A stretch of 64,000 bases of DNA from Succinispira mobilis DSM 6222 (GTDB taxonomy: Bacteria > Bacillota > Negativicutes > Acidaminococcales > Succinispiraceae): contig NZ_KB913028.1 of NCBI RefSeq assembly GCF_000384135.1, positions 244,351 to 308,350 on the forward strand, read 5' to 3'. Made by a program: the position numbers and the translations under genes. Shown piece after piece: positions 1-64,000 of this stretch. The notes beneath the pieces were generated by a model that saw only the letters and a list, made by a program, of their open reading frames with translations, was not told the origin of the DNA and did not search any database. Within the stretch, counting starts at the first letter, position 1. Each line of letters starts with the position of its first letter.

Positions 1-1
1 T

Positions 2-676
2 CAAGGTACAAGTTTAACCTTAACGGATATTTTAGCCTATTTAGATTTAATTTCCCTCGGCGATAAACTGCTAGTGCAAACTTATTTACAGAATAATTTT
101 CCCCAATATCCCGCTCTAAGCGTGGCGAAACAAATTTTGCAAATTGCTTTGCAGCAGTTTAAGCAAACAATTCAAGCGCTACTAAGTGAACTTAATCGTC
201 AACCAGTCTATACCGTAGCTGATATTACGCAACCTAAGTTATTTCAACCAACGACACTTATTGGTGTGGGCGGCGCTGCGGCAGGCTTAATTCCTTTAAT
301 AGCTCAAGAACTAGCTTTAGAATATATAATCCCAGAGTTTGCTGCCGTAACCAATGCTGTCGGCGCGGCTTTAGCAAAACCGACCATTATGGTCAACCTA
401 CAAGCCAATACGTTAAGTGGTTACTATACTTTATCGCAAGCTAGTCAAAAATTTCCCACACAACCAAATTTCACCAGCCAAATAGCTTATCAAATAGCTA
501 AAGAGCATTTATTAGCTTTAGCCGCCCAAAACAATTTAGCGATTGATGCTACAGATATTAAAGTGGTAAATCATGAAGAATATCCAATCTTGCAAAATTA
601 CCAACAAGGGCTTGCAATAAATCTAACTTTACAAATTCAACCAGGTATTGCTTTTTCTTTACTGGAGGTGCAGTAA
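2..676 (+). CDS. Hydantoinase/oxoprolinase family protein, C-terminal part (5' end outside window)
   Basis: The reading frame is open from base 2, so the gene starts upstream of the window; the internal GTG at 74 is not a believable start. The visible 224 residues match the end of HyuA/oxoprolinase ATPase-fold proteins. Near the start is GTSLTLTDI, as in 'GGTSLTxTDI'. In the middle is GVGGAAAGLIPLIAQELAL, followed by PEFAAVTNAVGAALA, the typical nucleotide-site helix and 'anAvGaa' motif. Family members hydrolyse cyclic amides in an ATP-dependent way. The substrate cannot be told from this fragment. The stop lies 1 base before the ATG of the deacetylase-like gene, whose Shine-Dalgarno lies inside this gene, so the two are probably co-transcribed. 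Confidence 0.72.
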   Translation, partial: QGTSLTLTDILAYLDLISLGDKLLVQTYLQNNFPQYPALSVAKQILQIALQQFKQTIQALLSELNRQPVYTVADITQPKLFQPTTLIGVGGAAAGLIPLIAQELALEYIIPEFAAVTNAVGAALAKPTIMVNLQANTLSGYYTLSQASQKFPTQPNFTSQIAYQIAKEHLLALAAQNNLAIDATDIKVVNHEEYPILQNYQQGLAINLTLQIQPGIAFSLLEVQ

Positions 677-677
677 T

Positions 678-1988
678 ATGTATAAATGTCCAAAAGATTT
701 AGGCTTAATTTTTTTTCCAGCCTTTGACTGGATGCTTAGTCCTACCCACCCTGAACGTAAAGAAAGGCTGTTATATACCCGCGATCAACTGACAGAAGAA
801 GGAATTTTTGATTTAGCTAATATTCAAGAATATAAACCGCGTCTGGCTACTTTAGCTGATATTCAGCGTGTACATATCGGGCCTAATTTAGATAAACTGT
901 TAACTCCCGCACATTTAGTTTCAGCTGGCGGTTGTTTAGTGGCCGCCGATAGCGTGCTGCGCCAAGAAGTTCAACGTGCTTTTGCCTTAGTACGCCCCCC
1001 TGGACATCATGCGATGCGCGTAGTTCAAGGCATTCGCGGTTTTTGCACAATAAATATTGAGGCAATTATGATTGAATACCTCCGCCAAACTTATGGTATC
1101 AAAAAAGTCGCGATTGTGGATACGGACGTGCATCATGGCGATGGCACTCAAGATATCTACTACCATGATCCCAATACCTTATTTATTTCTTTTCATCAAG
1201 ATGGACGCACGCTTTATCCTGGTTCAGGCTTTAACAATGAGTTAGGTAGTCCAGCCGCTTATGCAAGCACTATTAACCTGCCCTTGCTACCTGAAACTGG
1301 TGACGCTGGTATTCATCTGCTATTTGATGAGTTAATCCAACCAATTTTACAAGATTTTGCTCCAGATTTAATTATCAACTCTGCTGGACAAGACAATCAC
1401 TTTACCGATCCCCTAGCTTCTATGCACTTTACCGCTCAAGGTTATGCTAAGTTAGCCAGTAAACTTCAAGCTGATATTGCGGTACTAGAAGGCGGCTATT
1501 CCGTAACTCAAGCTCTACCCTATATTAATACTGGTATTATTTTAGCCATGGCGAACTTGGATTTCAGTTGTGTTCAAGAACCATCGCAACCAGACTATTT
1601 ACGTTCGCAACCTGTAGCTTGTACTAAGCATCTTGAACACTTAATCAAACACACCCAAAATATTTGGCAAAATCGTAAGCAAAAACAACAAGAGTTACTG
1701 GCACAAGCCCAAGGTGTTTTCCGACGCGATAAACATATTTTTTATGATCACAGTAATTTACAAGAACAGCAACAAGAAACGGCCTTTTATTGCAACAATT
1801 GCTCCGGTTATTTAGAGATTATTAGTAAAACCCGTGCCCATAGCACTATTATTTATATTATAAATCACGATACTTGCCCACACTGTCAACAACAGGTGCA
1901 TGACAAGCTTACCAAAGCTAAAAAACAGCAAGCTTATGACTTTTATTTTCTCCAAAACAGACAACTCGATCAACTTAGCACTTGGTAA
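678..1988 (+). CDS. Histone deacetylase family (acetoin utilisation/acetylpolyamine amidohydrolase-like) protein with C-terminal CxxC pairs
   Basis: A 436-residue zinc hydrolase of the arginase/deacetylase fold. The ATG at 678 is chosen because GGAGG (664-668) precedes it; an upstream in-frame start at 648 lies inside the previous gene. Catalytic residues are in place: tandem His 110/111 in RPPGHHAM, metal ligands Asp150 and His152 in DVHHGDGT, and Asp239 in SAGQDNHFTDPL. The family removes acetyl groups from amine substrates; bacterial substrates are often polyamines, and no substrate is visible here. After the catalytic domain (about 1-310) there is an extra 120-residue tail with CNNC (372-375) and CPHC (400-403), a likely zinc-ribbon. 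The preceding hydantoinase-like gene hints at a small amide-hydrolysis operon. Confidence 0.85.
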   Translation: MYKCPKDLGLIFFPAFDWMLSPTHPERKERLLYTRDQLTEEGIFDLANIQEYKPRLATLADIQRVHIGPNLDKLLTPAHLVSAGGCLVAADSVLRQEVQRAFALVRPPGHHAMRVVQGIRGFCTINIEAIMIEYLRQTYGIKKVAIVDTDVHHGDGTQDIYYHDPNTLFISFHQDGRTLYPGSGFNNELGSPAAYASTINLPLLPETGDAGIHLLFDELIQPILQDFAPDLIINSAGQDNHFTDPLASMHFTAQGYAKLASKLQADIAVLEGGYSVTQALPYINTGIILAMANLDFSCVQEPSQPDYLRSQPVACTKHLEHLIKHTQNIWQNRKQKQQELLAQAQGVFRRDKHIFYDHSNLQEQQQETAFYCNNCSGYLEIISKTRAHSTIIYIINHDTCPHCQQQVHDKLTKAKKQQAYDFYFLQNRQLDQLSTW

Positions 1989-2087
1989 AGAGGGGTAAAT
2001 AAACACTATAAATTCCATCCCTAACTATAGTTAACACTATAAGCTCTTTCAGCAACTAAATATCACCAACTAAGCTTATAGGCGCAA

Positions 2088-2128
2088 AAAACGAGTAACT
2101 ACAGGAAAATACCTGTGTTACTCGTTTT
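2088..2128. terminator. Bidirectional rho-independent terminator between the deacetylase gene and gyrA
   Basis: A 12-bp perfect stem (arms 2088-2099 and 2117-2128) extends inward through imperfect pairs to CAGG/CCTG. It is A-rich on the left and T-rich on the right, so it can serve both convergent genes. Confidence 0.85.
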
Positions 2129-2134
2129 CATTTT

Positions 2135-4570
2135 TTATTCTTCGATTATTTTTTTATTTACAGTCGCTAAGGCAACAACCTTATCGCCATCATCAAGACG
2201 CATAACTTTAACGCCTTGAGCACTGCGACCCACAATGGAAATGGCATTAACATCCGTCCGAATAACTATCCCTTCACTAGAAATGACGATCAATTCATCA
2301 TCTTCGCGAACTATCCGCACACCAGCAACTACACCAGTTCTTTCATTAATCTTAATATTAATAATACCTTTACCGCCCCTAGTTTGAGCCCGATATTCAG
2401 ATATTAAGGTCCTTTTTCCTAACCCTTCTTCCGTAATAGTCAAAATATAGCTATCATCACGGACTACATCCATAGCTACCACTGAATCATTTTTCTTAAG
2501 TGCAAGTCCACGTACCCCACGAGCTGTTCTACCCATAACCCGTACATCTTGCTCTGAAAAATGAATAGATAGTCCAAGTTTAGTAGCCATAATAATATTA
2601 GAATTACCATCCGTCAATTTAACACTAATTAGTTCTTCATTTTCTAATAAACTAATCGCGTTCAAACCACCCTTACGGGTATTGCCAAAATCTGTAAGTC
2701 GACATTTTTTTACAGTACCCATGTTAGTAGCCATAAACAACATTTTATCGGCCGTAAAACCTTCTACAGAAATAACCGTATTAATTTTTTCCTGCGGTTC
2801 AAACTGCAATAAATTTACAATTGCTGTACCTTTAGCCGTGCGGCTTGCTTCTGGGATTTCATAACCTTTTATTTGATACATCCGACCCCGATTAGTAAAT
2901 ACCAAAATATTATGATGTGTGGTCGTAATAAATAAATGCTCAACAAAATCTTCTTCCTTGGTCCCCATACCAGTAACACCGCGCCCACCACGTTTTTGAT
3001 TTTTATAAGTGTCTGTTGGCAAACGCTTAATATAGCCATTGTGAGTTATCGTAATAACAATATCTTCTACCGCAATCAAATCTTCTACGGGAATTTGGGA
3101 ATTATCAATCGTAATGATAGTTTTCCGAGCATCACCAAATTTCTTTTTAACTTCTAATAAATCTTCTTTCACCACTTGCATAATCTTTTCATCACTATGT
3201 AAAAGACTTTCTAAATAATTAATCGTCTCTAATATCTGTTTGTATTCATTATCAATTTTTTCTTGTTCTAAACCAACCAAGCGTTGCAAACGCATTTCTA
3301 AAATTGCTTGAATTTGTTTATCAGAAATACTCAAAGCTTCACTTAAACCGGTTTTAGCAGCATCGGTATCAGAAGAAGAACGAATAATCTTAATAACATT
3401 ATCAATATTTTTTAGAGCAATTCTTAAACCTTCTAAAATATGCGCCCGATCTTTGGCTTTATTTAATTCATAAGTACTACGTTTTACCAAAATATCGCGT
3501 TGATGATTAATATAATGTACTAAGACCTGTTTTAAGTTTAAAACTTCTGGCTTCCCGTCTACCAACGCCAGCATAATAATCCCAAAAGAATCTTGCATTT
3601 TTGTGTGTTTGTATAATTGATTTAAAATTACATTAGCATTAGCATCACGTTTCAACTCAATAATAATCCGCATGCCTTGCCGATCACTTTCGTCACGTAA
3701 ATCTGTAATACCTTCGATAATTTTTTCATTTACCAAATGAGCAATACCTTCGATTAAACGACTTTTGTTTACTTGATAAGGAATTTCCGTAACTAAAATA
3801 CGTTCCTTACCATTACTCATGCGTTCAATTTGTGCTTTAGCTCTAATTTTTACAACACCACGACCAGTTGCATAAGCTTCATGAATACCTTCATTACCTA
3901 AAATCATCGCCCCAGTTGGGAAATCTGGACCTTTAATATGTTGCATTAATTCAGGTAACTCGGCCTCAGGATTATCAATTAAAGCTACTATTCCATCTAC
4001 AACCTCACTAAGATTATGCGGGGGAATATTAGTAGCCATCCCTACAGCAATACCAGATGAGCCATTTACCAGTAAATTAGGAATCCGTGCTGGTAAAACT
4101 TCTGGTTCTTGTAAAGATTCATCATAGTTGGGAGTAAATTTCACGACATCTTTTTCGATATCTGCCAACATATATTCTGAAATTTTACTCATTCTTACTT
4201 CAGTGTAACGCATTGCTGCTGCCGAGTCACCATCTACCGAACCAAAGTTTCCATGTCCATCTACTAATAAGTAACGGGTGGAAAAATCCTGTGCCATCCG
4301 TACAATAGAACTATACACTGACTGGTCACCATGAGGATGATACTTACCTAGTACTTCCCCGACAATTCTCGCTGATTTCTTATAAGGCTTATTAGCCGCC
4401 ATACCAGCTTCATGCATTGCATATAAAATACGTCGATGTACTGGTTTAAAGCCATCACGAACATCTGGCAAAGCCCGCATTACAATTACACTCATTGCGT
4501 AATCAATATAAGAATTTTTCATTTCTTTGTCTATTTCTATTGGTCTAACTCTTCCTAAGCCAAAATCCAC
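2135..4570 (-). CDS. gyrA: DNA gyrase subunit A
   Basis: GyrA cleaves and religates DNA in the A2B2 gyrase that introduces negative supercoils. About 811 residues. The GTG at 4570 is preferred because GGGGTGAG sits just before it; a TTG five codons upstream is the alternative. Catalytic Tyr122 lies in AAMRYTE, and the C-terminal GyrA box appears as QKRGGRG, so this is gyrase rather than topoisomerase IV. Odd point: the quinolone-resistance region reads [11 protein letters not shown], giving Gln at position 83 and Ser at 87, where susceptible enzymes usually have Ser/Thr and Asp/Glu. It is the last gene of the minus-strand origin block and converges on the deacetylase gene across a strong terminator. 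Confidence 0.98.
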
Positions 4571-4605
4571 AATCTCACCCCACAAAAATTTTCTTAATTA
4601 AAAAT

Positions 4606-5370
4606 TTACTTTACCGCGATATCCCATAATTGTTTGCCAATCATAGCCATTGTAACCATTAAAAACAAAGGACGCACATAAGTAACTCCTTTGTTTATCG
4701 CAAATCTAGCTCCCACTAAAGCCCCAGCAATCATTGCTACCCCCATAACTAAACCATAAGCATAATTCACACTATCCATATAAATAAAAGTTACCAAAGC
4801 ACCTAGATTACTAGCAAAATTCAAAGCTTTAGCATTGCCTGCCGCTGTTACAAAATCAAAACCGATAAGTAAAAAGGCAAATATCAGAAAAGAACCTGTT
4901 CCTGGACCAAAAAAACCATCATAAAAACCTAAAACTAGTGCAAATAATAGAGCTATTACACTATTTTTACGTGTGGCTCCATAAGTCGATATTTCGCCCC
5001 AATCTTTTCGAAAAAAAGTATAAATAGCTACTAAGGCCAACATAACAATAATAATATTCTTTAAATAAGCTACGGGAATTAATTTTATTGAAGAAGCACC
5101 TAGCATTGAACCTAAAATTGCTAAAATAAAAGGATATTTAATTGCCGCTAAATTGATTTTACCTGAGCGAAAAAAAGTAAGGGTACTGGTACTGCTACAC
5201 ATAATACTAGCCATTTTATTAGTACCTAAAACAATATTAATTGGTAAGCCAGTCATCATCAATGCTGGTGTACTAATTAAACCGCCACCGCCAACAACCG
5301 AATCAAAAAATGCAGCCACAAAACCGGCGCTTAGCAAAAACATAATTAGCTCTAAATCCAAACACTTCAC
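4606..5370 (-). CDS. TSUP family (TauE/SafE) membrane permease
   Basis: A 254-residue hydrophobic protein with about seven or eight membrane segments and a glycine-rich FDSVVGGGGLISTPALM motif near the N-terminus. That motif marks the TSUP/DUF81 family of sulfite, sulfonate or other anion exporters/importers. A second FYDGFFGPGTGSF motif at about 150-162 is the internal repeat of the same signature. The start is uncertain: GTG at 5370, TTG at 5361 (better spaced from GGTGA) or ATG at 5343. It lies 3 bases after thiN and about 20-35 bases before gyrA, probably in the same transcript. The substrate is not deducible. Confidence 0.85.
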   Translation of the reverse strand: MKCLDLELIMFLLSAGFVAAFFDSVVGGGGLISTPALMMTGLPINIVLGTNKMASIMCSSTSTLTFFRSGKINLAAIKYPFILAILGSMLGASSIKLIPVAYLKNIIIVMLALVAIYTFFRKDWGEISTYGATRKNSVIALLFALVLGFYDGFFGPGTGSFLIFAFLLIGFDFVTAAGNAKALNFASNLGALVTFIYMDSVNYAYGLVMGVAMIAGALVGARFAINKGVTYVRPLFLMVTMAMIGKQLWDIAVK

Positions 5371-5373
5371 CGC

Positions 5374-6075
5374 CTATCTTTGAATATAAACTGCTACACA
5401 GCCACTTTGTAAACAAATATGTGCATCTTTATTTAACTCAAATTCATTACTAATACTAAAAGGCTGTTGTTTTTCTAATTTTTTTTCATGTAGAGGCCAT
5501 TTTACCCCAGTAATACTCACATAACTAGTTTTAGCTAAAGGTAATAAAGAAATATTTTTCACCTTAGCTTGGTATTCAATAATTACCTGCTCATCTATTT
5601 TATCTAAAAAGAAAATTATTTCTTTTTGATCTACTAAAATTATCCGTCGCTTATACTTGTTTTGGTAGGCCACAACATAATTAAATAAACTCCATAAATG
5701 ATCAAAACGCCCTGCAAAAACTCCAGTACAAAGCAAATCATTAGGATTATCTTTAACAATCCTGTCTAATAGTATTTTAAAATCTGTATCATCTTTGTTA
5801 GGATTAAGTTTTTCAACTAATACTTTGTTTTTTTCCGCCCAAGCAATCGCGGTTGTAGAAACACTATCTAAATCTCCTAAAACCATTTGCGGTTTTAGCT
5901 GGGCTTTATAGCAAATATTTAAACCACGATCAGCACAAAAAATTCGCTTCTCGGTAGCTAAAGCCCGTAAAAATTTTTTCTTAGGTTTACGTCCCCCAGC
6001 GACTAAAAGATTGGTAAAAAAAACTTGAGTATTAAAAGTCAAGGTAACATCAACTAGCCTTACTTTTCCCGTCAT
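5374..6075 (-). CDS. thiN: Thiamine pyrophosphokinase
   Basis: It transfers pyrophosphate from ATP to thiamine to make thiamine diphosphate, the cofactor of pyruvate and 2-oxoacid enzymes. 233 residues, a little longer than average because of an extra ~20 residues at the N-terminus. Family signatures: CADRGLNICYKAQLKPQMVL followed by GDLDSV (substrate/metal site), NPNKDDTDF, and GVFAGRFDHLWSLFN. The C-terminal half has the small beta-sandwich thiamine-binding domain (PLAKTSYVSITGVKWPL). There is no TPP riboswitch in front; it sits in the origin operon 67 bases after a small unknown gene. Confidence 0.92.
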   Translation of the reverse strand: MTGKVRLVDVTLTFNTQVFFTNLLVAGGRKPKKKFLRALATEKRIFCADRGLNICYKAQLKPQMVLGDLDSVSTTAIAWAEKNKVLVEKLNPNKDDTDFKILLDRIVKDNPNDLLCTGVFAGRFDHLWSLFNYVVAYQNKYKRRIILVDQKEIIFFLDKIDEQVIIEYQAKVKNISLLPLAKTSYVSITGVKWPLHEKKLEKQQPFSISNEFELNKDAHICLQSGCVAVYIQR

Positions 6076-6142
6076 TTTCTCAACCTACTTTATCACAAGT
6101 CAAAAATCCTCCCAACAAACTAACCTTGGAAGGATTTTGAAT

Positions 6143-6436
6143 TTATTGTTTTTCTTTTACATAAATTATTATTTGATTATTCTCTTTTTTAACTTTCCAT
6201 TCCACATTAGTTTTTTTATCCTTCAGTAATTGTGTCCGCATTTCTAGCATTAACTTAGAAAATTTTTCTTCAATTTCCGCTGGTAAAAAAACATTACTGG
6301 CTTCAGCTCCGCTTTTTTTATTGTTTTTCAGCCTACTATTCGCTGCTTCTTGTGGTTGGATGCTATTTTCAAAAGATAGCGTTTCTGAAAATCCGCGCAA
6401 CATATCTTCATCAGATAAGTTCTTTTTTATTTTCAT
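6143..6436 (-). CDS. Small hypothetical protein (97 aa)
   Basis: Not recognised. ATG at 6436 with AGGAGG at ideal spacing, 11 bases after the previous small gene, so the two are translated together. The product is hydrophilic, rich in Lys/Glu/Asn, with no membrane segment or cysteine. The first 45 residues look disordered. A helix follows (EIEEKFSKLMLEMRTQLL), then a short beta-like tail (NVEWKVKKENNQIIIYVKE). Position between gyrB and thiN in the origin operon is the only context. Confidence 0.75.
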   Translation of the reverse strand: MKIKKNLSDEDMLRGFSETLSFENSIQPQEAANSRLKNNKKSGAEASNVFLPAEIEEKFSKLMLEMRTQLLKDKKTNVEWKVKKENNQIIIYVKEKQ

Positions 6437-6447
6437 AACTATACCTC

Positions 6448-6864
6448 CTATCTACTTGTATACATACGCGGTCCGTTATGTTCACTGTTTTGAGCTTGTT
6501 TTTCACGTTGCTTTTTCACTAATTCCAATGTTACCGCTTCAATATCATTGGCAAATTCATGCTTAATTCGCTCTAAAACAGCTTGGTCTTTGGGGCTAAT
6601 ATCTATTTCTACTCGCCCTTTATCAATTAATTTTTCCAAAATTGCTATTTCTACACCAGTCGATTCAATTACCTTTAAAAAACTAGCACCTTGATTTTCT
6701 CGCAAAAATTCCCTTACTACTACTACTGCCTGTTCTTCCGCTTCATATTGCTCAAAAGCCAAACATAATTTTTTATTGGCGGCTCTAAATAAAGGATTTT
6801 GAATTTGCTCCCGCAAACGTTCTTTATCGTAATTGTCAAAATTTATTTCATCATCAAAACGCAT
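6448..6864 (-). CDS. Small protein with a YvyF-like helical segment (138 aa)
   Basis: The ATG at 6864 is preferred because AAAGG lies 8 bases upstream; the ATG at 6873 abuts that site and would be poorly placed. The protein is charged and mostly helical. The segment VREFLRENQGASFLKVIEST followed by GVEIAILEKLIDKGRVEI (about 49-87) resembles the C-terminal HTH-like part of the flagellar-operon protein YvyF, but the zinc-binding N-terminal half of YvyF is absent here. I infer a small nucleic-acid- or protein-binding factor; the function is unknown. It lies directly downstream of gyrB (31 bases) and upstream of another unknown gene. Confidence 0.7.
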   Translation of the reverse strand: MRFDDEINFDNYDKERLREQIQNPLFRAANKKLCLAFEQYEAEEQAVVVVREFLRENQGASFLKVIESTGVEIAILEKLIDKGRVEIDISPKDQAVLERIKHEFANDIEAVTLELVKKQREKQAQNSEHNGPRMYTSR

Positions 6865-6895
6865 ACGTAACATCCTTTCTAAAATTTTTTATAAA

Positions 6896-8839
<1,944 letters not shown>

Positions 8840-8848
8840 TTAACTGTA

Positions 8849-9100
8849 TTAAACCTCACTTAATAATGTTTGACCTCTGCGCTTTAAGGTTATTGATGAG
8901 ATGTTAGAAAAATAAACATTTCTATCTGTTAAAACACAGCTTTTAATATCTTTTTTATTTATATAAATATGTTGTCGGTCATTAAACAAATTATTCGCTT
9001 GAATTTGTTTATGTACTTCCGACAAATTTCCTTGTAACTCAAAAATCCCGATAATCTCTTTGTATTTAATCAATACATCATTGCCTATATGTAAAAACAA
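8849..9100 (-). CDS. remB: RemA/RemB family regulator (DUF370)
   Basis: An 83-residue protein starting MFLHIGNDVLI, the family hallmark of RemA/RemB (YaaB) proteins. In Bacillus the RemA paralogue is an oligomeric DNA-binding activator of matrix genes, and remB sits between recF and gyrB exactly as here. The start is TTG at 9100 with GAGGAG 8 bases before it; no ATG would preserve the conserved N-terminus. It follows the DciA-like gene after 12 bases. The regulatory targets in this organism are unknown. Confidence 0.85.
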   Translation of the reverse strand: MFLHIGNDVLIKYKEIIGIFELQGNLSEVHKQIQANNLFNDRQHIYINKKDIKSCVLTDRNVYFSNISSITLKRRGQTLLSEV

Positions 9101-9112
9101 AACAAACTCTCC

Positions 9113-9952
9113 TCATTTTTTATTAACATGCACAATCTCCATTAAAGTATCCGCAATTATTTTCTCTGTTAACTTATCAGGCGCAATTCCTGTACAAAGC
9201 ATCACATACGTTAATAATTCTTTCCGGTTATTAACTTGTTTTTCCAGCTTAACTTGCAGTTGTTTTTTTAACTTTTCTTTAATAGAGTCAAATAATATTG
9301 TATCACATTTAATATATTTTTGACACTCTTGGTAATTTATGTAAGGAACTTCTTGAAACACGACCCAAAGATTTTTAATTTTTTCTTGCTCTTGAATTTG
9401 TAAACAATTATGGCAAAATTCAGCTTGATTAATAAGTTGCCCACAAGTTTTACAGCCATAGTAGCCTTGGAGTTTTAAATGTTTCTTAAATTTAACATCA
9501 ACGAGCAACAGTTTTTCTAGTTTTTCCTTTAATTCCAAATCCTGCACTGTAGATAATAAATTTTCTATTTGTGCTTTTTCTTCAGAATTAATGATTATTT
9601 GGTCCTGTTTTTTTTTAGTTAAACTTATATTCGCTGCTATAGAGTTTTCAATATTTACTGGTTTTTCAATTTTCCCCTGAACAAAAAAAATATCTTTAAT
9701 AAAATTATGTGCCAAAAAATTATTTATCTCTTTAATTATTCCGCGACGCATCATTAGCAGTTGGCTATTTAGCATACTACTTTCAGAATAAATAAATAAA
9801 ATCCCATTTTCCACCCGCTGTGGCAAACACTTGCCCGCTAAATCTTCGCCAACAATTTGAGCCCAATTATGAATAATTCGCAACTCATTATATTTTTTAC
9901 TGCCAATATGTTTTTTCAATAAGGGAATTAAAAAACTCTCTAGCTTTTTCAT
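9113..9952 (-). CDS. dciA: DUF721/DciA-like protein with C-terminal Cys4 zinc-ribbon
   Basis: Residues 1-95 have the DUF721 pattern (ELRIIHNWAQIVGEDLAGK, then GILFIYSESSMLNSQLLMM). DUF721/DciA proteins bind DnaB and are thought to load the replicative helicase in bacteria that lack DnaC/DnaI. At 279 residues it is much longer than simple DciA. A basic linker is followed by Cys167/Cys170/Cys180/Cys183 (GCKTCG...FCHNC), a probable zinc-ribbon, and a further 90-residue helical tail. Its ATG overlaps the recF TGA by 4 bases (ATGA), indicating coupled translation. A location next to recF, dnaN and dnaA supports a replication role. Confidence 0.75.
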   Translation of the reverse strand: MKKLESFLIPLLKKHIGSKKYNELRIIHNWAQIVGEDLAGKCLPQRVENGILFIYSESSMLNSQLLMMRRGIIKEINNFLAHNFIKDIFFVQGKIEKPVNIENSIAANISLTKKKQDQIIINSEEKAQIENLLSTVQDLELKEKLEKLLLVDVKFKKHLKLQGYYGCKTCGQLINQAEFCHNCLQIQEQEKIKNLWVVFQEVPYINYQECQKYIKCDTILFDSIKEKLKKQLQVKLEKQVNNRKELLTYVMLCTGIAPDKLTEKIIADTLMEIVHVNKK

Positions 9953-11085
9953 AACACATCCCTCTTAACTTGACCTGCTTGTATTTGAAAAAAATCAACT
10001 TCAGAATTTGTTAATAAGGAATCAGGTAATAATTCTTTTTCTGTTACAGTAATAAATAATTGCAGTTTTTCACAAACAAAAGCCAATAATTTTTGCTTTT
10101 TTTGTTCGTCTAATTCACTTAAAACATCATCTAGTAATAACACAGGATATTCCCCGGCTTTTTGGTAAATATAGAGTATCTCCGCTAACTTCAAACATAA
10201 AACAATTGTTCGTTGTTGTCCTTGTGAGGCAAATTTATGCGCATCATGCTCATTTAAAAAAAATTGACAATCATCTTTATGTGCTCCTAGGGAAGTGCTA
10301 CCCCTCTTTAAATCCAGCGGTAAATTAACATGTAACTTTTCTAGAAAACTCGCTTTATCTTGAGCCGTTACTGTGAATTTAGTGGCTGTCAACTCAACAC
10401 AATTTGTTAAATATTGACAGTCTAAGCGTTCATGTGTTCCGGTCAGCTGTAAATAAATCTGGGAAACTAACGGTAAAAACTCCCGAAAAAATTCCGCGCG
10501 AATTTTAATAATTTCTAAATTAATTTCAGCATATTGTTCATTCCAAACTACTAATTGTGAGGCTAGTAATCGACCTTCTCTAATTTCTTTTAATAGTTTA
10601 TTACGCTGTTTGAGAATATTTTGATTTTTTAAAAGCAAATTATAATAATAACTATTATTTTGCGCAATTTGAATATTAATAAAGCGCCTTCTGGTTGCTG
10701 GTTCACCCTTTATTATCTTTAGATCTTCCGGGGAAAATAGTACACTTTTAAAATTTCCAATATATTCTTTCGCCCCTAAGAGTTTTTCATTTAAGTAACA
10801 ATGACGTTTTCGCGTCGTTTTGTTTTTTTTGATTTTACAGGTATGGCTTTGATATATATTTTCATAACGTCCAGCAACTAAAAATTCTTCACTACCATGA
10901 TTTATTAGTTCATTTTCAATATTTGTCCGATAAGAAGATAACAAACTTAAATAATAGATTGCTTCCAAAATACTACTTTTTCCTTGAGCATTTTTGCCAT
11001 AAAAGACGTTAATTTTTCTAGAAAAATCAACGTCTAAATTTAGATAATTTCTAAACCCCTTAAGAAATAATCTATTTATTTGCAT
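9949..11085 (-). CDS. recF: DNA replication/repair protein RecF
   Basis: An SMC-like ATPase that helps load RecA at gaps. The ATG at 11085 begins MQINRLFLKGFRNY, the standard RecF N-terminus, and overlaps the 3' end of yaaA by 14 bases; an upstream in-frame start at 11121 would add 12 unconserved residues. Walker A is GKNAQGKSSILEA. The ABC signature region appears as ASQGQQRTIVLCLKLAE and Walker B as VLLLDDVLSELDEQKK. About 378 residues, normal length. No clear Shine-Dalgarno is visible, so it is probably translated by coupling with yaaA. Confidence 0.96.
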   Translation of the reverse strand: MQINRLFLKGFRNYLNLDVDFSRKINVFYGKNAQGKSSILEAIYYLSLLSSYRTNIENELINHGSEEFLVAGRYENIYQSHTCKIKKNKTTRKRHCYLNEKLLGAKEYIGNFKSVLFSPEDLKIIKGEPATRRRFINIQIAQNNSYYYNLLLKNQNILKQRNKLLKEIREGRLLASQLVVWNEQYAEINLEIIKIRAEFFREFLPLVSQIYLQLTGTHERLDCQYLTNCVELTATKFTVTAQDKASFLEKLHVNLPLDLKRGSTSLGAHKDDCQFFLNEHDAHKFASQGQQRTIVLCLKLAEILYIYQKAGEYPVLLLDDVLSELDEQKKQKLLAFVCEKLQLFITVTEKELLPDSLLTNSEVDFFQIQAGQVKRDVL

Positions 11086-11302
11086 TTTTATACACAGTAA
11101 TACTGTATAAATTTTCAACAACTACCGTAGTATTGGGATAGATTTTCTTTCTTTTTGCTGTTACTTCTTCTCCATCTAATTGTACTAATCCTTGAGTAAT
11201 TAAAGTATTTGCTTCCCCACCACTAGCAGCTAAATTTACCATTTTCAAGAGTTTATTTAACTCAATATATTCTGTATCTATTTCAATAGTTATTTTTTCC
11301 AT
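11072..11302 (-). CDS. yaaA: S4-domain RNA-binding protein YaaA
   Basis: 76 residues forming a single S4-like fold (IELNKLLKMVNLAASGGEAN, then ITQGLVQLDGEEVTAKRKKI). Such proteins occupy the dnaN-recF gap in most Firmicutes; they are presumed RNA-binding and linked to ribosome assembly. ATG at 11302 with AGAAGG about 8 bases upstream, 25 bases after dnaN. Its end overlaps recF. Confidence 0.92.
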   Translation of the reverse strand: MEKITIEIDTEYIELNKLLKMVNLAASGGEANTLITQGLVQLDGEEVTAKRKKIYPNTTVVVENLYSITVYKNANK

Positions 11303-11327
11303 ATTTTCGGCCTTCTTTTCTTAATTT

Positions 11328-12443
11328 TTAATTATTTACACGCATGGGTGATAACACATAATTATAGCTTTCATCTTCTATTTGACGAATACTACAAGGA
11401 GCAAAAGCCGTATTAATTAATAATTCTGCTTCTTCTTTTTCTAATCTTTTCAAAATTTGAATAACATATTCCGAGTTAAAAGTTATATTTAAACTATCTC
11501 CTTGTGTAAAACAACCAATAACTTCTTTAGCTTTTCCGAGTACAGGGTTATCTACGGTAATAATAATTTCTTGTTTTTCAATTTGAAAATTAATATATTT
11601 ACCATCTTTAGAAAATAAAGCTGCTCTTTCGACAGCACCGACTAATTCATCAACTTTAAACGTAGTTTTAATCGTAAAATTTTTCGGAATTACTCTAGTA
11701 TAATCTGGGAACTCCCCTTCTAAAATAGAGGTTTGCATATACAAATTATCTATTTGCACTGCAATTTTTTTATGTTCTAAGAAAAAATTAATATTTATTT
11801 TTTCTTCAGGATTCGTAGGAATGTTTTTAGAAACTTCAATTAAAAATTCATTCGGCAATAAAATTTTAATATCAGGATAAGTTTTTTCTAAAACTGTAGT
11901 TTTAATTGCTAAGCGATGCGTATCTGTAGCCACAAAAGAGATATTATTTTCTTTTATTTCTAATAAAACACTTTTAAAAACAGAACGAGCATCGTCTTTT
12001 GCACAAGCAAAACTTGTTTTAGTAATTAAATCTTTCAACATTTGGGCATCAATAGTTAAAACTGCCGCTTTTTTATCTATTTCACTTAATTGAGGATAAT
12101 CTTCTACGGGCATACTTAGCAAATTATATTCTGAAGAAAGTGTTTGCAGATAAATTAGGTTATCTTGGTTATTTTTAAAAATTTCTATTTCATCACTAGG
12201 TGTTCTTTTTAAAACATCAGTAAGATAGCGACCAGAAACAACAATTTTACCAGGAGTTTGAATTTGTGCTGGAATCGTAATTTTTACAGCAAAATCTAAA
12301 TCGGCACTTTGTAGTTCTATGGCGTTATCTAAAGTTTTTATATAAATACCTGTAAGAATAGGTATTACTTGTTTACTGGTAAGTGGTTTTTGTAAGGCTT
12401 GTAAAGCTTTATTGAGAATTGAAGTTGAGCAAATAATATGCAT
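11328..12443 (-). CDS. dnaN: DNA polymerase III beta subunit (sliding clamp)
   Basis: Forms the ring clamp that tethers the replicative polymerase. About 371 residues from ATG 12443, chosen because AGAGGTG is 6 bases upstream; an in-frame GTG three codons earlier overlaps that site. Three clamp repeats are recognisable (PLTSKQVIPILTGIYIKT; SRYLTDVLKRTPSDEIEI-like; VDELVGAVERAALFSKDGKY) and the C-terminus is the canonical YNYVLSPMRVNN. Separated from dnaA by a 226-base DnaA-box-containing spacer, so it may have its own promoter. Confidence 0.98.
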   Translation of the reverse strand: MHIICSTSILNKALQALQKPLTSKQVIPILTGIYIKTLDNAIELQSADLDFAVKITIPAQIQTPGKIVVSGRYLTDVLKRTPSDEIEIFKNNQDNLIYLQTLSSEYNLLSMPVEDYPQLSEIDKKAAVLTIDAQMLKDLITKTSFACAKDDARSVFKSVLLEIKENNISFVATDTHRLAIKTTVLEKTYPDIKILLPNEFLIEVSKNIPTNPEEKININFFLEHKKIAVQIDNLYMQTSILEGEFPDYTRVIPKNFTIKTTFKVDELVGAVERAALFSKDGKYINFQIEKQEIIITVDNPVLGKAKEVIGCFTQGDSLNITFNSEYVIQILKRLEKEEAELLINTAFAPCSIRQIEDESYNYVLSPMRVNN

Positions 12444-12669
12444 GTTATCCACCTCTTAAATATATATATTACTTATTATTTATAAAAGATAATAGTCGTT
12501 GTCGTAGTAGGGGCTGTTGATATGTTGATAACTACTCTAACCGAGAAAAGAGCTTATTTTTAGGCGCTTAATAAACTGTGGATAAGTTGTATCGAGTTAT
12601 ACACATATACACAGAAATTTTAAAGTTGAAAGTTATACACATATTACACAGATAGTTACTAAGAAGTTA
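12444..12669. other. oriC part 2: dnaA-dnaN spacer with DnaA boxes and AT-rich candidate unwinding element
   Basis: DnaA boxes: TGTTGATAA at 12523-12531, a perfect TGTGGATAA at 12577-12585, and TTATACACA at 12597-12605 and 12633-12641. Next to dnaN, 12455-12500 is almost pure A/T (TATATATATTACTTATTATT), a plausible DNA-unwinding element. In Bacillus the unwinding element is also in this spacer. Confidence 0.75.
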
Positions 12670-14163
12670 TTAACTTTGAATACGAGTTACTAAATCTTTT
12701 AAAGTACTATCTAGTTTTAAATCTTGCAAACGTTCTTGAGCAATTTTATCATGCGCATGTATAACTGTTGTATGATCTCGGCCGCCAAACATTTCCCCAA
12801 TTCTTGGTAAGGAAGCATTGGTAAGCTCTCGACAAAGATACATGGCAATTTGACGTGGATAAGCAATTTGGCGCGTACGTTTTTTAGCCATAAAATCTTC
12901 AAGTTTAATTTTATAGAAGTCCGAAACCATTTCTTGAATTTTTTCTATGGTTACTGGTTTTTTAATATTTTCAGGGAAAATATCTTTTAAAGCACTTTGA
13001 GCAAGTTCCATGGTAATAGGTTCTTTATGAATAGAAGAGTAGGCCATAACACGAATAAGAGCACCTTCAAGTTCTCGAATATTGTTGTCTATTCTACTGG
13101 CAATGAGCAGCATAATATCATTGGGAATATCTATTTGTTCTAAGAGGGCTTTTTTTCGTAAAATAGCAATCCGTGTTTCTAAATCAGGTGCCTGGACATC
13201 CGTAATTAAACCCCATTCAAAACGAGAACGGAGTCGGTCCTCTAAGGTAGGGATTTCTTTTGGTTGACGGTCACTAGAGATGATAATATGTTTATTGGCT
13301 TCGTGTAAGGTATTGAAAGTATGGAAAAATTCTTCCTGAGTATGTTCTTTTTTGGATAAAAATTGAATATCATCTACTAATAGGCAATCAATATTGCGGT
13401 ATTTTTGTCGGAAGGCTTCGGGATTACCGTCTCGAATAGAATTAATTAATTCGTTGGTAAATTTTTCACTGGAAATATAAAGAACTTTAAGTCCAGGATT
13501 ATTTTTTTTAATTTTATTGCCGATGGCATGCATTAGATGGGTTTTACCCAAGCCAACACCACCGTACAAAAATAGGGGATTATAAACACGACCAGGATTT
13601 TCGGCCACAGCTAAAGCTGCAGCATGGGCAAATCTGTTGGAGCTGCCCGTAACAAAATTTTCAAAAATATATTTAGGATTTAAATTAGAATCTAAATCCT
13701 CGGAAAAGTTTTGCGCAAAGAGATTGCCAGTTTCCGAATTTTGAGTTTTGGTTACATTAGAAAGCTGTTTTTTATCCGAACGTTCTGATGTCTGTGAAAA
13801 TTGTAGCCCATTGCGGCTAGTTTGATTCGATCTATAAGTATTATTGGTAGGTGGCTGTTCAGCCTGATACTCTTCTTGAAAATTTGCTTGAGGCTGATCT
13901 TCTTCAGAAATATTTAAATTAATAACTTTCAGGGTTAAATTTTGTTTGGTTATGCTATTAATTTTTTCTTGGAGGCTGGCTTTATAATTTAGTTCTAACC
14001 ATTCTTGAACAAATTGTTTAGGTACCCCTATTTCAAAATTAGTTTCATCCATGCGTAGCGGTATGGCTGTTTTAAACCAAGTGGAATAAATTATCGGGGA
14101 TACTGTTGGTTGCATTTCTTTTAAAACACAATCCCAGATGTCCGCAAGTTGTTTTGTGTTCAT
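12670..14163 (-). CDS. dnaA: Chromosomal replication initiator protein DnaA
   Basis: The initiator that binds DnaA boxes and melts oriC. 497 residues. Domain I (1-85) carries WDCVLKEMQPTVSPIIYSTW. A Gln/Asn/Ser-rich linker spans about 90-160. The AAA+ domain has Walker A GGVGLGKTHLMHAIG and Walker B IDCLLVDDIQFLS. Domain IV has RQIAYPRQIAMYLCRELT and the box-binding signature GGRDHTTVIHAHDKI. ATG at 14163 follows AAAGGA. It is flanked on both sides by DnaA boxes, which probably also autoregulate it. Confidence 0.99.
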   Translation of the reverse strand: MNTKQLADIWDCVLKEMQPTVSPIIYSTWFKTAIPLRMDETNFEIGVPKQFVQEWLELNYKASLQEKINSITKQNLTLKVINLNISEEDQPQANFQEEYQAEQPPTNNTYRSNQTSRNGLQFSQTSERSDKKQLSNVTKTQNSETGNLFAQNFSEDLDSNLNPKYIFENFVTGSSNRFAHAAALAVAENPGRVYNPLFLYGGVGLGKTHLMHAIGNKIKKNNPGLKVLYISSEKFTNELINSIRDGNPEAFRQKYRNIDCLLVDDIQFLSKKEHTQEEFFHTFNTLHEANKHIIISSDRQPKEIPTLEDRLRSRFEWGLITDVQAPDLETRIAILRKKALLEQIDIPNDIMLLIASRIDNNIRELEGALIRVMAYSSIHKEPITMELAQSALKDIFPENIKKPVTIEKIQEMVSDFYKIKLEDFMAKKRTRQIAYPRQIAMYLCRELTNASLPRIGEMFGGRDHTTVIHAHDKIAQERLQDLKLDSTLKDLVTRIQS

Positions 14164-14526
14164 AGGTAAGTCCTTTCAGTTATTTTGGTAGTTGGTGGTG
14201 TTTGTGGAAAAAAGATAGAGTTATCAACAAAAAAATATTTTGTGTGCATAAAATAAAAGTGTTAGTGCGAAAAAAATATTAATCATAATCTGCCTCACTT
14301 GAAAAATGGGGAGATATGATTAATTTTCGTTTTTGTGGATAACTCTGTGGATAAAAGGTTAATTTGTGGATAAGATGGGTGAAAGTAGTGATATTTTGCA
14401 AATTCAAATATTATCTCGACCCACATTTTAACAGATTATAAGTAAGTTATCAACAGGAAAATATTATTCCACAAGCAATAAAAAAGTTATACACATCTTT
14501 TTAAGAGTTAAAAGCGAGATAGCTTC
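14164..14526. other. oriC part 1: DnaA-box cluster upstream of dnaA
   Basis: Three perfect boxes in the same orientation, TGTGGATAA at 14334-14342, 14346-14354 and 14365-14373, with 12- and 19-base spacing. TTATCAACA lies at 14221-14229 and 14447-14455, and TTATACACA at 14487-14495. The region is AT-rich and has no ORF. Gene strands diverge here, minus to the left and plus to the right, which marks the replication start. Confidence 0.85.
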
Positions 14527-14555
14527 TTGACAGGAGGGGCAAGCTAGACTATAAT
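14527..14555 (+). promoter_or_regulatory. Sigma-A promoter for the rpmH operon
   Basis: A consensus match at every hexamer position: TTGACA (14527-14532), 17-base spacer, TATAAT (14550-14555). It starts 31 bases after the last DnaA box and about 145 bases before rpmH. Confidence 0.8.
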
Positions 14556-14697
14556 CGATATAGTTAAAATGTAATTGTAGTTTCAACAAGTTAATTTGAG
14601 TTTATGAAATAATTTTTTTGTTTTATAGACTATATTAAATAAAAAAAATAGCTATAGTACTATTTTTGATTAGATTTGACTGAGGAGGTGTTTAGTA

Positions 14698-14832
14698 GTG
14701 AAAAGAACATACCAACCAAACAATTTGTGGAGAAAAAGAACTCATGGTTTCCGTGAGCGTATGAAATCTTTAGGTGGACGCCAAGTTTTGAAAAGAAGAC
14801 GTGCGAGAGGCAGAAAGAAAATATCTGCATAA
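14698..14832 (+). CDS. rpmH: 50S ribosomal protein L34
   Basis: 44 residues, [20 protein letters not shown] onward to a basic tail, the standard bL34 sequence. The start is GTG at 14698 with GAGGAGG upstream. First gene of the plus-strand block running away from oriC, in the usual position next to rnpA. A stem-loop follows directly. Confidence 0.98.
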
Positions 14833-14858
14833 TAGGCCACTTTTGTTGGCCTATTTTT
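14831..14858 (+). terminator. Stem-loop/T-tract after rpmH
   Basis: 9-bp stem AATAGGCCA/TGGCCTATT (14831-14839, 14847-14855) running into TTTTT. It overlaps the rpmH stop, so it may attenuate readthrough into rnpA and set an L34 excess. Confidence 0.75.
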
Positions 14859-14894
14859 CCTATTTAAATTATTGTAGATGTTATAGGGTCAGAT

Positions 14895-15269
14895 ATGATA
14901 AAAAGAAAAAGATTTACATTTCGCAAGAAAAATAAGCTAACAAACAAGTCTGGTTTTCAAATGGTTTATCGCGTAGGGAAAGCATACGTGGACTACTATT
15001 CGGTCTTGTATGTACTCTCTACGGGTAGCGAAAATTTACGGATTGGCTTAGCCGTAGGCAAAAAATTAGGTAATGCAGTCTTACGCAATCGATTGAAACG
15101 TAAAATGCGGGAAGTTTTTCGGCATCAACAACAATTATTGAAACCCGGATATGATTTGGTCTGGGTAGCCCGCAAAGCTTTAATTAATAGTGAAATTGCC
15201 GTATATCAGAGAATTTTTTTGCGGTTAGCAAAAAAAGCAGGCATAATGAATTCACACAATAAGGATTGA
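14895..15269 (+). CDS. rnpA: Ribonuclease P protein component
   Basis: Protein subunit of RNase P, which trims tRNA 5' leaders with the catalytic RNA. 124 residues; the RNR signature is present as [20 protein letters not shown] followed by KRKMREVFR, and the N-terminus is very basic. ATG at 14895; the Shine-Dalgarno (ATAGGG) is only moderate. Followed 4 bases later by yidD. Confidence 0.96.
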
Positions 15270-15273
15270 TTTT

Positions 15274-15489
15274 ATGCATATTGGACAAAAAGTTTTAATT
15301 GCGTTAGTACGTTGTTATCAGCTTACTATATCCCCTTTGTTAGGCAATAACTGTAGATTTTATCCGTCCTGTTCTACTTATAGTATGCAGGCCATAGAAA
15401 AATATGGTTGCAAACGAGGGGTTTTTTTGACTTTAAAAAGACTTTGCAAGTGTCATCCTTTTAATCCTGGTGGCTACGATCCTGTTTGA
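15274..15489 (+). CDS. yidD: Membrane protein insertion efficiency factor YidD
   Basis: 71 residues with the family core [20 protein letters not shown] and three further cysteines in its C-terminal half. It helps YidC/Sec membrane-protein insertion, and its place between rnpA and yidC is the usual one. ATG at 15274 with AAGGA upstream. Confidence 0.95.
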
Positions 15490-15526
15490 CAGGTTAAAAA
15501 ATAAACAAAAAACGGAGTGATAGTGG

Positions 15527-16165
15527 TTGGATTTTTTGAGTGGAATAGTTCAAAATGTGTTGACAGTTTTTTATAATGTCACAAATAGCATCGGCTTTCC
15601 AAGCTACGGCTTGGCAATTATCCTGATGACAGTAATGATTAAAGTAATTTTATATCCTGTAACTGCCAAGCAAATTTCATCAATGAAAGCGATGTCAGAT
15701 TTACAACCCAAAATGAAAGCGATACAAGAAAAATACAAAAATGATAAAGAACGCTTAAACGTAGAGTTGGCTAATTTGTATAAAACAGAGGGCATAAATC
15801 CGTTAGCTGGTTGTTTGCCAATGATTATTCAAATGCCAATTTTAATTGCGATTTTCTACGGAATTAGGGATTTTAGTTACGTGGGTACACCATCATTTTT
15901 GTGGTTACAGAGTTTAGCTGCTCCAGATCCAACGTATATTCTACCGATTGTTTCAGCATTGTCGACTTATGTACAATCTAAACAAACAATAACAGACGTA
16001 ACAAATCCACAAAATAAAGTAATGCTGTATTTTATGCCTGTGTTTATCGGCTATATTAGTTTAACATTTCCCGCAGGGTTGGTATTATATTGGATAATTA
16101 CTAACTTTATGCAAATTGGTCAACAGTGGTTAATGATGCAAAAAGAGGCTGCAAAGGCAAAATAA
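15527..16165 (+). CDS. yidC: Membrane protein insertase YidC/Oxa1/SpoIIIJ
   Basis: Inserts and folds inner-membrane proteins. 212 residues, shorter than Bacillus SpoIIIJ because there is no cleavable lipoprotein signal. The family core is intact: GLAIILMTVMIKVILYPVTA, cytoplasmic coiled hairpin (QPKMKAIQEKYKNDKERLN), then NPLAGCLPMIIQMPILIAIF. The start is TTG at 15527; an in-frame stop at 15521 excludes anything earlier, and GGAG lies 9 bases upstream. Confidence 0.95.
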   Translation: MDFLSGIVQNVLTVFYNVTNSIGFPSYGLAIILMTVMIKVILYPVTAKQISSMKAMSDLQPKMKAIQEKYKNDKERLNVELANLYKTEGINPLAGCLPMIIQMPILIAIFYGIRDFSYVGTPSFLWLQSLAAPDPTYILPIVSALSTYVQSKQTITDVTNPQNKVMLYFMPVFIGYISLTFPAGLVLYWIITNFMQIGQQWLMMQKEAAKAK

Positions 16166-16191
16166 GTAGGAGTCGTTTGTGGGGGGAGCTT

Positions 16192-16923
16192 ATGAGTTTT
16201 ATAGAAAAAACAGGTAAAACTGTAGATGAAGCTGTTGAGGCAGCATTAAAAGAGCTAAATGTTCTAAAAGAACAAGTAAATATCGAAGTAGTAGAAGAAT
16301 CCAGTAAAAAGTTTTTTGGGTTATTTGGCAAACAAATGGCCAAAGTTCGTGTAAGTTTAATTGAGCAAATGCGTGAGGCGGCTGACAAGCTAGATGAATT
16401 CGCAGATCAATTAGAACAAGAACCAGTATTAGAAACCAGTGATAGTGATAATGTAGATAAAGTTTCCCAAGAACAAGCCGTGGAAATGGCTAAGGATTTC
16501 TTGCAAAACATCTTTAAAAATATGCAGTTAGAAGTTTTAATGGAAAAACTAGTGGCGGCTGATGGTGTGGTTACTTTTAATTTACATGGGAAAGATTTAG
16601 GGATTTTAATTGGTAAACATGGACAAACTTTGGATTCGTTGCAATATATCACTAATTTGATTGCCAATAAAAATTCTAATCAACGTGTTCGAATCGTAAT
16701 TGATGTCGAAAACTATCGCAGTCGGCGGGTGGAAACCTTGACTACTTTAGCAAAAAGATTAGCTAGTAAGGTGCGGAGAACAGGTGAAAGAGTTGTTTTA
16801 GAACCAATGAATCCGCATGAACGCAAGGTAATTCATTTAGCTTTACAAGAGGATCGCCGCATTGTAACTAATAGTGAAGGTGAAGAACCTTATCGTTATG
16901 TAGTCATTGAATTGAAAAAGTAA
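16192..16923 (+). CDS. jag: RNA-binding protein Jag/KhpB (Jag-N, KH, R3H)
   Basis: 243 residues from ATG 16192, preceded by GGGGGAG; an earlier in-frame start overlaps yidC. The N-terminal Jag-N domain is MSFIEKTGKTVDEAVEAALK. A KH domain follows, with ILIGKHGQTLDSLQY. The C-terminal R3H domain has NPHERKVIHLALQEDRRI and ends YRYVVIELKK. Jag/KhpB binds RNA and, with KhpA, affects cell-wall elongation and division in Firmicutes. Same operon as yidC; a terminator follows. Confidence 0.93.
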   Translation: MSFIEKTGKTVDEAVEAALKELNVLKEQVNIEVVEESSKKFFGLFGKQMAKVRVSLIEQMREAADKLDEFADQLEQEPVLETSDSDNVDKVSQEQAVEMAKDFLQNIFKNMQLEVLMEKLVAADGVVTFNLHGKDLGILIGKHGQTLDSLQYITNLIANKNSNQRVRIVIDVENYRSRRVETLTTLAKRLASKVRRTGERVVLEPMNPHERKVIHLALQEDRRIVTNSEGEEPYRYVVIELKK

Positions 16924-16935
16924 TTTTGATATCAT

Positions 16936-16972
16936 AAACCCAGTAATAAATAAATTACTGGGTTTAATTTTT
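16936..16972 (+). terminator. Rho-independent terminator after jag
   Basis: 12-bp perfect stem AAACCCAGTAAT/ATTACTGGGTTT (16936-16947, 16954-16965) followed by AATTTTT. It separates the jag operon from mnmE. Confidence 0.85.
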
Positions 16973-16989
16973 CAGGAGGGATAGTTGTT

Positions 16990-18363
16990 ATGACTATAGC
17001 GGCTATTGCCACGCCTTTAGGAGAAGGTGGCATAGGAATTGTACGGCTTAGTGGGAATAAAAGTTTAGCGATTGTAGAAAAAATTTTTCAGCCAGCAAGC
17101 TCAAAAAAATTAAAAAACAATTCACACTGCTTAATTTATGGGACGATAATTGAGCCTAACGGGCAAGCTATTGATGAAGCTTTAGTGGTTTATATGCGTG
17201 GACCACATTCTTATACGGCTGAAGATGTGGTCGAAATTCAAGCTCACTCTAGTATTGCGGGATTGCAAAAAATCCTTAGTTTAGTGCTAGCAAATGGGGC
17301 TAGATTAGCAAACCCTGGGGAATTTACGCAGCGGGCTTTTTTAAATGGGCGTTTAGACTTAACGCAAGCGGAAGCAGTTCTTGATATAATAAAATCTAGA
17401 ACACAGGCATCTTTAAAACTGGCAATGCGACAACATAAAGGTTTATTGTCAAAAAAAATCAGTAGCTATCGACAACTATTAAAAGATATTGTGGTACAAT
17501 TAGAAGCAGTTATTGATTATCCTGAGGAAGATATTGAAGATTTAACGGCTCAGGATGTGAGCGCAAAACTACAAGCCTTGCAGACACAACTACAAGAATT
17601 ATTGGATAGTGCTAAAGTCGGGAAGGTACTGAAAGAAGGCTTGCGTGTTGTAATTACGGGTCAACCTAATGTGGGAAAATCTAGTTTGTTAAACTTGCTT
17701 TTACAAGAAGAGCGAGCAATTGTTTCTAACATTGCGGGGACAACACGTGATGTTATTGAAGAAAAATTAATCGTGGCTGGTATCCCCATCGTTCTTGTAG
17801 ATACGGCAGGTATTCGGGAGACAGAAGATGTAATTGAAAAAATAGGGGTAGCTAAAAGTTATTCCAATATAGAAAGTGCGGATTTGGTCTTATTAATGCT
17901 AGATGCATCTCAAGGCTTGAATGCAGACGATGAAAAATTATTGGCAGCAATAGGGGAGCAAGAATACTTTGTCCTAGTAAATAAAATTGACGTGCCAGCA
18001 GATTTAGAGAAAATTAAGTCACAACTGGCCTTGTATAAGCCGAAAAAAACAATCTATCTTTCTTTGGTAACGGGAGAAGGCATGGCTGAATTTAAAGAGC
18101 AATTAACTCAGCAAGTATTTGGCAGTAGTGGTCAGTTGCTTGAGGATAATGTATATATCCAAAATGTTCGACATGAACAGTTATTACAGACCGCGGCGCA
18201 GCATTTACAAGAAGCTGAGCAGGCTTTGCAACTGGGAATATCTTTAGATTGTGCAGTTATTGATTTAAGATTGTGTATTGATAATTTAGGCTGTATTACT
18301 GGTGAGAGCGTACAAGATGAAATTATTAATGAAATTTTTTCCAGATTTTGTATTGGTAAATAG
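16990..18363 (+). CDS. mnmE: tRNA uridine-5-carboxymethylaminomethyl modification GTPase MnmE
   Basis: With MnmG it modifies the wobble U34 of several tRNAs. 457 residues. The N-terminal folate-binding domain has GEGGIGIVRLSG. The G domain is inserted in the helical domain and shows GQPNVGKSSLLN, DTAGIRE and NKID; the C-terminal catalytic CIGK is present. ATG at 16990 follows CAGGAGGG. It lies 15 bases upstream of mnmG in one operon. Confidence 0.97.
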   Translation: MTIAAIATPLGEGGIGIVRLSGNKSLAIVEKIFQPASSKKLKNNSHCLIYGTIIEPNGQAIDEALVVYMRGPHSYTAEDVVEIQAHSSIAGLQKILSLVLANGARLANPGEFTQRAFLNGRLDLTQAEAVLDIIKSRTQASLKLAMRQHKGLLSKKISSYRQLLKDIVVQLEAVIDYPEEDIEDLTAQDVSAKLQALQTQLQELLDSAKVGKVLKEGLRVVITGQPNVGKSSLLNLLLQEERAIVSNIAGTTRDVIEEKLIVAGIPIVLVDTAGIRETEDVIEKIGVAKSYSNIESADLVLLMLDASQGLNADDEKLLAAIGEQEYFVLVNKIDVPADLEKIKSQLALYKPKKTIYLSLVTGEGMAEFKEQLTQQVFGSSGQLLEDNVYIQNVRHEQLLQTAAQHLQEAEQALQLGISLDCAVIDLRLCIDNLGCITGESVQDEIINEIFSRFCIGK

Positions 18364-18378
18364 CTTTGAGGTGAAGAA

Positions 18379-20256
18379 ATGGGTAGTAATGAATATGATA
18401 TTATCGTAGTTGGTGCGGGGCATGCTGGCTGTGAAGCGGCTTTAGCTGCTGCTAGACTTGGTAAAAAGACTCTGCTGGCAACAATTAGCTTAGATAATGT
18501 GGCCTTGATGCCTTGTAATCCTTCTTTGGGGGGGCCAGCTAAAGGGCATTTGGTAAGAGAAATTGATGCTTTAGGTGGACAAATGGGCATTAATGCAGAT
18601 CGGGCTTGTATCCAAATGCGGATGCTTAATACGGGTAAAGGGCATGCAGTACAAGCTTTACGCTCGCAAGCAGATAAAATTATTTACCAGAACTTAATGA
18701 AGCAAGTTATTGAGGCTCAGGATAATTTAGACTTAAAGCAACTGATGATTGATGCTATCTTAATTGAAGATAAGCAGGTTCAAGGTGTTTTAGCTGAAAC
18801 TGGTGAGCAGTTTTTAGCACCATGTGTAATTTTAGCTACGGGTACTTATTTGGCTTCAAAAATAATTTATGGTAAATTAGCCTATGATTCTGGGCCCAAT
18901 GGCTTAAGGACGGCGTTGAAACTTTCAGACAGCCTGCGAGCTGCAGGGGTGAAGATTATGCGGTTTAAAACTGGGACTCCTGCCAGAGTTGATGCGCGCT
19001 CTTTAAATTATGCGCGGATGGAAGAGCAAGCAGGCGATACCCAGCCACACTTTTTTTCTTTTTTAAGTACGGAGCGGACGTTACCACAAGTATCGTGCTA
19101 TTTAACCTACACCAATGAGACGACGCATCAGGTAATTCATGATAATATGCATCAAGCGGCAATGTTTAATGGTTTGGTAGAAGGAGTAGGGCCGCGTTAT
19201 TGTCCTTCGATTGAATCGAAGTTAATGCGTTTTGCGGATAAAGAACGGCATCAATTATTTGTGGAGCCAGAGGGCTTAAGTACGAGCGAGATGTATGTAC
19301 AAGGGATGTCGACTTCTTTACCAGCTGATGTTCAAATAAAATTTTTACAGACTATCCCAGGCTTAGAACAAGCGAAAATGATGCGTGCGGGTTATGCAAT
19401 TGATTATGACTGTTTAGATCCTTTGCAGTTACAAGCATCTTTAGAGCATAAGGAAATTAAAGGTTTATTTTCCGCAGGTCAAGCTAACGGAACAAGTGGT
19501 TATGAAGAAGCAGCCGCACAAGGTTTGATGGCGGGAATTAATGCAGTGCGTAAGCTTAATCAGCAAGAAGCGTTTATTTTAGGGCGAGCGGAGGCTTATA
19601 TTGGCGTACTAATTGATGATTTAGTGACTAAAGGAACTAATGAACCATATCGGATGATGACTTCACGGGCTGAATATCGACTTTTACTGCGGCAAGATAA
19701 TGCTGATTTGCGCTTAACACCCAAAGGGCGAGAATTAGGGCTAGTTGATGAGCAGCGTTATGCTGTTTTTTGTGCGAAACAAACCGAAATTGAACAGGGG
19801 TTATTACAACTTAGAACAACAAATATCGCTCCGAATCAAGAAGTGCAAGCTAAGTTGGCAACCTTAGGTACGCCGCCGATAAAATCAGGGATTAACTTAT
19901 TAGAACTTTTAAGACGCCCCGAGGTCAGTTATCAAAGTCTGGTAGAAAAATTTGCTATGCCTAGATTAAGTGCCTCGGCCAGTGAGCAATTAGAAATTCA
20001 AGTAAAATATGAAGGCTATATTAAGAAACAGGAAAAAGAGGTAGAGAAGTCGAATAAGTTAGAGAGTAAAAAAATTCCGGCGGAGATAAATTATCAAGAG
20101 ATAAAAGAGCTAGGATTAGAGGCGCGGGAAAAATTGATTGCCCGGCGTCCCTTATCTATCGGCCAAGCTAGTAGAATTTCAGGTGTTTCACCTGCTGATA
20201 TCAGTGTTTTGTTAATATACTTGGAGCAAAAGCGTAGGGAGAAAAATGAAATTTAG
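18379..20256 (+). CDS. mnmG: tRNA uridine-5-carboxymethylaminomethyl modification enzyme MnmG (GidA)
   Basis: FAD-dependent partner of MnmE. 625 residues. FAD-binding VVGAGHAGCEAALAAARLGK is at the N-terminus; FAD/NADH-site motifs include LATGTYLASKIIYGKLAYDS and LFSAGQANGTSGYEEAAAQG. The C-terminal helical tRNA-binding domain contains RRPLSIGQASRISGVSPADI. GTGAAG precedes the ATG at 18379. Its end overlaps rsmG by 11 bases, so translation is coupled. Confidence 0.97.
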   Translation: MGSNEYDIIVVGAGHAGCEAALAAARLGKKTLLATISLDNVALMPCNPSLGGPAKGHLVREIDALGGQMGINADRACIQMRMLNTGKGHAVQALRSQADKIIYQNLMKQVIEAQDNLDLKQLMIDAILIEDKQVQGVLAETGEQFLAPCVILATGTYLASKIIYGKLAYDSGPNGLRTALKLSDSLRAAGVKIMRFKTGTPARVDARSLNYARMEEQAGDTQPHFFSFLSTERTLPQVSCYLTYTNETTHQVIHDNMHQAAMFNGLVEGVGPRYCPSIESKLMRFADKERHQLFVEPEGLSTSEMYVQGMSTSLPADVQIKFLQTIPGLEQAKMMRAGYAIDYDCLDPLQLQASLEHKEIKGLFSAGQANGTSGYEEAAAQGLMAGINAVRKLNQQEAFILGRAEAYIGVLIDDLVTKGTNEPYRMMTSRAEYRLLLRQDNADLRLTPKGRELGLVDEQRYAVFCAKQTEIEQGLLQLRTTNIAPNQEVQAKLATLGTPPIKSGINLLELLRRPEVSYQSLVEKFAMPRLSASASEQLEIQVKYEGYIKKQEKEVEKSNKLESKKIPAEINYQEIKELGLEAREKLIARRPLSIGQASRISGVSPADISVLLIYLEQKRREKNEI

Positions 20257-20962
20257 AGATTGTTTACAAAAATACGCCCAACAAGCTGGCTTTGTCTTGT
20301 CAGAAGCGCAAGTAACACAACTAGAGCAATATTATGAGTTACTGATTGAAACAAATAAGGTAATGAACTTAACGGCAATTACTGAAGTTCGTGAAGTAGT
20401 CTTAAAACACATATTAGATTCTTTTTATGCCTATGAACCAGAAATTTTTAATAGCGGTGCTAAAATATGTGATTTAGGAACAGGGGCAGGCTTCCCAGGA
20501 GTACCACTCAAGGTTTTACAACCCAAGCTAGATGTTGTGCTAATGGATTCTTTGGCGAAACGCCTGAAATTTTTAGACCAAGTTATTGAGAATTTAGGTT
20601 TACAACAAATTGTTACCTGTCATTTGCGAGCTGAAGATGCCGGTCGGAGTAAGCAACATCGCGAACAATACGATCTAGTTTGCTCACGCGCTGTGGCACG
20701 CTTGCAGATTTTAGCAGAATATTGTCTGCCCTTATTAAAAACAGGCGGTGTTTTTGTAGCCATGAAAGCAAGCAATTATCAACTAGAGGTAGAGCAGGCT
20801 GAGGCGGCTTTAAAAATCCTAGGTGGGAAAATAATTAAAATAAAGCAGGTGCAATTGCCAGAGTTAGAGGATAAGCGCGTTGTGATTTATATTAAAAAAG
20901 AACGTTCTACAGCGAAGACTTATCCTAGAAAAGCAGGAATTCCCGAAAAAAATCCCTTGTAA
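20246..20962 (+). CDS. rsmG: 16S rRNA (guanine-527-N7)-methyltransferase RsmG
   Basis: Methylates G527 of 16S rRNA. 238 residues with the SAM site CDLGTGAGFPGVPLKVLQP and the conserved LMDSLAKRLKFLDQV and VCSRAVARLQIL. The ATG at 20246, with GGGAG upstream, lies inside the mnmG 3' end. In many Firmicutes rsmG is followed by noc, as here, 31 bases downstream. Confidence 0.96.
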   Translation: MKFRDCLQKYAQQAGFVLSEAQVTQLEQYYELLIETNKVMNLTAITEVREVVLKHILDSFYAYEPEIFNSGAKICDLGTGAGFPGVPLKVLQPKLDVVLMDSLAKRLKFLDQVIENLGLQQIVTCHLRAEDAGRSKQHREQYDLVCSRAVARLQILAEYCLPLLKTGGVFVAMKASNYQLEVEQAEAALKILGGKIIKIKQVQLPELEDKRVVIYIKKERSTAKTYPRKAGIPEKNPL

Positions 20963-20993
20963 ATAATGTTGTATTTGGTGGAGGTGGCAGCTT

Positions 20994-21878
20994 GTGTCGG
21001 CGAGTTTTAATCAACGCGAAAGTAGTCTAAATGCAGATAAAAAATTGTCCAATATTATACAAGTAGATGTACAAAAAATAATACCAAATAAAGATCAACC
21101 GCGAAAAAACTTTATTCAAGAAAGTTTAAATGAATTAGCTGAATCAATTAGCAATTTTGGGGTATTGCAGCCGTTACTGGTTAGTCCAACAGATAGTGGA
21201 GAATACATGATTATTGCTGGTGAGCGAAGATATCGGGCCGCAAAATTAGCGGGCTTAAAGAAGGTTCCGGTGATTATTGCTAGTTATACTAATAAGCAAA
21301 TTGCTGAAGTTGCCATGATTGAGAATTTGCAACGCGAGGATCTGCATTTTATTGAAGAAGCCGAAGGCTATCAAAAGCTAATGAGTGAATTTAATATGAC
21401 GCAACAAGAAGTCGCGAAAAGAGTTGGCAAGCAACAATCGACAATCGCAAATAAATTGCGGATTTTAAGGTTGCCGCAAGCGGTAAGAGCACATTTGTAT
21501 GAGCGGAAAATAACGGAGCGTCACGCGCGTGCTTTATTGAAATTAGAAGAAGAACAGTTGCAGTTAAAAGTTGTACAAGATATTTTAGCCAAAGATTTAA
21601 CTGTGCGTCAGACAGAAACTTTAATAGATAATATCTTGTTAAATAAGCCAGAGGTGGCGGAAACGGATAATGGCGATAAAAAGAAGTTAAAAATAGTGGT
21701 TAAAGATGCGCGGATTATTATTAATACTCTAAAAAAATCTTTGGCAGAGGTAAAAGATATTTTAGCTGTTAATATTAAAATGCAAGAAGAAGTTTTGCCA
21801 GAAGAAATAGTTTTAACAATTCGTATCCCGAATAATGCCAGCAACAAAGCTAAAGTTTCACGTGAAACAAAAAAGTAA
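20994..21878 (+). CDS. noc: Nucleoid occlusion protein Noc (ParB family)
   Basis: 294 residues with a ParB N-terminal CTPase domain (IIAGERRYRAAKLAGLKKVP; IENLQREDL) and helix-turn-helix (VGKQQSTIANKLRILRLP). Gln, Lys and Arg in the recognition region and ERHARAL downstream follow the Noc pattern, not the ParB one, so this copy should recognise Noc sites and couple chromosome position to division. The N-terminal 25 residues differ from Bacillus Noc and are not obviously amphipathic. The start is GTG at 20994 after GGAGGTGG. A parS site overlaps its last codons. The next gene is a second ParB; no parA lies between. Confidence 0.85.
   Translation: MSASFNQRESSLNADKKLSNIIQVDVQKIIPNKDQPRKNFIQESLNELAESISNFGVLQPLLVSPTDSGEYMIIAGERRYRAAKLAGLKKVPVIIASYTNKQIAEVAMIENLQREDLHFIEEAEGYQKLMSEFNMTQQEVAKRVGKQQSTIANKLRILRLPQAVRAHLYERKITERHARALLKLEEEQLQLKVVQDILAKDLTVRQTETLIDNILLNKPEVAETDNGDKKKLKIVVKDARIIINTLKKSLAEVKDILAVNIKMQEEVLPEEIVLTIRIPNNASNKAKVSRETKK
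21854..21869. promoter_or_regulatory. parS centromere site
   Basis: AGTTTCACGTGAAACA matches the parS consensus at 15 of 16 positions, and its 14-base core is a perfect palindrome. It lies in the last codons of noc (Val-Ser-Arg-Glu-Thr), upstream of parB. No second copy was noticed in the window. Confidence 0.93.
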
Positions 21879-21897
21879 AAATAAGGTGAAAAACTAA

Positions 21898-22722
21898 GTG
21901 AAACAGCAGCAAAATACACCAGAAACAGCAGCAGAGTTAATTAAGATCGCCCAAATTTTACCCTGTAGATATCAGCCCCGCAAAGTTTTTGCGGCACAGC
22001 AGCTACAAGAATTGGCGATATCTATCAAGCAGCAAGGCTTAGTACAACCAATTATTGTACGTGTGCATCCTGAATTACCGACAAACTATGAATTAGTTGC
22101 GGGTGAGAGAAGGTTGCGAGCTGTTAAGTTATTGGGTTGGACAGCAATTCCCGCTTTAATTAGGCCTTATTCAGATGTACAATTGCAACAAGTCACATTA
22201 ATAGAGAATATTCAAAGGCAGGATCTAAATGCGATCGAAGAGGCCCAAGCTCTGAAAAGCTTGTTGGAAAGTTTGCAAATTACTCAAGAACAATTGGCTC
22301 AAAAAATTGGCAAAAGCCGTACCGCTATCAGTAATGCTTTGCGCCTATTAGCTTTGCCAGAGTATATCCAAACCCAGTTGGCGGCGGGAAAGGTTTCGGT
22401 TGGTCAAGTGCGGCCCTTACTAGCTGTGAGTGAAGCCGGCGAACAAAAACGGTTGTGGCAACAGGTAATTGCTGAAAATTTGACAGCGCGACAGGTAGAG
22501 CAACTGGTAAAGCAACAAAAACCTAAATCAGCAGGGAAACCAACTATGTTGGCGGCTGGTGATGTGCATTTAAAAGCTATCGAAGAACAGCTGATTGAAC
22601 GATTAGGAACTAAGGTGAAGATCCAAGGTACTCAAGCACAAGGAAAAATTGAAATTGATTATTATGGCCTGCAAAATCTAGAAGAATTGCTAGAACAGTT
22701 GTTGGGCACAAAACGGTGGTGA
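21898..22722 (+). CDS. parB: Chromosome-partitioning protein ParB (Spo0J)
   Basis: 274 residues. CTPase motif LVAGERRLRAVKLLGW, IENIQRQDLNAIEEAQA, and helix-turn-helix IGKSRTAISNALRLLALP. The Arg after GKS, the Ala in LLALP and the Gly in SVGQVR are ParB-type, so it should load at parS. The usual SxGHxR motif reads SVGQVR, a His-to-Gln change. The GTG start at 21898 is preceded by AAGGTG. It lies 19 bases after noc. There is no ParA/Soj gene beside it, unlike the standard rsmG-noc-soj-spo0J order. Confidence 0.9.
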   Translation: MKQQQNTPETAAELIKIAQILPCRYQPRKVFAAQQLQELAISIKQQGLVQPIIVRVHPELPTNYELVAGERRLRAVKLLGWTAIPALIRPYSDVQLQQVTLIENIQRQDLNAIEEAQALKSLLESLQITQEQLAQKIGKSRTAISNALRLLALPEYIQTQLAAGKVSVGQVRPLLAVSEAGEQKRLWQQVIAENLTARQVEQLVKQQKPKSAGKPTMLAAGDVHLKAIEEQLIERLGTKVKIQGTQAQGKIEIDYYGLQNLEELLEQLLGTKRW

Positions 22723-22731
22723 ATGTAGTTA

Positions 22732-23421
22732 GTGAAAGGAACAATCGCAAATACAGCGGCAGTTTTACTGGGGGGCTTAATTGGCTCGGGTTTGGGCAAC
22801 AGCTTTTTGCTAAAGTATCAACAGCCGATTATGCAAGCCTTAAAAATCACGGTAGGTATTATTGGTGTGCAAATGGCACTGAAAACCGAAAATTTGTTAA
22901 TTGTAATTTTAAGTTTAGTTATTGGCATTATTATTGGCGAACAATTGAATTTAGAAAAGTATATGCAAAGTTTGGCGAGTAAACTGATGCAATTGACTAA
23001 TTACCTTTTTCCTAAAATGCGGCAGAGCAGATTTCAAGAGGGTTTTATTACCGCGAGCTTAGTGTATTGTGTGGGGGCTATGGCTATTGTCGGCAGTATT
23101 CAAGATGGCTTGCAGGGACAAACGGAAGTGTTATATCTTAAGTCGGTATTAGATGGGGTGTCAGCGATAGTATTTGCAACAACTTTTGGAATTGGGGTAG
23201 CGTTTTCGGCAATTCCTGTTTTTGTTTACCAAGCTTCAATAACCTTATTGGCAGAATTTTTTAGTGCCTACTTTACGCCGGCGGTTATTCGCGAGATTAC
23301 GGCGGTGGGTGGAGTAAGTATTTTGGCGTTGGCGATAAAAATGCTAGAAATAGAAGATATTAAAGTAGCTAACTGGTTACCAGCAATTATTGTGGCCGCA
23401 GTTTTAGCAACAATATTATAA
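22732..23421 (+). CDS. DUF554 family membrane protein
   Basis: 229 residues, about six to seven membrane segments. The N-terminus is GTIANTAAVLLGGLIGSGLG, and VGIIGVQMALKT and IIGEQLNLEKY follow, all typical of DUF554 (YdfK/YqgA-like) proteins of unknown transport function. The GTG start at 22732 lies 9 bases after parB; GGTGGTGA upstream serves as ribosome site. DUF554 next to parB is a recurrent arrangement in anaerobic Firmicutes as far as I recall. Confidence 0.85.
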   Translation: MKGTIANTAAVLLGGLIGSGLGNSFLLKYQQPIMQALKITVGIIGVQMALKTENLLIVILSLVIGIIIGEQLNLEKYMQSLASKLMQLTNYLFPKMRQSRFQEGFITASLVYCVGAMAIVGSIQDGLQGQTEVLYLKSVLDGVSAIVFATTFGIGVAFSAIPVFVYQASITLLAEFFSAYFTPAVIREITAVGGVSILALAIKMLEIEDIKVANWLPAIIVAAVLATIL

Positions 23422-23447
23422 TTTTTTTGTGAGAAAGAAGGTTATTT

Positions 23448-23939
23448 ATGTACGATATACAAATGGTCCTTAGTGTTTTATCCGGAGTGTGTGCCTTTTT
23501 ACTATTGTTAATTATTGTTTTATATGTAAGACTTAATAATATGCGAAAAAAATATACTTTGCTTATGCAAGGTAGTGAAGATAAAAATCTTGAGGATATG
23601 TTTATTAAGCGCTTGGACGCAATTAACAAAAATGTGATAGATTTACAAAGGTTAGAGCAAAAACAGCAGTATTTGGAGCATAAAATGCAAGGTTGTATCC
23701 AAAAAGTCGGGATCATTCGTTTTAATGCCTATAATGACATTGCTGGGGATTTGAGTTATTCGATGGCGGTGCTCGATGAATACAATAATGGTTTGGTTTT
23801 GTCGGGATTAATTTCACGGACAGATATGCGTTGTTATGCTAAAGCTATAATTAATAACACTTCAGCACATGTATTAACAGAAGAAGAACAGTTAGCTATC
23901 AAAACTGCACAGGAAAAGTACAGCGAAAACAGTAAGTGA
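23448..23939 (+). CDS. DUF4446 family protein
   Basis: 163 residues with one N-terminal membrane helix (LSVLSGVCAFLLLLIIVLYV), a coiled-coil region (about 45-85), and the conserved core QKVGIIRFNAYNDIAGDLSY with GLVLSGLISRTDMRCYAK. Function unknown. ATG at 23448 with AAGG upstream. It closes the rsmG-noc-parB transcript, since a terminator follows within 50 bases. Confidence 0.85.
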   Translation: MYDIQMVLSVLSGVCAFLLLLIIVLYVRLNNMRKKYTLLMQGSEDKNLEDMFIKRLDAINKNVIDLQRLEQKQQYLEHKMQGCIQKVGIIRFNAYNDIAGDLSYSMAVLDEYNNGLVLSGLISRTDMRCYAKAIINNTSAHVLTEEEQLAIKTAQEKYSENSK

Positions 23940-23984
23940 TTGCTGGACAGAGCAAAAATAATACAAGACAATATTTGTAATTTT

Positions 23985-24026
23985 ATGCAGCCACGCGCAT
24001 TGACGTAGAGGCTGCATGTTTTCTTT
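23985..24026 (+). terminator. Rho-independent terminator after DUF4446 gene
   Basis: Stem ATGCAGCC/GGCTGCAT (23985-23992, 24010-24017) followed by GTTTTCTTTTT. Confidence 0.75.
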
Positions 24027-24037
24027 TTATAAAGATT

Positions 24038-24066
24038 TTGACTTAATTACTAAAATATATTAGAAT
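24038..24066 (+). promoter_or_regulatory. Promoter for the M23 peptidase gene
   Basis: TTGACT (24038-24043), 17-base spacer, TAGAAT (24061-24066), immediately after the previous terminator. Confidence 0.6.
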
Positions 24067-24107
24067 ATGGGGTGGAGTTAATATATTGGTTTGGGAGGAT
24101 TAGATTG

Positions 24108-25031
24108 GTGAAGTTAACAAAGAAAAAACCGGATAAGCGTGAATATACCTTTATGATCGTGCCGCACCGCGATGATAAAATTTATAGTTTAAGAGTACCA
24201 ATCAAGCGTCTTAAGCTAATAGCGGGCTCAATAGCTACTTGTTTAGTGGTATGTGCAGGTTTATTTACCTACCAAGCATATACCGTGCAACAAGCAGCTA
24301 GTAGTCAGTCTGAATTACAAGAACTGCGAGCCAACAAAGATGTGCAAGAACAAAAACTGGTAGTTTTAGCGCAAAAGACTACGGAAATACAAAAGCAAAT
24401 ATCAGAAATAGAAGCGCTAGAAAATGAAGTTAAACGAGCTTTGGGCAACCCTGAAACGAGTTCTACTTCGCGCTCGGGTGTTGAAAGAACAGAACGTAGT
24501 GGTGGGCAAGGTGGTCCTATCGCTAAAAATAACGTAGATAGTCTGCAACTACAGCTAAATAGTTTGGAAGCGGCTTTGAAAAGCAAAGATGCTAGTTTAA
24601 AAGAATTAAAAAGTCAATTAGAAGAACGCAATCAAAAATTAGCGAGAACGCCTTCTATTTGGCCAACTGAAGGTGATATTACTTCACGTTTTGGGTGGCG
24701 ACAATCTCCCTTTGGTTATGGGAGTGATTGGCATCCAGGCGTAGATATTGCCAATTCCATTGGGACGCCAATACATGCTACTGCGGATGGAGTAGTTACT
24801 AATGCTGGCTGGTATGGTGGTTATGGTCGGTATGTAGAAATAGATCATGGTTATGGCTATGTAACAGCGTATGGACATCATTCGGCTATTGTGGTAGCTA
24901 TAGGTCAACAAGTTAAAAAAGGTGATGTTATTGCTTACGTCGGCAACTCAGGTATGAGTACTGGTCCACATGTTCATTATGAAGTGCGTGTAAATGGCCG
25001 AGAAGTTAATCCGATGACTTTTATGCAATAA
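24108..25031 (+). CDS. Membrane-anchored M23 family peptidoglycan endopeptidase
   Basis: 307 residues from GTG 24108 (GGAGG 8 bases upstream); a longer frame from 24072 lacks a ribosome site. There is one membrane helix at about 36-58, then a periplasm/wall-side coiled coil (about 65-110 and 145-180). The C-terminal LytM/M23 domain has zinc ligands in HPGVDIAN and GPHVHYEVRVNG, with the GYGHHSA-like segment AYGHHSAIVV. It probably cleaves peptide cross-links or activates amidases during growth. A bactofilin gene follows, a pairing seen widely and suggesting joint control of wall remodelling. Confidence 0.92.
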   Translation: MKLTKKKPDKREYTFMIVPHRDDKIYSLRVPIKRLKLIAGSIATCLVVCAGLFTYQAYTVQQAASSQSELQELRANKDVQEQKLVVLAQKTTEIQKQISEIEALENEVKRALGNPETSSTSRSGVERTERSGGQGGPIAKNNVDSLQLQLNSLEAALKSKDASLKELKSQLEERNQKLARTPSIWPTEGDITSRFGWRQSPFGYGSDWHPGVDIANSIGTPIHATADGVVTNAGWYGGYGRYVEIDHGYGYVTAYGHHSAIVVAIGQQVKKGDVIAYVGNSGMSTGPHVHYEVRVNGREVNPMTFMQ

Positions 25032-25125
25032 GATAGTTTCGTGAAGCTACTGACTAAGTTAGCAGTTTTATCCTGTAAGTTATATAAGTTTAAAGTACGC
25101 AGATAAAGGAGCGAGAAAAAAATAT

Positions 25126-25500
25126 ATGTTTGGCTCAAGTAAAAAAGCGAAAGCAGCAGTAGATACTAGTAATATTGAAACTTTGCTCGGAAAAAGTTCA
25201 GAGTTTAAGGGAACGATCAGTTGTGCGGGAACTGTCCGCATAGATGGGGTTTTTGAAGGGCAAATAACAGTTAACGGCGATATTTTGGTAGGTAGTGAAG
25301 CTAAAATTGTCGCGGACATTAGTGTACATAATATTACTATCTCTGGTAATATTACAGGAAACATTAATGCTACGGGTAAGATTGAATTAATGGAAACAGC
25401 TTTTGTAACCGGCGATGTAAAGGCGGCTGCCTTTGTAGTTGAAGAAGGTGCGGTATTCAATGGTAGAAGTGAAAGTATAAAAAATACACAGGTACAATAA
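25126..25500 (+). CDS. Bactofilin (polymer-forming cytoskeletal protein)
   Basis: 124 residues: a short basic N-terminus, then a right-handed beta-helix core (GTVRIDGVFEGQITVNGDIL; GNITGNINATGKIELMETAF) and a short tail. Bactofilins polymerise without nucleotide at the membrane and scaffold wall enzymes. ATG at 25126 follows AAAGGAG. It lies directly downstream of the M23 peptidase and ends at a strong terminator, so the two probably form one operon. Confidence 0.93.
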   Translation: MFGSSKKAKAAVDTSNIETLLGKSSEFKGTISCAGTVRIDGVFEGQITVNGDILVGSEAKIVADISVHNITISGNITGNINATGKIELMETAFVTGDVKAAAFVVEEGAVFNGRSESIKNTQVQ

Positions 25501-25518
25501 TCTCTGTCTAAAATGTAT

Positions 25519-25565
25519 AAAAAAGCGATAAGTTGTGATTTTTTCATAACTTATCGCTTTTTTAT
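25519..25565 (+). terminator. Rho-independent terminator after bactofilin
   Basis: 16-bp perfect stem (25519-25534 with 25548-25563), A-rich left edge and T-rich right edge. Confidence 0.88.
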
Positions 25566-25587
25566 ATTGTATTTTTTTCTAAAGATG

Positions 25588-25617
25588 TTGACAAGTAAAG
25601 GTATAATTTTTTATAAT
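25588..25617 (+). promoter_or_regulatory. Promoter of the branched-chain amino acid transport operon
   Basis: TTGACA (25588-25593), 18-base spacer, TATAAT (25612-25617). The leader to the first livJ is about 120 bases. It carries an inverted repeat TTTTGTC/GACAAAA (25692-25698, 25705-25711) that could be an operator or small RNA hairpin. Confidence 0.7.
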
Positions 25618-25739
25618 ATAATACAAGTTGTTACAAGAGAAAAGAAAAGAAAGACTATGTCTATTCGATTGTAAACTTTAAAAAAACTAAGTTTTGTCAA
25701 AATGGACAAAATCTATCTAAAATGAGGGGGCAAATACCG

Positions 25740-26912
25740 ATGAAAAAGTCTTGGAAAAAGGCAGTAGGTGTTTTGTGTGCAGGAATGTTAATGCTGACGG
25801 CGCTTACAGGCTGCGGGGGCGAGAAAAAAGCGGCTGACACTAATGAAATCAAAGTTGGCGGCAATTTCGAACTTACCGGTGGGGTAGCTAGTTTTGGAAA
25901 ATCTACATTCAATGGTTTTAAAATGGCGATTGATGAAGTTAATGCCGCAGGTGGTGTAAATGGTAAAAAGATTAATTTTATTTACACTGATAATAAGTCT
26001 GAAATTTCAGAGGCTTCTAATGCGACAACAAAACTAATAACTAAAGATAAGGTTTCTGTTGTGGTTGGTCCAGTAGTTAGTGCTTCTGTATTAGCATCTG
26101 CACAGATTGCAACTGATAATAAAGTACCATTGTTAACACCAACCGGTACAAATGAAAAAATTACTTTTGATAATGGCAAATTAAGAGAATATCTCTTTAG
26201 AAGTTGCTTTATTGATCCGCTACAAGGAGAAGTAATGGCAAATTTTGCTGCTAAAAGCTTGAATGCTAAGAAAATCGCTGTCTATTTAGATTCGTCTTCC
26301 GATTACTCTAAAGGCTTGGCGCAAGTATTTACCGAGACAACTAAAAAATTAGGTGGACAAATAATTTCTCAGGAAGCCTTCTTGCAAAAGGATACGGATT
26401 TCAAAGCAACTTTAACTAAGATAAAAGCCCAAAACCCAGAAGTTATCTTTATTCCGGCTTACTACCAAGAAGTAGGTATGATTGTAAAACAAGCTAGAGA
26501 GTTAGGTATGAACATGCCAATTATTGGGGTAGATGGTTGGGATTCGCCACGTTTAGCTGAAATTGCTGGTGCGGATGCGTTGAATAATACTTATTTCTGT
26601 AACCATTATTCACCAGAAGATAAAGATCCAAGAATTCAAAAATTTGTAGCAGATTACAAAAAAATCTATAATCAAGCACCAGATGCCCTTGCAGCACTTG
26701 GCTATGATGCTGGTTTAATGTTAGTGGATGCACTTAAACGTGCCAATAGTACAGATCCTAAAGCAATTCGCGATGCTTTAGCTAAAACTAAAGATTTACA
26801 AGTAGTAACGGGTAAATTATCTTTAGATGCCAAACATAATCCTGTTAAAGGGGTAGTAATCATTGAAATGAAAAATGGTTTACAAACCTTTAAAGAAAGA
26901 ATTAATTTATAA
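25740..26912 (+). CDS. livJ: Branched-chain amino acid ABC transporter substrate-binding lipoprotein 1
   Basis: 390 residues from ATG 25740 (GAGGGGG upstream). A lipoprotein signal with lipobox LTGC is at about 22-25. The mature part is a periplasmic-type fold I (Peripla_BP_6) protein: IKVGGNFELTGGVASFGKST, ATTKLITKDKVSVVVGPVVS, NPEVIFIPAYYQEVGMIVKQ, GYDAGLMLVDALKRA. It captures Leu/Ile/Val or a related ligand for LivHMGF. A close paralogue follows 95 bases downstream. Confidence 0.93.
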   Translation: MKKSWKKAVGVLCAGMLMLTALTGCGGEKKAADTNEIKVGGNFELTGGVASFGKSTFNGFKMAIDEVNAAGGVNGKKINFIYTDNKSEISEASNATTKLITKDKVSVVVGPVVSASVLASAQIATDNKVPLLTPTGTNEKITFDNGKLREYLFRSCFIDPLQGEVMANFAAKSLNAKKIAVYLDSSSDYSKGLAQVFTETTKKLGGQIISQEAFLQKDTDFKATLTKIKAQNPEVIFIPAYYQEVGMIVKQARELGMNMPIIGVDGWDSPRLAEIAGADALNNTYFCNHYSPEDKDPRIQKFVADYKKIYNQAPDALAALGYDAGLMLVDALKRANSTDPKAIRDALAKTKDLQVVTGKLSLDAKHNPVKGVVIIEMKNGLQTFKERINL

Positions 26913-26950
26913 TTTGGTTTTTAAGAGAATTCTAGAAACTATAGCTAAAA

Positions 26951-26973
26951 GCCTGTCTCCTTTGGAGGCGGGC
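26951..26973 (+). other. Intergenic mRNA stem-loop between the two livJ genes
   Basis: 10-bp stem (26951-26960 with 26964-26973, two G-U pairs) and a 3-base loop, with no T-tract. Best read as an RNA-processing or stability element that sets relative livJ levels. Confidence 0.5.
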
Positions 26974-27007
26974 CATAGCAATTTTAAAAAATATAGGAGT
27001 TGAGATA

Positions 27008-28195
27008 ATGTTTGCCAAAAGTAAAAAACTCTTTAGTATTTTAGGTGTAGCTTTATTAGCAGGTAGCTTGCTAGTTGGTTGTGGCGGCGAAAAAAAAGCT
27101 GATAATAAAGCCGGCGATATTTTAAAAATTGGTGCTAATTTAGAAATGACTGGTACTAATGCTTCTTTCGGAAAATCAGCTTCAAACGGGGCTAAATTGG
27201 CTCTTAAAGAAATCAATGCCAAGGGTGGCGTTTTAGGTGGCAAGAAATTAGAATTGGTAGTAGCTGATAACAAAAGTGAAGTTGCAGAAGCAGCTAATGC
27301 TATGCAAAAGCTCATTACTAGCGATAAAGTAATTGCTTCTATTGCTCCAATTGCGTCTTCAAGCGTTATTGCTGGAGCTGAAATTAACCAAAAATATAAA
27401 GTATTAGGTATAAGTCCGACTGCCTCTAATCCAGCGGTAACGGTAGATCCTAAAACTGGTAAAACTAGAGAATATTTATTTAGAGCCGCGTTTATTGATC
27501 CTTTCCAAGGTTCAGTAATGGCAAATTTTGCTTCTAAAAGTTTGAATGCCAAAACAGCAGCATTATATATCGAAAATAGTAGTGACTATGCTAAAGGCTT
27601 AGGCAAATTCTTCCAAGAGCAATTTGCGAAAAATGGAGGTACAATTGTAGCTCAAGAAGCGTATTTACAAAAAGATACGGACTTTAAAGCAACTTTAACC
27701 AAAATTAAAGCCCAAAACCCAGATGTAGTTTTTGTACCAGGTTATTATCAAGAAGTTGGCTTAATTATTAAGCAAGCAAGAGAGATGGGCATTACGGCAC
27801 CATTTTTAGGTGGCGATGGTTGGGATTCAGCTAAATTACCAGAAATTGCTGGACAAACAGCTTTAGACAATGCATTTTTTAGTAATCACTACTCCCCAGA
27901 CGATTCAAGTGAAGCGGTAAAAGCTTTTGTAGCGAACTATAAAAAAGAATATAATGAAACTCCAGACGCTTTTGCAGCGCTTGCTTATGATGCAACTATG
28001 ATGGTTGTAGAAGCGATTAAACGTGCTAATAGTGCAGATCCGACTAAAATTCGTGATGAATTAGAAAAGACTAAAGACTATGCGGCCGTTTCCGGAAAAA
28101 TTAGCCTAAATGCAACACATGATGCCGTAAAAAGTGCTGTAATTGTTGCCTTTAAAGACGGTAAACAAATCTTTAAAGAAAAAGTAAATCCCTAG
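27008..28195 (+). CDS. livJ: Branched-chain amino acid ABC transporter substrate-binding lipoprotein 2
   Basis: 395 residues, lipobox LVGC at about 22-25, same fold as the previous gene. Many blocks are shared (LQKDTDFKATLTKIKAQNP, EYLFRAAFIDPFQGSVMANF, GDGWDSAKLPEIAG), so the pair is a tandem duplication. The ligand-facing segments differ (for example TPTGTNEKITF in the first against SPTASNPAVTV here), so ligand preference may differ. ATG at 27008 with AGGAG upstream. Confidence 0.93.
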   Translation: MFAKSKKLFSILGVALLAGSLLVGCGGEKKADNKAGDILKIGANLEMTGTNASFGKSASNGAKLALKEINAKGGVLGGKKLELVVADNKSEVAEAANAMQKLITSDKVIASIAPIASSSVIAGAEINQKYKVLGISPTASNPAVTVDPKTGKTREYLFRAAFIDPFQGSVMANFASKSLNAKTAALYIENSSDYAKGLGKFFQEQFAKNGGTIVAQEAYLQKDTDFKATLTKIKAQNPDVVFVPGYYQEVGLIIKQAREMGITAPFLGGDGWDSAKLPEIAGQTALDNAFFSNHYSPDDSSEAVKAFVANYKKEYNETPDAFAALAYDATMMVVEAIKRANSADPTKIRDELEKTKDYAAVSGKISLNATHDAVKSAVIVAFKDGKQIFKEKVNP

Positions 28196-28224
28196 TCTTT
28201 GAAAAATAAAAATCTATAAACTAA

Positions 28225-28249
28225 GGTGGGCTAGATTCCCTAGCCCACC
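28225..28249 (+). other. Intergenic mRNA stem-loop before livH
   Basis: 10-bp perfect stem GGTGGGCTAG/CTAGCCCACC with a 5-base loop, no T-tract. It probably stabilises the upstream livJ message or partly attenuates readthrough into livH. Confidence 0.55.
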
Positions 28250-28280
28250 ATAAAGTATTTTATCCAGGAGGATTAACTTT

Positions 28281-29177
28281 ATGGAAAGCAGCTCATTTAT
28301 CATGCAATTTTTGCAGCAATTAATCAATGGGGTATCTTTAGGGAGTATTTATGCTCTAATTGCCCTAGGCTATACAATGGTTTATGGGATTATCAAGTTA
28401 ATAAATTTTGCCCATGGAGATATTTATATGGTAGGCGCATATGCAGGATTTGTAGCGATTACCGTTTTGAAATTACCATTTTTTCCGGCCCTACTATTTG
28501 CGATGGTGGCTGCAAGTATTATCGGGATGATTATCGAAAAATTAGCTTATAAACCGCTGAGAAACGCGCCAAGAATTGCGGTTTTAATTACGGCAATCGG
28601 GGTTTCTCTTTTACTAGAATATGGCATGATTTTATTTGTAACGCCTCAACCACGGACTTTTCCTAGTGTATTTGGCGCGGAAGTATACCACTTAGGCGGT
28701 TTAATTGTAAACAGCCAACAAATTTTAATTTTATCGGTAGCCTTAGTTTTAATGGTGGCTCTAACTTATATTGTTCAAAAAACGAAGGCTGGTAAAGCGA
28801 TGCGGGCAGTATCTTATGATACTGATGCGGCGCGACTTATGGGAATTGATGTTGACAAAGTTATCTCCTATACCTTTGCCTTAGGTTCGTCTTTAGCGGC
28901 AGCGGCAGGGGTGTTAGTAGGTATTTATTATAACTCTATTGACCCACTTATGGGGATTATGCCAGGGCTAAAAGCCTTTGTGGCGGCAGTGTTGGGCGGC
29001 ATTGGTATTATTCCTGGGGCAGTATTGGGTGGTTTAATCATGGGTGTGGTAGAAGCGATGGTTAGTGGCTTTATCTCTTCGACCTTGCGTGATGCTGCAG
29101 CCTTTGCGATTTTGATTTTAATTTTATTATTTAAACCAGCAGGCTTGTTGGGAAAAAATACGCGTGAGAAAGTGTAG
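28281..29177 (+). CDS. livH: Branched-chain amino acid ABC transporter permease LivH
   Basis: 298-residue integral membrane permease with LivH signatures: QLINGVSLGSIYALIALGYT at the start and LKAFVAAVLGGIGIIPGAVL, the cytoplasmic loop that contacts the ATPases. About eight membrane helices. ATG at 28281 follows AGGAGG. It is adjacent to livM. Confidence 0.95.
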   Translation: MESSSFIMQFLQQLINGVSLGSIYALIALGYTMVYGIIKLINFAHGDIYMVGAYAGFVAITVLKLPFFPALLFAMVAASIIGMIIEKLAYKPLRNAPRIAVLITAIGVSLLLEYGMILFVTPQPRTFPSVFGAEVYHLGGLIVNSQQILILSVALVLMVALTYIVQKTKAGKAMRAVSYDTDAARLMGIDVDKVISYTFALGSSLAAAAGVLVGIYYNSIDPLMGIMPGLKAFVAAVLGGIGIIPGAVLGGLIMGVVEAMVSGFISSTLRDAAAFAILILILLFKPAGLLGKNTREKV

Positions 29178-29186
29178 GTGACGGTA

Positions 29187-30146
29187 ATGAAGACAATGAA
29201 AAAACAAGATTTACTGTCTTTGCTTTTAGCAATAGCCGTGTTTATTTTAATGCAAGCTTGTATTGCGTTTGATATTATTGGGGCATTTTGGGAAGCCAAT
29301 TTAGTTTCTATTGGTATTAATATTATTTTGGCGGTAAGTCTAAATCTCATCAATGGTTTTACGGGACAATTTTCTATTGGGCATGCCGGTTTTATGGCGG
29401 TAGGAGCCTATTTGTCTGCGATTGCGACCGTTAAATTAGCACTGCCTTTTGAAGTGGCTTTAGTTTTTGGCATGATCGCAGCCGGTCTATTAGGCTTACT
29501 GATTGGATTACCAACGCTACGCCTCAAAGGCGATTACTTAGCAATAGCCACGCTAGGCTTGGGAGAGATTATTCGGGTAGCGATTTTAAATATCAACTAT
29601 GTAGGTGGGGCCTCTGGCTTTATGGGTATTGCCCGCGAAACTAACTTTACTTATGCTTTTATGTTCGCTTTATTTACAATTTTTGTGGTGAAAAATTTAA
29701 TTAATTCAGCACCTGGGCGAGCCTGCCTAGCAATTCGCGAAAATGAAATTGCCGCGGAAACTATGGGGATTGATACCACGAAATATAAAGTGTTGGCTTT
29801 CACTGTGGGGGCAGCTTTTGCAGGTCTAGCGGGCGGCCTGTTCTCACATTACTACTATATTGCGCATCCAGCTTCTTTTACCTTTATGAAATCTTTTGAT
29901 ATTTTAACGATGGTAGTTCTAGGTGGGTTAGGTAGTATTACTGGTTCAGTGGTAGGGGCAATAGTGCTGACTTTTATTACGGCAGCTTTATCGGAATATC
30001 CAGAATGGCGGATGATTATATACTCGATTAGCTTAATTATTATGATGATTTATCGTCCGCAAGGTTTATTGGGTACAACAGAATTAAATTTACAAAGATT
30101 ATTTCGCTTAGGAGGTGCTAAAAGTGGACATTCTGCAAATAAATAA
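29187..30146 (+). CDS. livM: Branched-chain amino acid ABC transporter permease LivM
   Basis: About 319 residues from ATG 29187 (AGGTGA 5 bases upstream; a GTG at 29178 abuts the livH stop and is the alternative). LivM motifs: SLNLINGFTGQFSIGHAGFM, LPTLRLKGDYLAIATLGLGE, and the coupling loop FDILTMVVLGGLGSITGSVV. It pairs with LivH to form the membrane channel. The 3' end overlaps livG by 23 bases. Confidence 0.94.
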   Translation: MKTMKKQDLLSLLLAIAVFILMQACIAFDIIGAFWEANLVSIGINIILAVSLNLINGFTGQFSIGHAGFMAVGAYLSAIATVKLALPFEVALVFGMIAAGLLGLLIGLPTLRLKGDYLAIATLGLGEIIRVAILNINYVGGASGFMGIARETNFTYAFMFALFTIFVVKNLINSAPGRACLAIRENEIAAETMGIDTTKYKVLAFTVGAAFAGLAGGLFSHYYYIAHPASFTFMKSFDILTMVVLGGLGSITGSVVGAIVLTFITAALSEYPEWRMIIYSISLIIMMIYRPQGLLGTTELNLQRLFRLGGAKSGHSANK

Positions 30147-30891
30147 AATGGGCATTACTTTTGGCGGCTTACGAGCGGTTTCTAATCTGAATTTAACCAT
30201 TAAGCAGGGCGAGTTAGTGGGGTTGATTGGGCCAAATGGTGCGGGTAAAACTACCGCATTTAACTTGATTACAGGGGTTTATCAACCAACAGAGGGCGAA
30301 GTTGTGTTTCGGGGCAAAAATACTAAAGGGTTACCTTCTTTTAAAGTCACCCAAATGGGTATGGCTCGTACTTTCCAAAATATTCGCTTGTTTTCGGAAT
30401 TAAGTGTTTTAGATAATGTTAAAATCGCGTATACTTATCATGTACAATACAGTTTATTAGAAAGTATTACTCGACTAGGGCGATACTACAAAGAAGAACA
30501 AGAGATTACAGAAAAAGCGCTAAAATTGTTAGAGATTTTTGGTCTACAAGATAAGGCTTATGAAATTGCTAAAAATCTGCCTTATGGCGAACAACGGCGC
30601 TTAGAAATCGCTCGTGCTTTGGCAACAGAACCACAGTTTTTACTGTTAGATGAGCCCGCGGCAGGAATGAATCCCCAAGAAACTCACGAACTGATGAAAT
30701 TAATTGCTTGGATTCGGGAAAAATTTAAATTATCGATTTTACTAATCGAACATGATATGAGTTTGGTAATGGGTGTTTGTGAGCGGATATATGTGCTAGA
30801 ATATGGGTGTCTGATTGCGCAAGGGACACCTGAGGAAATTAAAAATAATCCTCGTGTAATAGAAGCATATTTAGGCGAGGAGGTTAGTTAG
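30124..30891 (+). CDS. livG: Branched-chain amino acid ABC transporter ATP-binding protein LivG
   Basis: 255 residues from GTG 30124, placed 8 bases after GGAGG (an upstream GTG at 30115 abuts that site). Walker A is [13 protein letters not shown]. The signature motif reads [15 protein letters not shown], as in LivG proteins, and Walker B is [12 protein letters not shown] with an H-loop His in [10 protein letters not shown]. The insertion after the Q-loop typical of LivG ([20 protein letters not shown]) is present. Confidence 0.95.
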
Positions 30892-30892
30892 G

Positions 30893-31597
30893 ATGTTAAA
30901 AGTAAACAATATTGATGTTTTTTATGGCGCAATTCATGCCTTGCATGATGTAAGTATTGAGGTTAATCAAGGGGAAATAGTAACCTTAATCGGGGCTAAT
31001 GGTGCGGGTAAAAGCACAACCTTACGAACTGTTTCGGGCTTATTGACACCTAAAAAAGGTGAGGTTACTTTTGAGGGGCAAAATATTGCTGGCTTAGCAC
31101 CTCATAAAATTGTAAGCTTAGGCCTGTCACAAGTGCCGGAAGGGCGGCGTGTATTTGCCAATATGAGCGTTTTAGAGAATTTAGAATTAGGGGCATATTT
31201 GCGGAATGATAAGGCTGGAATTGAGCAAGATATGCAGGATGTCTTTAAGAAATTTCCGCGGTTATTAGAGCGTAAAGAACAGTTATCTGGTACTTTATCT
31301 GGGGGCGAACAGCAGATGCTAGCGATGGGCAGAGCCTTAATGAGTCGGCCAAAACTGTTGTTGCTAGATGAGCCCTCAATGGGACTTGCCCCGCTGCTAG
31401 TAAAAGAAATTTTTAATATAATCCAAGAAATTAATCAAAGTGGGACAACGGTGTTGTTAGTTGAACAAAATGCCCATATGGCTCTTTCCATTGCACATCG
31501 CGCTTATGTTTTAGAAACCGGGAAAATAGCTTTGGCGGGTTCGGCAAAAGAATTAGCGAATAGCGAAGAAGTGAGAAAAGCCTATCTAGGTGGCTAA
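30893..31597 (+). CDS. livF: Branched-chain amino acid ABC transporter ATP-binding protein LivF
   Basis: 234 residues; Walker A GANGAGKSTTLRTV, signature LSGGEQQMLAMGRAL, Walker B LLLLDEPSMGLAP. PEGRRVFANMSVLENLELGA is the LivF-specific Q-loop region. ATG at 30893 with GAGGAGG upstream, 1 base after livG. It completes a full LivJJHMGF uptake system. Confidence 0.95.
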   Translation: MLKVNNIDVFYGAIHALHDVSIEVNQGEIVTLIGANGAGKSTTLRTVSGLLTPKKGEVTFEGQNIAGLAPHKIVSLGLSQVPEGRRVFANMSVLENLELGAYLRNDKAGIEQDMQDVFKKFPRLLERKEQLSGTLSGGEQQMLAMGRALMSRPKLLLLDEPSMGLAPLLVKEIFNIIQEINQSGTTVLLVEQNAHMALSIAHRAYVLETGKIALAGSAKELANSEEVRKAYLGG

Positions 31598-31622
31598 AGC
31601 TTAATCTGAGGAGGGAAATATT

Positions 31623-32273
31623 GTGTTTGTACAAAACTATATGACCAGTAAACCAATTACCGCAAGTGTTGATATTAGCATTTTAGATGCGGCAGAAATT
31701 ATGCGTGTCAGTAAAGTGCGGCGCTTACCTTTAGTAGATGCCCAAGGGATTTTACAGGGAATAGTTACTGATCGCGATGTGCGCCAAGCAACACCGTCGT
31801 CAGCAACGACTTTAGATAAACATGAGCTAAGTTATCTGTTAGGGAAACTTACCGCCAAAAGCATTATGACGCGCAATGTAATTACCATCGGTGGTGAGGC
31901 GACAATTGAAGAAGCGGCGCTTTTGATGTATAAACGTCGTATTGGTGGTTTGGTTATCGTTGATGCTGAAAATAAAGTTCAGGGTATTATTACCGAAACT
32001 GATATTTTTAAAGTTTTTGTAGATACTATGGGCTTGTTAGAAGGGAAAACTCGTTTAACAATCAATGCTAATGATCGCATTGGCGTACTCGGAGAAATTT
32101 CTAATGTGTTTCGCGATTTAAGTCTAAATATCACCAGTATTGTGACTACGCCCATGAAAAATGGGAAGAAAGAGTTAGTAATTCGCGCTGATGTGGTCGA
32201 TAAAAAAGAATTATTAGTAGAAAAATTACGGGAAAAAGGGTTTGAAGTAACTCATATAACCGAAATTGGTTGA
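31623..32273 (+). CDS. AcuB-like CBS-CBS-ACT domain protein
   Basis: 216 residues: CBS pair (MTSKPITASVDISILDAAEI onward; MTRNVITIGGEATIEEAALL) followed by a C-terminal ACT domain (LTINANDRIGVLGEISNVF). CBS pairs bind adenosyl ligands and ACT domains bind amino acids. Location 25 bases after livF suggests it senses branched-chain amino acid or energy state for the transporter or connected metabolism; this role is inferred. The GTG start at 31623 follows GAGGAGGG. Confidence 0.85.
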   Translation: MFVQNYMTSKPITASVDISILDAAEIMRVSKVRRLPLVDAQGILQGIVTDRDVRQATPSSATTLDKHELSYLLGKLTAKSIMTRNVITIGGEATIEEAALLMYKRRIGGLVIVDAENKVQGIITETDIFKVFVDTMGLLEGKTRLTINANDRIGVLGEISNVFRDLSLNITSIVTTPMKNGKKELVIRADVVDKKELLVEKLREKGFEVTHITEIG

Positions 32274-32356
32274 TTGGTCGCGGAAAGAGTTTTTTTTGAA
32301 GGCTACTCGCTAGATATTGCAAAATTAGCGAAAAAATGATAATCTTAATAGGGCAT

Positions 32357-32394
32357 AATCGACTTGTGTAGATGTTCGCAGGTCGATTTTTCTT
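32357..32394 (+). terminator. Rho-independent terminator after the CBS-ACT gene
   Basis: 12-bp stem with G-U pairs (32357-32368, 32377-32388) running into TTTTCTTT, about 15 bases before the DUF951 gene. Confidence 0.75.
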
Positions 32395-32408
32395 TAGGGG
32401 GGATTTTT

Positions 32409-32609
32409 ATGGAAATCATGAAATATCAAGTTGGCGATGTTGTGAAAATGAAAAAACCTCACCCTTGTGGTATAAATGAGTGGGAAATTACCCGAACAGG
32501 GGTGGATTTTGCGCTAAAATGTTTGGGTTGTCAGCGCCAAGTAATGATTCCGCGCATCAAATTTGAACGCGCGGTACGTGATATAGTTAAAAAAGCTGAA
32601 GGTAAATAG
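32409..32609 (+). CDS. DUF951 family protein (YyzM-like)
   Basis: 66 residues from ATG 32409 (AGGGGGG upstream). The core is YQVGDVVKMKKPHPCG, NEWEITRTGVDFALKCLGC and VMIPRIKFER. Small, basic, three cysteines. DUF951 proteins commonly stand directly before ychF, as in Bacillus (yyzM-engD), but their role is unknown. Probably translated from the same transcript as ychF, 25 bases away. Confidence 0.9.
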   Translation: MEIMKYQVGDVVKMKKPHPCGINEWEITRTGVDFALKCLGCQRQVMIPRIKFERAVRDIVKKAEGK

Positions 32610-32634
32610 AAAAAATTAGAAGGTGGGATTTTCT

Positions 32635-33744
32635 TTGAGTATTAGTAGTTTAGAAGTTGGGATTGTTGGCTTACCAAATGTTGGGAAAAGTACTTTATTT
32701 AATGCAATCACAAAAGCGGGTGCCGAAGCCGCTAACTATCCATTTTGCACAATTGAGCCGAATGTGGGTGTAGTAGAAGTTCCAGATGCACGCTTAGAAG
32801 TTTTAAGAGCGATGAATAATAGTAAACGTGTATTACCAGCGACAATGCGCTTTGTGGATATTGCGGGTTTAGTAAAAGGCGCATCTACAGGCGAAGGTTT
32901 AGGCAATAAATTTTTGGCTCATATTCGCGAAGTTGATGCGGTAGCGCAAGTAGTGCGTTGCTTCCAAGATGAAAATATTACCCATGTAGAAGGTAATTTA
33001 GATCCATTGCGTGATATTGAAATTATCAATACTGAGCTTTGTCTAGCCGATATTGAAGGGGTAGAAAAGCGTATTGAGCGTTTACACAAAATGATTAAAG
33101 CTGGCGACAAAAAAGCAGCACAAGAAAAAGAAGTGTTAGAGAAAATAGCCAAACAATTGGGTGAAGCTATTCCCGTAAGGCGTATGGGTTTAAGTGATGA
33201 GGAGTTAGAAACAATTAGCGTTTTAAACTTACTGACTAATAAACCGAGTATATTCATTGCCAATGTTAGTGAAGAAGAAGTAGCTAATCCTTATGACAAT
33301 GAATATGTACAAAAAGTTCAAGAATATGCGGCTTCAGAAAACGCGCAAGTCGTTTGCATTTCAGCAAAATTAGAAGCAGAAATTGCCGAACTAGAAGGTG
33401 AAGAAGCGGAAGAATTCTTACAAGCGGCAGGGTTAGAAGAATCTGGCTTAGCACGCTTGATTAAAGCTAGTTATAAACTGTTAGGGTTAACTACTTTTTT
33501 AACTGCAGGTGAGCAAGAAGTACGGGCTTGGACAATTAAAATTGGTACCAAAGCACCACAGGCAGCAGGCAGAATTCACAGTGATATTGAGCGCGGCTTT
33601 ATTCGGGCGGAGATCGTATCTTATGATGATTTAATCGCTTGTGGTTCGCAAAATGCGGCTAAAGAAAAGGGCTTAGTGCGTCTAGAAGGTAAAGAATATA
33701 TTATGAAAGATGGCGATGTAACTCATTTCCGTTTTAATGTATAA
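32635..33744 (+). CDS. ychF: Redox-regulated ATPase YchF (EngD/OLA1)
   Basis: About 369 residues. The TTG at 32635 gives MSISSLEVGIVGLPNVGKST and lies 7 bases after AAGGTGGG; a GTG at 32623 overlaps the ribosome site. P-loop is GLPNVGKSTLFN, G3 is DIAGLVKGAS, and G4 reads FIANVSEE rather than NKxD, which explains the family's ATP preference. The C-terminal TGS domain ends KDGDVTHFRFNV. It associates with ribosomes and affects stress responses. Confidence 0.96.
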   Translation: MSISSLEVGIVGLPNVGKSTLFNAITKAGAEAANYPFCTIEPNVGVVEVPDARLEVLRAMNNSKRVLPATMRFVDIAGLVKGASTGEGLGNKFLAHIREVDAVAQVVRCFQDENITHVEGNLDPLRDIEIINTELCLADIEGVEKRIERLHKMIKAGDKKAAQEKEVLEKIAKQLGEAIPVRRMGLSDEELETISVLNLLTNKPSIFIANVSEEEVANPYDNEYVQKVQEYAASENAQVVCISAKLEAEIAELEGEEAEEFLQAAGLEESGLARLIKASYKLLGLTTFLTAGEQEVRAWTIKIGTKAPQAAGRIHSDIERGFIRAEIVSYDDLIACGSQNAAKEKGLVRLEGKEYIMKDGDVTHFRFNV

Positions 33745-33778
33745 AATAAAGTTTGGACAAGGAAAATGCAAGTTTTTC

Positions 33779-33807
33779 TTGCCAAAGTCAAAGTGTAATG
33801 CTATAAT
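33779..33807 (+). promoter_or_regulatory. Promoter of the rpsF-ssb-rpsR operon
   Basis: TTGCCA (33779-33784), 17-base spacer, TATAAT (33802-33807), about 85 bases before rpsF. Confidence 0.65.
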
Positions 33808-33844
33808 ATTATGTCTATATATTTAATTAATATAGATTCCCCTG

Positions 33845-33863
33845 CTCCTAAGCAAGTTAGGGG
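33845..33863 (+). promoter_or_regulatory. Hairpin in rpsF leader, possible S6/S18 autoregulatory site
   Basis: A 7-bp stem CTCCTAA/TTAGGGG (one G-U) with a 5-base loop, between the promoter and the ribosome site GAGGAGGAGG. Leaders of this operon in many bacteria bind the S6:S18 complex. The diagnostic CCG bulge is not clear here, so the assignment is tentative. Confidence 0.35.
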
Positions 33864-33890
33864 CCAAAGACCAGAGGAGGAGGTGCTTTC

Positions 33891-34175
33891 ATGAACAATT
33901 ATGAAGTAATGTACATCATTAAGACGATGGACGAGGAAGCGACAAACGCGGTAATCAGTAAGTTCGAGGCTTTAATTACAAACAACGGTGGTACAGTAGA
34001 AAAAATCGACCGTTGGGGTAAAAAACGCTTAGCTTATGAAATTAACGACTGTTTGGAAGGTTTCTATTGCCTAGTTCACTTTGCAGCAGAAGCAGCAGTA
34101 GTTACAGAACTTGATCGTGTAATGAAGATTACTGACGAGATACTACGTCACATGATTATTAGAAAAGGCGAATAA
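33891..34175 (+). CDS. rpsF: 30S ribosomal protein S6
   Basis: 94 residues, MNNYEVMYIIKTMDEEATNA through RWGKKRLAYEINDCLEGFYC to the conserved MKITDEILRHMIIRK. ATG at 33891 follows a strong GAGGAGGAGG. First gene of the universal rpsF-ssb-rpsR operon; S6 forms a heterodimer with S18 in the 30S platform. Confidence 0.98.
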   Translation: MNNYEVMYIIKTMDEEATNAVISKFEALITNNGGTVEKIDRWGKKRLAYEINDCLEGFYCLVHFAAEAAVVTELDRVMKITDEILRHMIIRKGE

Positions 34176-34192
34176 CCGGGAGGCGTATATAC

Positions 34193-34609
34193 GTGAATAA
34201 GGTTATATTAGTAGGACGTTTAACCAAAGATCCTGAGGTTAGATATACTCCCACAGGCAAAGTTGTTGCTAGTTTTACACTAGCTGTAAATAGGGGTTTT
34301 ACCACGAAAGATAACGCTCAAGAAGCCGACTTCATACCAATTGTAGTCTGGGGAAATTCAGCTGAGTTTTGCGGTAATAATCTGAATAAAGGCAGCAAAG
34401 TTCTCGTAGACGGGAGACTACAAGTGCGCTCTTATGATGCAAAAGACGGTTCTAAACGCTATGTAACTGAAGTTATTGCTAATAACTTAGAAGCATTAGA
34501 GCGGAGACAGGGAGCAAGTGTTGCGAAATCAGAAGATAAAGATCAAGTGCAAGATGTAGTGCAATCATTCGGTAGTGATGTTGATTTAAACGATGAAGTG
34601 CCATTTTAA
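34193..34609 (+). CDS. ssb: Single-stranded DNA-binding protein
   Basis: 138 residues; OB fold MNKVILVGRLTKDPEVRYTP, VASFTLAVNRGF and DFIPIVVWG. The acidic C-terminal tip DLNDEVPF recruits replication and repair partners. It is somewhat shorter than Bacillus SsbA because the Gly/Gln-rich linker is only about 25 residues. The GTG start at 34193 follows GGGAGG, 17 bases after rpsF. Confidence 0.97.
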   Translation: MNKVILVGRLTKDPEVRYTPTGKVVASFTLAVNRGFTTKDNAQEADFIPIVVWGNSAEFCGNNLNKGSKVLVDGRLQVRSYDAKDGSKRYVTEVIANNLEALERRQGASVAKSEDKDQVQDVVQSFGSDVDLNDEVPF

Positions 34610-34696
34610 GCATGCTTAGAGTGGGATTACGCTATGGAGTTGCATAGCAATTTCAAAACAATAGTTTTGGAAGCTAAAAAAAGGGAGGTAGAGCAA

Positions 34697-34927
34697 ATGA
34701 GACGTGATAAAAACAGACGCGCTAGAAAAAAAGTTTGTAGCTTCTGTGTTGATAAAGTAGAAACAATTGACTATAAGGATCTTTCTCGTTTACGCCGTTA
34801 CGTTACAGAACGTGGTAAAATATTACCTCGTCGTATTTCTGGTAACTGTGCGAAACATCAAAGACAACTTACTGTGGCTATTAAACGTGCCCGTAATATT
34901 GCTTTGTTGCCATTTACAGCAGAATAA
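34697..34927 (+). CDS. rpsR: 30S ribosomal protein S18, zinc-binding form
   Basis: 76 residues from ATG 34697, which has GGGAGG upstream; a 21-codon upstream extension has no ribosome site. The core [20 protein letters not shown] is canonical. Cys14/Cys17 and Cys51/His54 form a probable zinc site, marking the C+ type of S18 rather than the zinc-free paralogue. Last gene of the operon, followed by a strong terminator. Confidence 0.97.
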
Positions 34928-34940
34928 AAAGATCATATAT

Positions 34941-34982
34941 AAAGGACTGTATCAATAAGAAATTATTGATACAGTCCTTTTT
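34941..34982 (+). terminator. Rho-independent terminator after rpsR
   Basis: 18-bp perfect stem (34941-34958 with 34963-34980), 4-base loop, followed by TT. Confidence 0.9.
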
Positions 34983-35394
34983 GTTAGCTAAAAAAGGTAA
35001 ATATTTTTGCAAAACTTGAGTTTAAGTTGTTAATTTATTTTGCAGTTTTTGCAAATTAGAGTAGGTTTTAAGCAGCTGTAAGCTTCAAAACGGTAGCTTG
35101 TTTAATTTGTGAACTAACACTTTAGGGGCTAGTATATTAGAAAGCTGAGAAATAGACAGGAATATAGTCGGGAATACAACTGCGAATAGGTAAAGAACCT
35201 GCTAGCTATAAACAGCTTTACTATTTATAACGAGGAATGATTACAAAAAAGTAAGAAAAGCTATAAAATAAATTAAAAAACATCCTAGTAATTAGAAATA
35301 GGTGTATAATTAAACCAATCTGTCGTTATCGGAAAAATAGCTGAAAATTTGTACGAGAAACTAAGATAAAGTGTAGGATGGGCGGGATTAGAAG
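34983..35394. other. Gene-free spacer before the PAS/GGDEF gene
   Basis: 412 AT-rich bases with no convincing ORF. A TATAAT-like hexamer at about 35311 could belong to a promoter for the next gene, but no matching -35 was seen. I looked for a cyclic-di-GMP riboswitch because of the downstream GGDEF gene and did not recognise one. Confidence 0.5.
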
Positions 35395-38376
35395 ATGAAA
35401 ACAGCAAGTGTAACAACAAGTAGCGAACAAGGGCAAAAGTATTTGGAGCTAATTTTGCAAAGTGCTGGTATCGGTACTTGTGAATGGAACATTAAAACAG
35501 GCGAAAGTGTTTATAATGAACGCTGGGCAGAAATAATTGGTTATACAAAGCAAGAACTTGCGCCGACCCTCACTACTTGGGAAGAGAATACGCATCCCGA
35601 AGATTTACAAAGAGCTTATGCTGCTTTGCAACAACATTTCTATGAAAAAACTCCCTATTATTCTGTGGAAACGCGGATGAAGCACAAAAATGGCTCTTGG
35701 GTGTGGGTGCTAAACAGTGGTCGCGTTATCGAATGGGATACTGAAGGGCAGCCGCAAAAAATGTTTATTACTCACGTCGATATTAATAAATTAAAGCTTG
35801 CGGAAGCCAAATTGCGTGAAAATGAACGGCGTTTTCAATTGGCTTTTGAGTGTGCCGCAGTCGGGTTATGGGATCTAGACTTACAAACTCAAAAAATGTA
35901 TATAACTCCAGAATACAAACAAATCTTGGGTTATGCAGTTGATGAAGCAGAAGATGGTTACGAATTTTGGCGTAAACGCTGGCATCCAGAAGATAAAGAG
36001 CGGCTAGAGAATGTTATGCAGGCCTTTATCAAAGGGAAAATTCCTCGTTTTGAAGTGCCGCATCGTCTGCGCAATAAAGCTGGGCAGTGGCAATGGGTTG
36101 TGGCACGTGGTGGTATTTTTACCAACGCTCAGGGGCAAAAACATTTTATTGGTACCTTAGCTGATATCACAGATTTAATGCGTGTGCGCGAAAAAAATGA
36201 AGAATTGGAAGGCATTTTTGCGGTAAATCCTGATTTATTATGCATTGCCGATCTAACGGGTCGATTGCTTAAAGTCAATGCTGCCTGGACAGAAACATTA
36301 GGTTATCACACAGAACAATTAGTGGGCAAGGAATTTTTAACCCTCGTGCATCATGAGGATTTAGAGGCGACAAAGGCTGCCATGATTAGCTTAGGGAAGC
36401 AAGAACAATTACTGGGTTTTGTTAATCGTTATCGCCACCTTGATGGCTCATATCGCTATTTAGATTGGCGGGTGCATCCTTATGGGCAAACCTTGTTTGG
36501 TGTAGCCCGAGATGTAACAGCTAATATTGAACAACAACAACAATTAAAAAATAATTTAGCAATTAAAACGGCACATTTACAATTAACACAACTAAAGAAT
36601 ATTTCTTTGGAAGAGTTATTTGCTAAATCGTTGGAAGAAATAATTGCAGTTACAGGTAGTAGGATTGGGTATATTTTTTTATACGATGAACAAAAACAGG
36701 AGTTTTTATTGCATAATTGGTCGCAAACCGTGTTAGAAGAGTGTCGGGTTCACGAACAGCAAAGATTATATTCTCTACCTAATGTAGGTTTGTGGGGCGA
36801 AGCGGTACGACAACGTAAAGAAATTATAATTAATGATTATGAGAATTATTTAGGTAAGAAGCATGGTTGCCCCGCAGGACATCTACAGATTGATAAGTTT
36901 CTTTCGTTACCGGTGATTGATCGCGACAAAATTGTGGCCGTAGCGGGCGTGGCTAACAAGAAGTCCGACTATAGCCAAGACGATGTTTTTAATTTGCAAA
37001 TGTTGATGAATGTAGTTTGGGCGCAAAGTGAGCGCTTAAGAACAGAACAACAATTAGCCCGCGAGCAGGCGATTTTTGCTGCGACAGTTTTATCTATCCA
37101 AGAAGCGGTAATTGTAACAGATGACTTGGGGAAAGTTCTAGTTGTCAATACAGTTGCTGAAACTTTAACGGGTTGGTCTAAAGCAGATGCTTTGGGGCGT
37201 GATTTAGAGGAAATTCTCGAGCTGCGGAATGCTACAACCAAACAGCCCGCAGCTAATCCGGCTAAACTAGTGTTAGCAGCTAGAAAAGCAATTGTTTCCC
37301 CAGAGAATATTGTCATTGTAGCTAAAGATGGAAGCGAATATTATATTGCGGGACAAGCAGCACCTGTTTTCGATAAAGACGACGTTGTAATTGGCACAGC
37401 AATTAATTTTCGCGATATTACTGAAAATTGGTTAAAACAAAAAGAAACGGAATATTATAGTAGTCGTGATGCGCTTACGGGTGCTTACAATCGCTTATAT
37501 TTTGAAAGACGCATTGCCGAAGAATTAGAGCGGGCAGATCGCTATCAAGAGTTAATGGCGATGGCAATTTTGGATTTAGATCGTTTTAAACTTGTTAATG
37601 ACACTTGGGGACACCCCGTAGGTGACGCTGTCTTGCGCAGAACGGCGGAAGTAATTACGGAAATTATTCGCAATACCGATTATTTAGTACGCTTGGGTGG
37701 GGAAGAATTTATTATTGTTATGCCGAATACAGATAGTGTGGGAGCAATGTTAGTTGCGGAAAAAATTCGTCAGGCCTTAGAAGCGAATAATCATCCCCAG
37801 GCTGGCAGGGTAACGGCAAGTTTAGGTGTGGCAGAAAGAATGCAGAGCGAATCCTTTGCTACTTGGTATAAAGGAGTAGATCAAGCTTTATATGAGGCCA
37901 AAAATTCAGGTCGAAATCGCGTGGTATTAGCAACAGAAGAAATGCTGCCGCCACAAAATTATCTACAACTTCAATGGGATAGCAAGTGGAATAGCGGCGA
38001 TGGGCAGATTGATGCCGAGCATCAGGAATTGTTGGCCTTAGGAAATCAACTTATATACTTAGCTTTTAGTGGTGCTACAGCAGCGACGATTTCTCAGCAG
38101 TTAGAGTTAGTTTTGCAGCATGTAGAGCAACATTTCCGACATGAAGAAGTTATCATGGAAAAAATTGCTTATCCCGAATTAAAATGGCATCAAAAGACGC
38201 ATCGCAACTTATTAGGTAAAGCTGCTAAGCTTAAAGCGGCCCAAGAACGACAGGAATTAAAACCTGCGGCCTTTTTCTCTTTTATTGTGGATGAAGTAAT
38301 TGTAAACCATATGATGACGGAAGATGTTTTGTTTTTTTCGCTGTTGCGAGCAACTCAACAAACAAAAGCTATTTAA
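35395..38376 (+). CDS. Multi-sensor diguanylate cyclase: PAS x3, GAF, PAS, GGDEF, C-terminal bacteriohemerythrin
   Basis: 993 residues, no membrane helix or signal, so cytoplasmic. Three PAS/PAC units span about 15-137, 145-262 and 275-375; a GAF domain lies at about 400-555 and a fourth PAS at about 565-685. The GGDEF domain has active-site GGEEF at 768-772 and an inhibitory-site RNTD five residues before it, so it should make cyclic di-GMP and be product-inhibited. The last 130 residues are a hemerythrin domain with all seven iron ligands: His876, His913, Glu917, His932, His936, His972, Asp977. This implies oxygen (or NO) sensing. It stands alone, with a weak ribosome site. Confidence 0.92.
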   Translation: MKTASVTTSSEQGQKYLELILQSAGIGTCEWNIKTGESVYNERWAEIIGYTKQELAPTLTTWEENTHPEDLQRAYAALQQHFYEKTPYYSVETRMKHKNGSWVWVLNSGRVIEWDTEGQPQKMFITHVDINKLKLAEAKLRENERRFQLAFECAAVGLWDLDLQTQKMYITPEYKQILGYAVDEAEDGYEFWRKRWHPEDKERLENVMQAFIKGKIPRFEVPHRLRNKAGQWQWVVARGGIFTNAQGQKHFIGTLADITDLMRVREKNEELEGIFAVNPDLLCIADLTGRLLKVNAAWTETLGYHTEQLVGKEFLTLVHHEDLEATKAAMISLGKQEQLLGFVNRYRHLDGSYRYLDWRVHPYGQTLFGVARDVTANIEQQQQLKNNLAIKTAHLQLTQLKNISLEELFAKSLEEIIAVTGSRIGYIFLYDEQKQEFLLHNWSQTVLEECRVHEQQRLYSLPNVGLWGEAVRQRKEIIINDYENYLGKKHGCPAGHLQIDKFLSLPVIDRDKIVAVAGVANKKSDYSQDDVFNLQMLMNVVWAQSERLRTEQQLAREQAIFAATVLSIQEAVIVTDDLGKVLVVNTVAETLTGWSKADALGRDLEEILELRNATTKQPAANPAKLVLAARKAIVSPENIVIVAKDGSEYYIAGQAAPVFDKDDVVIGTAINFRDITENWLKQKETEYYSSRDALTGAYNRLYFERRIAEELERADRYQELMAMAILDLDRFKLVNDTWGHPVGDAVLRRTAEVITEIIRNTDYLVRLGGEEFIIVMPNTDSVGAMLVAEKIRQALEANNHPQAGRVTASLGVAERMQSESFATWYKGVDQALYEAKNSGRNRVVLATEEMLPPQNYLQLQWDSKWNSGDGQIDAEHQELLALGNQLIYLAFSGATAATISQQLELVLQHVEQHFRHEEVIMEKIAYPELKWHQKTHRNLLGKAAKLKAAQERQELKPAAFFSFIVDEVIVNHMMTEDVLFFSLLRATQQTKAI

Positions 38377-38405
38377 TTAATTGTTTTTTACTTATAACAT
38401 GAACA

Positions 38406-38449
38406 AGGGCTGCCTAAAACAGGTTAAAACCTATTTTGAGACAGCCCCT
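38406..38449 (+). terminator. Imperfect terminator-like hairpin after the GGDEF gene
   Basis: A long imperfect stem joins AGGGCTGCCT (38406-38415) with the complement at 38440-38449, and the AAACAGGTT/AACCTATTTT part inside. It lacks a good T-tract, so function as a terminator is uncertain. Confidence 0.55.
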
Positions 38450-38498
38450 AAAGTAAACTGAATAATAATCTGATAAAGCTATAAATCTGATTTACGAT

Positions 38499-38543
38499 GA
38501 TATGTTGTGGTGTGTGGAAAATTTCTGCGGCGCACAACATATC
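38499..38543. repeat. Inverted-repeat element, copy 1 (ATATGTTGTG family)
   Basis: Arms GATATGTTGTG (38499-38509) and CACAACATATC (38533-38543) frame GTGTGTGGAAAATTT. A related element occurs at 40319-40376 on the other side of the DASS gene, and a partial one at 57010-57022. The CTTTTTATTT just after the right arm could also make it a terminator for plus-strand transcripts. Confidence 0.7.
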
Positions 38544-38550
38544 TTTTTAT

Positions 38551-39954
38551 TTACCAAAGACCGAGCAGTTTCCACCAGATGCTACCCAAGCCTAAGAAGC
38601 AGAGCATATTGACCAGCGACATAATAAAGCCGATCCGCCAAAAATCATTTTGCGAAACGTAACCAGAGCCAAAGAAAATTGGTGCGGGGCCAGTTGCATA
38701 ATGTGTAAGGCTACCCATTAAACCCGAGATAACCCCCAAACTCATAGCGGCGAGAAAACCAGGGGCGCCAGTGGCAATAGCCACGGCTAAAAACGCTGCA
38801 TACATCGCCGTTACATGGGCAGAGAGACTGGCAAAAGCATAATGCGAGTACATATATACTAACCAAAGTATGATTAGAGCAGTAGTCCAACTATAACCAA
38901 CCATAGAACTAGCAACTAGTTTAGCAAACCAGCCAATAAAACCAACACTGGAAAGGGCGCCAGCTAAAGTAATCAAGGAACCCATCCAGATAAGGGTGTC
39001 CCAAGCCCCTTTTTCTTCTAAGACGTCTTTCCATTCTAAGGCATTAAAAATCAGCATGACACTGACACAGACAATTGCGGTAACCGTGGCATCGATTTTA
39101 GTAAAAGAGCCAGTGCTCCACATTAAAAGTGCTAACAAAAAAGTACCGGCAACTACTTTTTCCCCATATTTAATCGGACCCATTTTTGTAAGCTCAGCTT
39201 GAGCAATAACCTTAGCTTCAGGGGTATGTTTAATTTCTGGCGGGAAGAGTTTATACACTAAGTAGGGAGCAATTATTAAAGCGATTATTCCTGGTAAAAT
39301 ACAGGCCAAGGCCCAAGTTCCCCAAGTAATATTAATATTCCCCGTTTTAGCGGCCAAAGCGACTACCAATGAATTAGGCGCTACGGCTGTAATAAACATG
39401 GCCGAGGTAATACAATTTACTTGGAAAGTGCTGGTCATTAAATAAGCCCCAATTTTACGAGCTGTAGGCCCGGGTTCCGAATTGAAAGCTAGAGAAAGAC
39501 TTTTTACAATTGGATAGAGAATGCCGCCACCTCGGGCGGTATTCGATGGAGTAGCTGGTGAAACAATAAAATCACTAATAGCTAAAGCATAGGCTAATTT
39601 AAGGGAGCTATCACCAATGCGCGCCATTACAGTATAAGCAATGCGATTGCCAAGACCAGTTTTGATAAAACCTTTAGCAAACAGGAAGGCTGATACGATC
39701 AACCAAATTACGGTGGTGCTAAAGCCCGTGAGAATTTGGGCTGGTTTTAAAATTCCCAACAGACCCGTGATCCCAATGCTTGCAAAAGCTACTGCACCAA
39801 TTGGTAGGGGCTGTAAAATAAAACCAATAATGGTAGCCACAAAAACAGAAAATAATTGCCAGGCTTGTGGTTTTAAGCCAGCGGGAGTAGGTAGGAACCA
39901 TAAGATAAGACCGACGAGCACAACAACAATACCATTTCTAAGATTCTTATTCAT
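38551..39954 (-). CDS. DASS family sodium:anion (dicarboxylate/citrate-type) symporter
   Basis: 467 residues, about eleven membrane segments. Family substrate/Na+ motif SNT is at 137-139 (SPATPSNTARGGGILYPI). The second motif is degenerate (GSLTHYATGPAPIFFGSGYV, near 420-440). The group includes CitT, TtdT and SLC13-type carriers for succinate, malate, tartrate or citrate; exchange versus Na+ symport cannot be decided. ATG at 39954 with AGGAGGT upstream. It is monocistronic and bracketed by two related inverted repeats. Confidence 0.9.
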   Translation of the reverse strand: MNKNLRNGIVVVLVGLILWFLPTPAGLKPQAWQLFSVFVATIIGFILQPLPIGAVAFASIGITGLLGILKPAQILTGFSTTVIWLIVSAFLFAKGFIKTGLGNRIAYTVMARIGDSSLKLAYALAISDFIVSPATPSNTARGGGILYPIVKSLSLAFNSEPGPTARKIGAYLMTSTFQVNCITSAMFITAVAPNSLVVALAAKTGNINITWGTWALACILPGIIALIIAPYLVYKLFPPEIKHTPEAKVIAQAELTKMGPIKYGEKVVAGTFLLALLMWSTGSFTKIDATVTAIVCVSVMLIFNALEWKDVLEEKGAWDTLIWMGSLITLAGALSSVGFIGWFAKLVASSMVGYSWTTALIILWLVYMYSHYAFASLSAHVTAMYAAFLAVAIATGAPGFLAAMSLGVISGLMGSLTHYATGPAPIFFGSGYVSQNDFWRIGFIMSLVNMLCFLGLGSIWWKLLGLW

Positions 39955-40472
39955 AGCAAGACCTCCTTTAAGATAGACAACAATACTATATAAACAGCGT
40001 AAAGGCTGAATAAACTTGATGACTACAAGGGGTAAAGAAACAAGAGCAAAAACAGCACTACAACTTATTGAAAATTTTACAACATTCGAACTAATTATTC
40101 AATGTTTTAGGAAATTGTATACAAAATACTGAACAAAGCGGCTGTTAAGCTAGTGAAGAAAAATATCCTTATTATTAGCTAGTGCGAAAATGGTTGTTAG
40201 TTGTTGGTTGTTGGTAAGGTTTAGTAAAAATATTTAATTTGGACAGGAAAAAATTGTTAAGCGGAAGTATAAATTTATCAGCCTGGATTTTTGAAAATGG
40301 TTAATTTTTTAGAAAAAAATATGTTGTGATATGCGGAATTTTTTTGTTTGCATAATTTCCACACACGACAACATATTTTATAGAGCGGATATTTTTAGAC
40401 TTAGATCCGTTTATATTTTGCTACATCCTAATTATTTAAAGAATCAGAACAACAAGAAACAAGGAATGTGCT
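39955..40472. other. Gene-free spacer upstream of the DASS gene
   Basis: 518 AT-rich bases without a supportable ORF. It contains the inverted repeat at 40319-40376 and must contain the DASS promoter, which I could not assign. Confidence 0.5.
40319..40376. repeat. Inverted-repeat element, copy 2 (ATATGTTGTG family)
   Basis: Arms ATATGTTGT (40319-40327) and ACAACATAT (40368-40376), with internal partly paired GCGGAATT and AATTTCC. The right arm read in reverse, ATATGTTGTCGTGTGTGGAA, is close to the left arm of copy 1, so both come from one repeat family. Confidence 0.7.
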
Positions 40473-40682
40473 TTACTTAGGGGTTTGTTGCTTGCGAATA
40501 TTGGTGACAGTTTCACCACCGATGCCCCAGTTATCGGTATCAACTTCTTCAATAACTACAACTGTAGTTTTAGGATTTTTGCCTAACACATCAACTAGCA
40601 GTTGGGTTGCGCCTTGAATAAGTTGCGCTTTTTGCTCAGGTGTTGCACCTTCTTTAGTTATTTTGATATTTACATATGGCAT
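40473..40682 (-). CDS. 4-oxalocrotonate tautomerase family protein
   Basis: 69 residues from ATG 40682 (AGGAGG upstream), giving MPYVNIKITKEG; removal of Met exposes catalytic Pro1. A longer frame from 40733 overlaps the LysR gene and would bury the proline. The second half, KNPKTTVVVIEEVDTDNWGI, is typical. Arg11 of classical 4-OT is absent (Gly there), so the substrate is not the classical oxalocrotonate. It lies 19 bases after the LysR gene in one transcript. Confidence 0.87.
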   Translation of the reverse strand: MPYVNIKITKEGATPEQKAQLIQGATQLLVDVLGKNPKTTVVVIEEVDTDNWGIGGETVTNIRKQQTPK

Positions 40683-40701
40683 ATTAAGTTCCTCCTTGTT
40701 A

Positions 40702-41589
40702 TTAGTTAGTATGAGTTTGAATATAATTGCCAATCACGTCGATAAATTTAAGGGCGGCGGGGGAAAGGCGACGCTTTTTACTCCAAATCACCCCACGACC
40801 AGTACTAAGTAGTTCTTCGGTAAAAGGCAAAGTTGCTAAATCGGGATGCGTGAAAATATTATAAGCGGTGCTAGTTACAATTGCTAGCCCTAGACCATTT
40901 TTAGCCCAGGCAATTAGCGGTAAAATATCATCGCTTTGACAAAAGATATTAGGGGTTAGTTGCGCAGGCGTGCATACTTTTTCAATTAAGGGTAAATATT
41001 TATGGTGAATTAGGAGCGGCAATTGACTTATTGCTAGTAGGGAAATACTAGTTTGGTTTTGGAAATCAAAAATTTTTTTGTTATAAATAATGCAAAGTTT
41101 TTCGGCAGGCAGGGCTAAGGTATTATAGGTTTCGCTATCGAAAGGAGGACTTACGAAGCCGATTTCCGCCAAACCTTTGGCTAATAAATCGTGAACGCGT
41201 TGAGAATCACCTTCCCAGAGCTTAAAACTCACTTGTGGAAACTGCGGTTGGTAATTGGCAATAATTTTAGGTAAGTCAATAGTGGCCGCAGTGGCAATCG
41301 CAGCTAAACTTAAAACTCCCAGTACTTGCTGACTACTATTGAGTAGTTCTTGTTGGGTTTGGCTGACTAAGTTTAGAATTTCACGAGCGCGTTCTAAAAA
41401 TAAATGACCTTGGGGCGTAAGTTTGATTTCCCGACTGCCGCGGATAAAAAGTTGAATCTGGAGACTTTCTTCTAAGGATTTTAACTGTCGACTTAGGGGT
41501 GGTTGGGCAATATGCAGGCTTTGCGCCGCTTTGTTAATACTACCTTCTTGGACAACTGCCAAAAAAGCTTCTAGATGTCTAATTTCCAT
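40702..41589 (-). CDS. LysR family transcriptional regulator
   Basis: 295 residues with N-terminal winged HTH (MEIRHLEAFLAVVQEGSINK AAQ..., QPPLSRQLKSLEESL) and a two-lobe effector domain. ATG at 41589 follows AGGTGAG. Divergent from an SSS symporter gene and cotranscribed with a tautomerase, so it probably controls both in response to a small acid. Candidate operator repeats lie in the divergent spacer. Confidence 0.93.
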   Translation of the reverse strand: MEIRHLEAFLAVVQEGSINKAAQSLHIAQPPLSRQLKSLEESLQIQLFIRGSREIKLTPQGHLFLERAREILNLVSQTQQELLNSSQQVLGVLSLAAIATAATIDLPKIIANYQPQFPQVSFKLWEGDSQRVHDLLAKGLAEIGFVSPPFDSETYNTLALPAEKLCIIYNKKIFDFQNQTSISLLAISQLPLLIHHKYLPLIEKVCTPAQLTPNIFCQSDDILPLIAWAKNGLGLAIVTSTAYNIFTHPDLATLPFTEELLSTGRGVIWSKKRRLSPAALKFIDVIGNYIQTHTN

Positions 41590-41602
41590 AGCTCACCTAT
41601 AC

Positions 41603-41666
41603 CTTTATAGTATATCTCAATGACTTTATAGTATATTAAGTATAACAAAAAATTTGCTATACTTAA
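41603..41666. promoter_or_regulatory. Candidate LysR operator repeats
   Basis: The 13-mer CTTTATAGTATAT occurs twice with a 21-base period (41603-41615, 41624-41636), two helical turns apart. Directly after comes an inverted repeat TTAAGTATA/TATACTTAA (41636-41644, 41658-41666). It lies next to the LysR start, as expected for an autoregulated divergent pair. Confidence 0.6.
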
Positions 41667-41815
41667 AGCATGACTATCACAATGTTTATTTAGGCTAGAT
41701 TTAATTAATAAGCTAAAGTTAGTTTGAGAGCTGTCGTAGCTTAACAATAGATAAAAATAGTTGCCGCTATTTTATAATAATAGCTAGAAAATATCGCGAT
41801 CGTGAGGGATAAATT

Positions 41816-43219
41816 ATGACGTTGACAAATACCCATTTGTTGGTTGCCGCAATTTCTTTGGCCCTAGCTTTATATTTAGGGGCCCGCGCTGGTAAAAAAG
41901 TAAAAACTGCCGACGACTATAGTTTAGGTGGTCGTTCCGCAGGCGTGAAAATTGTAGCTGGAAGTTTATTAGGGACGATTGTGGGCGGCGCGGCGACTGT
42001 CGGCACGGCCCAAATGGCCTTTAGTATTGGCTTATCCGCTTGGTGGTTTACCTTAGGCTGTGGGCTAGCGCTAGTGTTTATGGGCTTGTTTTATGCTAGC
42101 AAACTCCGCACTAGTGCTTTATCTACTGTTCCAGAATATTTAGTTTTAAATTACGGTCCGAAGGCGGGTCCGCTAGCTAGTATTGCCTCTTCCGCAGGTT
42201 TATTTTTCAGTGTAGTGGCGAGTATGTTAACTTCAATGCACTTAATAATGCTGTTGTTTGGCGTAAATGAACTAACGGCAATAGTTTGTATTATCAGTTC
42301 GGTCTTAGCTTTAGTATATTTTGGCGGCATTAGTAGTTCGGGGGTTGCAGGGCTGTTTAAGATGGCTTTGATCTTTTTGACAATATTTGTAGCCGGCTAT
42401 CAGGCATTTGCAAATCTGGGCCATCTCACAGGCGTACAAGCAACTTATAGTGAATACTATTGGTTGAGTTTAGGCGGTAAAAATTGGGGAGCTAATTTAA
42501 CTAATTTTTTCTGTTTAATTGTCGGGGTAATTTGTACACAAACTTACGTGCAAGCAATTTTTTCAGCCAGCTCCGCTAAAACTGCATTACTAGGAACTTG
42601 TATTGCGGGTCTAATTACCATTCCGGTTGGCTTGCCTTCGGTATTTATTGGTTTATTTATGCGCCTACATCATCCAGAAATAATACCAATTGCGGCATTA
42701 CCTTTATACATGGTAACTTATCTGCCCGAGTGGTTAGCGGGACGGGGGATTACGGCGATGCTCTTGTCAGCTGTGGGTTCTATTGGCGGTATTTCTTTAG
42801 GGATGAGTACGATGTTGACCCAAGATATTTATGCACCTTTTTCAGGAGAAACTGATAAAGCAAAACTATTAAAGCTAAATCGCTTATTTATGTTATTAGT
42901 GGTAGTCGCCTCGGCACTATTTTCCTGGTGGAATATGCAATCCATGGTTTTAACTTGGAATTATTTATCCATGGGTTTGCGGGGTGCGGGAATTTTTGTG
43001 CCGTTTACTTTGGCGATTTTCTGTAGAGGCTGTTTGCCCAGAACTTATGGAGTTGCGGCAATCTTTTTTGGTGTCTTAACTTCTTTAAGTTGGCGACTGT
43101 TTTTTCCAACTTGGCACAATACGCTTTTGCCAGCGCTAAGTATGAGTTTGTTAATTTGTTTATGGGGAATGTTTGTGGGCAAACAATCTAGCGCAAAAAA
43201 AATTGTTGTTAAAGGTTAA
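41816..43219 (+). CDS. Sodium:solute symporter (SSS) family transporter
   Basis: 467 residues, about 12-13 membrane helices. The N-terminal helix pair is followed by KTADDYSLGGRSAGVKIVAG and GTIVGGAATVGTAQMAFSIG, the SSS substrate/Na+ core. YQAFANLGHL and MLTQDIYAPF occur further on. The substrate is unknown, most likely an organic acid or amino acid given the LysR/tautomerase neighbours. ATG at 41816 with GAGGG upstream. Ends at a bidirectional terminator. Confidence 0.9.
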   Translation: MTLTNTHLLVAAISLALALYLGARAGKKVKTADDYSLGGRSAGVKIVAGSLLGTIVGGAATVGTAQMAFSIGLSAWWFTLGCGLALVFMGLFYASKLRTSALSTVPEYLVLNYGPKAGPLASIASSAGLFFSVVASMLTSMHLIMLLFGVNELTAIVCIISSVLALVYFGGISSSGVAGLFKMALIFLTIFVAGYQAFANLGHLTGVQATYSEYYWLSLGGKNWGANLTNFFCLIVGVICTQTYVQAIFSASSAKTALLGTCIAGLITIPVGLPSVFIGLFMRLHHPEIIPIAALPLYMVTYLPEWLAGRGITAMLLSAVGSIGGISLGMSTMLTQDIYAPFSGETDKAKLLKLNRLFMLLVVVASALFSWWNMQSMVLTWNYLSMGLRGAGIFVPFTLAIFCRGCLPRTYGVAAIFFGVLTSLSWRLFFPTWHNTLLPALSMSLLICLWGMFVGKQSSAKKIVVKG

Positions 43220-43340
43220 AAAGTCGATACTTTGTAGAACTTAGACTGGTAAAACAGCAGGGTTTTATTTGGTAATTGCTAGACGGAAATATTTTAGTAA
43301 TTGGCAACAAGCAGATTATTTAACTTTTTAGGGAAAAATT

Positions 43341-43392
43341 AAATAACAAGAGGATTTAGAGCCAGTATGCTGGTTGTAAATCCTCTTGTTAT
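43341..43392. terminator. Bidirectional terminator between SSS and MocR genes
   Basis: 17-bp perfect stem (43341-43357, 43376-43392), A-rich on the left and T-rich on the right, between convergent genes. Confidence 0.85.
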
Positions 43393-43399
43393 TTATAGT

Positions 43400-44803
43400 C
43401 TATAACTTATGATTTTGGATAACTGTGGCTAGGCGTTCAATCCCTACTGTTATTTCTGACAGGCTAGTATTGCCATAGCCGAAGAGCAGGCTATTATTGC
43501 AGTGGGGAGTTTCTTTACTTGGGAAAAAATATTGGCTTAGGGGTGTAATCTCTAGCCCTTTCTGTGCGATTTTCCTCAATAATTCTGGCTCAAAGTTTAG
43601 GTCTGGAAAAGAGGCTATAAAATGCAAACCCGCTTCCGCTCCAGAAATTATAACTTGATCAGCAAAAAAATCCTGTAGGCACTTAATTAAATGATTGCGT
43701 TTTTTTAGATAAATTTTACGCATTTTTCGAAGATGACGTTCAAAATGTCCCGCTTCAATAAATTTTGCTAAAGTTTTTTGTTCTAAGATGGGGGAATGAA
43801 TATCTGCGAGGTATTTTTCCTGGACTAATTTGCTAGTCAGTGAAGGCGGAAGTACCATATAGCCAATACGTAGAGCAGGCATCAATGTTTTAGAGAAAGT
43901 TCCAACATAGATAACTTGTTCAGGGGCTAGATATTGTAAGGCCTGAATAGGATGACCATCAAAACGAAATTCGCTATCGTAGTCATCTTCGACAATAAAG
44001 CTGTTATGTTGTTGAGCATATTTTACCAGTTCGATCCTACGAGCCGCTGGCAAAATAATGCCGGTAGGAAATTGATGACTGGGAGTAGTGAAAATTAGTT
44101 TGGGCGGTTTAGCGGGTAGCGCAGTCGTTTTTAGGCCATACGCATCAAGGGCAATTGGTTGAAGCTGGAGATTATTGCTTTTCAACGTGTGTAATAAACC
44201 CGTACTTAGAGGGTTTTCTAGTAAAGCATATTCAATGTCACTAACCAGCACGGTTAATAGATTAAAAGCCTGTGCAGCACCATTGGTAATTATGATATTT
44301 TCTGGACAGGTGCAAGCACCACGCATACGGTTTAAATAACGAGAAATTTGTGTTCGCAGAGCATAATCACCTTGGGCATCTTGGTAAGCTAAGTGTGTAG
44401 GCTTGCTATCTAAGGCTAGTTGTTGATATATGTGGGCCCACTTTTTTAGCGGGATATTTTCTAAGTCTGGTATTCCAGTGCGAAAAGAAATGGTTTTGGA
44501 ACCTAAAGCCGGTTTTATTGGCGATATAGTTATGTTAGTTGGGGAACTATTTCTTTGAAATTGGAGACCAGCACAAATAAATGTGCCCGCCCCATTTTTA
44601 GAATAGGCATAGCCTTCGGCGATTAATTGTTCATAGCTTTCTATAATTACATTTCTAGAGATGTTTAATGATTTAGCTAGTTCTCTTGAAGAGGGCAATT
44701 TTTCATGTGCTCGTAAGGTGCCTTGGAAAATTGCGGATTTGATAAACTCATGAATTTGCGGAACTAAAGATAACTTATTAGTTCGCTCGATTTTAATGTA
44801 CAT
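43400..44803 (-). CDS. MocR family regulator (GntR wHTH fused to PLP aminotransferase-like domain)
   Basis: 467 residues. The GntR winged HTH at about 10-75 shows LPSSRELAKSLNISRNVIIE and the fold-I aminotransferase-like domain covers about 105-460. The PLP lysine is Lys305 in GTFSKTLMPALRIGY; VEDDYDSEFR and ITNGAAQAFN are further PLP-site motifs. MocR proteins use PLP or its amino acid adduct to control transcription. It is divergent from an RhtB/LysE-type exporter, the likely target. Confidence 0.94.
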   Translation of the reverse strand: MYIKIERTNKLSLVPQIHEFIKSAIFQGTLRAHEKLPSSRELAKSLNISRNVIIESYEQLIAEGYAYSKNGAGTFICAGLQFQRNSSPTNITISPIKPALGSKTISFRTGIPDLENIPLKKWAHIYQQLALDSKPTHLAYQDAQGDYALRTQISRYLNRMRGACTCPENIIITNGAAQAFNLLTVLVSDIEYALLENPLSTGLLHTLKSNNLQLQPIALDAYGLKTTALPAKPPKLIFTTPSHQFPTGIILPAARRIELVKYAQQHNSFIVEDDYDSEFRFDGHPIQALQYLAPEQVIYVGTFSKTLMPALRIGYMVLPPSLTSKLVQEKYLADIHSPILEQKTLAKFIEAGHFERHLRKMRKIYLKKRNHLIKCLQDFFADQVIISGAEAGLHFIASFPDLNFEPELLRKIAQKGLEITPLSQYFFPSKETPHCNNSLLFGYGNTSLSEITVGIERLATVIQNHKL

Positions 44804-44824
44804 AAAACAACACTCCCCCGCCGC

Positions 44825-44877
44825 AAAAGTGGTTCCCGAAAACTAGCAATAAGTGGACCTTATTAACGCCACTATTT
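44825..44877. promoter_or_regulatory. Candidate MocR operator repeats
   Basis: AAGTGG occurs at 44827-44832 and 44851-44856 (24-base period), inside AAAAGTGGTTCC and AATAAGTGGACC. An inverted AAATAGTGGC-type copy lies at 44868-44877. MocR regulators typically bind short direct repeats in the divergent spacer. Confidence 0.45.
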
Positions 44878-45043
44878 TATGATAAATTATAACACAGAGC
44901 AAGCGAGAAGAGAAAGAGAGGGACTGTGTTAATGATTTATAAATATAGGCAAGTTTATTATGGGCAGATATCTGCCGACTTAATTGGCAAAAAGGGGAAT
45001 TTTAAAGTCGGCCTAAGTGATGTTTACCTGTGCGGGTGTTTAT

Positions 45044-45655
45044 ATGGATAATTACGCTTTTTGGTTGACATCAATTATTATAATTTTAATCCCGGGTACA
45101 GGTGTGATTTATACAATTTCCACAGGTCTTATCGAGGGGAAATATAAGAGTATTTTTGCTGCTATTGGCTGTACATTAGGAATTTTACCACACCTAGTTA
45201 TAAGTAGTTCTTTATCGACGGTACTATTGCAAGTTAATAATTCAATGTTGACAATTATGCGGCTAGTGGGAGCAATGTACTTACTTTATCTTGGTTTAGG
45301 CATGTTTTTTATTAAAAATAAGCTTGCATTTGCCGCGTCTAATTTGGGACTTAATAATTGGGTAATAGTTCGACGCGGGATATTGATTAATTTATTAAAT
45401 CCCAAACTTACACTGTTTTTTTTCTCGTTTTTACCACAGTACCTGAGTTTGGAGCGTGGTAGTTATGTAGAGCAATTTTTTCTGCTGGGATGCGCATTTA
45501 TGCTGTTGACCTTACTAGTGTTTATTAGTTATGGAATTTTAGCAGCGCTAGCTAAAAACATATTTGCGCGTTATCCGACGGGTATAATTGTCTTACAGAA
45601 AGGATTTGGTCTGGTGTTTATAGGTTTTGCTCTAAAGCTTGCGTTGGATACTTAA
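45044..45655 (+). CDS. LysE/RhtB family amino acid exporter
   Basis: 203 residues from ATG 45044; 27 bases upstream are open but give an unlikely Cys-containing extension and neither start has a strong ribosome site. Six hydrophobic segments; LTSIIIILIPGTGVIYTIST is the RhtB N-terminal signature and RRGILINLLNPKLTLFFFSF is the second one. It exports amino acids such as threonine, leucine or lysine. Divergent from the MocR regulator. Confidence 0.88.
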   Translation: MDNYAFWLTSIIIILIPGTGVIYTISTGLIEGKYKSIFAAIGCTLGILPHLVISSSLSTVLLQVNNSMLTIMRLVGAMYLLYLGLGMFFIKNKLAFAASNLGLNNWVIVRRGILINLLNPKLTLFFFSFLPQYLSLERGSYVEQFFLLGCAFMLLTLLVFISYGILAALAKNIFARYPTGIIVLQKGFGLVFIGFALKLALDT

Positions 45656-45760
45656 TGCTTGATGGTTTAGGTTAAGATTGGCCTTGTTTCTAAAGGTAAA
45701 AACTGCTAATAGCTCAGTTTTTTGCTTAATCTTAGGTACGAGCTAGTACAGCTGTACAAA

Positions 45761-46084
45761 CTAGGCTGTTAACAGAAAGTTAGGATCAGTGGTTTGACTC
45801 AGCTTGCTGATTTGCAAACACATACAGATTGCCGAAGTGGCCTTTAGATAATTTTGAATTACAGCGACTAGTAGCGTATCTAGCGGCGCAAAATTATTAA
45901 TCGGCTTGCCGAGATTTAGAGTGTGTTTATGAATTCGTTTTTGTTTATCTTGGATAATAAAAGTAAGATTTTGACAAGACAGGGCCCGACTAGTTAAACT
46001 TTGACTGAGTTCTTCTGCTAATTTACTAATTTGAGAATCTAAGAGAGAATTGACTTTGATAAATTTAATGTTTGACATTTGCAT
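45761..46084 (-). CDS. Small protein resembling a Y-family DNA polymerase little-finger domain, stand-alone
   Basis: 107 residues. LDSQISKLAEELSQSLTSRA, LTFIIQDKQKRIHKHTLNLG, then LDTLLVAVIQNYL and CLQISKL follow the alternating helix/strand pattern of the DinB/UmuC little-finger (impB/mucB/samB C-terminal) domain. No palm, fingers or thumb domain is present. ATG at 46084 has GGTGG 6 bases upstream. A promoter and LexA-like box are directly upstream, so the gene is not simply the tail of a longer frame. It could be a domesticated domain or the remnant of an internally deleted dinB. The similarity is by eye only. Confidence 0.55.
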   Translation of the reverse strand: MQMSNIKFIKVNSLLDSQISKLAEELSQSLTSRALSCQNLTFIIQDKQKRIHKHTLNLGKPINNFAPLDTLLVAVIQNYLKATSAICMCLQISKLSQTTDPNFLLTA

Positions 46085-46096
46085 AACAACACCACC

Positions 46097-46110
46097 CGAA
46101 CATATGTTTA
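46097..46110 (-). promoter_or_regulatory. LexA (DinR)-like SOS box
   Basis: CGAACATATGTTTA matches CGAAC-N4-GTTCG at 8 of 10 fixed positions. It lies between the promoter and the start codon of the little-finger-like gene, covering roughly +5 to +18. Confidence 0.6.
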
Positions 46111-46535
46111 TTTTTGTTTAGATTTTATCATACAAAATCTCAAAAAGCAAGCTTTGATTTGAGAAAAAATGTTGGTCTTTAGATAGTTTTTAGGGAAAGA
46201 AAAATAGAGAAAGTTAGTGATTCAAGGCTACTTTTCCGCAATAAGTCCTGCCTAAACGTAATAAATACTGGGATAGTTTGGTGAAAACTAGTAATACTAG
46301 TTGACTTTTAAAGAATAAAATTGTGCCGGAAAATTTTATATAAAAAAAACTTAGTTCGCAGCTTAATCTTGTTAAGATGTTTTGGCTTGGGGGTATCAGT
46401 TAATATTATAGTTTTGTTTTCAACGCACAGCTATAGCTTGTTTTTGCTTGAGCTCTGTCAAAATAAAGACAAAAACAGCGGCTGATTGTTAGTAAAAAGT
46501 GTCTTATCAGCAATATAAAGTAGCGTGAAAAAGAA
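46111..46535. other. Gene-free spacer, minus-strand promoter at its left edge
   Basis: On the minus strand TTGCTT (46145-46150), a 17-base spacer and TAAAAT (46122-46127) form a promoter for the little-finger-like gene. The remaining ~385 bases are AT-rich with no ORF or clear structure. Confidence 0.55.
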
Positions 46536-46560
46536 AATGAGGTAGCAGTGCTACCTCATT
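46536..46560 (-). terminator. Terminator after the rhodanese gene
   Basis: 11-bp perfect stem AATGAGGTAGC/GCTACCTCATT with 3-base loop; read on the minus strand it runs into TTTTCTTTTT. Confidence 0.85.
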
Positions 46561-46574
46561 CTAGCTTAGTTGTT

Positions 46575-46952
46575 TTACCAGGCGTTGATGCCACCTTGCA
46601 CATTATATAATTGGGTAAAACCATATTTTTGCAAAATTTCAATGGCTTTAAGACTGCGGTTACCACTACGGCAAATCACTAAAATAATTTTATCTTTGGG
46701 TAATTCTTGATAGCGAGCTTCTAACTCCTGGAGCGGAATTAATACAGACGGCTCAATGTGTCGCTCTTGATATTCTTCTAAGGTGCGAACATCTAAGAGT
46801 AAGTGGTCTGGCTTAAGATAGAGTTCTTTGGCCTGTTGAGTGGTGATATTTTTAATGCGCAGCTCATTGGCTTGTTGAGCTTGACGATCAGCAGCAAAGG
46901 CATATCCAGCCACGATTAGCGCTAAAATAGTTAATAAAATTGTTTTGCTCAT
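46575..46952 (-). CDS. Exported rhodanese-like sulfurtransferase
   Basis: 125 residues. Hydrophobic signal sequence 4-20 with a cleavage-like AFA-AD. Single rhodanese domain with LLLDVRTLEEYQERHI and active-site loop CRSGNRS (Cys94), then the usual NVQGGINAW ending. It transfers sulfur or handles thiols outside the cytoplasm; the partner is unknown. Stands alone, head-to-head with the next small membrane-protein gene. Confidence 0.9.
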   Translation of the reverse strand: MSKTILLTILALIVAGYAFAADRQAQQANELRIKNITTQQAKELYLKPDHLLLDVRTLEEYQERHIEPSVLIPLQELEARYQELPKDKIILVICRSGNRSLKAIEILQKYGFTQLYNVQGGINAW

Positions 46953-47219
46953 ATTTGATTGATCAACCTCCTAATAGTGTAAGTCATAGCTATACTAGAG
47001 TTATGCTATTTCTTAGATATTCCATATTAGTTAAAGCTACTAGCTTTTAGCTATTTACAAGCTTATTCAAAAAGAATCTATAATGAATAGGGAATTCCAA
47101 TAGCTATTTAACTAGCACTGAAATATTATATTAAGGTTATTGTATAAGTTTTTGCCTGGCTGGTCAAATAGAAAGTTTTTTAGTATAATTTGCATAACTA
47201 AACAGATGGAGGTTGCGTA

Positions 47220-47576
47220 ATGGGAGATGTGTCCATATCTAGTGTTTTATCACAGGTACTATATTGTTTGAGTGGCTATTTTTTTGGAATGTTTGCTAGT
47301 CGGTTTGGCGTAATTTCTTTTCGAAACTTAAAGTATACCTTGCAAGAACCCAATGATTTTATTAAGTTAGTGTCCTTAGTGTTTTATGCGGCGGCAATTG
47401 CCGTATTATGGGTAGCTTTTCCAGCAGTTTTAGCACGCTATACGCAAGCGGGTGGCATTGTAATGTTAGTAACTACTGCCTACTATGTGCGTTTAGCGTT
47501 AAAGTTAGGCTATCACCAACCGCAAGTTATAGCTAAAAAGCAGGGTTCTAGCAAACGCTTAAAAAATAGTAAATAA
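47220..47576 (+). CDS. Small hypothetical membrane protein (118 aa)
   Basis: Not recognised. Three hydrophobic stretches (about 10-30, 48-68, 74-92) and a basic, serine/lysine-rich C-terminus. ATG at 47220 with GGAGG upstream. Between a divergent exported rhodanese and an ArsP-type permease with its own promoter. No charged residues suggest a transport path. Confidence 0.75.
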   Translation: MGDVSISSVLSQVLYCLSGYFFGMFASRFGVISFRNLKYTLQEPNDFIKLVSLVFYAAAIAVLWVAFPAVLARYTQAGGIVMLVTTAYYVRLALKLGYHQPQVIAKKQGSSKRLKNSK

Positions 47577-47627
47577 AAATATAAGTGTGAAATAAGCGCG
47601 AAAGCGAAAAAGTTTAGCGGAAAAATA

Positions 47628-47656
47628 TTGACAAATTAGCTAAATTAGATTAACAT
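47628..47656 (+). promoter_or_regulatory. Promoter for the ArsP-type permease gene
   Basis: TTGACA (47628-47633), 17-base spacer, TAACAT (47651-47656). Confidence 0.55.
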
Positions 47657-47709
47657 ATAAACAAACTTAGATATGTTGATTTAAAGATAGAGGGGATGTC
47701 AAAATTTTT

Positions 47710-48711
47710 ATGAATATTTTAGAATTTATTTCCAAACAAGTTTTAGGTATGGCTTGGCTAAATGAATTAGTTGGACAAATATTGGTACAGTTTTTTGGCT
47801 TAAATTTAAGTAGCCGTGTAGGTGGGAGTTTACAATTCTTTATTTATGATAGTATTAAAATTTTAACGCTACTGGTAGTATTGGTATTTATTGTTGCCTA
47901 TATTCAATCTTATTTTCCCCCAGAACGCGCCAAAAAAATTCTCGGGCGGTTTAATGGTTTTTCGGGAAGCTTAATTGCGGCCTTATTAGGGGTAGTTACT
48001 CCGTTTTGTTCTTGCTCGAGTGTGCCGATTTTTATTGGCTTTACGCGTGCGGGTTTGCCGATTAGTTTGACTTTTGCTTTTTTGATTGCCTCACCACTAG
48101 TTGACGTAGCTTCTTTAGCATTATTGGTATCGCTGTTTGGCTTTAAAATTGCGATAATCTATATTATTTTAGGCTTAGCTCTAGCGATAATTAGCGGTAC
48201 GATTTTAGGTAAATTAGATTTAAGTAACAAGCTAAGTGAGTATCGGGGTGGTGCAATTTTATATGGCGAATCAGAGAATTTTTCCCTAGCCCAAAGAATA
48301 GAGTATGCAAAAAATGATACGCGGATTATTGTGCGCAAAGTAGCTCCGTTTGTGCTATTAGGCGTGGGTGCGGGAGCGATTATTCATGATTGGATTCCCC
48401 AAGAACTAATTTTAAGTATTTTAGGTAAGGATAATCCGTTTACGGTGCTAGTGGCGACTGCGGTCGGGATTCCGATTTATGCTAGTATTTTTGGGACTTT
48501 ACCAGTAGCGGAAGCTTTATTTGCCAAAGGGGTGCCAATTGGGACAATTTTAGCCTTGATAATGAGCATGACCGCCTTATCTTTACCGGAGATGGTAATG
48601 CTTAGCCAAGTACTAAGACCGCGCTTGTTAGCAACTTTTGTTGGCGTAGTAGCGTTAGGTATTATGATAGTTGGTTATGGCTTCAATGCTTTTGGTTATT
48701 TGTTTTTATAA
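47710..48711 (+). CDS. ArsP/DUF318 family permease
   Basis: 333 residues, about eight membrane helices. The cysteine-rich signature TPFCSCSSVPIFIGFTRAGL at about 97-116 defines the PF03773 permease family. Members include ArsP, an exporter of trivalent organoarsenicals, and uncharacterised thiol- or redox-linked permeases. No arsR or other ars genes are nearby, so an arsenic role is not shown. ATG at 47710; it has its own promoter and a terminator downstream. Confidence 0.88.
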   Translation: MNILEFISKQVLGMAWLNELVGQILVQFFGLNLSSRVGGSLQFFIYDSIKILTLLVVLVFIVAYIQSYFPPERAKKILGRFNGFSGSLIAALLGVVTPFCSCSSVPIFIGFTRAGLPISLTFAFLIASPLVDVASLALLVSLFGFKIAIIYIILGLALAIISGTILGKLDLSNKLSEYRGGAILYGESENFSLAQRIEYAKNDTRIIVRKVAPFVLLGVGAGAIIHDWIPQELILSILGKDNPFTVLVATAVGIPIYASIFGTLPVAEALFAKGVPIGTILALIMSMTALSLPEMVMLSQVLRPRLLATFVGVVALGIMIVGYGFNAFGYLFL

Positions 48712-48791
48712 AATATCTCAAAGATGTTTTGATTTTCTAAAACTTGAAGCGTTTGCTCTAGAATACGTAGGTAAAAATTAATTTAAGAGAA

Positions 48792-48830
48792 AAACAGCTT
48801 TAAGCAAAAACTGCTGTTTGTTTTAATTTT
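48792..48830 (+). terminator. Rho-independent terminator after the permease gene
   Basis: Stem AAACAGC/GCTGTTT (48792-48798, 48813-48819) followed by GTTTTAATTTTT. Confidence 0.65.
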
Positions 48831-48931
48831 TATACAAAATCCATTGTGAAATTTAGTAACTGCTCTGCATTATTATTAATGCAAGTTGTCCACTATGGGG
48901 CGTTGACTATCTTTTCATAATTTCCCAGAAC

Positions 48932-48960
48932 AAAAAAACAGGCCGTAGCCTGTTTTTTTT
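48932..48960. terminator. Bidirectional terminator after purA
   Basis: 12-bp stem AAAAAAACAGGC/GCCTGTTTTTTT with 4-base loop (48932-48943, 48948-48959), A-tract on one side and T-tract on the other. Confidence 0.88.
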
Positions 48961-48971
48961 TACTGAAAATT

Positions 48972-50258
48972 TTATTTAAATAATTCGCACATAATCATCG
49001 TTTGTTCACGGCTTGGGCCAACAGAAACAATGCCTAGTGGTGTTTGGGTAATTTCACTCAGACGTTCTAGATAACGTTTCGCATTTTCTGGTAGGTCTTT
49101 GTAAGCTCGTACATTAGTAATATCTTGTTGCCAACCGGCAAATTCTTCATAAATTGGTTCGCAAGCAGCAAGTTCTTTAAGACTAGCAGGAATATGTTTA
49201 ATTAATTCGCCGTTTAATTTATAGCCCACACAAATTTTTAAAGTTGCGAGTTCATCTAAAATATCGAGGCGAGTAATGGCCAAATAATCTAGACCATTTA
49301 ATTGCGCCGCATAGCGAACTACACAAGCATCTAGCCAACCACAACGACGTGGGCGACCAGTAGTTGTGCCATACTCATGACCGCGTTCGCGGATGTGATG
49401 TCCGGTTTCATCAAGGAGTTCCGTAACAAAAGGACCTTCACCAACACGGGTAGAATACGCTTTTACTACACCAACTGCTGTTCCTACTTGTTTAGGGGCA
49501 ACACCAGCGCCAGTGCAAACGCCACCAGCAATTGGGTTGGAGCTAGTTACATAAGGATAAGTACCATGATCTAAGTCTAAGAAGGAAGCTTGAGCACCTT
49601 CAAACAGAGTTTTTTTGCCAACACTGATATTTTCTTGGAGTAAGCTGCCTGTATCTGCAACATAAGGACGTAATTGTTCAGCAAATACCAAATATTGTTG
49701 ATAAACAGTGTCTAAGTCTAACTCTGGCGCATTATACATGTTTTTAAATAGACGGTTTTTGTAAGCCAAGTTAGTAGTAAGTTTTTCTAGGAAAACTTCT
49801 TTATCCATTAAATCACAGATGCGAATCCCGGTACGAGTTGCTTTGTCAGCATAACAAGGGCCAATACCTTTTTTGGTAGTGCCGATTTTTTTATCGCCAA
49901 GATCATTTTCTTGTAATTCATCTAAAATTTTATGATAAGGTAAAATTACATGAGCGCGGGTAGAAATACGTAAATTACTAGTATCAACATGTTGCGCTTT
50001 CATGTTAGCGATTTCTTCTAAGACTTTTTCGGGGTCGATAACGACACCATTACCCACGATACAAAGCTTGTTAGGATAAAGAATTCCTGAAGGTAAAAGA
50101 TGTAATTTATAAGTTTTATTATTGGCAACTACTGTATGTCCAGCATTGGAACCACCAGAATATCTTACAACTAGGTCAGCTTGTTCGGCTAAATAGTCGA
50201 CAACTTTGCCTTTGCCTTCGTCGCCCCACTGGGTACCAACAACTACTACTGATGACAT
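48972..50258 (-). CDS. purA: Adenylosuccinate synthetase
   Basis: Makes adenylosuccinate from IMP and aspartate with GTP, the first step from IMP to AMP. 428 residues from ATG 50258 (AAGGAG upstream; a GTG three codons earlier abuts that site). VVVVGTQWGDEGKGK is the N-terminal P-loop-like motif; GTTTGRPRRCGWLDACVVRY and STRVGEGPF are also standard. 36 bases downstream of purB, so the two consecutive AMP-pathway enzymes share a transcript. Confidence 0.97.
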   Translation of the reverse strand: MSSVVVVGTQWGDEGKGKVVDYLAEQADLVVRYSGGSNAGHTVVANNKTYKLHLLPSGILYPNKLCIVGNGVVIDPEKVLEEIANMKAQHVDTSNLRISTRAHVILPYHKILDELQENDLGDKKIGTTKKGIGPCYADKATRTGIRICDLMDKEVFLEKLTTNLAYKNRLFKNMYNAPELDLDTVYQQYLVFAEQLRPYVADTGSLLQENISVGKKTLFEGAQASFLDLDHGTYPYVTSSNPIAGGVCTGAGVAPKQVGTAVGVVKAYSTRVGEGPFVTELLDETGHHIRERGHEYGTTTGRPRRCGWLDACVVRYAAQLNGLDYLAITRLDILDELATLKICVGYKLNGELIKHIPASLKELAACEPIYEEFAGWQQDITNVRAYKDLPENAKRYLERLSEITQTPLGIVSVGPSREQTMIMCELFK

Positions 50259-50294
50259 TAATATCACTCCTTGTTTTTAAGTGTTTAGTTATAT

Positions 50295-51587
50295 TTATAT
50301 ACCAAATCTAGCCATAATTGTGTCGATGTGTTGCAACATAGATTGTGGATCAAAACAAGCATCGATTTCGGCCGCAGATAAGTAGTTTTTGATATCTGCA
50401 TCATTAGTTATGTTTGTTTTAAAGTCAGCGCCATCTAACCAACGCATCATCGCGTTACGTTGTACCCATTTATAGGCATCTTCACGTAATACACCTTTAT
50501 CAACTAGAGCGAGCATCACTTTTTGACTGAAAATCAAACCGCCAGTTTTATTTAAATTATTAAGCATTGCATCAGGATATACTAAAAGTTTTTCGATAAG
50601 GTTTGTAGTTTTAGTAAGCATATAGTCTAAAGTAATGGTGCTATCTGGTAAAATCACGCGTTCTACAGAAGAATGTGAAATATCGCGTTCATGCCAAAGC
50701 GCTACATTTTCTAAACTTGCTAGAGCATTACCGCGTAATAAACGCGCTAAACCAGAAATACGCTCGCCGGTAATCGGATTACGTTTGTGTGGCATAGCGG
50801 AAGAACCTTTTTGCCCAGGGCTGAAATATTCTTCGGCTTCGCGGATATCGGTACGTTGTAAGTTGCGCAATTCTGTAGCAATTTTATCTAAGGTAGAGCC
50901 AACAATAGCGATCGTAGTCAAAAATTCGGCATGACGATCTCGTTGCACAACTTGTGTGGCTAATTTTACAGGTGTTAAGCCCATTTTTTGGCAAACAAAA
51001 GTTTCGATTTCAGGGTCAATATTAGAGTAAGTGCCTACAGCACCAGAGAGTTTACCCACAGAAACAGCTTCTTTAGCTCGTTTTAGGCGTTCAATATTGC
51101 GGACAGTTTCATCCATCCATAAGGCAAATTTTAAACCAAAAGTCATGGGTTCAGCATGGATGCCATGCGTACGACCAATCATAATGGTGTATTTATGTTC
51201 TTGGGCTTTAGCTTTTAAAGCGGCATGCAATTTTTCTAAGCCCGCAATTAAAATGTCCGCAGCTTGTTTCATCATATAGCCAAGGGCGGTATCTTTAACA
51301 TCACTAGAAGTTAAGCCCATATGAATATATTTAGAAGAATCACCTACGTATTCAGCAACATTAGTTAAAAAAGCAATAATATCATGGTTGGTTACTTTTT
51401 CGATTTCGCGAATGCGATCTACCGTAAAGTCAGCTTTGGTTCTGATTTCTTCAAAAGCTTCGGCTGGTACTTGACCAAGTTTAACCATAGCTTCACAAGC
51501 ATGAATTTCTATTTCTAGCATAGTTCTAAATTCATTTTCATCTGTCCATATTTTGCCCATCTCAGGATTAGTATACCGCTTAATCAT
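50295..51587 (-). CDS. purB: Adenylosuccinate lyase
   Basis: Fumarase/aspartase-superfamily enzyme that releases fumarate from adenylosuccinate and SAICAR. 430 residues. Superfamily signature GSSAMPHKRNPI is present, with GRTHGIHAEPMTFGLKFALW carrying a catalytic His and THDIIAFLTNVAE. ATG at 51587 with GAGGTG upstream. The leader contains a hairpin downstream of a good promoter, described separately. Confidence 0.97.
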   Translation of the reverse strand: MIKRYTNPEMGKIWTDENEFRTMLEIEIHACEAMVKLGQVPAEAFEEIRTKADFTVDRIREIEKVTNHDIIAFLTNVAEYVGDSSKYIHMGLTSSDVKDTALGYMMKQAADILIAGLEKLHAALKAKAQEHKYTIMIGRTHGIHAEPMTFGLKFALWMDETVRNIERLKRAKEAVSVGKLSGAVGTYSNIDPEIETFVCQKMGLTPVKLATQVVQRDRHAEFLTTIAIVGSTLDKIATELRNLQRTDIREAEEYFSPGQKGSSAMPHKRNPITGERISGLARLLRGNALASLENVALWHERDISHSSVERVILPDSTITLDYMLTKTTNLIEKLLVYPDAMLNNLNKTGGLIFSQKVMLALVDKGVLREDAYKWVQRNAMMRWLDGADFKTNITNDADIKNYLSAAEIDACFDPQSMLQHIDTIMARFGI

Positions 51588-51622
51588 TAAACAAACACCT
51601 CATTTTTTATATTCACATAAAA

Positions 51623-51654
51623 ATTACTCAAATAGGACAAGCTATTTGAGTAAT
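51623..51654 (-). terminator. Terminator-like hairpin between dnaB and purB
   Basis: 13-bp perfect stem ATTACTCAAATAG/CTATTTGAGTAAT; on the minus strand it ends in TTTTTAT. It lies downstream of the purB promoter candidate, so it may be either the dnaB terminator or an attenuator in the purB leader. Confidence 0.8.
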
Positions 51655-51672
51655 TAAAAAAACCACACATAA

Positions 51673-51717
51673 ATAATACCATTTTCTAGCAAATACGTCA
51701 ATTATAAAGCGAACAAT
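51673..51717 (-). promoter_or_regulatory. purBA promoter with adjacent PurBox-like sequence
   Basis: Read on the minus strand: TTGACG (51701-51696), 17-base spacer, TATTAT (51678-51673). Immediately upstream, 51705-51717 on the plus strand reads TAAAGCGAACAAT, agreeing with the Bacillus PurR box (AWWWCCGAACWWT) at 11 of 13 positions. An inverted partner TTGTTTGC follows at 51722-51729. Confidence 0.45.
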
Positions 51718-51736
51718 AACTTTGTTTGCGACAAAA

Positions 51737-53080
51737 TTATTCGTATGTTGTGGTAATGTTGCCAAAGCGCGTATAGTGCTTTTGAAATAGCAATTGTACT
51801 GTATCGACAGGACCATTTCTGTGCTTAGCAATAATTAACTCGGTAATATCTTTGTTTTCCGTTTCCTTGTCATAATAATCTTCGCGGTATAAAAAGGCCA
51901 CGATATCAGCATCTTGCTCTAGTGAACCAGATTCGCGCAGGTCACTGAGCATCGGACGCTTGGATTGGCGACTTTCTACACTACGACTTAATTGCGAAAG
52001 AGCAATAACGGGGACATTTAATTCCCGCGCTAGGGCCTTTAGGGAACGGGAGATTTCCGAGATTTCTTGTTGTCGATTTTCGTTTTTGCTGGAACTACTA
52101 GAGCCTTGCATTAATTGTAGATAATCGACAATAATCAATTGCAAATTATGTTCTAATTTAAGGCGTCGGGCTTTAGAGCGCATTTCCATAACTGTAATAC
52201 CCGGGGTATCATCAATGAAAATATTAGCATTATTGAGCCGATCAGCAGCGTCAATGAGTTTACGCCAGTCTTTATCATCTAGAGCACCAATTCGAAGGCG
52301 CTGGGAATCAATCGGCGCTTCTGAGCAGAGCATCCGCTGTACGAGCTGCTCTTGCGACATTTCTAGCGAGAAAAAAGCTACACATTTTTTCTCGCGAATG
52401 GCCACATTTTGAGCAATATTTAAGACTAAAGCGGTTTTCCCCATACTTGGGCGAGCCGCAATTAAAATTAAGTCCGAAGGTTGCAAACCAGCTGTAAGTC
52501 GATCGAAATCAGTAAAGCCAGAAGCTAGGCCAGTAATAGCACCTTTATTGGAGTACAGTTTTTCGATTCGATTAAAAGCTGAAAAAAGAATTTCTTTAAT
52601 TGGCGTAAATTCACGCCCGAGATTGCGACTAGAGATTTCTAAAATCATTTTTTCGGCGCGATCGACAATATTTTCGACTTCTTCACTACCTTCGTAGCCC
52701 ATGGCCGCAATATTAGTGGATACCGAAATTAATTGTCTTAACAGCGCCTTCTCTTCAATTATTTTTGCATGATAACTGACATTAGCAGCTGTAGGTACAG
52801 CATTAGCTAAAAAAGAAATATAGGCGAGACCGCCAACTTCTTCGAGCTGATTATGCCGTTTTAAAACTTCTGTGAGGGTGACAATATCTACCGCCTCATT
52901 TTTTTCATAAAGCTCCAAAATGCGACGGTAAATTTGTTTATGGGCTTCTTTGTAAAAATCGCGGGCTTGTAACAGTTCTGTGACTTTGGAAATTGCCTCT
53001 TTTTCAATTAGCATTGCGCCGAGGACACATTGTTCGGCCTCGACATTTTGTGGCGGCACGCGATCAAGGTTATTTTGCAC
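51737..53080 (-). CDS. dnaB: Replicative DNA helicase DnaB
   Basis: 447 residues. N-terminal domain NVEAEQCVLGAMLIEKEAIS and C-terminal RecA-like helicase domain with Walker A RPSMGKTALVLNIAQN and Walker B LIIVDYLQLMQG. SRSLKALARELNVPVIALSQ and QDADIVAFLYREDYY are conserved family motifs. It lies 21 bases after rplI in the yybS-gdpP-rplI-dnaB operon. Its loader is likely the DciA-like protein near recF, since no dnaI/dnaC partner is beside it. Confidence 0.97.
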   Translation of the reverse strand: MQNNLDRVPPQNVEAEQCVLGAMLIEKEAISKVTELLQARDFYKEAHKQIYRRILELYEKNEAVDIVTLTEVLKRHNQLEEVGGLAYISFLANAVPTAANVSYHAKIIEEKALLRQLISVSTNIAAMGYEGSEEVENIVDRAEKMILEISSRNLGREFTPIKEILFSAFNRIEKLYSNKGAITGLASGFTDFDRLTAGLQPSDLILIAARPSMGKTALVLNIAQNVAIREKKCVAFFSLEMSQEQLVQRMLCSEAPIDSQRLRIGALDDKDWRKLIDAADRLNNANIFIDDTPGITVMEMRSKARRLKLEHNLQLIIVDYLQLMQGSSSSSKNENRQQEISEISRSLKALARELNVPVIALSQLSRSVESRQSKRPMLSDLRESGSLEQDADIVAFLYREDYYDKETENKDITELIIAKHRNGPVDTVQLLFQKHYTRFGNITTTYE

Positions 53081-53101
53081 TAGTTTTATACCTCGTTGTA
53101 A

Positions 53102-53554
53102 TTAATTTGCTTGCGCCTTGATATGAACAGTAAATTCAGCGGCAATTTCGGGGTGGATTTTGGCAACTGCTTTGTAGGTGCCCACACCTTTTACAGATTC
53201 TTTTAGTTCGATTTTGCGACGATCTAAGTCAATTTTAGTTTGTTTTAACAACTCTTCGGCCACATCTTTCGAAGCGATAGAACCGAAAAGTTTACCGTTT
53301 TCACCGAGACGAACAAATAGTGTAATTTCTACTTTCGATAATTGATTAGCCAAGACAATTGCTTCGTCTTTTTGTTGTTTGGCGCGATGCTCTTGAGTTG
53401 ATTTTTGTTGTTTAGCTAAATTCATAGTAGCATCAGTGGCACTGATGGCTAATTTTTTGTTAAATAAAAAATTGCGGGCATAACCTTCGGAAACTTCCAC
53501 AATATCACCTTTTTTACCTAAGTTTTTAACTTCTTGTTGTAGGATTACTTTCAT
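53102..53554 (-). CDS. rplI: 50S ribosomal protein L9
   Basis: 150 residues: MKVILQQEVKNLGKKGDIVE, then GYARNFLFNKKLAISA (rRNA-binding N-domain), a long charged helix and the C-domain. ATG at 53554 with GGAG upstream overlaps the gdpP 3' end by 29 bases, so translation is coupled. Confidence 0.97.
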   Translation of the reverse strand: MKVILQQEVKNLGKKGDIVEVSEGYARNFLFNKKLAISATDATMNLAKQQKSTQEHRAKQQKDEAIVLANQLSKVEITLFVRLGENGKLFGSIASKDVAEELLKQTKIDLDRRKIELKESVKGVGTYKAVAKIHPEIAAEFTVHIKAQAN

Positions 53555-55553
53555 TTTTCTTACACTCCTCTAACTGTTTTTGAATTAGAGCAATAATTTG
53601 CTCTTTAAGTGTAGCTAATTGCACTTGTTTTAATTGTACGCCAGCTACAGTTTGGTGACCGCCTCCACCTAGCTCTTCCATGACAATTTGCACATTGATT
53701 TTGCCTAGCGAGCGAGCACTTACTAAAGTAGTTTCTTTATCAATATTAGCAATAACCACAGAACAAATGATACCTTCCATTTGCAGCAGGATATCTGCTG
53801 ATTGCGCAATTGCTACTGAAGCGGCAGGAATATCGAGTAATTCACAGCAACTGATTACTACACCACCTGGTTGGATAGTCGCACTGGAGATTAGTTGGGC
53901 ACGCGCTTTGGCTGTAGCGAGATCTTCGCTAAATAATTGGCGCACCATATTAGGATCAGCGCCTGCTTTCCGCAACGCGGCGGCAGCTTCAAAAGTACGA
54001 GCTCCAGTTTGTACGGCAAAGTTTTTGGTATCTACGACAATACCCGCATAGAGTAAGGATGCTTCTAAGCGGCTAAAATCATGGAGATTTTCAAAATAGT
54101 ATAGTAACTCTGTAACTAACTCGCTGGTCGAAGAAGAAGATGGTTCGAGATACACAATTAAAGTATCACGAATAATATCTTCGGCGCGGCGATGATGGTC
54201 AATAATAATTTTTTTAGAAGCGAGCTCCAGTATTTCTGGGGCGGCACTTAGACTGGCCCGATGATGGTCCACGACAAATAATAAACTATGAGGTGTAACC
54301 AGCTCTACAGCCTGAGCCCCCGAGATGAAAACATTATCATATTCGTGGTATTCTGGTAAGAGTTCGGCACATTTACTCAAAGAAACACCTTGACCACTAG
54401 TGATAATATGCACGGGCTTACGGAGGCAATGGGCCATTTTAGCAACACCTATTGCACTACCTAAGCTATCATAGTCTTCATTAATATGTCCCATAATAAA
54501 AACAATATCTGTCTCAGCAATTAAATCTTGTAGAGTATGGGCAATAATGCGAGCCCGTACGCGAGTGTTTTTTTCTAAGGCAGTAGTTTTACCACCAAAA
54601 AACTGCATAGCTCCATTAATAGAGACAGCAGCTTGATCACCACCACGACCGAGGGCGATATCTAAGCACGATTGGGCTTTTTGCCCAGTTTCAAAAACAC
54701 TGTCTTCATCAGTGGCAATGCCAATGCTGAGTGTTAGCGGTGTTTTATTATTGCCCTTGTTCTCGCGAATTCGATCTAAAATATCGAATTTGTGTTGCAT
54801 TAAATAGAGCAAAGCTTCTTTATCAAGAGTTACGAAGTAGGTATCCTCGGAATGACGCTTGTATACACCGCCAAACTCCGCAATCCAGGCCCCCACTAAT
54901 TTATTTACCTCAGCTAAAACTGTACTACGTTGCCCGTCAGACATTCCTTGCAAAGCATCGTTGAGGTTGTCGATTTGAATATAGGCAATAGCTAGTTTTT
55001 CGTTTTCGTAGTCTTTAGTTAAATGCTCTAAAGTAGTAATATCTTGTAAATAAATTAAAAAAATCGGTTCTTCTTGTTCTTTTAAAGGGGAAGTTTTATA
55101 AGTAAGCAAATAGGTTTTGCCCATAATATTGATTTTCTTTTCCCCAGGTTCAGCATTAATTACCCCTAAACTTAGCTCTGGGATAATTGTATCTAAGCGC
55201 AAGCTGGTTATTTTCTCTAAGGGAAAGATGTTATAAAATTGGTCATTATGCCAAATTAAGTAACCTTTAGCATTAAATATAGCAGCGCCTAAAGGAACTT
55301 CTTGTAGAGCTTGAAAGGTCGATTGTTCTAACTCGCTGATCAAGAAATCCACGTGTTTGTCAATTTCTAAACGATGAATTTGCAAGCGACGTTTCGCATA
55401 CCAATAGAGAATTATTAAGCTGAAAATGCCTGGAATTAGCCAAAAAATTGAATGTAGACCTAATAAGAGGGTAAAAACTATCAACACAAACAGATAGACC
55501 TTGGTATCGGCTACAAAAGATTTTAAAAAATTGGGAAATGCTTTTTTAAACAT
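53526..55553 (-). CDS. gdpP: Cyclic-di-AMP phosphodiesterase GdpP
   Basis: 675 residues. Two membrane helices (about 19-52), a PAS-like domain (80-175), a degenerate GGDEF domain (185-305) in which SEDTYF replaces GGDEF, and the DHH/DHHA1 phosphodiesterase (about 345-660). Metal ligands: GHINEDYDSLG (His356, Asp360, Asp362), DHH at 429-431 and a second DHH at 452-454. The DHHA1 motif LGGGGHQTVAGVQL is intact. It degrades c-di-AMP, which controls potassium and wall homeostasis. 31 bases after yybS. Confidence 0.95.
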   Translation of the reverse strand: MFKKAFPNFLKSFVADTKVYLFVLIVFTLLLGLHSIFWLIPGIFSLIILYWYAKRRLQIHRLEIDKHVDFLISELEQSTFQALQEVPLGAAIFNAKGYLIWHNDQFYNIFPLEKITSLRLDTIIPELSLGVINAEPGEKKINIMGKTYLLTYKTSPLKEQEEPIFLIYLQDITTLEHLTKDYENEKLAIAYIQIDNLNDALQGMSDGQRSTVLAEVNKLVGAWIAEFGGVYKRHSEDTYFVTLDKEALLYLMQHKFDILDRIRENKGNNKTPLTLSIGIATDEDSVFETGQKAQSCLDIALGRGGDQAAVSINGAMQFFGGKTTALEKNTRVRARIIAHTLQDLIAETDIVFIMGHINEDYDSLGSAIGVAKMAHCLRKPVHIITSGQGVSLSKCAELLPEYHEYDNVFISGAQAVELVTPHSLLFVVDHHRASLSAAPEILELASKKIIIDHHRRAEDIIRDTLIVYLEPSSSSTSELVTELLYYFENLHDFSRLEASLLYAGIVVDTKNFAVQTGARTFEAAAALRKAGADPNMVRQLFSEDLATAKARAQLISSATIQPGGVVISCCELLDIPAASVAIAQSADILLQMEGIICSVVIANIDKETTLVSARSLGKINVQIVMEELGGGGHQTVAGVQLKQVQLATLKEQIIALIQKQLEECKKNESNPTTRS

Positions 55554-55584
55554 TAACTAAGCCCCCTTGCACAGCGTGCAGCAA

Positions 55585-56547
55585 CTATTTGTTGCGCGTA
55601 TTTAAACGTCGATAATCAAATACCACATCGAAAGCGCCCATTAAAACGACAACTTGCACTAGAAATTGATTGCTGAATAACAAGATTACAATTAAGCTTT
55701 TTAAAAAATTCGGCCAATTTTTATAGTGAATGTAATAATAAGCAATGCTAAGGCCTTGAATTAATAAAATTACATTAGTCACCATCTGCACGTTTACACC
55801 AATTAAGTATAAAATGTTAGTTGGGTCTTGATTATAGAAAGTAACTAGCAATAAGGAAACACCATAAATCCATAGTACATAACCCGGAATCTGCCAAAGA
55901 CGAAATTCCGTAAATTCTGGTTGTGGATTACCGAGACGCGCTAGAATTTTTTTGGCAATTAGATAGTTAATATAGGTGTCAACAACTGAGGCTAAAGCAA
56001 AGCCGGCGGGCATAATATACTTTAATAAACCAATAGTAGTTTCCATGGTCGTGCGAATTTCTTGCAGTTGTTCGGCGGTAAAACCGAGACTTTGGTAAAT
56101 GCTCAACGCTTGTTCGAGCGCTTGCCCAGTGGCTGCAAGTTGTACTGTTAATGGATTGATGCCCATGAGGACAATGCTAATTAATAAAACCGCACCCTTA
56201 GATAAGAGTGAAGCCCCTGTACCAATTATCATAGTTTTTAGCGGTGACCAAGCTTGATTAATGGCATAACCTAGCGCAATGCCAATAAAGCCAAAGCCAA
56301 ACACTACGGAAATTGCTTGAATGGGATTAATTAAAATCGCAATAATTATCCCGGCGACAGCCAAACACATCAAACTGGCTTTTAGTCCATGACGCACGCC
56401 TAATAATAAGATTGGCACTGGCCAAATTAAATTTACAATTACACCTAAAAAAGGTAGATATACACTAATTAAAGCAAAGACTATGGCAATTGAGGCAAGA
56501 ATGCCACCTTCGACCATTGAAGCAGTTTTTGTTGTTGAGTTTTGCAC
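55585..56547 (-). CDS. yybS: DUF2232 membrane protein (YybS family)
   Basis: 320 residues, about eight membrane helices, with the YybS N-terminal pattern MVEGGILASIAIVFALISVY and LPFLGVIVNLIWPVPILLLG. Function unknown; may be a transporter substrate-binding (ECF S-like) component. In Firmicutes it stands directly upstream of gdpP, as here. ATG at 56547 with AGGAGG upstream; first gene of the yybS-gdpP-rplI-dnaB transcript. Confidence 0.88.
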   Translation of the reverse strand: MQNSTTKTASMVEGGILASIAIVFALISVYLPFLGVIVNLIWPVPILLLGVRHGLKASLMCLAVAGIIIAILINPIQAISVVFGFGFIGIALGYAINQAWSPLKTMIIGTGASLLSKGAVLLISIVLMGINPLTVQLAATGQALEQALSIYQSLGFTAEQLQEIRTTMETTIGLLKYIMPAGFALASVVDTYINYLIAKKILARLGNPQPEFTEFRLWQIPGYVLWIYGVSLLLVTFYNQDPTNILYLIGVNVQMVTNVILLIQGLSIAYYYIHYKNWPNFLKSLIVILLFSNQFLVQVVVLMGAFDVVFDYRRLNTRNK

Positions 56548-57114
56548 GCAGTCCTCCTAAAAAATGAATTTACTAAGCAATCTTTATTGTATCACAAAAA
56601 AAGTAGTTAAAACAGTTTTTTTAGTTATACAAACCTAACAGTATTTAGTTGCGGTTTAGGTTATTTGCTTAAAGAATTAATTTTTAGCAAAGTTGCCGAG
56701 GCAGTTTAATAGCTAAAAAGCCATACGTTTTGCTTGGATAAAAGTGCTTAAATAGAACTTGCTAGCGTGAAGATACAGCGCGACAAAACTATTATAGCTG
56801 TATCGTAGCTAAAATAGGGTTTTAAATATTAAGCCAATGACATTGGAGCAAGTGTAAACTAAAAAGTAGCGCTAATTTTTAAAACGGTTTGGTGAAAAAA
56901 CTGCAACCGCTTCCGCAACAGACTGCTATCTATTGCTTCTTCAAAAAGTTAAAACTGGATTAAGAAATTTTACATTCTTAATCCAGTCTAAATATGCCTC
57001 TTTATTATTCACACCACAACATTTGATATAGAACCTAAATATATTTCTTTTGTGTATAGCACAAAAATTTAATCAAAATAGCTAGATTATATAGGCATTT
57101 AACGGCTCTTAAGT
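56548..57114. other. Gene-free spacer between yybS and the P-type ATPase gene
   Basis: 567 AT-rich bases. It holds a 13-bp perfect stem ACTGGATTAAGAA/TTCTTAATCCAGT (56954-56966, 56975-56987), likely the ATPase-gene terminator or a structural repeat, and a partial copy of the repeat family at 57010-57022. The yybS promoter must lie near 56580, but I could not assign it. Confidence 0.55.
57010..57022. repeat. Partial copy of the ATATGTTGTG repeat family
   Basis: CACACCACAACAT, in reverse ATGTTGTGGTGTG, equals the left arm of the 38499 element over 13 bases. No second arm is seen nearby. Confidence 0.4.
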
Positions 57115-59742
57115 TTATCTCGTTAACAATTTGCGCATAAATTCTACAACTAAAATAGTAAGCGATAAACCAATAACTACAAACCATTCGTCTAATTGTA
57201 GAGGCGTAGTGCGGAGGATTTTGCCACCTAAGAAAGTCATAGCAATTTGAATGCCGAGAATTAGGGCCATAATTTTGGTAAAGCCCGGGTTTTTATCTAA
57301 ATTTTGGAAGATATTTAAGCCTTCCGAACGAACATTGAAAGCATTAATAATCGCTAAGAAGGTGAACAGATTAAAAAAGCCCGTAAACATATAAATATTA
57401 TTGGGGCTAGTTCTAAACAAGCCAGTAATAGCAGCAGAGCTTAAGAAAAATAAGCCTAGGGCAGTTAAGTATAGCCCGTTAGTGAAAATAGAGCTAAGCA
57501 TTTGTGGGCTAACAATATTTTCATCGCGTTTTTTCGGTTTCTCTTGCATATATTTCATTAAAGCTGGTTCACCACCGAAAGCCATAGCCGCTAAAGTATC
57601 CATAACCAGGTTAATCCAGAGGATTTGGGTAATGGTAAGTGGTTTGTCAATGCCAATAAAAGGACCAATAAAGGAAATACTTACGGCGGCCACATTAATT
57701 GTGAGCTGGAAGGTGATAAATTTGCGAATGCTGTTATAGATAGTTCGGCCGTATAAAATCGCTTTTTCGATACTATTAAAATTATCATCGAGAATTACAA
57801 TATCACCAGCTTCTTTGGCAACTTCCGTACCGCTACCCATGGCAAAACCTACGTCAGCTTTTTTCAGTGCTGGCGAATCATTTACCCCATCACCAGTCAT
57901 GCCTACGACCATATTTAGCTCTTGAGCTATTTTTACGAAGCGCGATTTGTCACTTGGTAAGGCGCGAGCTACAACTCTTAATTTAGGCAATAACTCCTTA
58001 AGTTGGGCATCGCTAAGTTGTTGCATTTCTTCGGACGTTAAAGTTACATCGGAGTCAGAGGTAATAAGATTACTTTCTTTAGCAATAGCCACCGCTGTTT
58101 CGCGGCGGTCACCCGTAATCATTACGACTTGCACACCGGCTTCTTGCACGGCTTTTATGGCTTCGACTGCTTCGGGACGCACATCATCGCGGATGGCAAG
58201 AATTCCTAATAAAATTAAATTGTTTGCCGGTAGACCACCAGATTCAACATCATAGTCTCCTTCGTAAACACAAAGAGCTAACATCCGCATTGCTTGATTG
58301 GCATAAGCTAGCATTTGCTCTTCTAAGGCTTGCTGATAGTCAGTTGTTAAAACTTGTTTTTGACCATTTTGGTCGTAGTAAAAGTCGGTGTGACTGAGTA
58401 ATTTTTCTGGAGCGCCTTTGATTAAAGCGCCAGTTAAATCACCAGCAACGACGGCGATAGAATACTTATCAGCGCTATTGAAAGGAATCATGAATTGGCG
58501 CTCGGTACGAATCATTGTCGAACACTGCCAAAGAATAAATTGCCCTAAAGCGCGTTCAGTGGAATTGCCGCCAATTACCTTGTCTTCAGAAATTTTCGCA
58601 GAACTATTGTGACAAATACTAGTAACTAATAGCTGTCTTTGAGCGGTGGGGATGGATTCAATGTTATTATATTCCACTTTATCGCCGCTAAGAAAACGGA
58701 CAACTTCTAGTTGGCCTTTAGTAATCGTACCCGTTTTATCAGAAAACAACAGATTTAAACTGCCGGCGGTTTCAATGCCCACAATTTTACGAACTAAGAC
58801 GTTATCTTTGAGCATTTTACTCATATTTAAGGAAGAGACAATCGCAATCATCAGTGGTAGCCCTTCGGGCACTGCCATAACGATAATTACTACCGCGAGG
58901 ATAATAGCTTGGAGTAAGTCGTTGATTAAAACGGGATAATTGCTGAAATAGCCCCAGAAATTACCACTATGAATGGCATTTTCAATCATTACGGCTACTG
59001 CAATTAACACCCCACCAGCATAACCAAACTTACTGATTTTATGCGCTAACTGTGTGAGTTTAATTTTTAAAGGGGAATCACGTTCTTCGCTTGCGAGTTC
59101 TAGAGTTAGCTGGCCGTAGACAGTTTTATCGCCAATTTTAATGGCTTGCATTACAGCTTCGCCCTCTACAACTACAGTACCGCGAAACAGCTTATAGGTG
59201 TCGAGAAAATCTACGGGACAGGCATCAAAATCAAAGCCTGCGGGAGCAGTATGTTTAGCCGCTTCTTTGCTTTCGCCATTTAAAACTGATTGGTCGACTT
59301 TGATAAAACCTTCGAGCATAATCCCATCTACAGGAATTTTATCACCACTTTGGATGATGATGGCATCCCCACAAACTAATTCGTCAATTAAGATCTCTTG
59401 CACTTTTTCATCGCGCCAAACCTTGCAGTAAGTACGACTAGCCTCTTCTTGTAATTGTTGGAAGGTGTTTTCGTTAGAGTACTCAGAATAGGTGCTAACA
59501 AAGGTAGCTAAAATTATAGCTAACAAAATGCCCAGCGTCTCAAACCACTCGCCGTGTCCAGCTAAAGTGAAAATCACATTAATAGCTAGAGCTACAAGTA
59601 AAATGCGAATAATCGGGTCAGAAAAATTGCCCTTATACTTATCCCAAAAACTTTCTTGTTTATGGGGTGTAAGCTTATTAGAACCAAATTCTTGGAGTGA
59701 TTTTTGCACTTGGGTACTACTTAAACCGAATTGTTTTTGCAT
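57115..59742 (-). CDS. Calcium-type P-type ATPase (PMCA/LMCA-like)
   Basis: About 875 residues. The ATG at 59742 is used; a GTG at 59757 is closer to AAAGGA but abuts it, so the start is uncertain. Phosphorylated Asp335 in SDKTGT; PEGL at 292-295 in helix 4 with VAVPEGLPLMIAIVSSLNMS; MTGDGVNDSPALKKADVGFA hinge; TGES appears as NGES. Ten membrane helices. PEGLP and the C-terminal helices with NLVMDTLAAMA point to Ca2+ (P2-type) export. It is monocistronic. Confidence 0.92.
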   Translation of the reverse strand: MQKQFGLSSTQVQKSLQEFGSNKLTPHKQESFWDKYKGNFSDPIIRILLVALAINVIFTLAGHGEWFETLGILLAIILATFVSTYSEYSNENTFQQLQEEASRTYCKVWRDEKVQEILIDELVCGDAIIIQSGDKIPVDGIMLEGFIKVDQSVLNGESKEAAKHTAPAGFDFDACPVDFLDTYKLFRGTVVVEGEAVMQAIKIGDKTVYGQLTLELASEERDSPLKIKLTQLAHKISKFGYAGGVLIAVAVMIENAIHSGNFWGYFSNYPVLINDLLQAIILAVVIIVMAVPEGLPLMIAIVSSLNMSKMLKDNVLVRKIVGIETAGSLNLLFSDKTGTITKGQLEVVRFLSGDKVEYNNIESIPTAQRQLLVTSICHNSSAKISEDKVIGGNSTERALGQFILWQCSTMIRTERQFMIPFNSADKYSIAVVAGDLTGALIKGAPEKLLSHTDFYYDQNGQKQVLTTDYQQALEEQMLAYANQAMRMLALCVYEGDYDVESGGLPANNLILLGILAIRDDVRPEAVEAIKAVQEAGVQVVMITGDRRETAVAIAKESNLITSDSDVTLTSEEMQQLSDAQLKELLPKLRVVARALPSDKSRFVKIAQELNMVVGMTGDGVNDSPALKKADVGFAMGSGTEVAKEAGDIVILDDNFNSIEKAILYGRTIYNSIRKFITFQLTINVAAVSISFIGPFIGIDKPLTITQILWINLVMDTLAAMAFGGEPALMKYMQEKPKKRDENIVSPQMLSSIFTNGLYLTALGLFFLSSAAITGLFRTSPNNIYMFTGFFNLFTFLAIINAFNVRSEGLNIFQNLDKNPGFTKIMALILGIQIAMTFLGGKILRTTPLQLDEWFVVIGLSLTILVVEFMRKLLTR

Positions 59743-59848
59743 GATTGGTAATAACACATCCTTTAAAAGTATTTTGTAAAATCTATAAAATATTCTACCA
59801 AAGGTAAAATAGTCGTAGTCACTTAAAAAAGCACTAAGGTAATTTTAA

Positions 59849-60475
59849 TTAAGTTGTTGTAGGGGTATAAATTTTCAAGAGTTCAGGCAGGGTTGTTATG
59901 GGCAACGGCTCTAGCAGTGCTTGCAATAGCCAACTATTATTATCTTGGCGGGTTAACTTAAGTAACTGAAGATAGGTTATGGGGGTCTCGAATTTAGGTA
60001 AGCAGAGGCTCAGCCAAGGCTTATGGTCTACGGGACTGACTAATAAGCAGGCGTTTTGAATTTGGGAAAAATCTTGATGGCGTTTGGCGGCCTCATAAAT
60101 ACTAACGACAAACACCAGCGATTCAACCCAAGTGGGCAGAGTATCAAAACAGACCTGAAGACGCTCTTGTTTATTGGCGGCGTTTGTACCCGTCAGATTA
60201 TCGCTAAGATGGCGCACACTTTTGCAAGCACTAATTGGGGTGGCAAAAGAAATAAAAGCAGCAGGTGTAGGTAATTTCGTTTGGGCATTCAACAAGAGCA
60301 CTGCTAAATCACAATCTAGAGCAGCTGGCTGTAGGCCACGAAAAACACTGCCTAGCGAGCGGGGTGCTTCTAATGTGCTGGAGTTGCTCCAAGTAAAATC
60401 AAAAGTTAGAGTAGTCGGCTGAGTAGCCGCTAATTGAAATCGCCAAGAATCTTGGGCTACGAGTTTGATACTCAT
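59849..60475 (-). CDS. TerD/CABP-like protein
   Basis: 208 residues. DCDLAVLLLNAQTKL, RHLSDNLTGTNAANKQERLQ, WVESLVFVVSIYEAAKRHQD and FSQIQNACLLV line up with the TerD family (DLD...DN..G...E.I...L..., IVFVVxIYDA..R.Q.FGQV.NA). Some acidic Ca2+ ligands are missing. TerD proteins occur in tellurite/stress islands, but here it stands alone, without other ter genes. ATG at 60475 with AGGAGG upstream. The N-terminal 45 residues and a C-terminal 50-residue extension diverge from the family. Confidence 0.75.
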   Translation of the reverse strand: MSIKLVAQDSWRFQLAATQPTTLTFDFTWSNSSTLEAPRSLGSVFRGLQPAALDCDLAVLLLNAQTKLPTPAAFISFATPISACKSVRHLSDNLTGTNAANKQERLQVCFDTLPTWVESLVFVVSIYEAAKRHQDFSQIQNACLLVSPVDHKPWLSLCLPKFETPITYLQLLKLTRQDNNSWLLQALLEPLPITTLPELLKIYTPTTT

Positions 60476-60581
60476 GAAACTTGCCTCCTATCTATCTGAA
60501 AATATTACCGCAAAGCAAATAAATTATGATAATATATTAATTATAATTTAGCACAAAAGATTTTGAAAGGGGTAGGACAAA

Positions 60582-61403
60582 ATGAAAGTAACTATTTTAG
60601 TTGATAATACTACTTATAGAACGAATTTGTTGGCCGAAGACGGATTTTGTGCCTATATAGAAGATGGAGATTTTAAAGTTTTATTGGATACCGGCGAAAG
60701 TGATGTGTTTTTACGCAATGCTGCGCAGTTAAAGCTAGATATTTTGCAGGCAGATTATGTGGTGTTATCACATGGGCATCATGACCATACTTGGGGTTTA
60801 AAATATTTTATCGCCCAAAAACAAGCGCAACTAGGCATGAAAAACAGCAAATTACTAATGCACCCGCGGGCATTATACCGCAAAACTGCGGATTTGCGAG
60901 AAATTGGTTTTGATTTGCAGTGGGCAGAACTCGAAATTTTAGAACCGCAATTAAGTAGTAAACCTGTTTGGTTAAATGAGCGGCTTTTATATTTAGGTCA
61001 GATCGAACGCTTAGTAGAACATGAAGGGAAAAATACTTTAGGCGAAGAGTACTTACCTGATGGTACTAAACAGGCCGATTATATTTATGATGATACGGCT
61101 ATCGCTTATAAAGGTGAGCAGGGGTTAGTAATTATAACAGGCTGCTCACATTCGGGGATTGGTAATATTATTGCTCAAGCTAAGCGGCTTTGCCAGGAAG
61201 AACGAATCCAAGCGGTAATTGGTGGTTTACATTTGCGTAATCCACAACCAGAGTTATTAGCGGCTACCGTAGAGCATTTGGCGACACAAGCTATTGGGGA
61301 TTTAGTAGCTTGTCACTGTACAGATCAAAATTCGCGTATTGCTTTAGCCAAATTAGGCAATTTAGTCTCACCTACAGTAGGGCTAACTTTAGAATATAAG
61401 TAA
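60582..61403 (+). CDS. MBL-fold metallo-hydrolase
   Basis: 273 residues. Zinc motif HxHxDH as SHGHHDHTWGL (His64, His66, Asp68, His69); further ligands in ITGCSHSGIGNIIAQAKRL and AVIGGLHLR. N-terminal LVDNTTYRTNLLAEDGFCAY and DTGESDVFLRNAAQL fit the COG1237 subgroup, sometimes annotated as dihydropterin-linked. Substrate unknown. ATG at 60582 follows AAAGGGG; divergent from the TerD-like gene. Ends at a terminator. Confidence 0.88.
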   Translation: MKVTILVDNTTYRTNLLAEDGFCAYIEDGDFKVLLDTGESDVFLRNAAQLKLDILQADYVVLSHGHHDHTWGLKYFIAQKQAQLGMKNSKLLMHPRALYRKTADLREIGFDLQWAELEILEPQLSSKPVWLNERLLYLGQIERLVEHEGKNTLGEEYLPDGTKQADYIYDDTAIAYKGEQGLVIITGCSHSGIGNIIAQAKRLCQEERIQAVIGGLHLRNPQPELLAATVEHLATQAIGDLVACHCTDQNSRIALAKLGNLVSPTVGLTLEYK

Positions 61404-61526
61404 ACAATTAACTCGAGCAACAGGAAGTACATAACCTTTGAGTTTGTCGCTTAGAAAATTATAAAGAACACAACTAACGTAACTTGAACCACATCTAAAA
61501 TTAGACCAAAAAGCTAACTTTAGGGG

Positions 61527-61558
61527 GAACATCAGCTGTTGGTGGTGTTCTTTTTTAT
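61527..61558 (+). terminator. Terminator after the MBL-fold gene
   Basis: 8-bp stem GAACATCA/TGGTGTTC (one G-U; 61527-61534, 61543-61550) followed by TTTTTTATT. Confidence 0.8.
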
Positions 61559-61560
61559 TA

Positions 61561-62070
61561 TTAAGACTGCTTTGTTGCTGGCACTTTTTGAAATTGTTTC
61601 AACAAGTTATGGGCATAAGCTTCTAATTCGCGGAGTGAATGTGTTTGCTCCCGAATACATAAACTTGCTGGTCGGGTGCACAAAAAACAATTACGACCTT
61701 GCGGGCGAGTACTAAGGCGCTGATAAGTTGCATCAAAAACATCAATATCCAAGAGGCGAGAAAATTCACTAGTTGTTTCTAGTTTTTGTGCAAAGCTTTT
61801 GACTTCCGTAGCTGGAGCGGCTAAAACAAGCAGACATTCTGGACCACTAATTAAAGCCAGAGTTTCTAGGTAGCAGTGCGAGAAACTCTGCAGTAGTTGT
61901 TGGGTAGCCCAATTTAGTAGCTCCGTACTGCCAGGCGGATTTTTATTGCTGCCAGGCAGATTTAAAGTTATAGATACGAGAGTTTGTTGATATTTACGGC
62001 AGAGGACTTGTTGTCTTTCCGCACGCAATTCTTTAGCCTCGAGTAAGGTTTTCAAAGTTAAGTTGGACAT
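61561..62070 (-). CDS. citX: CitX-like phosphoribosyl-dephospho-CoA transferase (citrate lyase maturation)
   Basis: 169 residues. LLEAKELRAERQQVLCRKYQ, LVSITLNLPGSNKNPPGSTE, and the C-terminal RNCFLCTRPASLCIREQTHS match CitX, which attaches the prosthetic group to the citrate lyase acyl-carrier subunit. No citCDEF genes are in the window. ATG at 62070 with GGGGAG upstream. It follows the flippase gene by 21 bases, an unexpected partner. The annotation rests on motif recall. Confidence 0.75.
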   Translation of the reverse strand: MSNLTLKTLLEAKELRAERQQVLCRKYQQTLVSITLNLPGSNKNPPGSTELLNWATQQLLQSFSHCYLETLALISGPECLLVLAAPATEVKSFAQKLETTSEFSRLLDIDVFDATYQRLSTRPQGRNCFLCTRPASLCIREQTHSLRELEAYAHNLLKQFQKVPATKQS

Positions 62071-62091
62071 AAAATCTCCCCCGAAAATAGC

Positions 62092-63690
62092 TTAAATGAA
62101 ACGTTGAAATATCATGGTGAGGCGGGGCCCAATTACAGGTAATTTTTGGAGACTGTCACGATCCACAGCACCTAATAATAGGGTCAAGAAAGTGTACACG
62201 GGAATGGCAAATAAAATTGCCAAAAATAGATTTAAGTTGGCGGAGGTGGTAATTTGCCAGTAGATGGTTGCGTAAACTACAAGGCCCATACAAAGTGAAG
62301 CAAAACTTAATTTGCCCAGCTGCCATAAATTGGGGGAAAAACCAGTATATTTATAAATGAAAAATAAATTTAAAATTGCAGCAAAAGCAATATCCACTAC
62401 CGTTGCTAAAGCGGCTCCTTTAATTCCTAAAAAAGGTAGAGCGGTTAATTGATAGTTAAGTAATACTTTTAGTAAAGCCGCTAAAATCATATTAAACATG
62501 GGAATACTTGTATGCCCTAAGCCTTGTAAAATACCAGTACTAACTTGATGAACACCCAAAATAAAAATACCAAAACTCATAACTTGAATGGTAGGCGTGG
62601 CTAAAGGCGCGTTATAAATTAAGCTGGAAATTGGTTCAGCTAAGACAAAAAGACCGACACTACAGGGAATAGTAATCAAAGCCGCAACATTAAAGGCCGT
62701 ATTCACCTGCTTGCTAATCGCTTCTTTAGCTTTTAAGGCAGCTAATTTGGCGATAGAAGGCACTAAACTAATTGCTAAGCTAGCAGTTAAGATTGTGGAG
62801 AGGTTTACTAAAGGCACAGCCATACCGGTTAAATAGCCAAAAAGCTCCGTGGCTTGACTCACGCTGAAACCAGCTACTTCTAGGCGAGCGGGGACAATAA
62901 GTAAGTCCATGTTAGCGACTAACGGCAACATTAAGCTAGACATAGATACGGGCAGTGCCAGTCGCAATAAACGCTTAATAATAGTTAGAGCGCTGTCGCT
63001 AATAGTGAGGGTAGTTTGTTGATTGAGTTTAAGTGCCATTTCTTTTTGCATTCTTTTATAAAAAAACATTAACACTAATAGTCCGCCAACAGCGCCGACA
63101 CCAGCTCCTAAACTCGCTCCGGCTGCGGCGTACTCTAAACCATAGGGCAAAAGAGCATTAGCCATAGCAATCATCGTAATAACGCGTAAGAGTTGTTCGC
63201 AAATTTCGGAAACAGCAGTAGGCGTCATCGTTTGCCAACCTTGAAGATAGCCACGAAAACTGGAGAGAAAAGTTACGAAAAATACAGCGGGGGCTAGAGC
63301 AATAATTGAATAATAAGCACGAGCGTCACGGATTAAACCCCAAGAAACCAGAGCTTTGGCACCAAACACTAGCGCGAGTGAAAACACTAAACCGGTCAGA
63401 AACAGAAAATACAAGGAAGTGTGAAAAACCTTCTTGGCGCCGATATAATCATTTTTGGCTAGTTTCTCTGCGGTAATAATCGAAATGGCTACGGGAATGC
63501 CAGCAGAAGAAACACTTAAGGCTAAAAGGTAAATAGGAAAACCCATTTGATATAAGCCAATGCCTTCACCACCAAGAACACGAGACAGGATAATCCAATT
63601 CAAGGAGCCTATTACTTTTACGACAATTCCCGAAATAGTAAGTATTAAAGTGCCAGTCAGAAAACTGGGCATTAAATTATTTTTGCTCAT
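62092..63690 (-). CDS. SpoVB/Wzx family lipid-linked oligosaccharide flippase (MOP superfamily)
   Basis: 532 residues, about 14 membrane helices. LTISGIVVKVIGSLNWIILS, RVLGGEGIGLYQMGFPIYLL and FRGYLQGWQTMTPTAVSEIC are hallmarks of the SpoVB/YtgP branch. Members translocate lipid II or polysaccharide precursors across the membrane. ATG at 63690; AAGGA lies about 16 bases upstream, too far to be convincing. It is followed by citX, with which it seems cotranscribed. Confidence 0.9.
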   Translation of the reverse strand: MSKNNLMPSFLTGTLILTISGIVVKVIGSLNWIILSRVLGGEGIGLYQMGFPIYLLALSVSSAGIPVAISIITAEKLAKNDYIGAKKVFHTSLYFLFLTGLVFSLALVFGAKALVSWGLIRDARAYYSIIALAPAVFFVTFLSSFRGYLQGWQTMTPTAVSEICEQLLRVITMIAMANALLPYGLEYAAAGASLGAGVGAVGGLLVLMFFYKRMQKEMALKLNQQTTLTISDSALTIIKRLLRLALPVSMSSLMLPLVANMDLLIVPARLEVAGFSVSQATELFGYLTGMAVPLVNLSTILTASLAISLVPSIAKLAALKAKEAISKQVNTAFNVAALITIPCSVGLFVLAEPISSLIYNAPLATPTIQVMSFGIFILGVHQVSTGILQGLGHTSIPMFNMILAALLKVLLNYQLTALPFLGIKGAALATVVDIAFAAILNLFFIYKYTGFSPNLWQLGKLSFASLCMGLVVYATIYWQITTSANLNLFLAILFAIPVYTFLTLLLGAVDRDSLQKLPVIGPRLTMIFQRFI

Positions 63691-64000
63691 AAGTTAATTA
63701 TATATTCCTTTAGTTTAAATTTATCAATATACCCATCACTATATTCTATATAACTAATTAGGTTTTAGCAATAACTTAAAATAAGATTTCCAGAAATCTA
63801 CTGAATTTAAAAGGTGATTGTTGTTGATTTAGGCGATTATTTAAAATTAACTCAAGCTCGGCAATTTAAACAACAAACTGGGACGGTAGTTAGTGATAAG
63901 TTTAGACCACTAACTACCGCCCCGTTTAAGTATAATTATATTAAGATTAAATTCAAGTTAGCAAAATCAGTTAAGTTTTAGGCAGATCGACCTAAGTCAC
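63691..64000. other. Right-edge spacer with a strong hairpin
   Basis: 310 bases without a credible gene. CGGTAGTTAGTG/CACTAACTACCG at 63884-63895 and 63908-63919 forms a 12-bp perfect stem with further G/C pairs outside. A 55-codon frame (63814-63981) crosses it and has no supporting evidence. Confidence 0.5.

Follow-up and report, generated by a model that had tools for sequence, protein, structure and literature searches.

A small gene behind a LexA box in Succinispira mobilis encodes an orphan protein weakly resembling the little finger of Y-family polymerases

A 107-residue protein of Succinispira mobilis, here termed P0001, is encoded by a single gene that lies directly behind a LexA box and, as judged by sequence comparisons, is little-finger-like, although it is not a member of the little-finger family (IMS_C) by that family's own tests. 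The reading that fits best, to which a little less than an even chance is assigned, is that P0001 stems from a little finger, has diverged far from it and has been domesticated as an SOS protein with a tuning effect on lesion bypass. The gene is best taken as a testable lead rather than a proven finding.

Gene, promoter and LexA box

The window, i.e. the whole stretch of DNA analysed, comprises 64,000 nt of S. mobilis DSM 6222 (assembly GCF_000384135.1, contig NZ_KB913028.1, positions 244,351-308,350, forward strand). The P0001 gene (45761..46084, minus strand), as delineated by its ORF, codon use and profile searches, starts with an ATG, and a further in-frame ATG follows two codons downstream. 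Its codon use scores +0.072 bits/codon in its own frame and is negative in every other frame; the score is matched by none of 2000 base shuffles and lies slightly under the lowest (0.095) among 29 long ORFs of the window. The 107-codon gene of the original prediction is thus borne out as an ATG-started ORF with coding-like codon use. The product is slightly basic (9 K and 2 R versus 4 D and 2 E) and ends in ...TTDPNFLLTA; no Rfam family and no PADLOC match was found in the region.

The gene stands alone, with a convergent LysE-type exporter gene (45017-45655) on one side and a rhodanese-type gene (46575-46952) on the other. An inverted repeat in the interval between the exporter gene and the P0001 gene (45697..45725), seen by eye and absent from the scanner list, is a possible shared terminator. 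Directly behind the rhodanese-type gene is a strong terminator-like hairpin (window 46534-46562), with 13 pairs followed by a T-rich stretch.

The predicted TTGCTT-17-TAAAAT promoter can indeed be read on the minus strand, with the -35 element TTGCTT at 46145..46150 and, after a 17-nt spacer, the -10 element TAAAAT at 46122..46127; the -35 element is weak (3/6), so the promoter is missing from the scanner list. Some 12 nt past the -10 element, and 12 nt before the ATG, lies the LexA box, which reads CGAACATATGTTTA on the plus strand (46097..46110). It is followed by GGTGGTG (46090..46096, minus strand), a probable ribosome-binding stretch, the same 7-mer being present after the box that precedes the Y-family polymerase gene of the genome.

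The inner sequence GAACNNNNGTTY by itself occurs at chance level, with 4 copies in the window versus 3.3 expected. When it is extended by the outer C to CGAACNNNNGTTY, 17 sites are present in the 2.09-Mb genome, six of which are placed in promoters, i.e. those of recA (1570266), lexA (1302776), uvrB (696660), the Y-family polymerase gene (1460724), the P0001 gene (290447) and a YdjM-family gene (375638); the remaining 11 fall within ORFs. If the first and the fourth of the inner bases must be A/T, five sites in promoters and three within genes remain, from which, as a rough estimate, ~0.4 strict-type intergenic boxes are expected by chance; a chance box at P0001 is even less likely, because it is placed right behind a -10 element. 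The genome has a lexA gene, and its own box type overlaps the promoter/leader of the P0001 gene, as in a LexA/SOS regulon. The LexA-like box (8/10) of the original prediction was, in this respect, undersold, and the reading of the promoter as SOS-type finds good support in the like boxes that the core SOS genes carry. On these sequence grounds the gene is very probably under SOS control, in which case it would be induced by DNA damage.

The YdjM-family gene (Pfam PF04307, over the cut-off) has its LexA-type box (G000:C1:375638-375650; L142 1501-1513) before a TATAAT and probably belongs to the SOS regulon as its sixth member; in Escherichia coli, ydjM is a LexA-regulated gene. The cell division gene zapA (L086 1015-1278) adjoins lexA on the opposite strand.

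Resemblance to the little finger

The single Pfam match of P0001 is IMS_C (PF11799; E = 0.0081, 17.0 bits, under the 20.7 cut-off), and, when IMS_C was run over the six frames of the genome, the true polymerase came first and P0001 second (E 0.02, 16.1 bits). The NCBIfam model for DNA polymerase IV places P0001 residues 10-97 on positions 251-338 of 352, i.e. with the entire little finger in register, at E 0.075. An unrelated NCBIfam model (pseudo-rSAM), however, outscores polymerase IV on P0001 (E 0.002), so that such E-values mean little alone; this identity, and that of a PHROG terminase (E 0.04), were taken as chance matches with no fitting context. A PDB sequence search gave no match for P0001.

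Little-finger profiles were compared with 5000 shuffles. A combined profile, built from the little fingers of 37 relatives, gives P0001 11.5 bits, with none of the 5000 shuffles scoring as high. The UvrX-type profile (9.7 bits, 4/5000 shuffles as high) fits better than the DinB-type profile, which gives just 1.9 bits (286/5000). Among 2920 frames from all DNA retrieved, those scoring above P0001 with the combined profile are Y-family polymerases or pieces thereof, with one helicase-like exception. In tblastn searches with polymerases against the locus, several UvrX-type little fingers land weakly on the P0001 frame. Evidence on the other side comes from hhalign of P0001 against the little finger, which gives a probability of just 7.6% (P 0.0046) over 46 columns. 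The part of P0001 closest to the little finger, by profile and alignment comparisons, is residues 15-60 (codons at 45905..46042, minus strand), matching helix 1, strand 2 and strand 3.

The identity with the little finger of the genome's own Y-family polymerase is ~17% in the alignment, in which the little-finger markers KS[IL]G (strand 1), RLR (end of helix 1) and RxLG (strand 4) are absent from P0001; a C-terminal clamp-binding motif of the QLSLF type is likewise absent. The proposal that the sequence resembles only the little finger is supported as a weak but specific signal, in that IMS_C is the sole Pfam match, P0001 ranks second in the genome and shuffles score lower with the combined profile; on the other hand, the match is under the cut-off, pseudo-rSAM scores better, and the markers and clamp motif are missing.

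The structure comparison that had been proposed as a check depends on the alignment supplied. From the single sequence, AlphaFold gave a helical model of poor quality (pLDDT 71, with the remaining four models at 42-54), which was set aside. With 14 little-finger rows, P0001 was modelled as beta-alpha-beta-beta-alpha-beta (pLDDT 78.5, five models 72-79), and the PDB chains closest to this model are little fingers of Y-family polymerases (Z 10-13). The model is biased by these rows and counts only as compatible with a little-finger fold.

Descent and possible roles

Descent of P0001 from a little finger is, overall, judged somewhat the better wager. The sole Y-family polymerase of the genome is of the UvrX type (L121 959-2209; G000:C1:1460758-1462008), and no DinB-type polymerase was found in the genome. 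The C-terminal tail of this polymerase, IHYRQHNSFHSR, differs from the IHPxSxFR that its relatives have.

The leader of the P0001 gene is like that of the polymerase gene, in that both have the box in the same orientation (AAACATNNGTTCG), then GGTGGTG and then 11 nt to the ATG. The two start regions share 25/48 identical positions, the top value among 175 start sites of the window, and the similarity of the N-termini, MPDILHIDLN and MSNIKFIKVN, ranks second among the same 175; the runner-up start sites, however, reach 24/48 and 24/48, making the leader rank merely suggestive. These features hint, at the level of sequence, at a polymerase copy that may have lost its middle. According to the original prediction the gene could be the scar of an internal deletion that left dinB control fused to the last domain. 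Taken further, this would be a duplicated Y-family polymerase gene of which the leader and last domain remain, with a functionless product. The polymerase-like leader lends this idea weak support, but a dead scar would not be expected to keep an intact, coding-like frame of 107 codons after divergence to ~17% identity, and the search near the gene revealed nothing left of a palm, fingers or thumb domain. The intact frame implies, rather, that P0001 has been kept as a protein, and a functionless scar is improbable.

The preferred reading, that of a domesticated little-finger derivative, can be outlined as follows. DNA damage would activate RecA and lead to cleavage of LexA, freeing the box just behind the -10 element, so that P0001 would be made alongside RecA, UvrB and the sole Y-family polymerase; the gene would thus be a real LexA-repressed single-gene SOS unit. 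The protein would most likely derive from the little finger of a Y-family polymerase, of which a copy perhaps lost palm, fingers and thumb, and would since have diverged under selection as a protein. Lacking catalytic domains, P0001 cannot be a polymerase, and, lacking the conserved arginines and clamp-binding tail of the little finger, it is unlikely to grip the clamp in the way that this motif usually allows. Its likeliest role may be that of a small adaptor or brake, induced in the SOS response, which would tune lesion bypass by binding to DNA, to the polymerase or to the RecA/clamp partners of the latter. Of the three proposals originally made, a domesticated domain fits best, whereas rivalry for the clamp by way of the standard motif is unsupported, the QLSLF-type motif being missing. 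More specifically, a free little finger may, as one possibility of rather low probability, serve as an SOS-induced non-catalytic regulator that limits or steers the UvrX-type polymerase, or that fills a damage checkpoint in a lineage without YneA.

The checkpoint is also the subject of the principal alternative, considered less probable than the preferred reading, i.e. that P0001, whether based on a little finger or unrelated to it, is a lineage-specific SOS division inhibitor in the role of SulA, YneA, SidA or SosA, blocking septation until repair is done. Such inhibitors are small, LexA-controlled and lineage-variable (PMC6851548, PMC4211646, PMC13396833). LysM proteins of YneA size are located behind LexA boxes in two relatives of the order (G003 L223 1522-1848; G004 L209 1169-1561); the S. 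mobilis genome has no LysM protein whatsoever, and no small gene besides that of P0001 follows a LexA box of the strict type in it, so that the checkpoint role looks vacant. A different inhibitor could, however, sit behind a weaker LexA box elsewhere in the genome. P0001, unlike YneA, SosA and SidA, has no membrane helix (19-residue hydropathy maximum 1.44) and, as an inhibitor, would thus have to act in the cytoplasm, like SulA, for whose family no Pfam match was obtained; the division-inhibitor reading also leaves the little finger as sole Pfam match unexplained.

Two further explanations are both improbable. YolD homologues accompany nearly all YqjW/UvrX-type polymerases, with 3 exceptions among 207 (PMC6511836), and the S. 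mobilis genome has a UvrX-type polymerase without YolD; P0001 might therefore be a small SOS-induced polymerase partner of other descent that replaces YolD/UmuD. Within the order, however, YolD was looked for in 41 genomes and scores over the cut-off in none, though many carry UvrX-type polymerases, so that its absence is normal there and no substitute is called for; nor does P0001 have a match to YolD, UmuD or ImuB-C in Pfam or NCBIfam. The smallest chance is given to the view that the gene is simply an orphan, with a LexA box and a likeness to the little finger that each arose by coincidence. The weak E-values, the better score of an unrelated family and the fraction of a strict-type intergenic box expected by chance are consistent with coincidence; it would, however, require two signals, independent of each other yet pointing to one pathway, to converge on one gene, with the box directly behind the -10 element.

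Known systems and distribution

P0001 is alike to the little finger of UvrX/YqjW-type and DinB polymerases in its size of ~107 residues, in an LAE...L....L.C helix-strand pattern and, when modelled with that family, in the order of its secondary structure elements, the UvrX-type little finger being the better fit by profiles. It differs in being free-standing, in scoring under the Pfam cut-off and in lacking KS[IL]G, RLR, RxLG and the QLSLF-type motif. The little finger of polymerase IV alone (residues 243-351) has been crystallized on the beta clamp, i.e. the domain folds and binds by itself (PMC4564189); that construct, by contrast with P0001, is artificial and retains the 303-VWP-305 and QLVLGL clamp contacts (PMC4564189). 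Stand-alone ImuB-C proteins and reduced ImuB have been described (PMC6511836, PMC12926913) and, like P0001, represent domains of Y-family proteins as separate SOS-linked proteins. ImuB-C, however, is beta-rich and located beyond the little finger, and even the most reduced ImuB still has thumb, little finger and ImuB-C (PMC6511836, PMC12926913). YneA, a LexA-controlled LysM division inhibitor, is likewise the product of a small single SOS gene but, unlike P0001, has a LysM domain and a membrane helix. YolD/YqjX, predicted to be an SH3-like barrel (PMC6511836), shares with P0001 a size of ~100 residues and an expected co-induction with a UvrX-type polymerase, but gives no profile match to it.

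The SOS-linked Y-family derivatives found described comprise at least thumb and little finger, or the ImuB C-terminal domain, and, within the incomplete coverage of the literature search, a little finger that stands alone in nature was not found described. Were P0001 such a protein, controlled by LexA, it would imply that the domain is useful alone after damage, and would offer a direct test of a polymerase-independent role; should it prove to inhibit division, this YneA-less lineage would have a soluble inhibitor of a new kind.

The short form appears to be confined to this genome within the sampling. Searches of 380 genomes from the class, 60 relatives, broader genome contigs, viral contigs, phages and plasmids gave no believable relative and no orthologue of 107 residues, a lack that the original prediction had named as speaking against it; the broader genome-contig and viral-contig scans required exact 8-residue peptides, so that remote relatives could be missed in them. 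The best matches in the class (L175, L179) are, on inspection, in unrelated frames. Among the matches listed for 81 genomes there is no other intact short IMS_C protein, the short IMS_C-like frames in relatives being chance frames and one frameshifted UvrX-type polymerase. Synteny through the neighbouring permease gene leads to two distant loci, and the one inspected (L232) has no P0001 counterpart. Since the genome is the sole member of its family among the relatives sampled, the orphan status of P0001 within this sampling is unsurprising. In one relative of the class (G079; L071, G079:C1:934600-938700, at 1859-2897) a UvrX-type Y-family polymerase gene is broken by frameshifts and has two LexA-type boxes, 27 bp apart, upstream.
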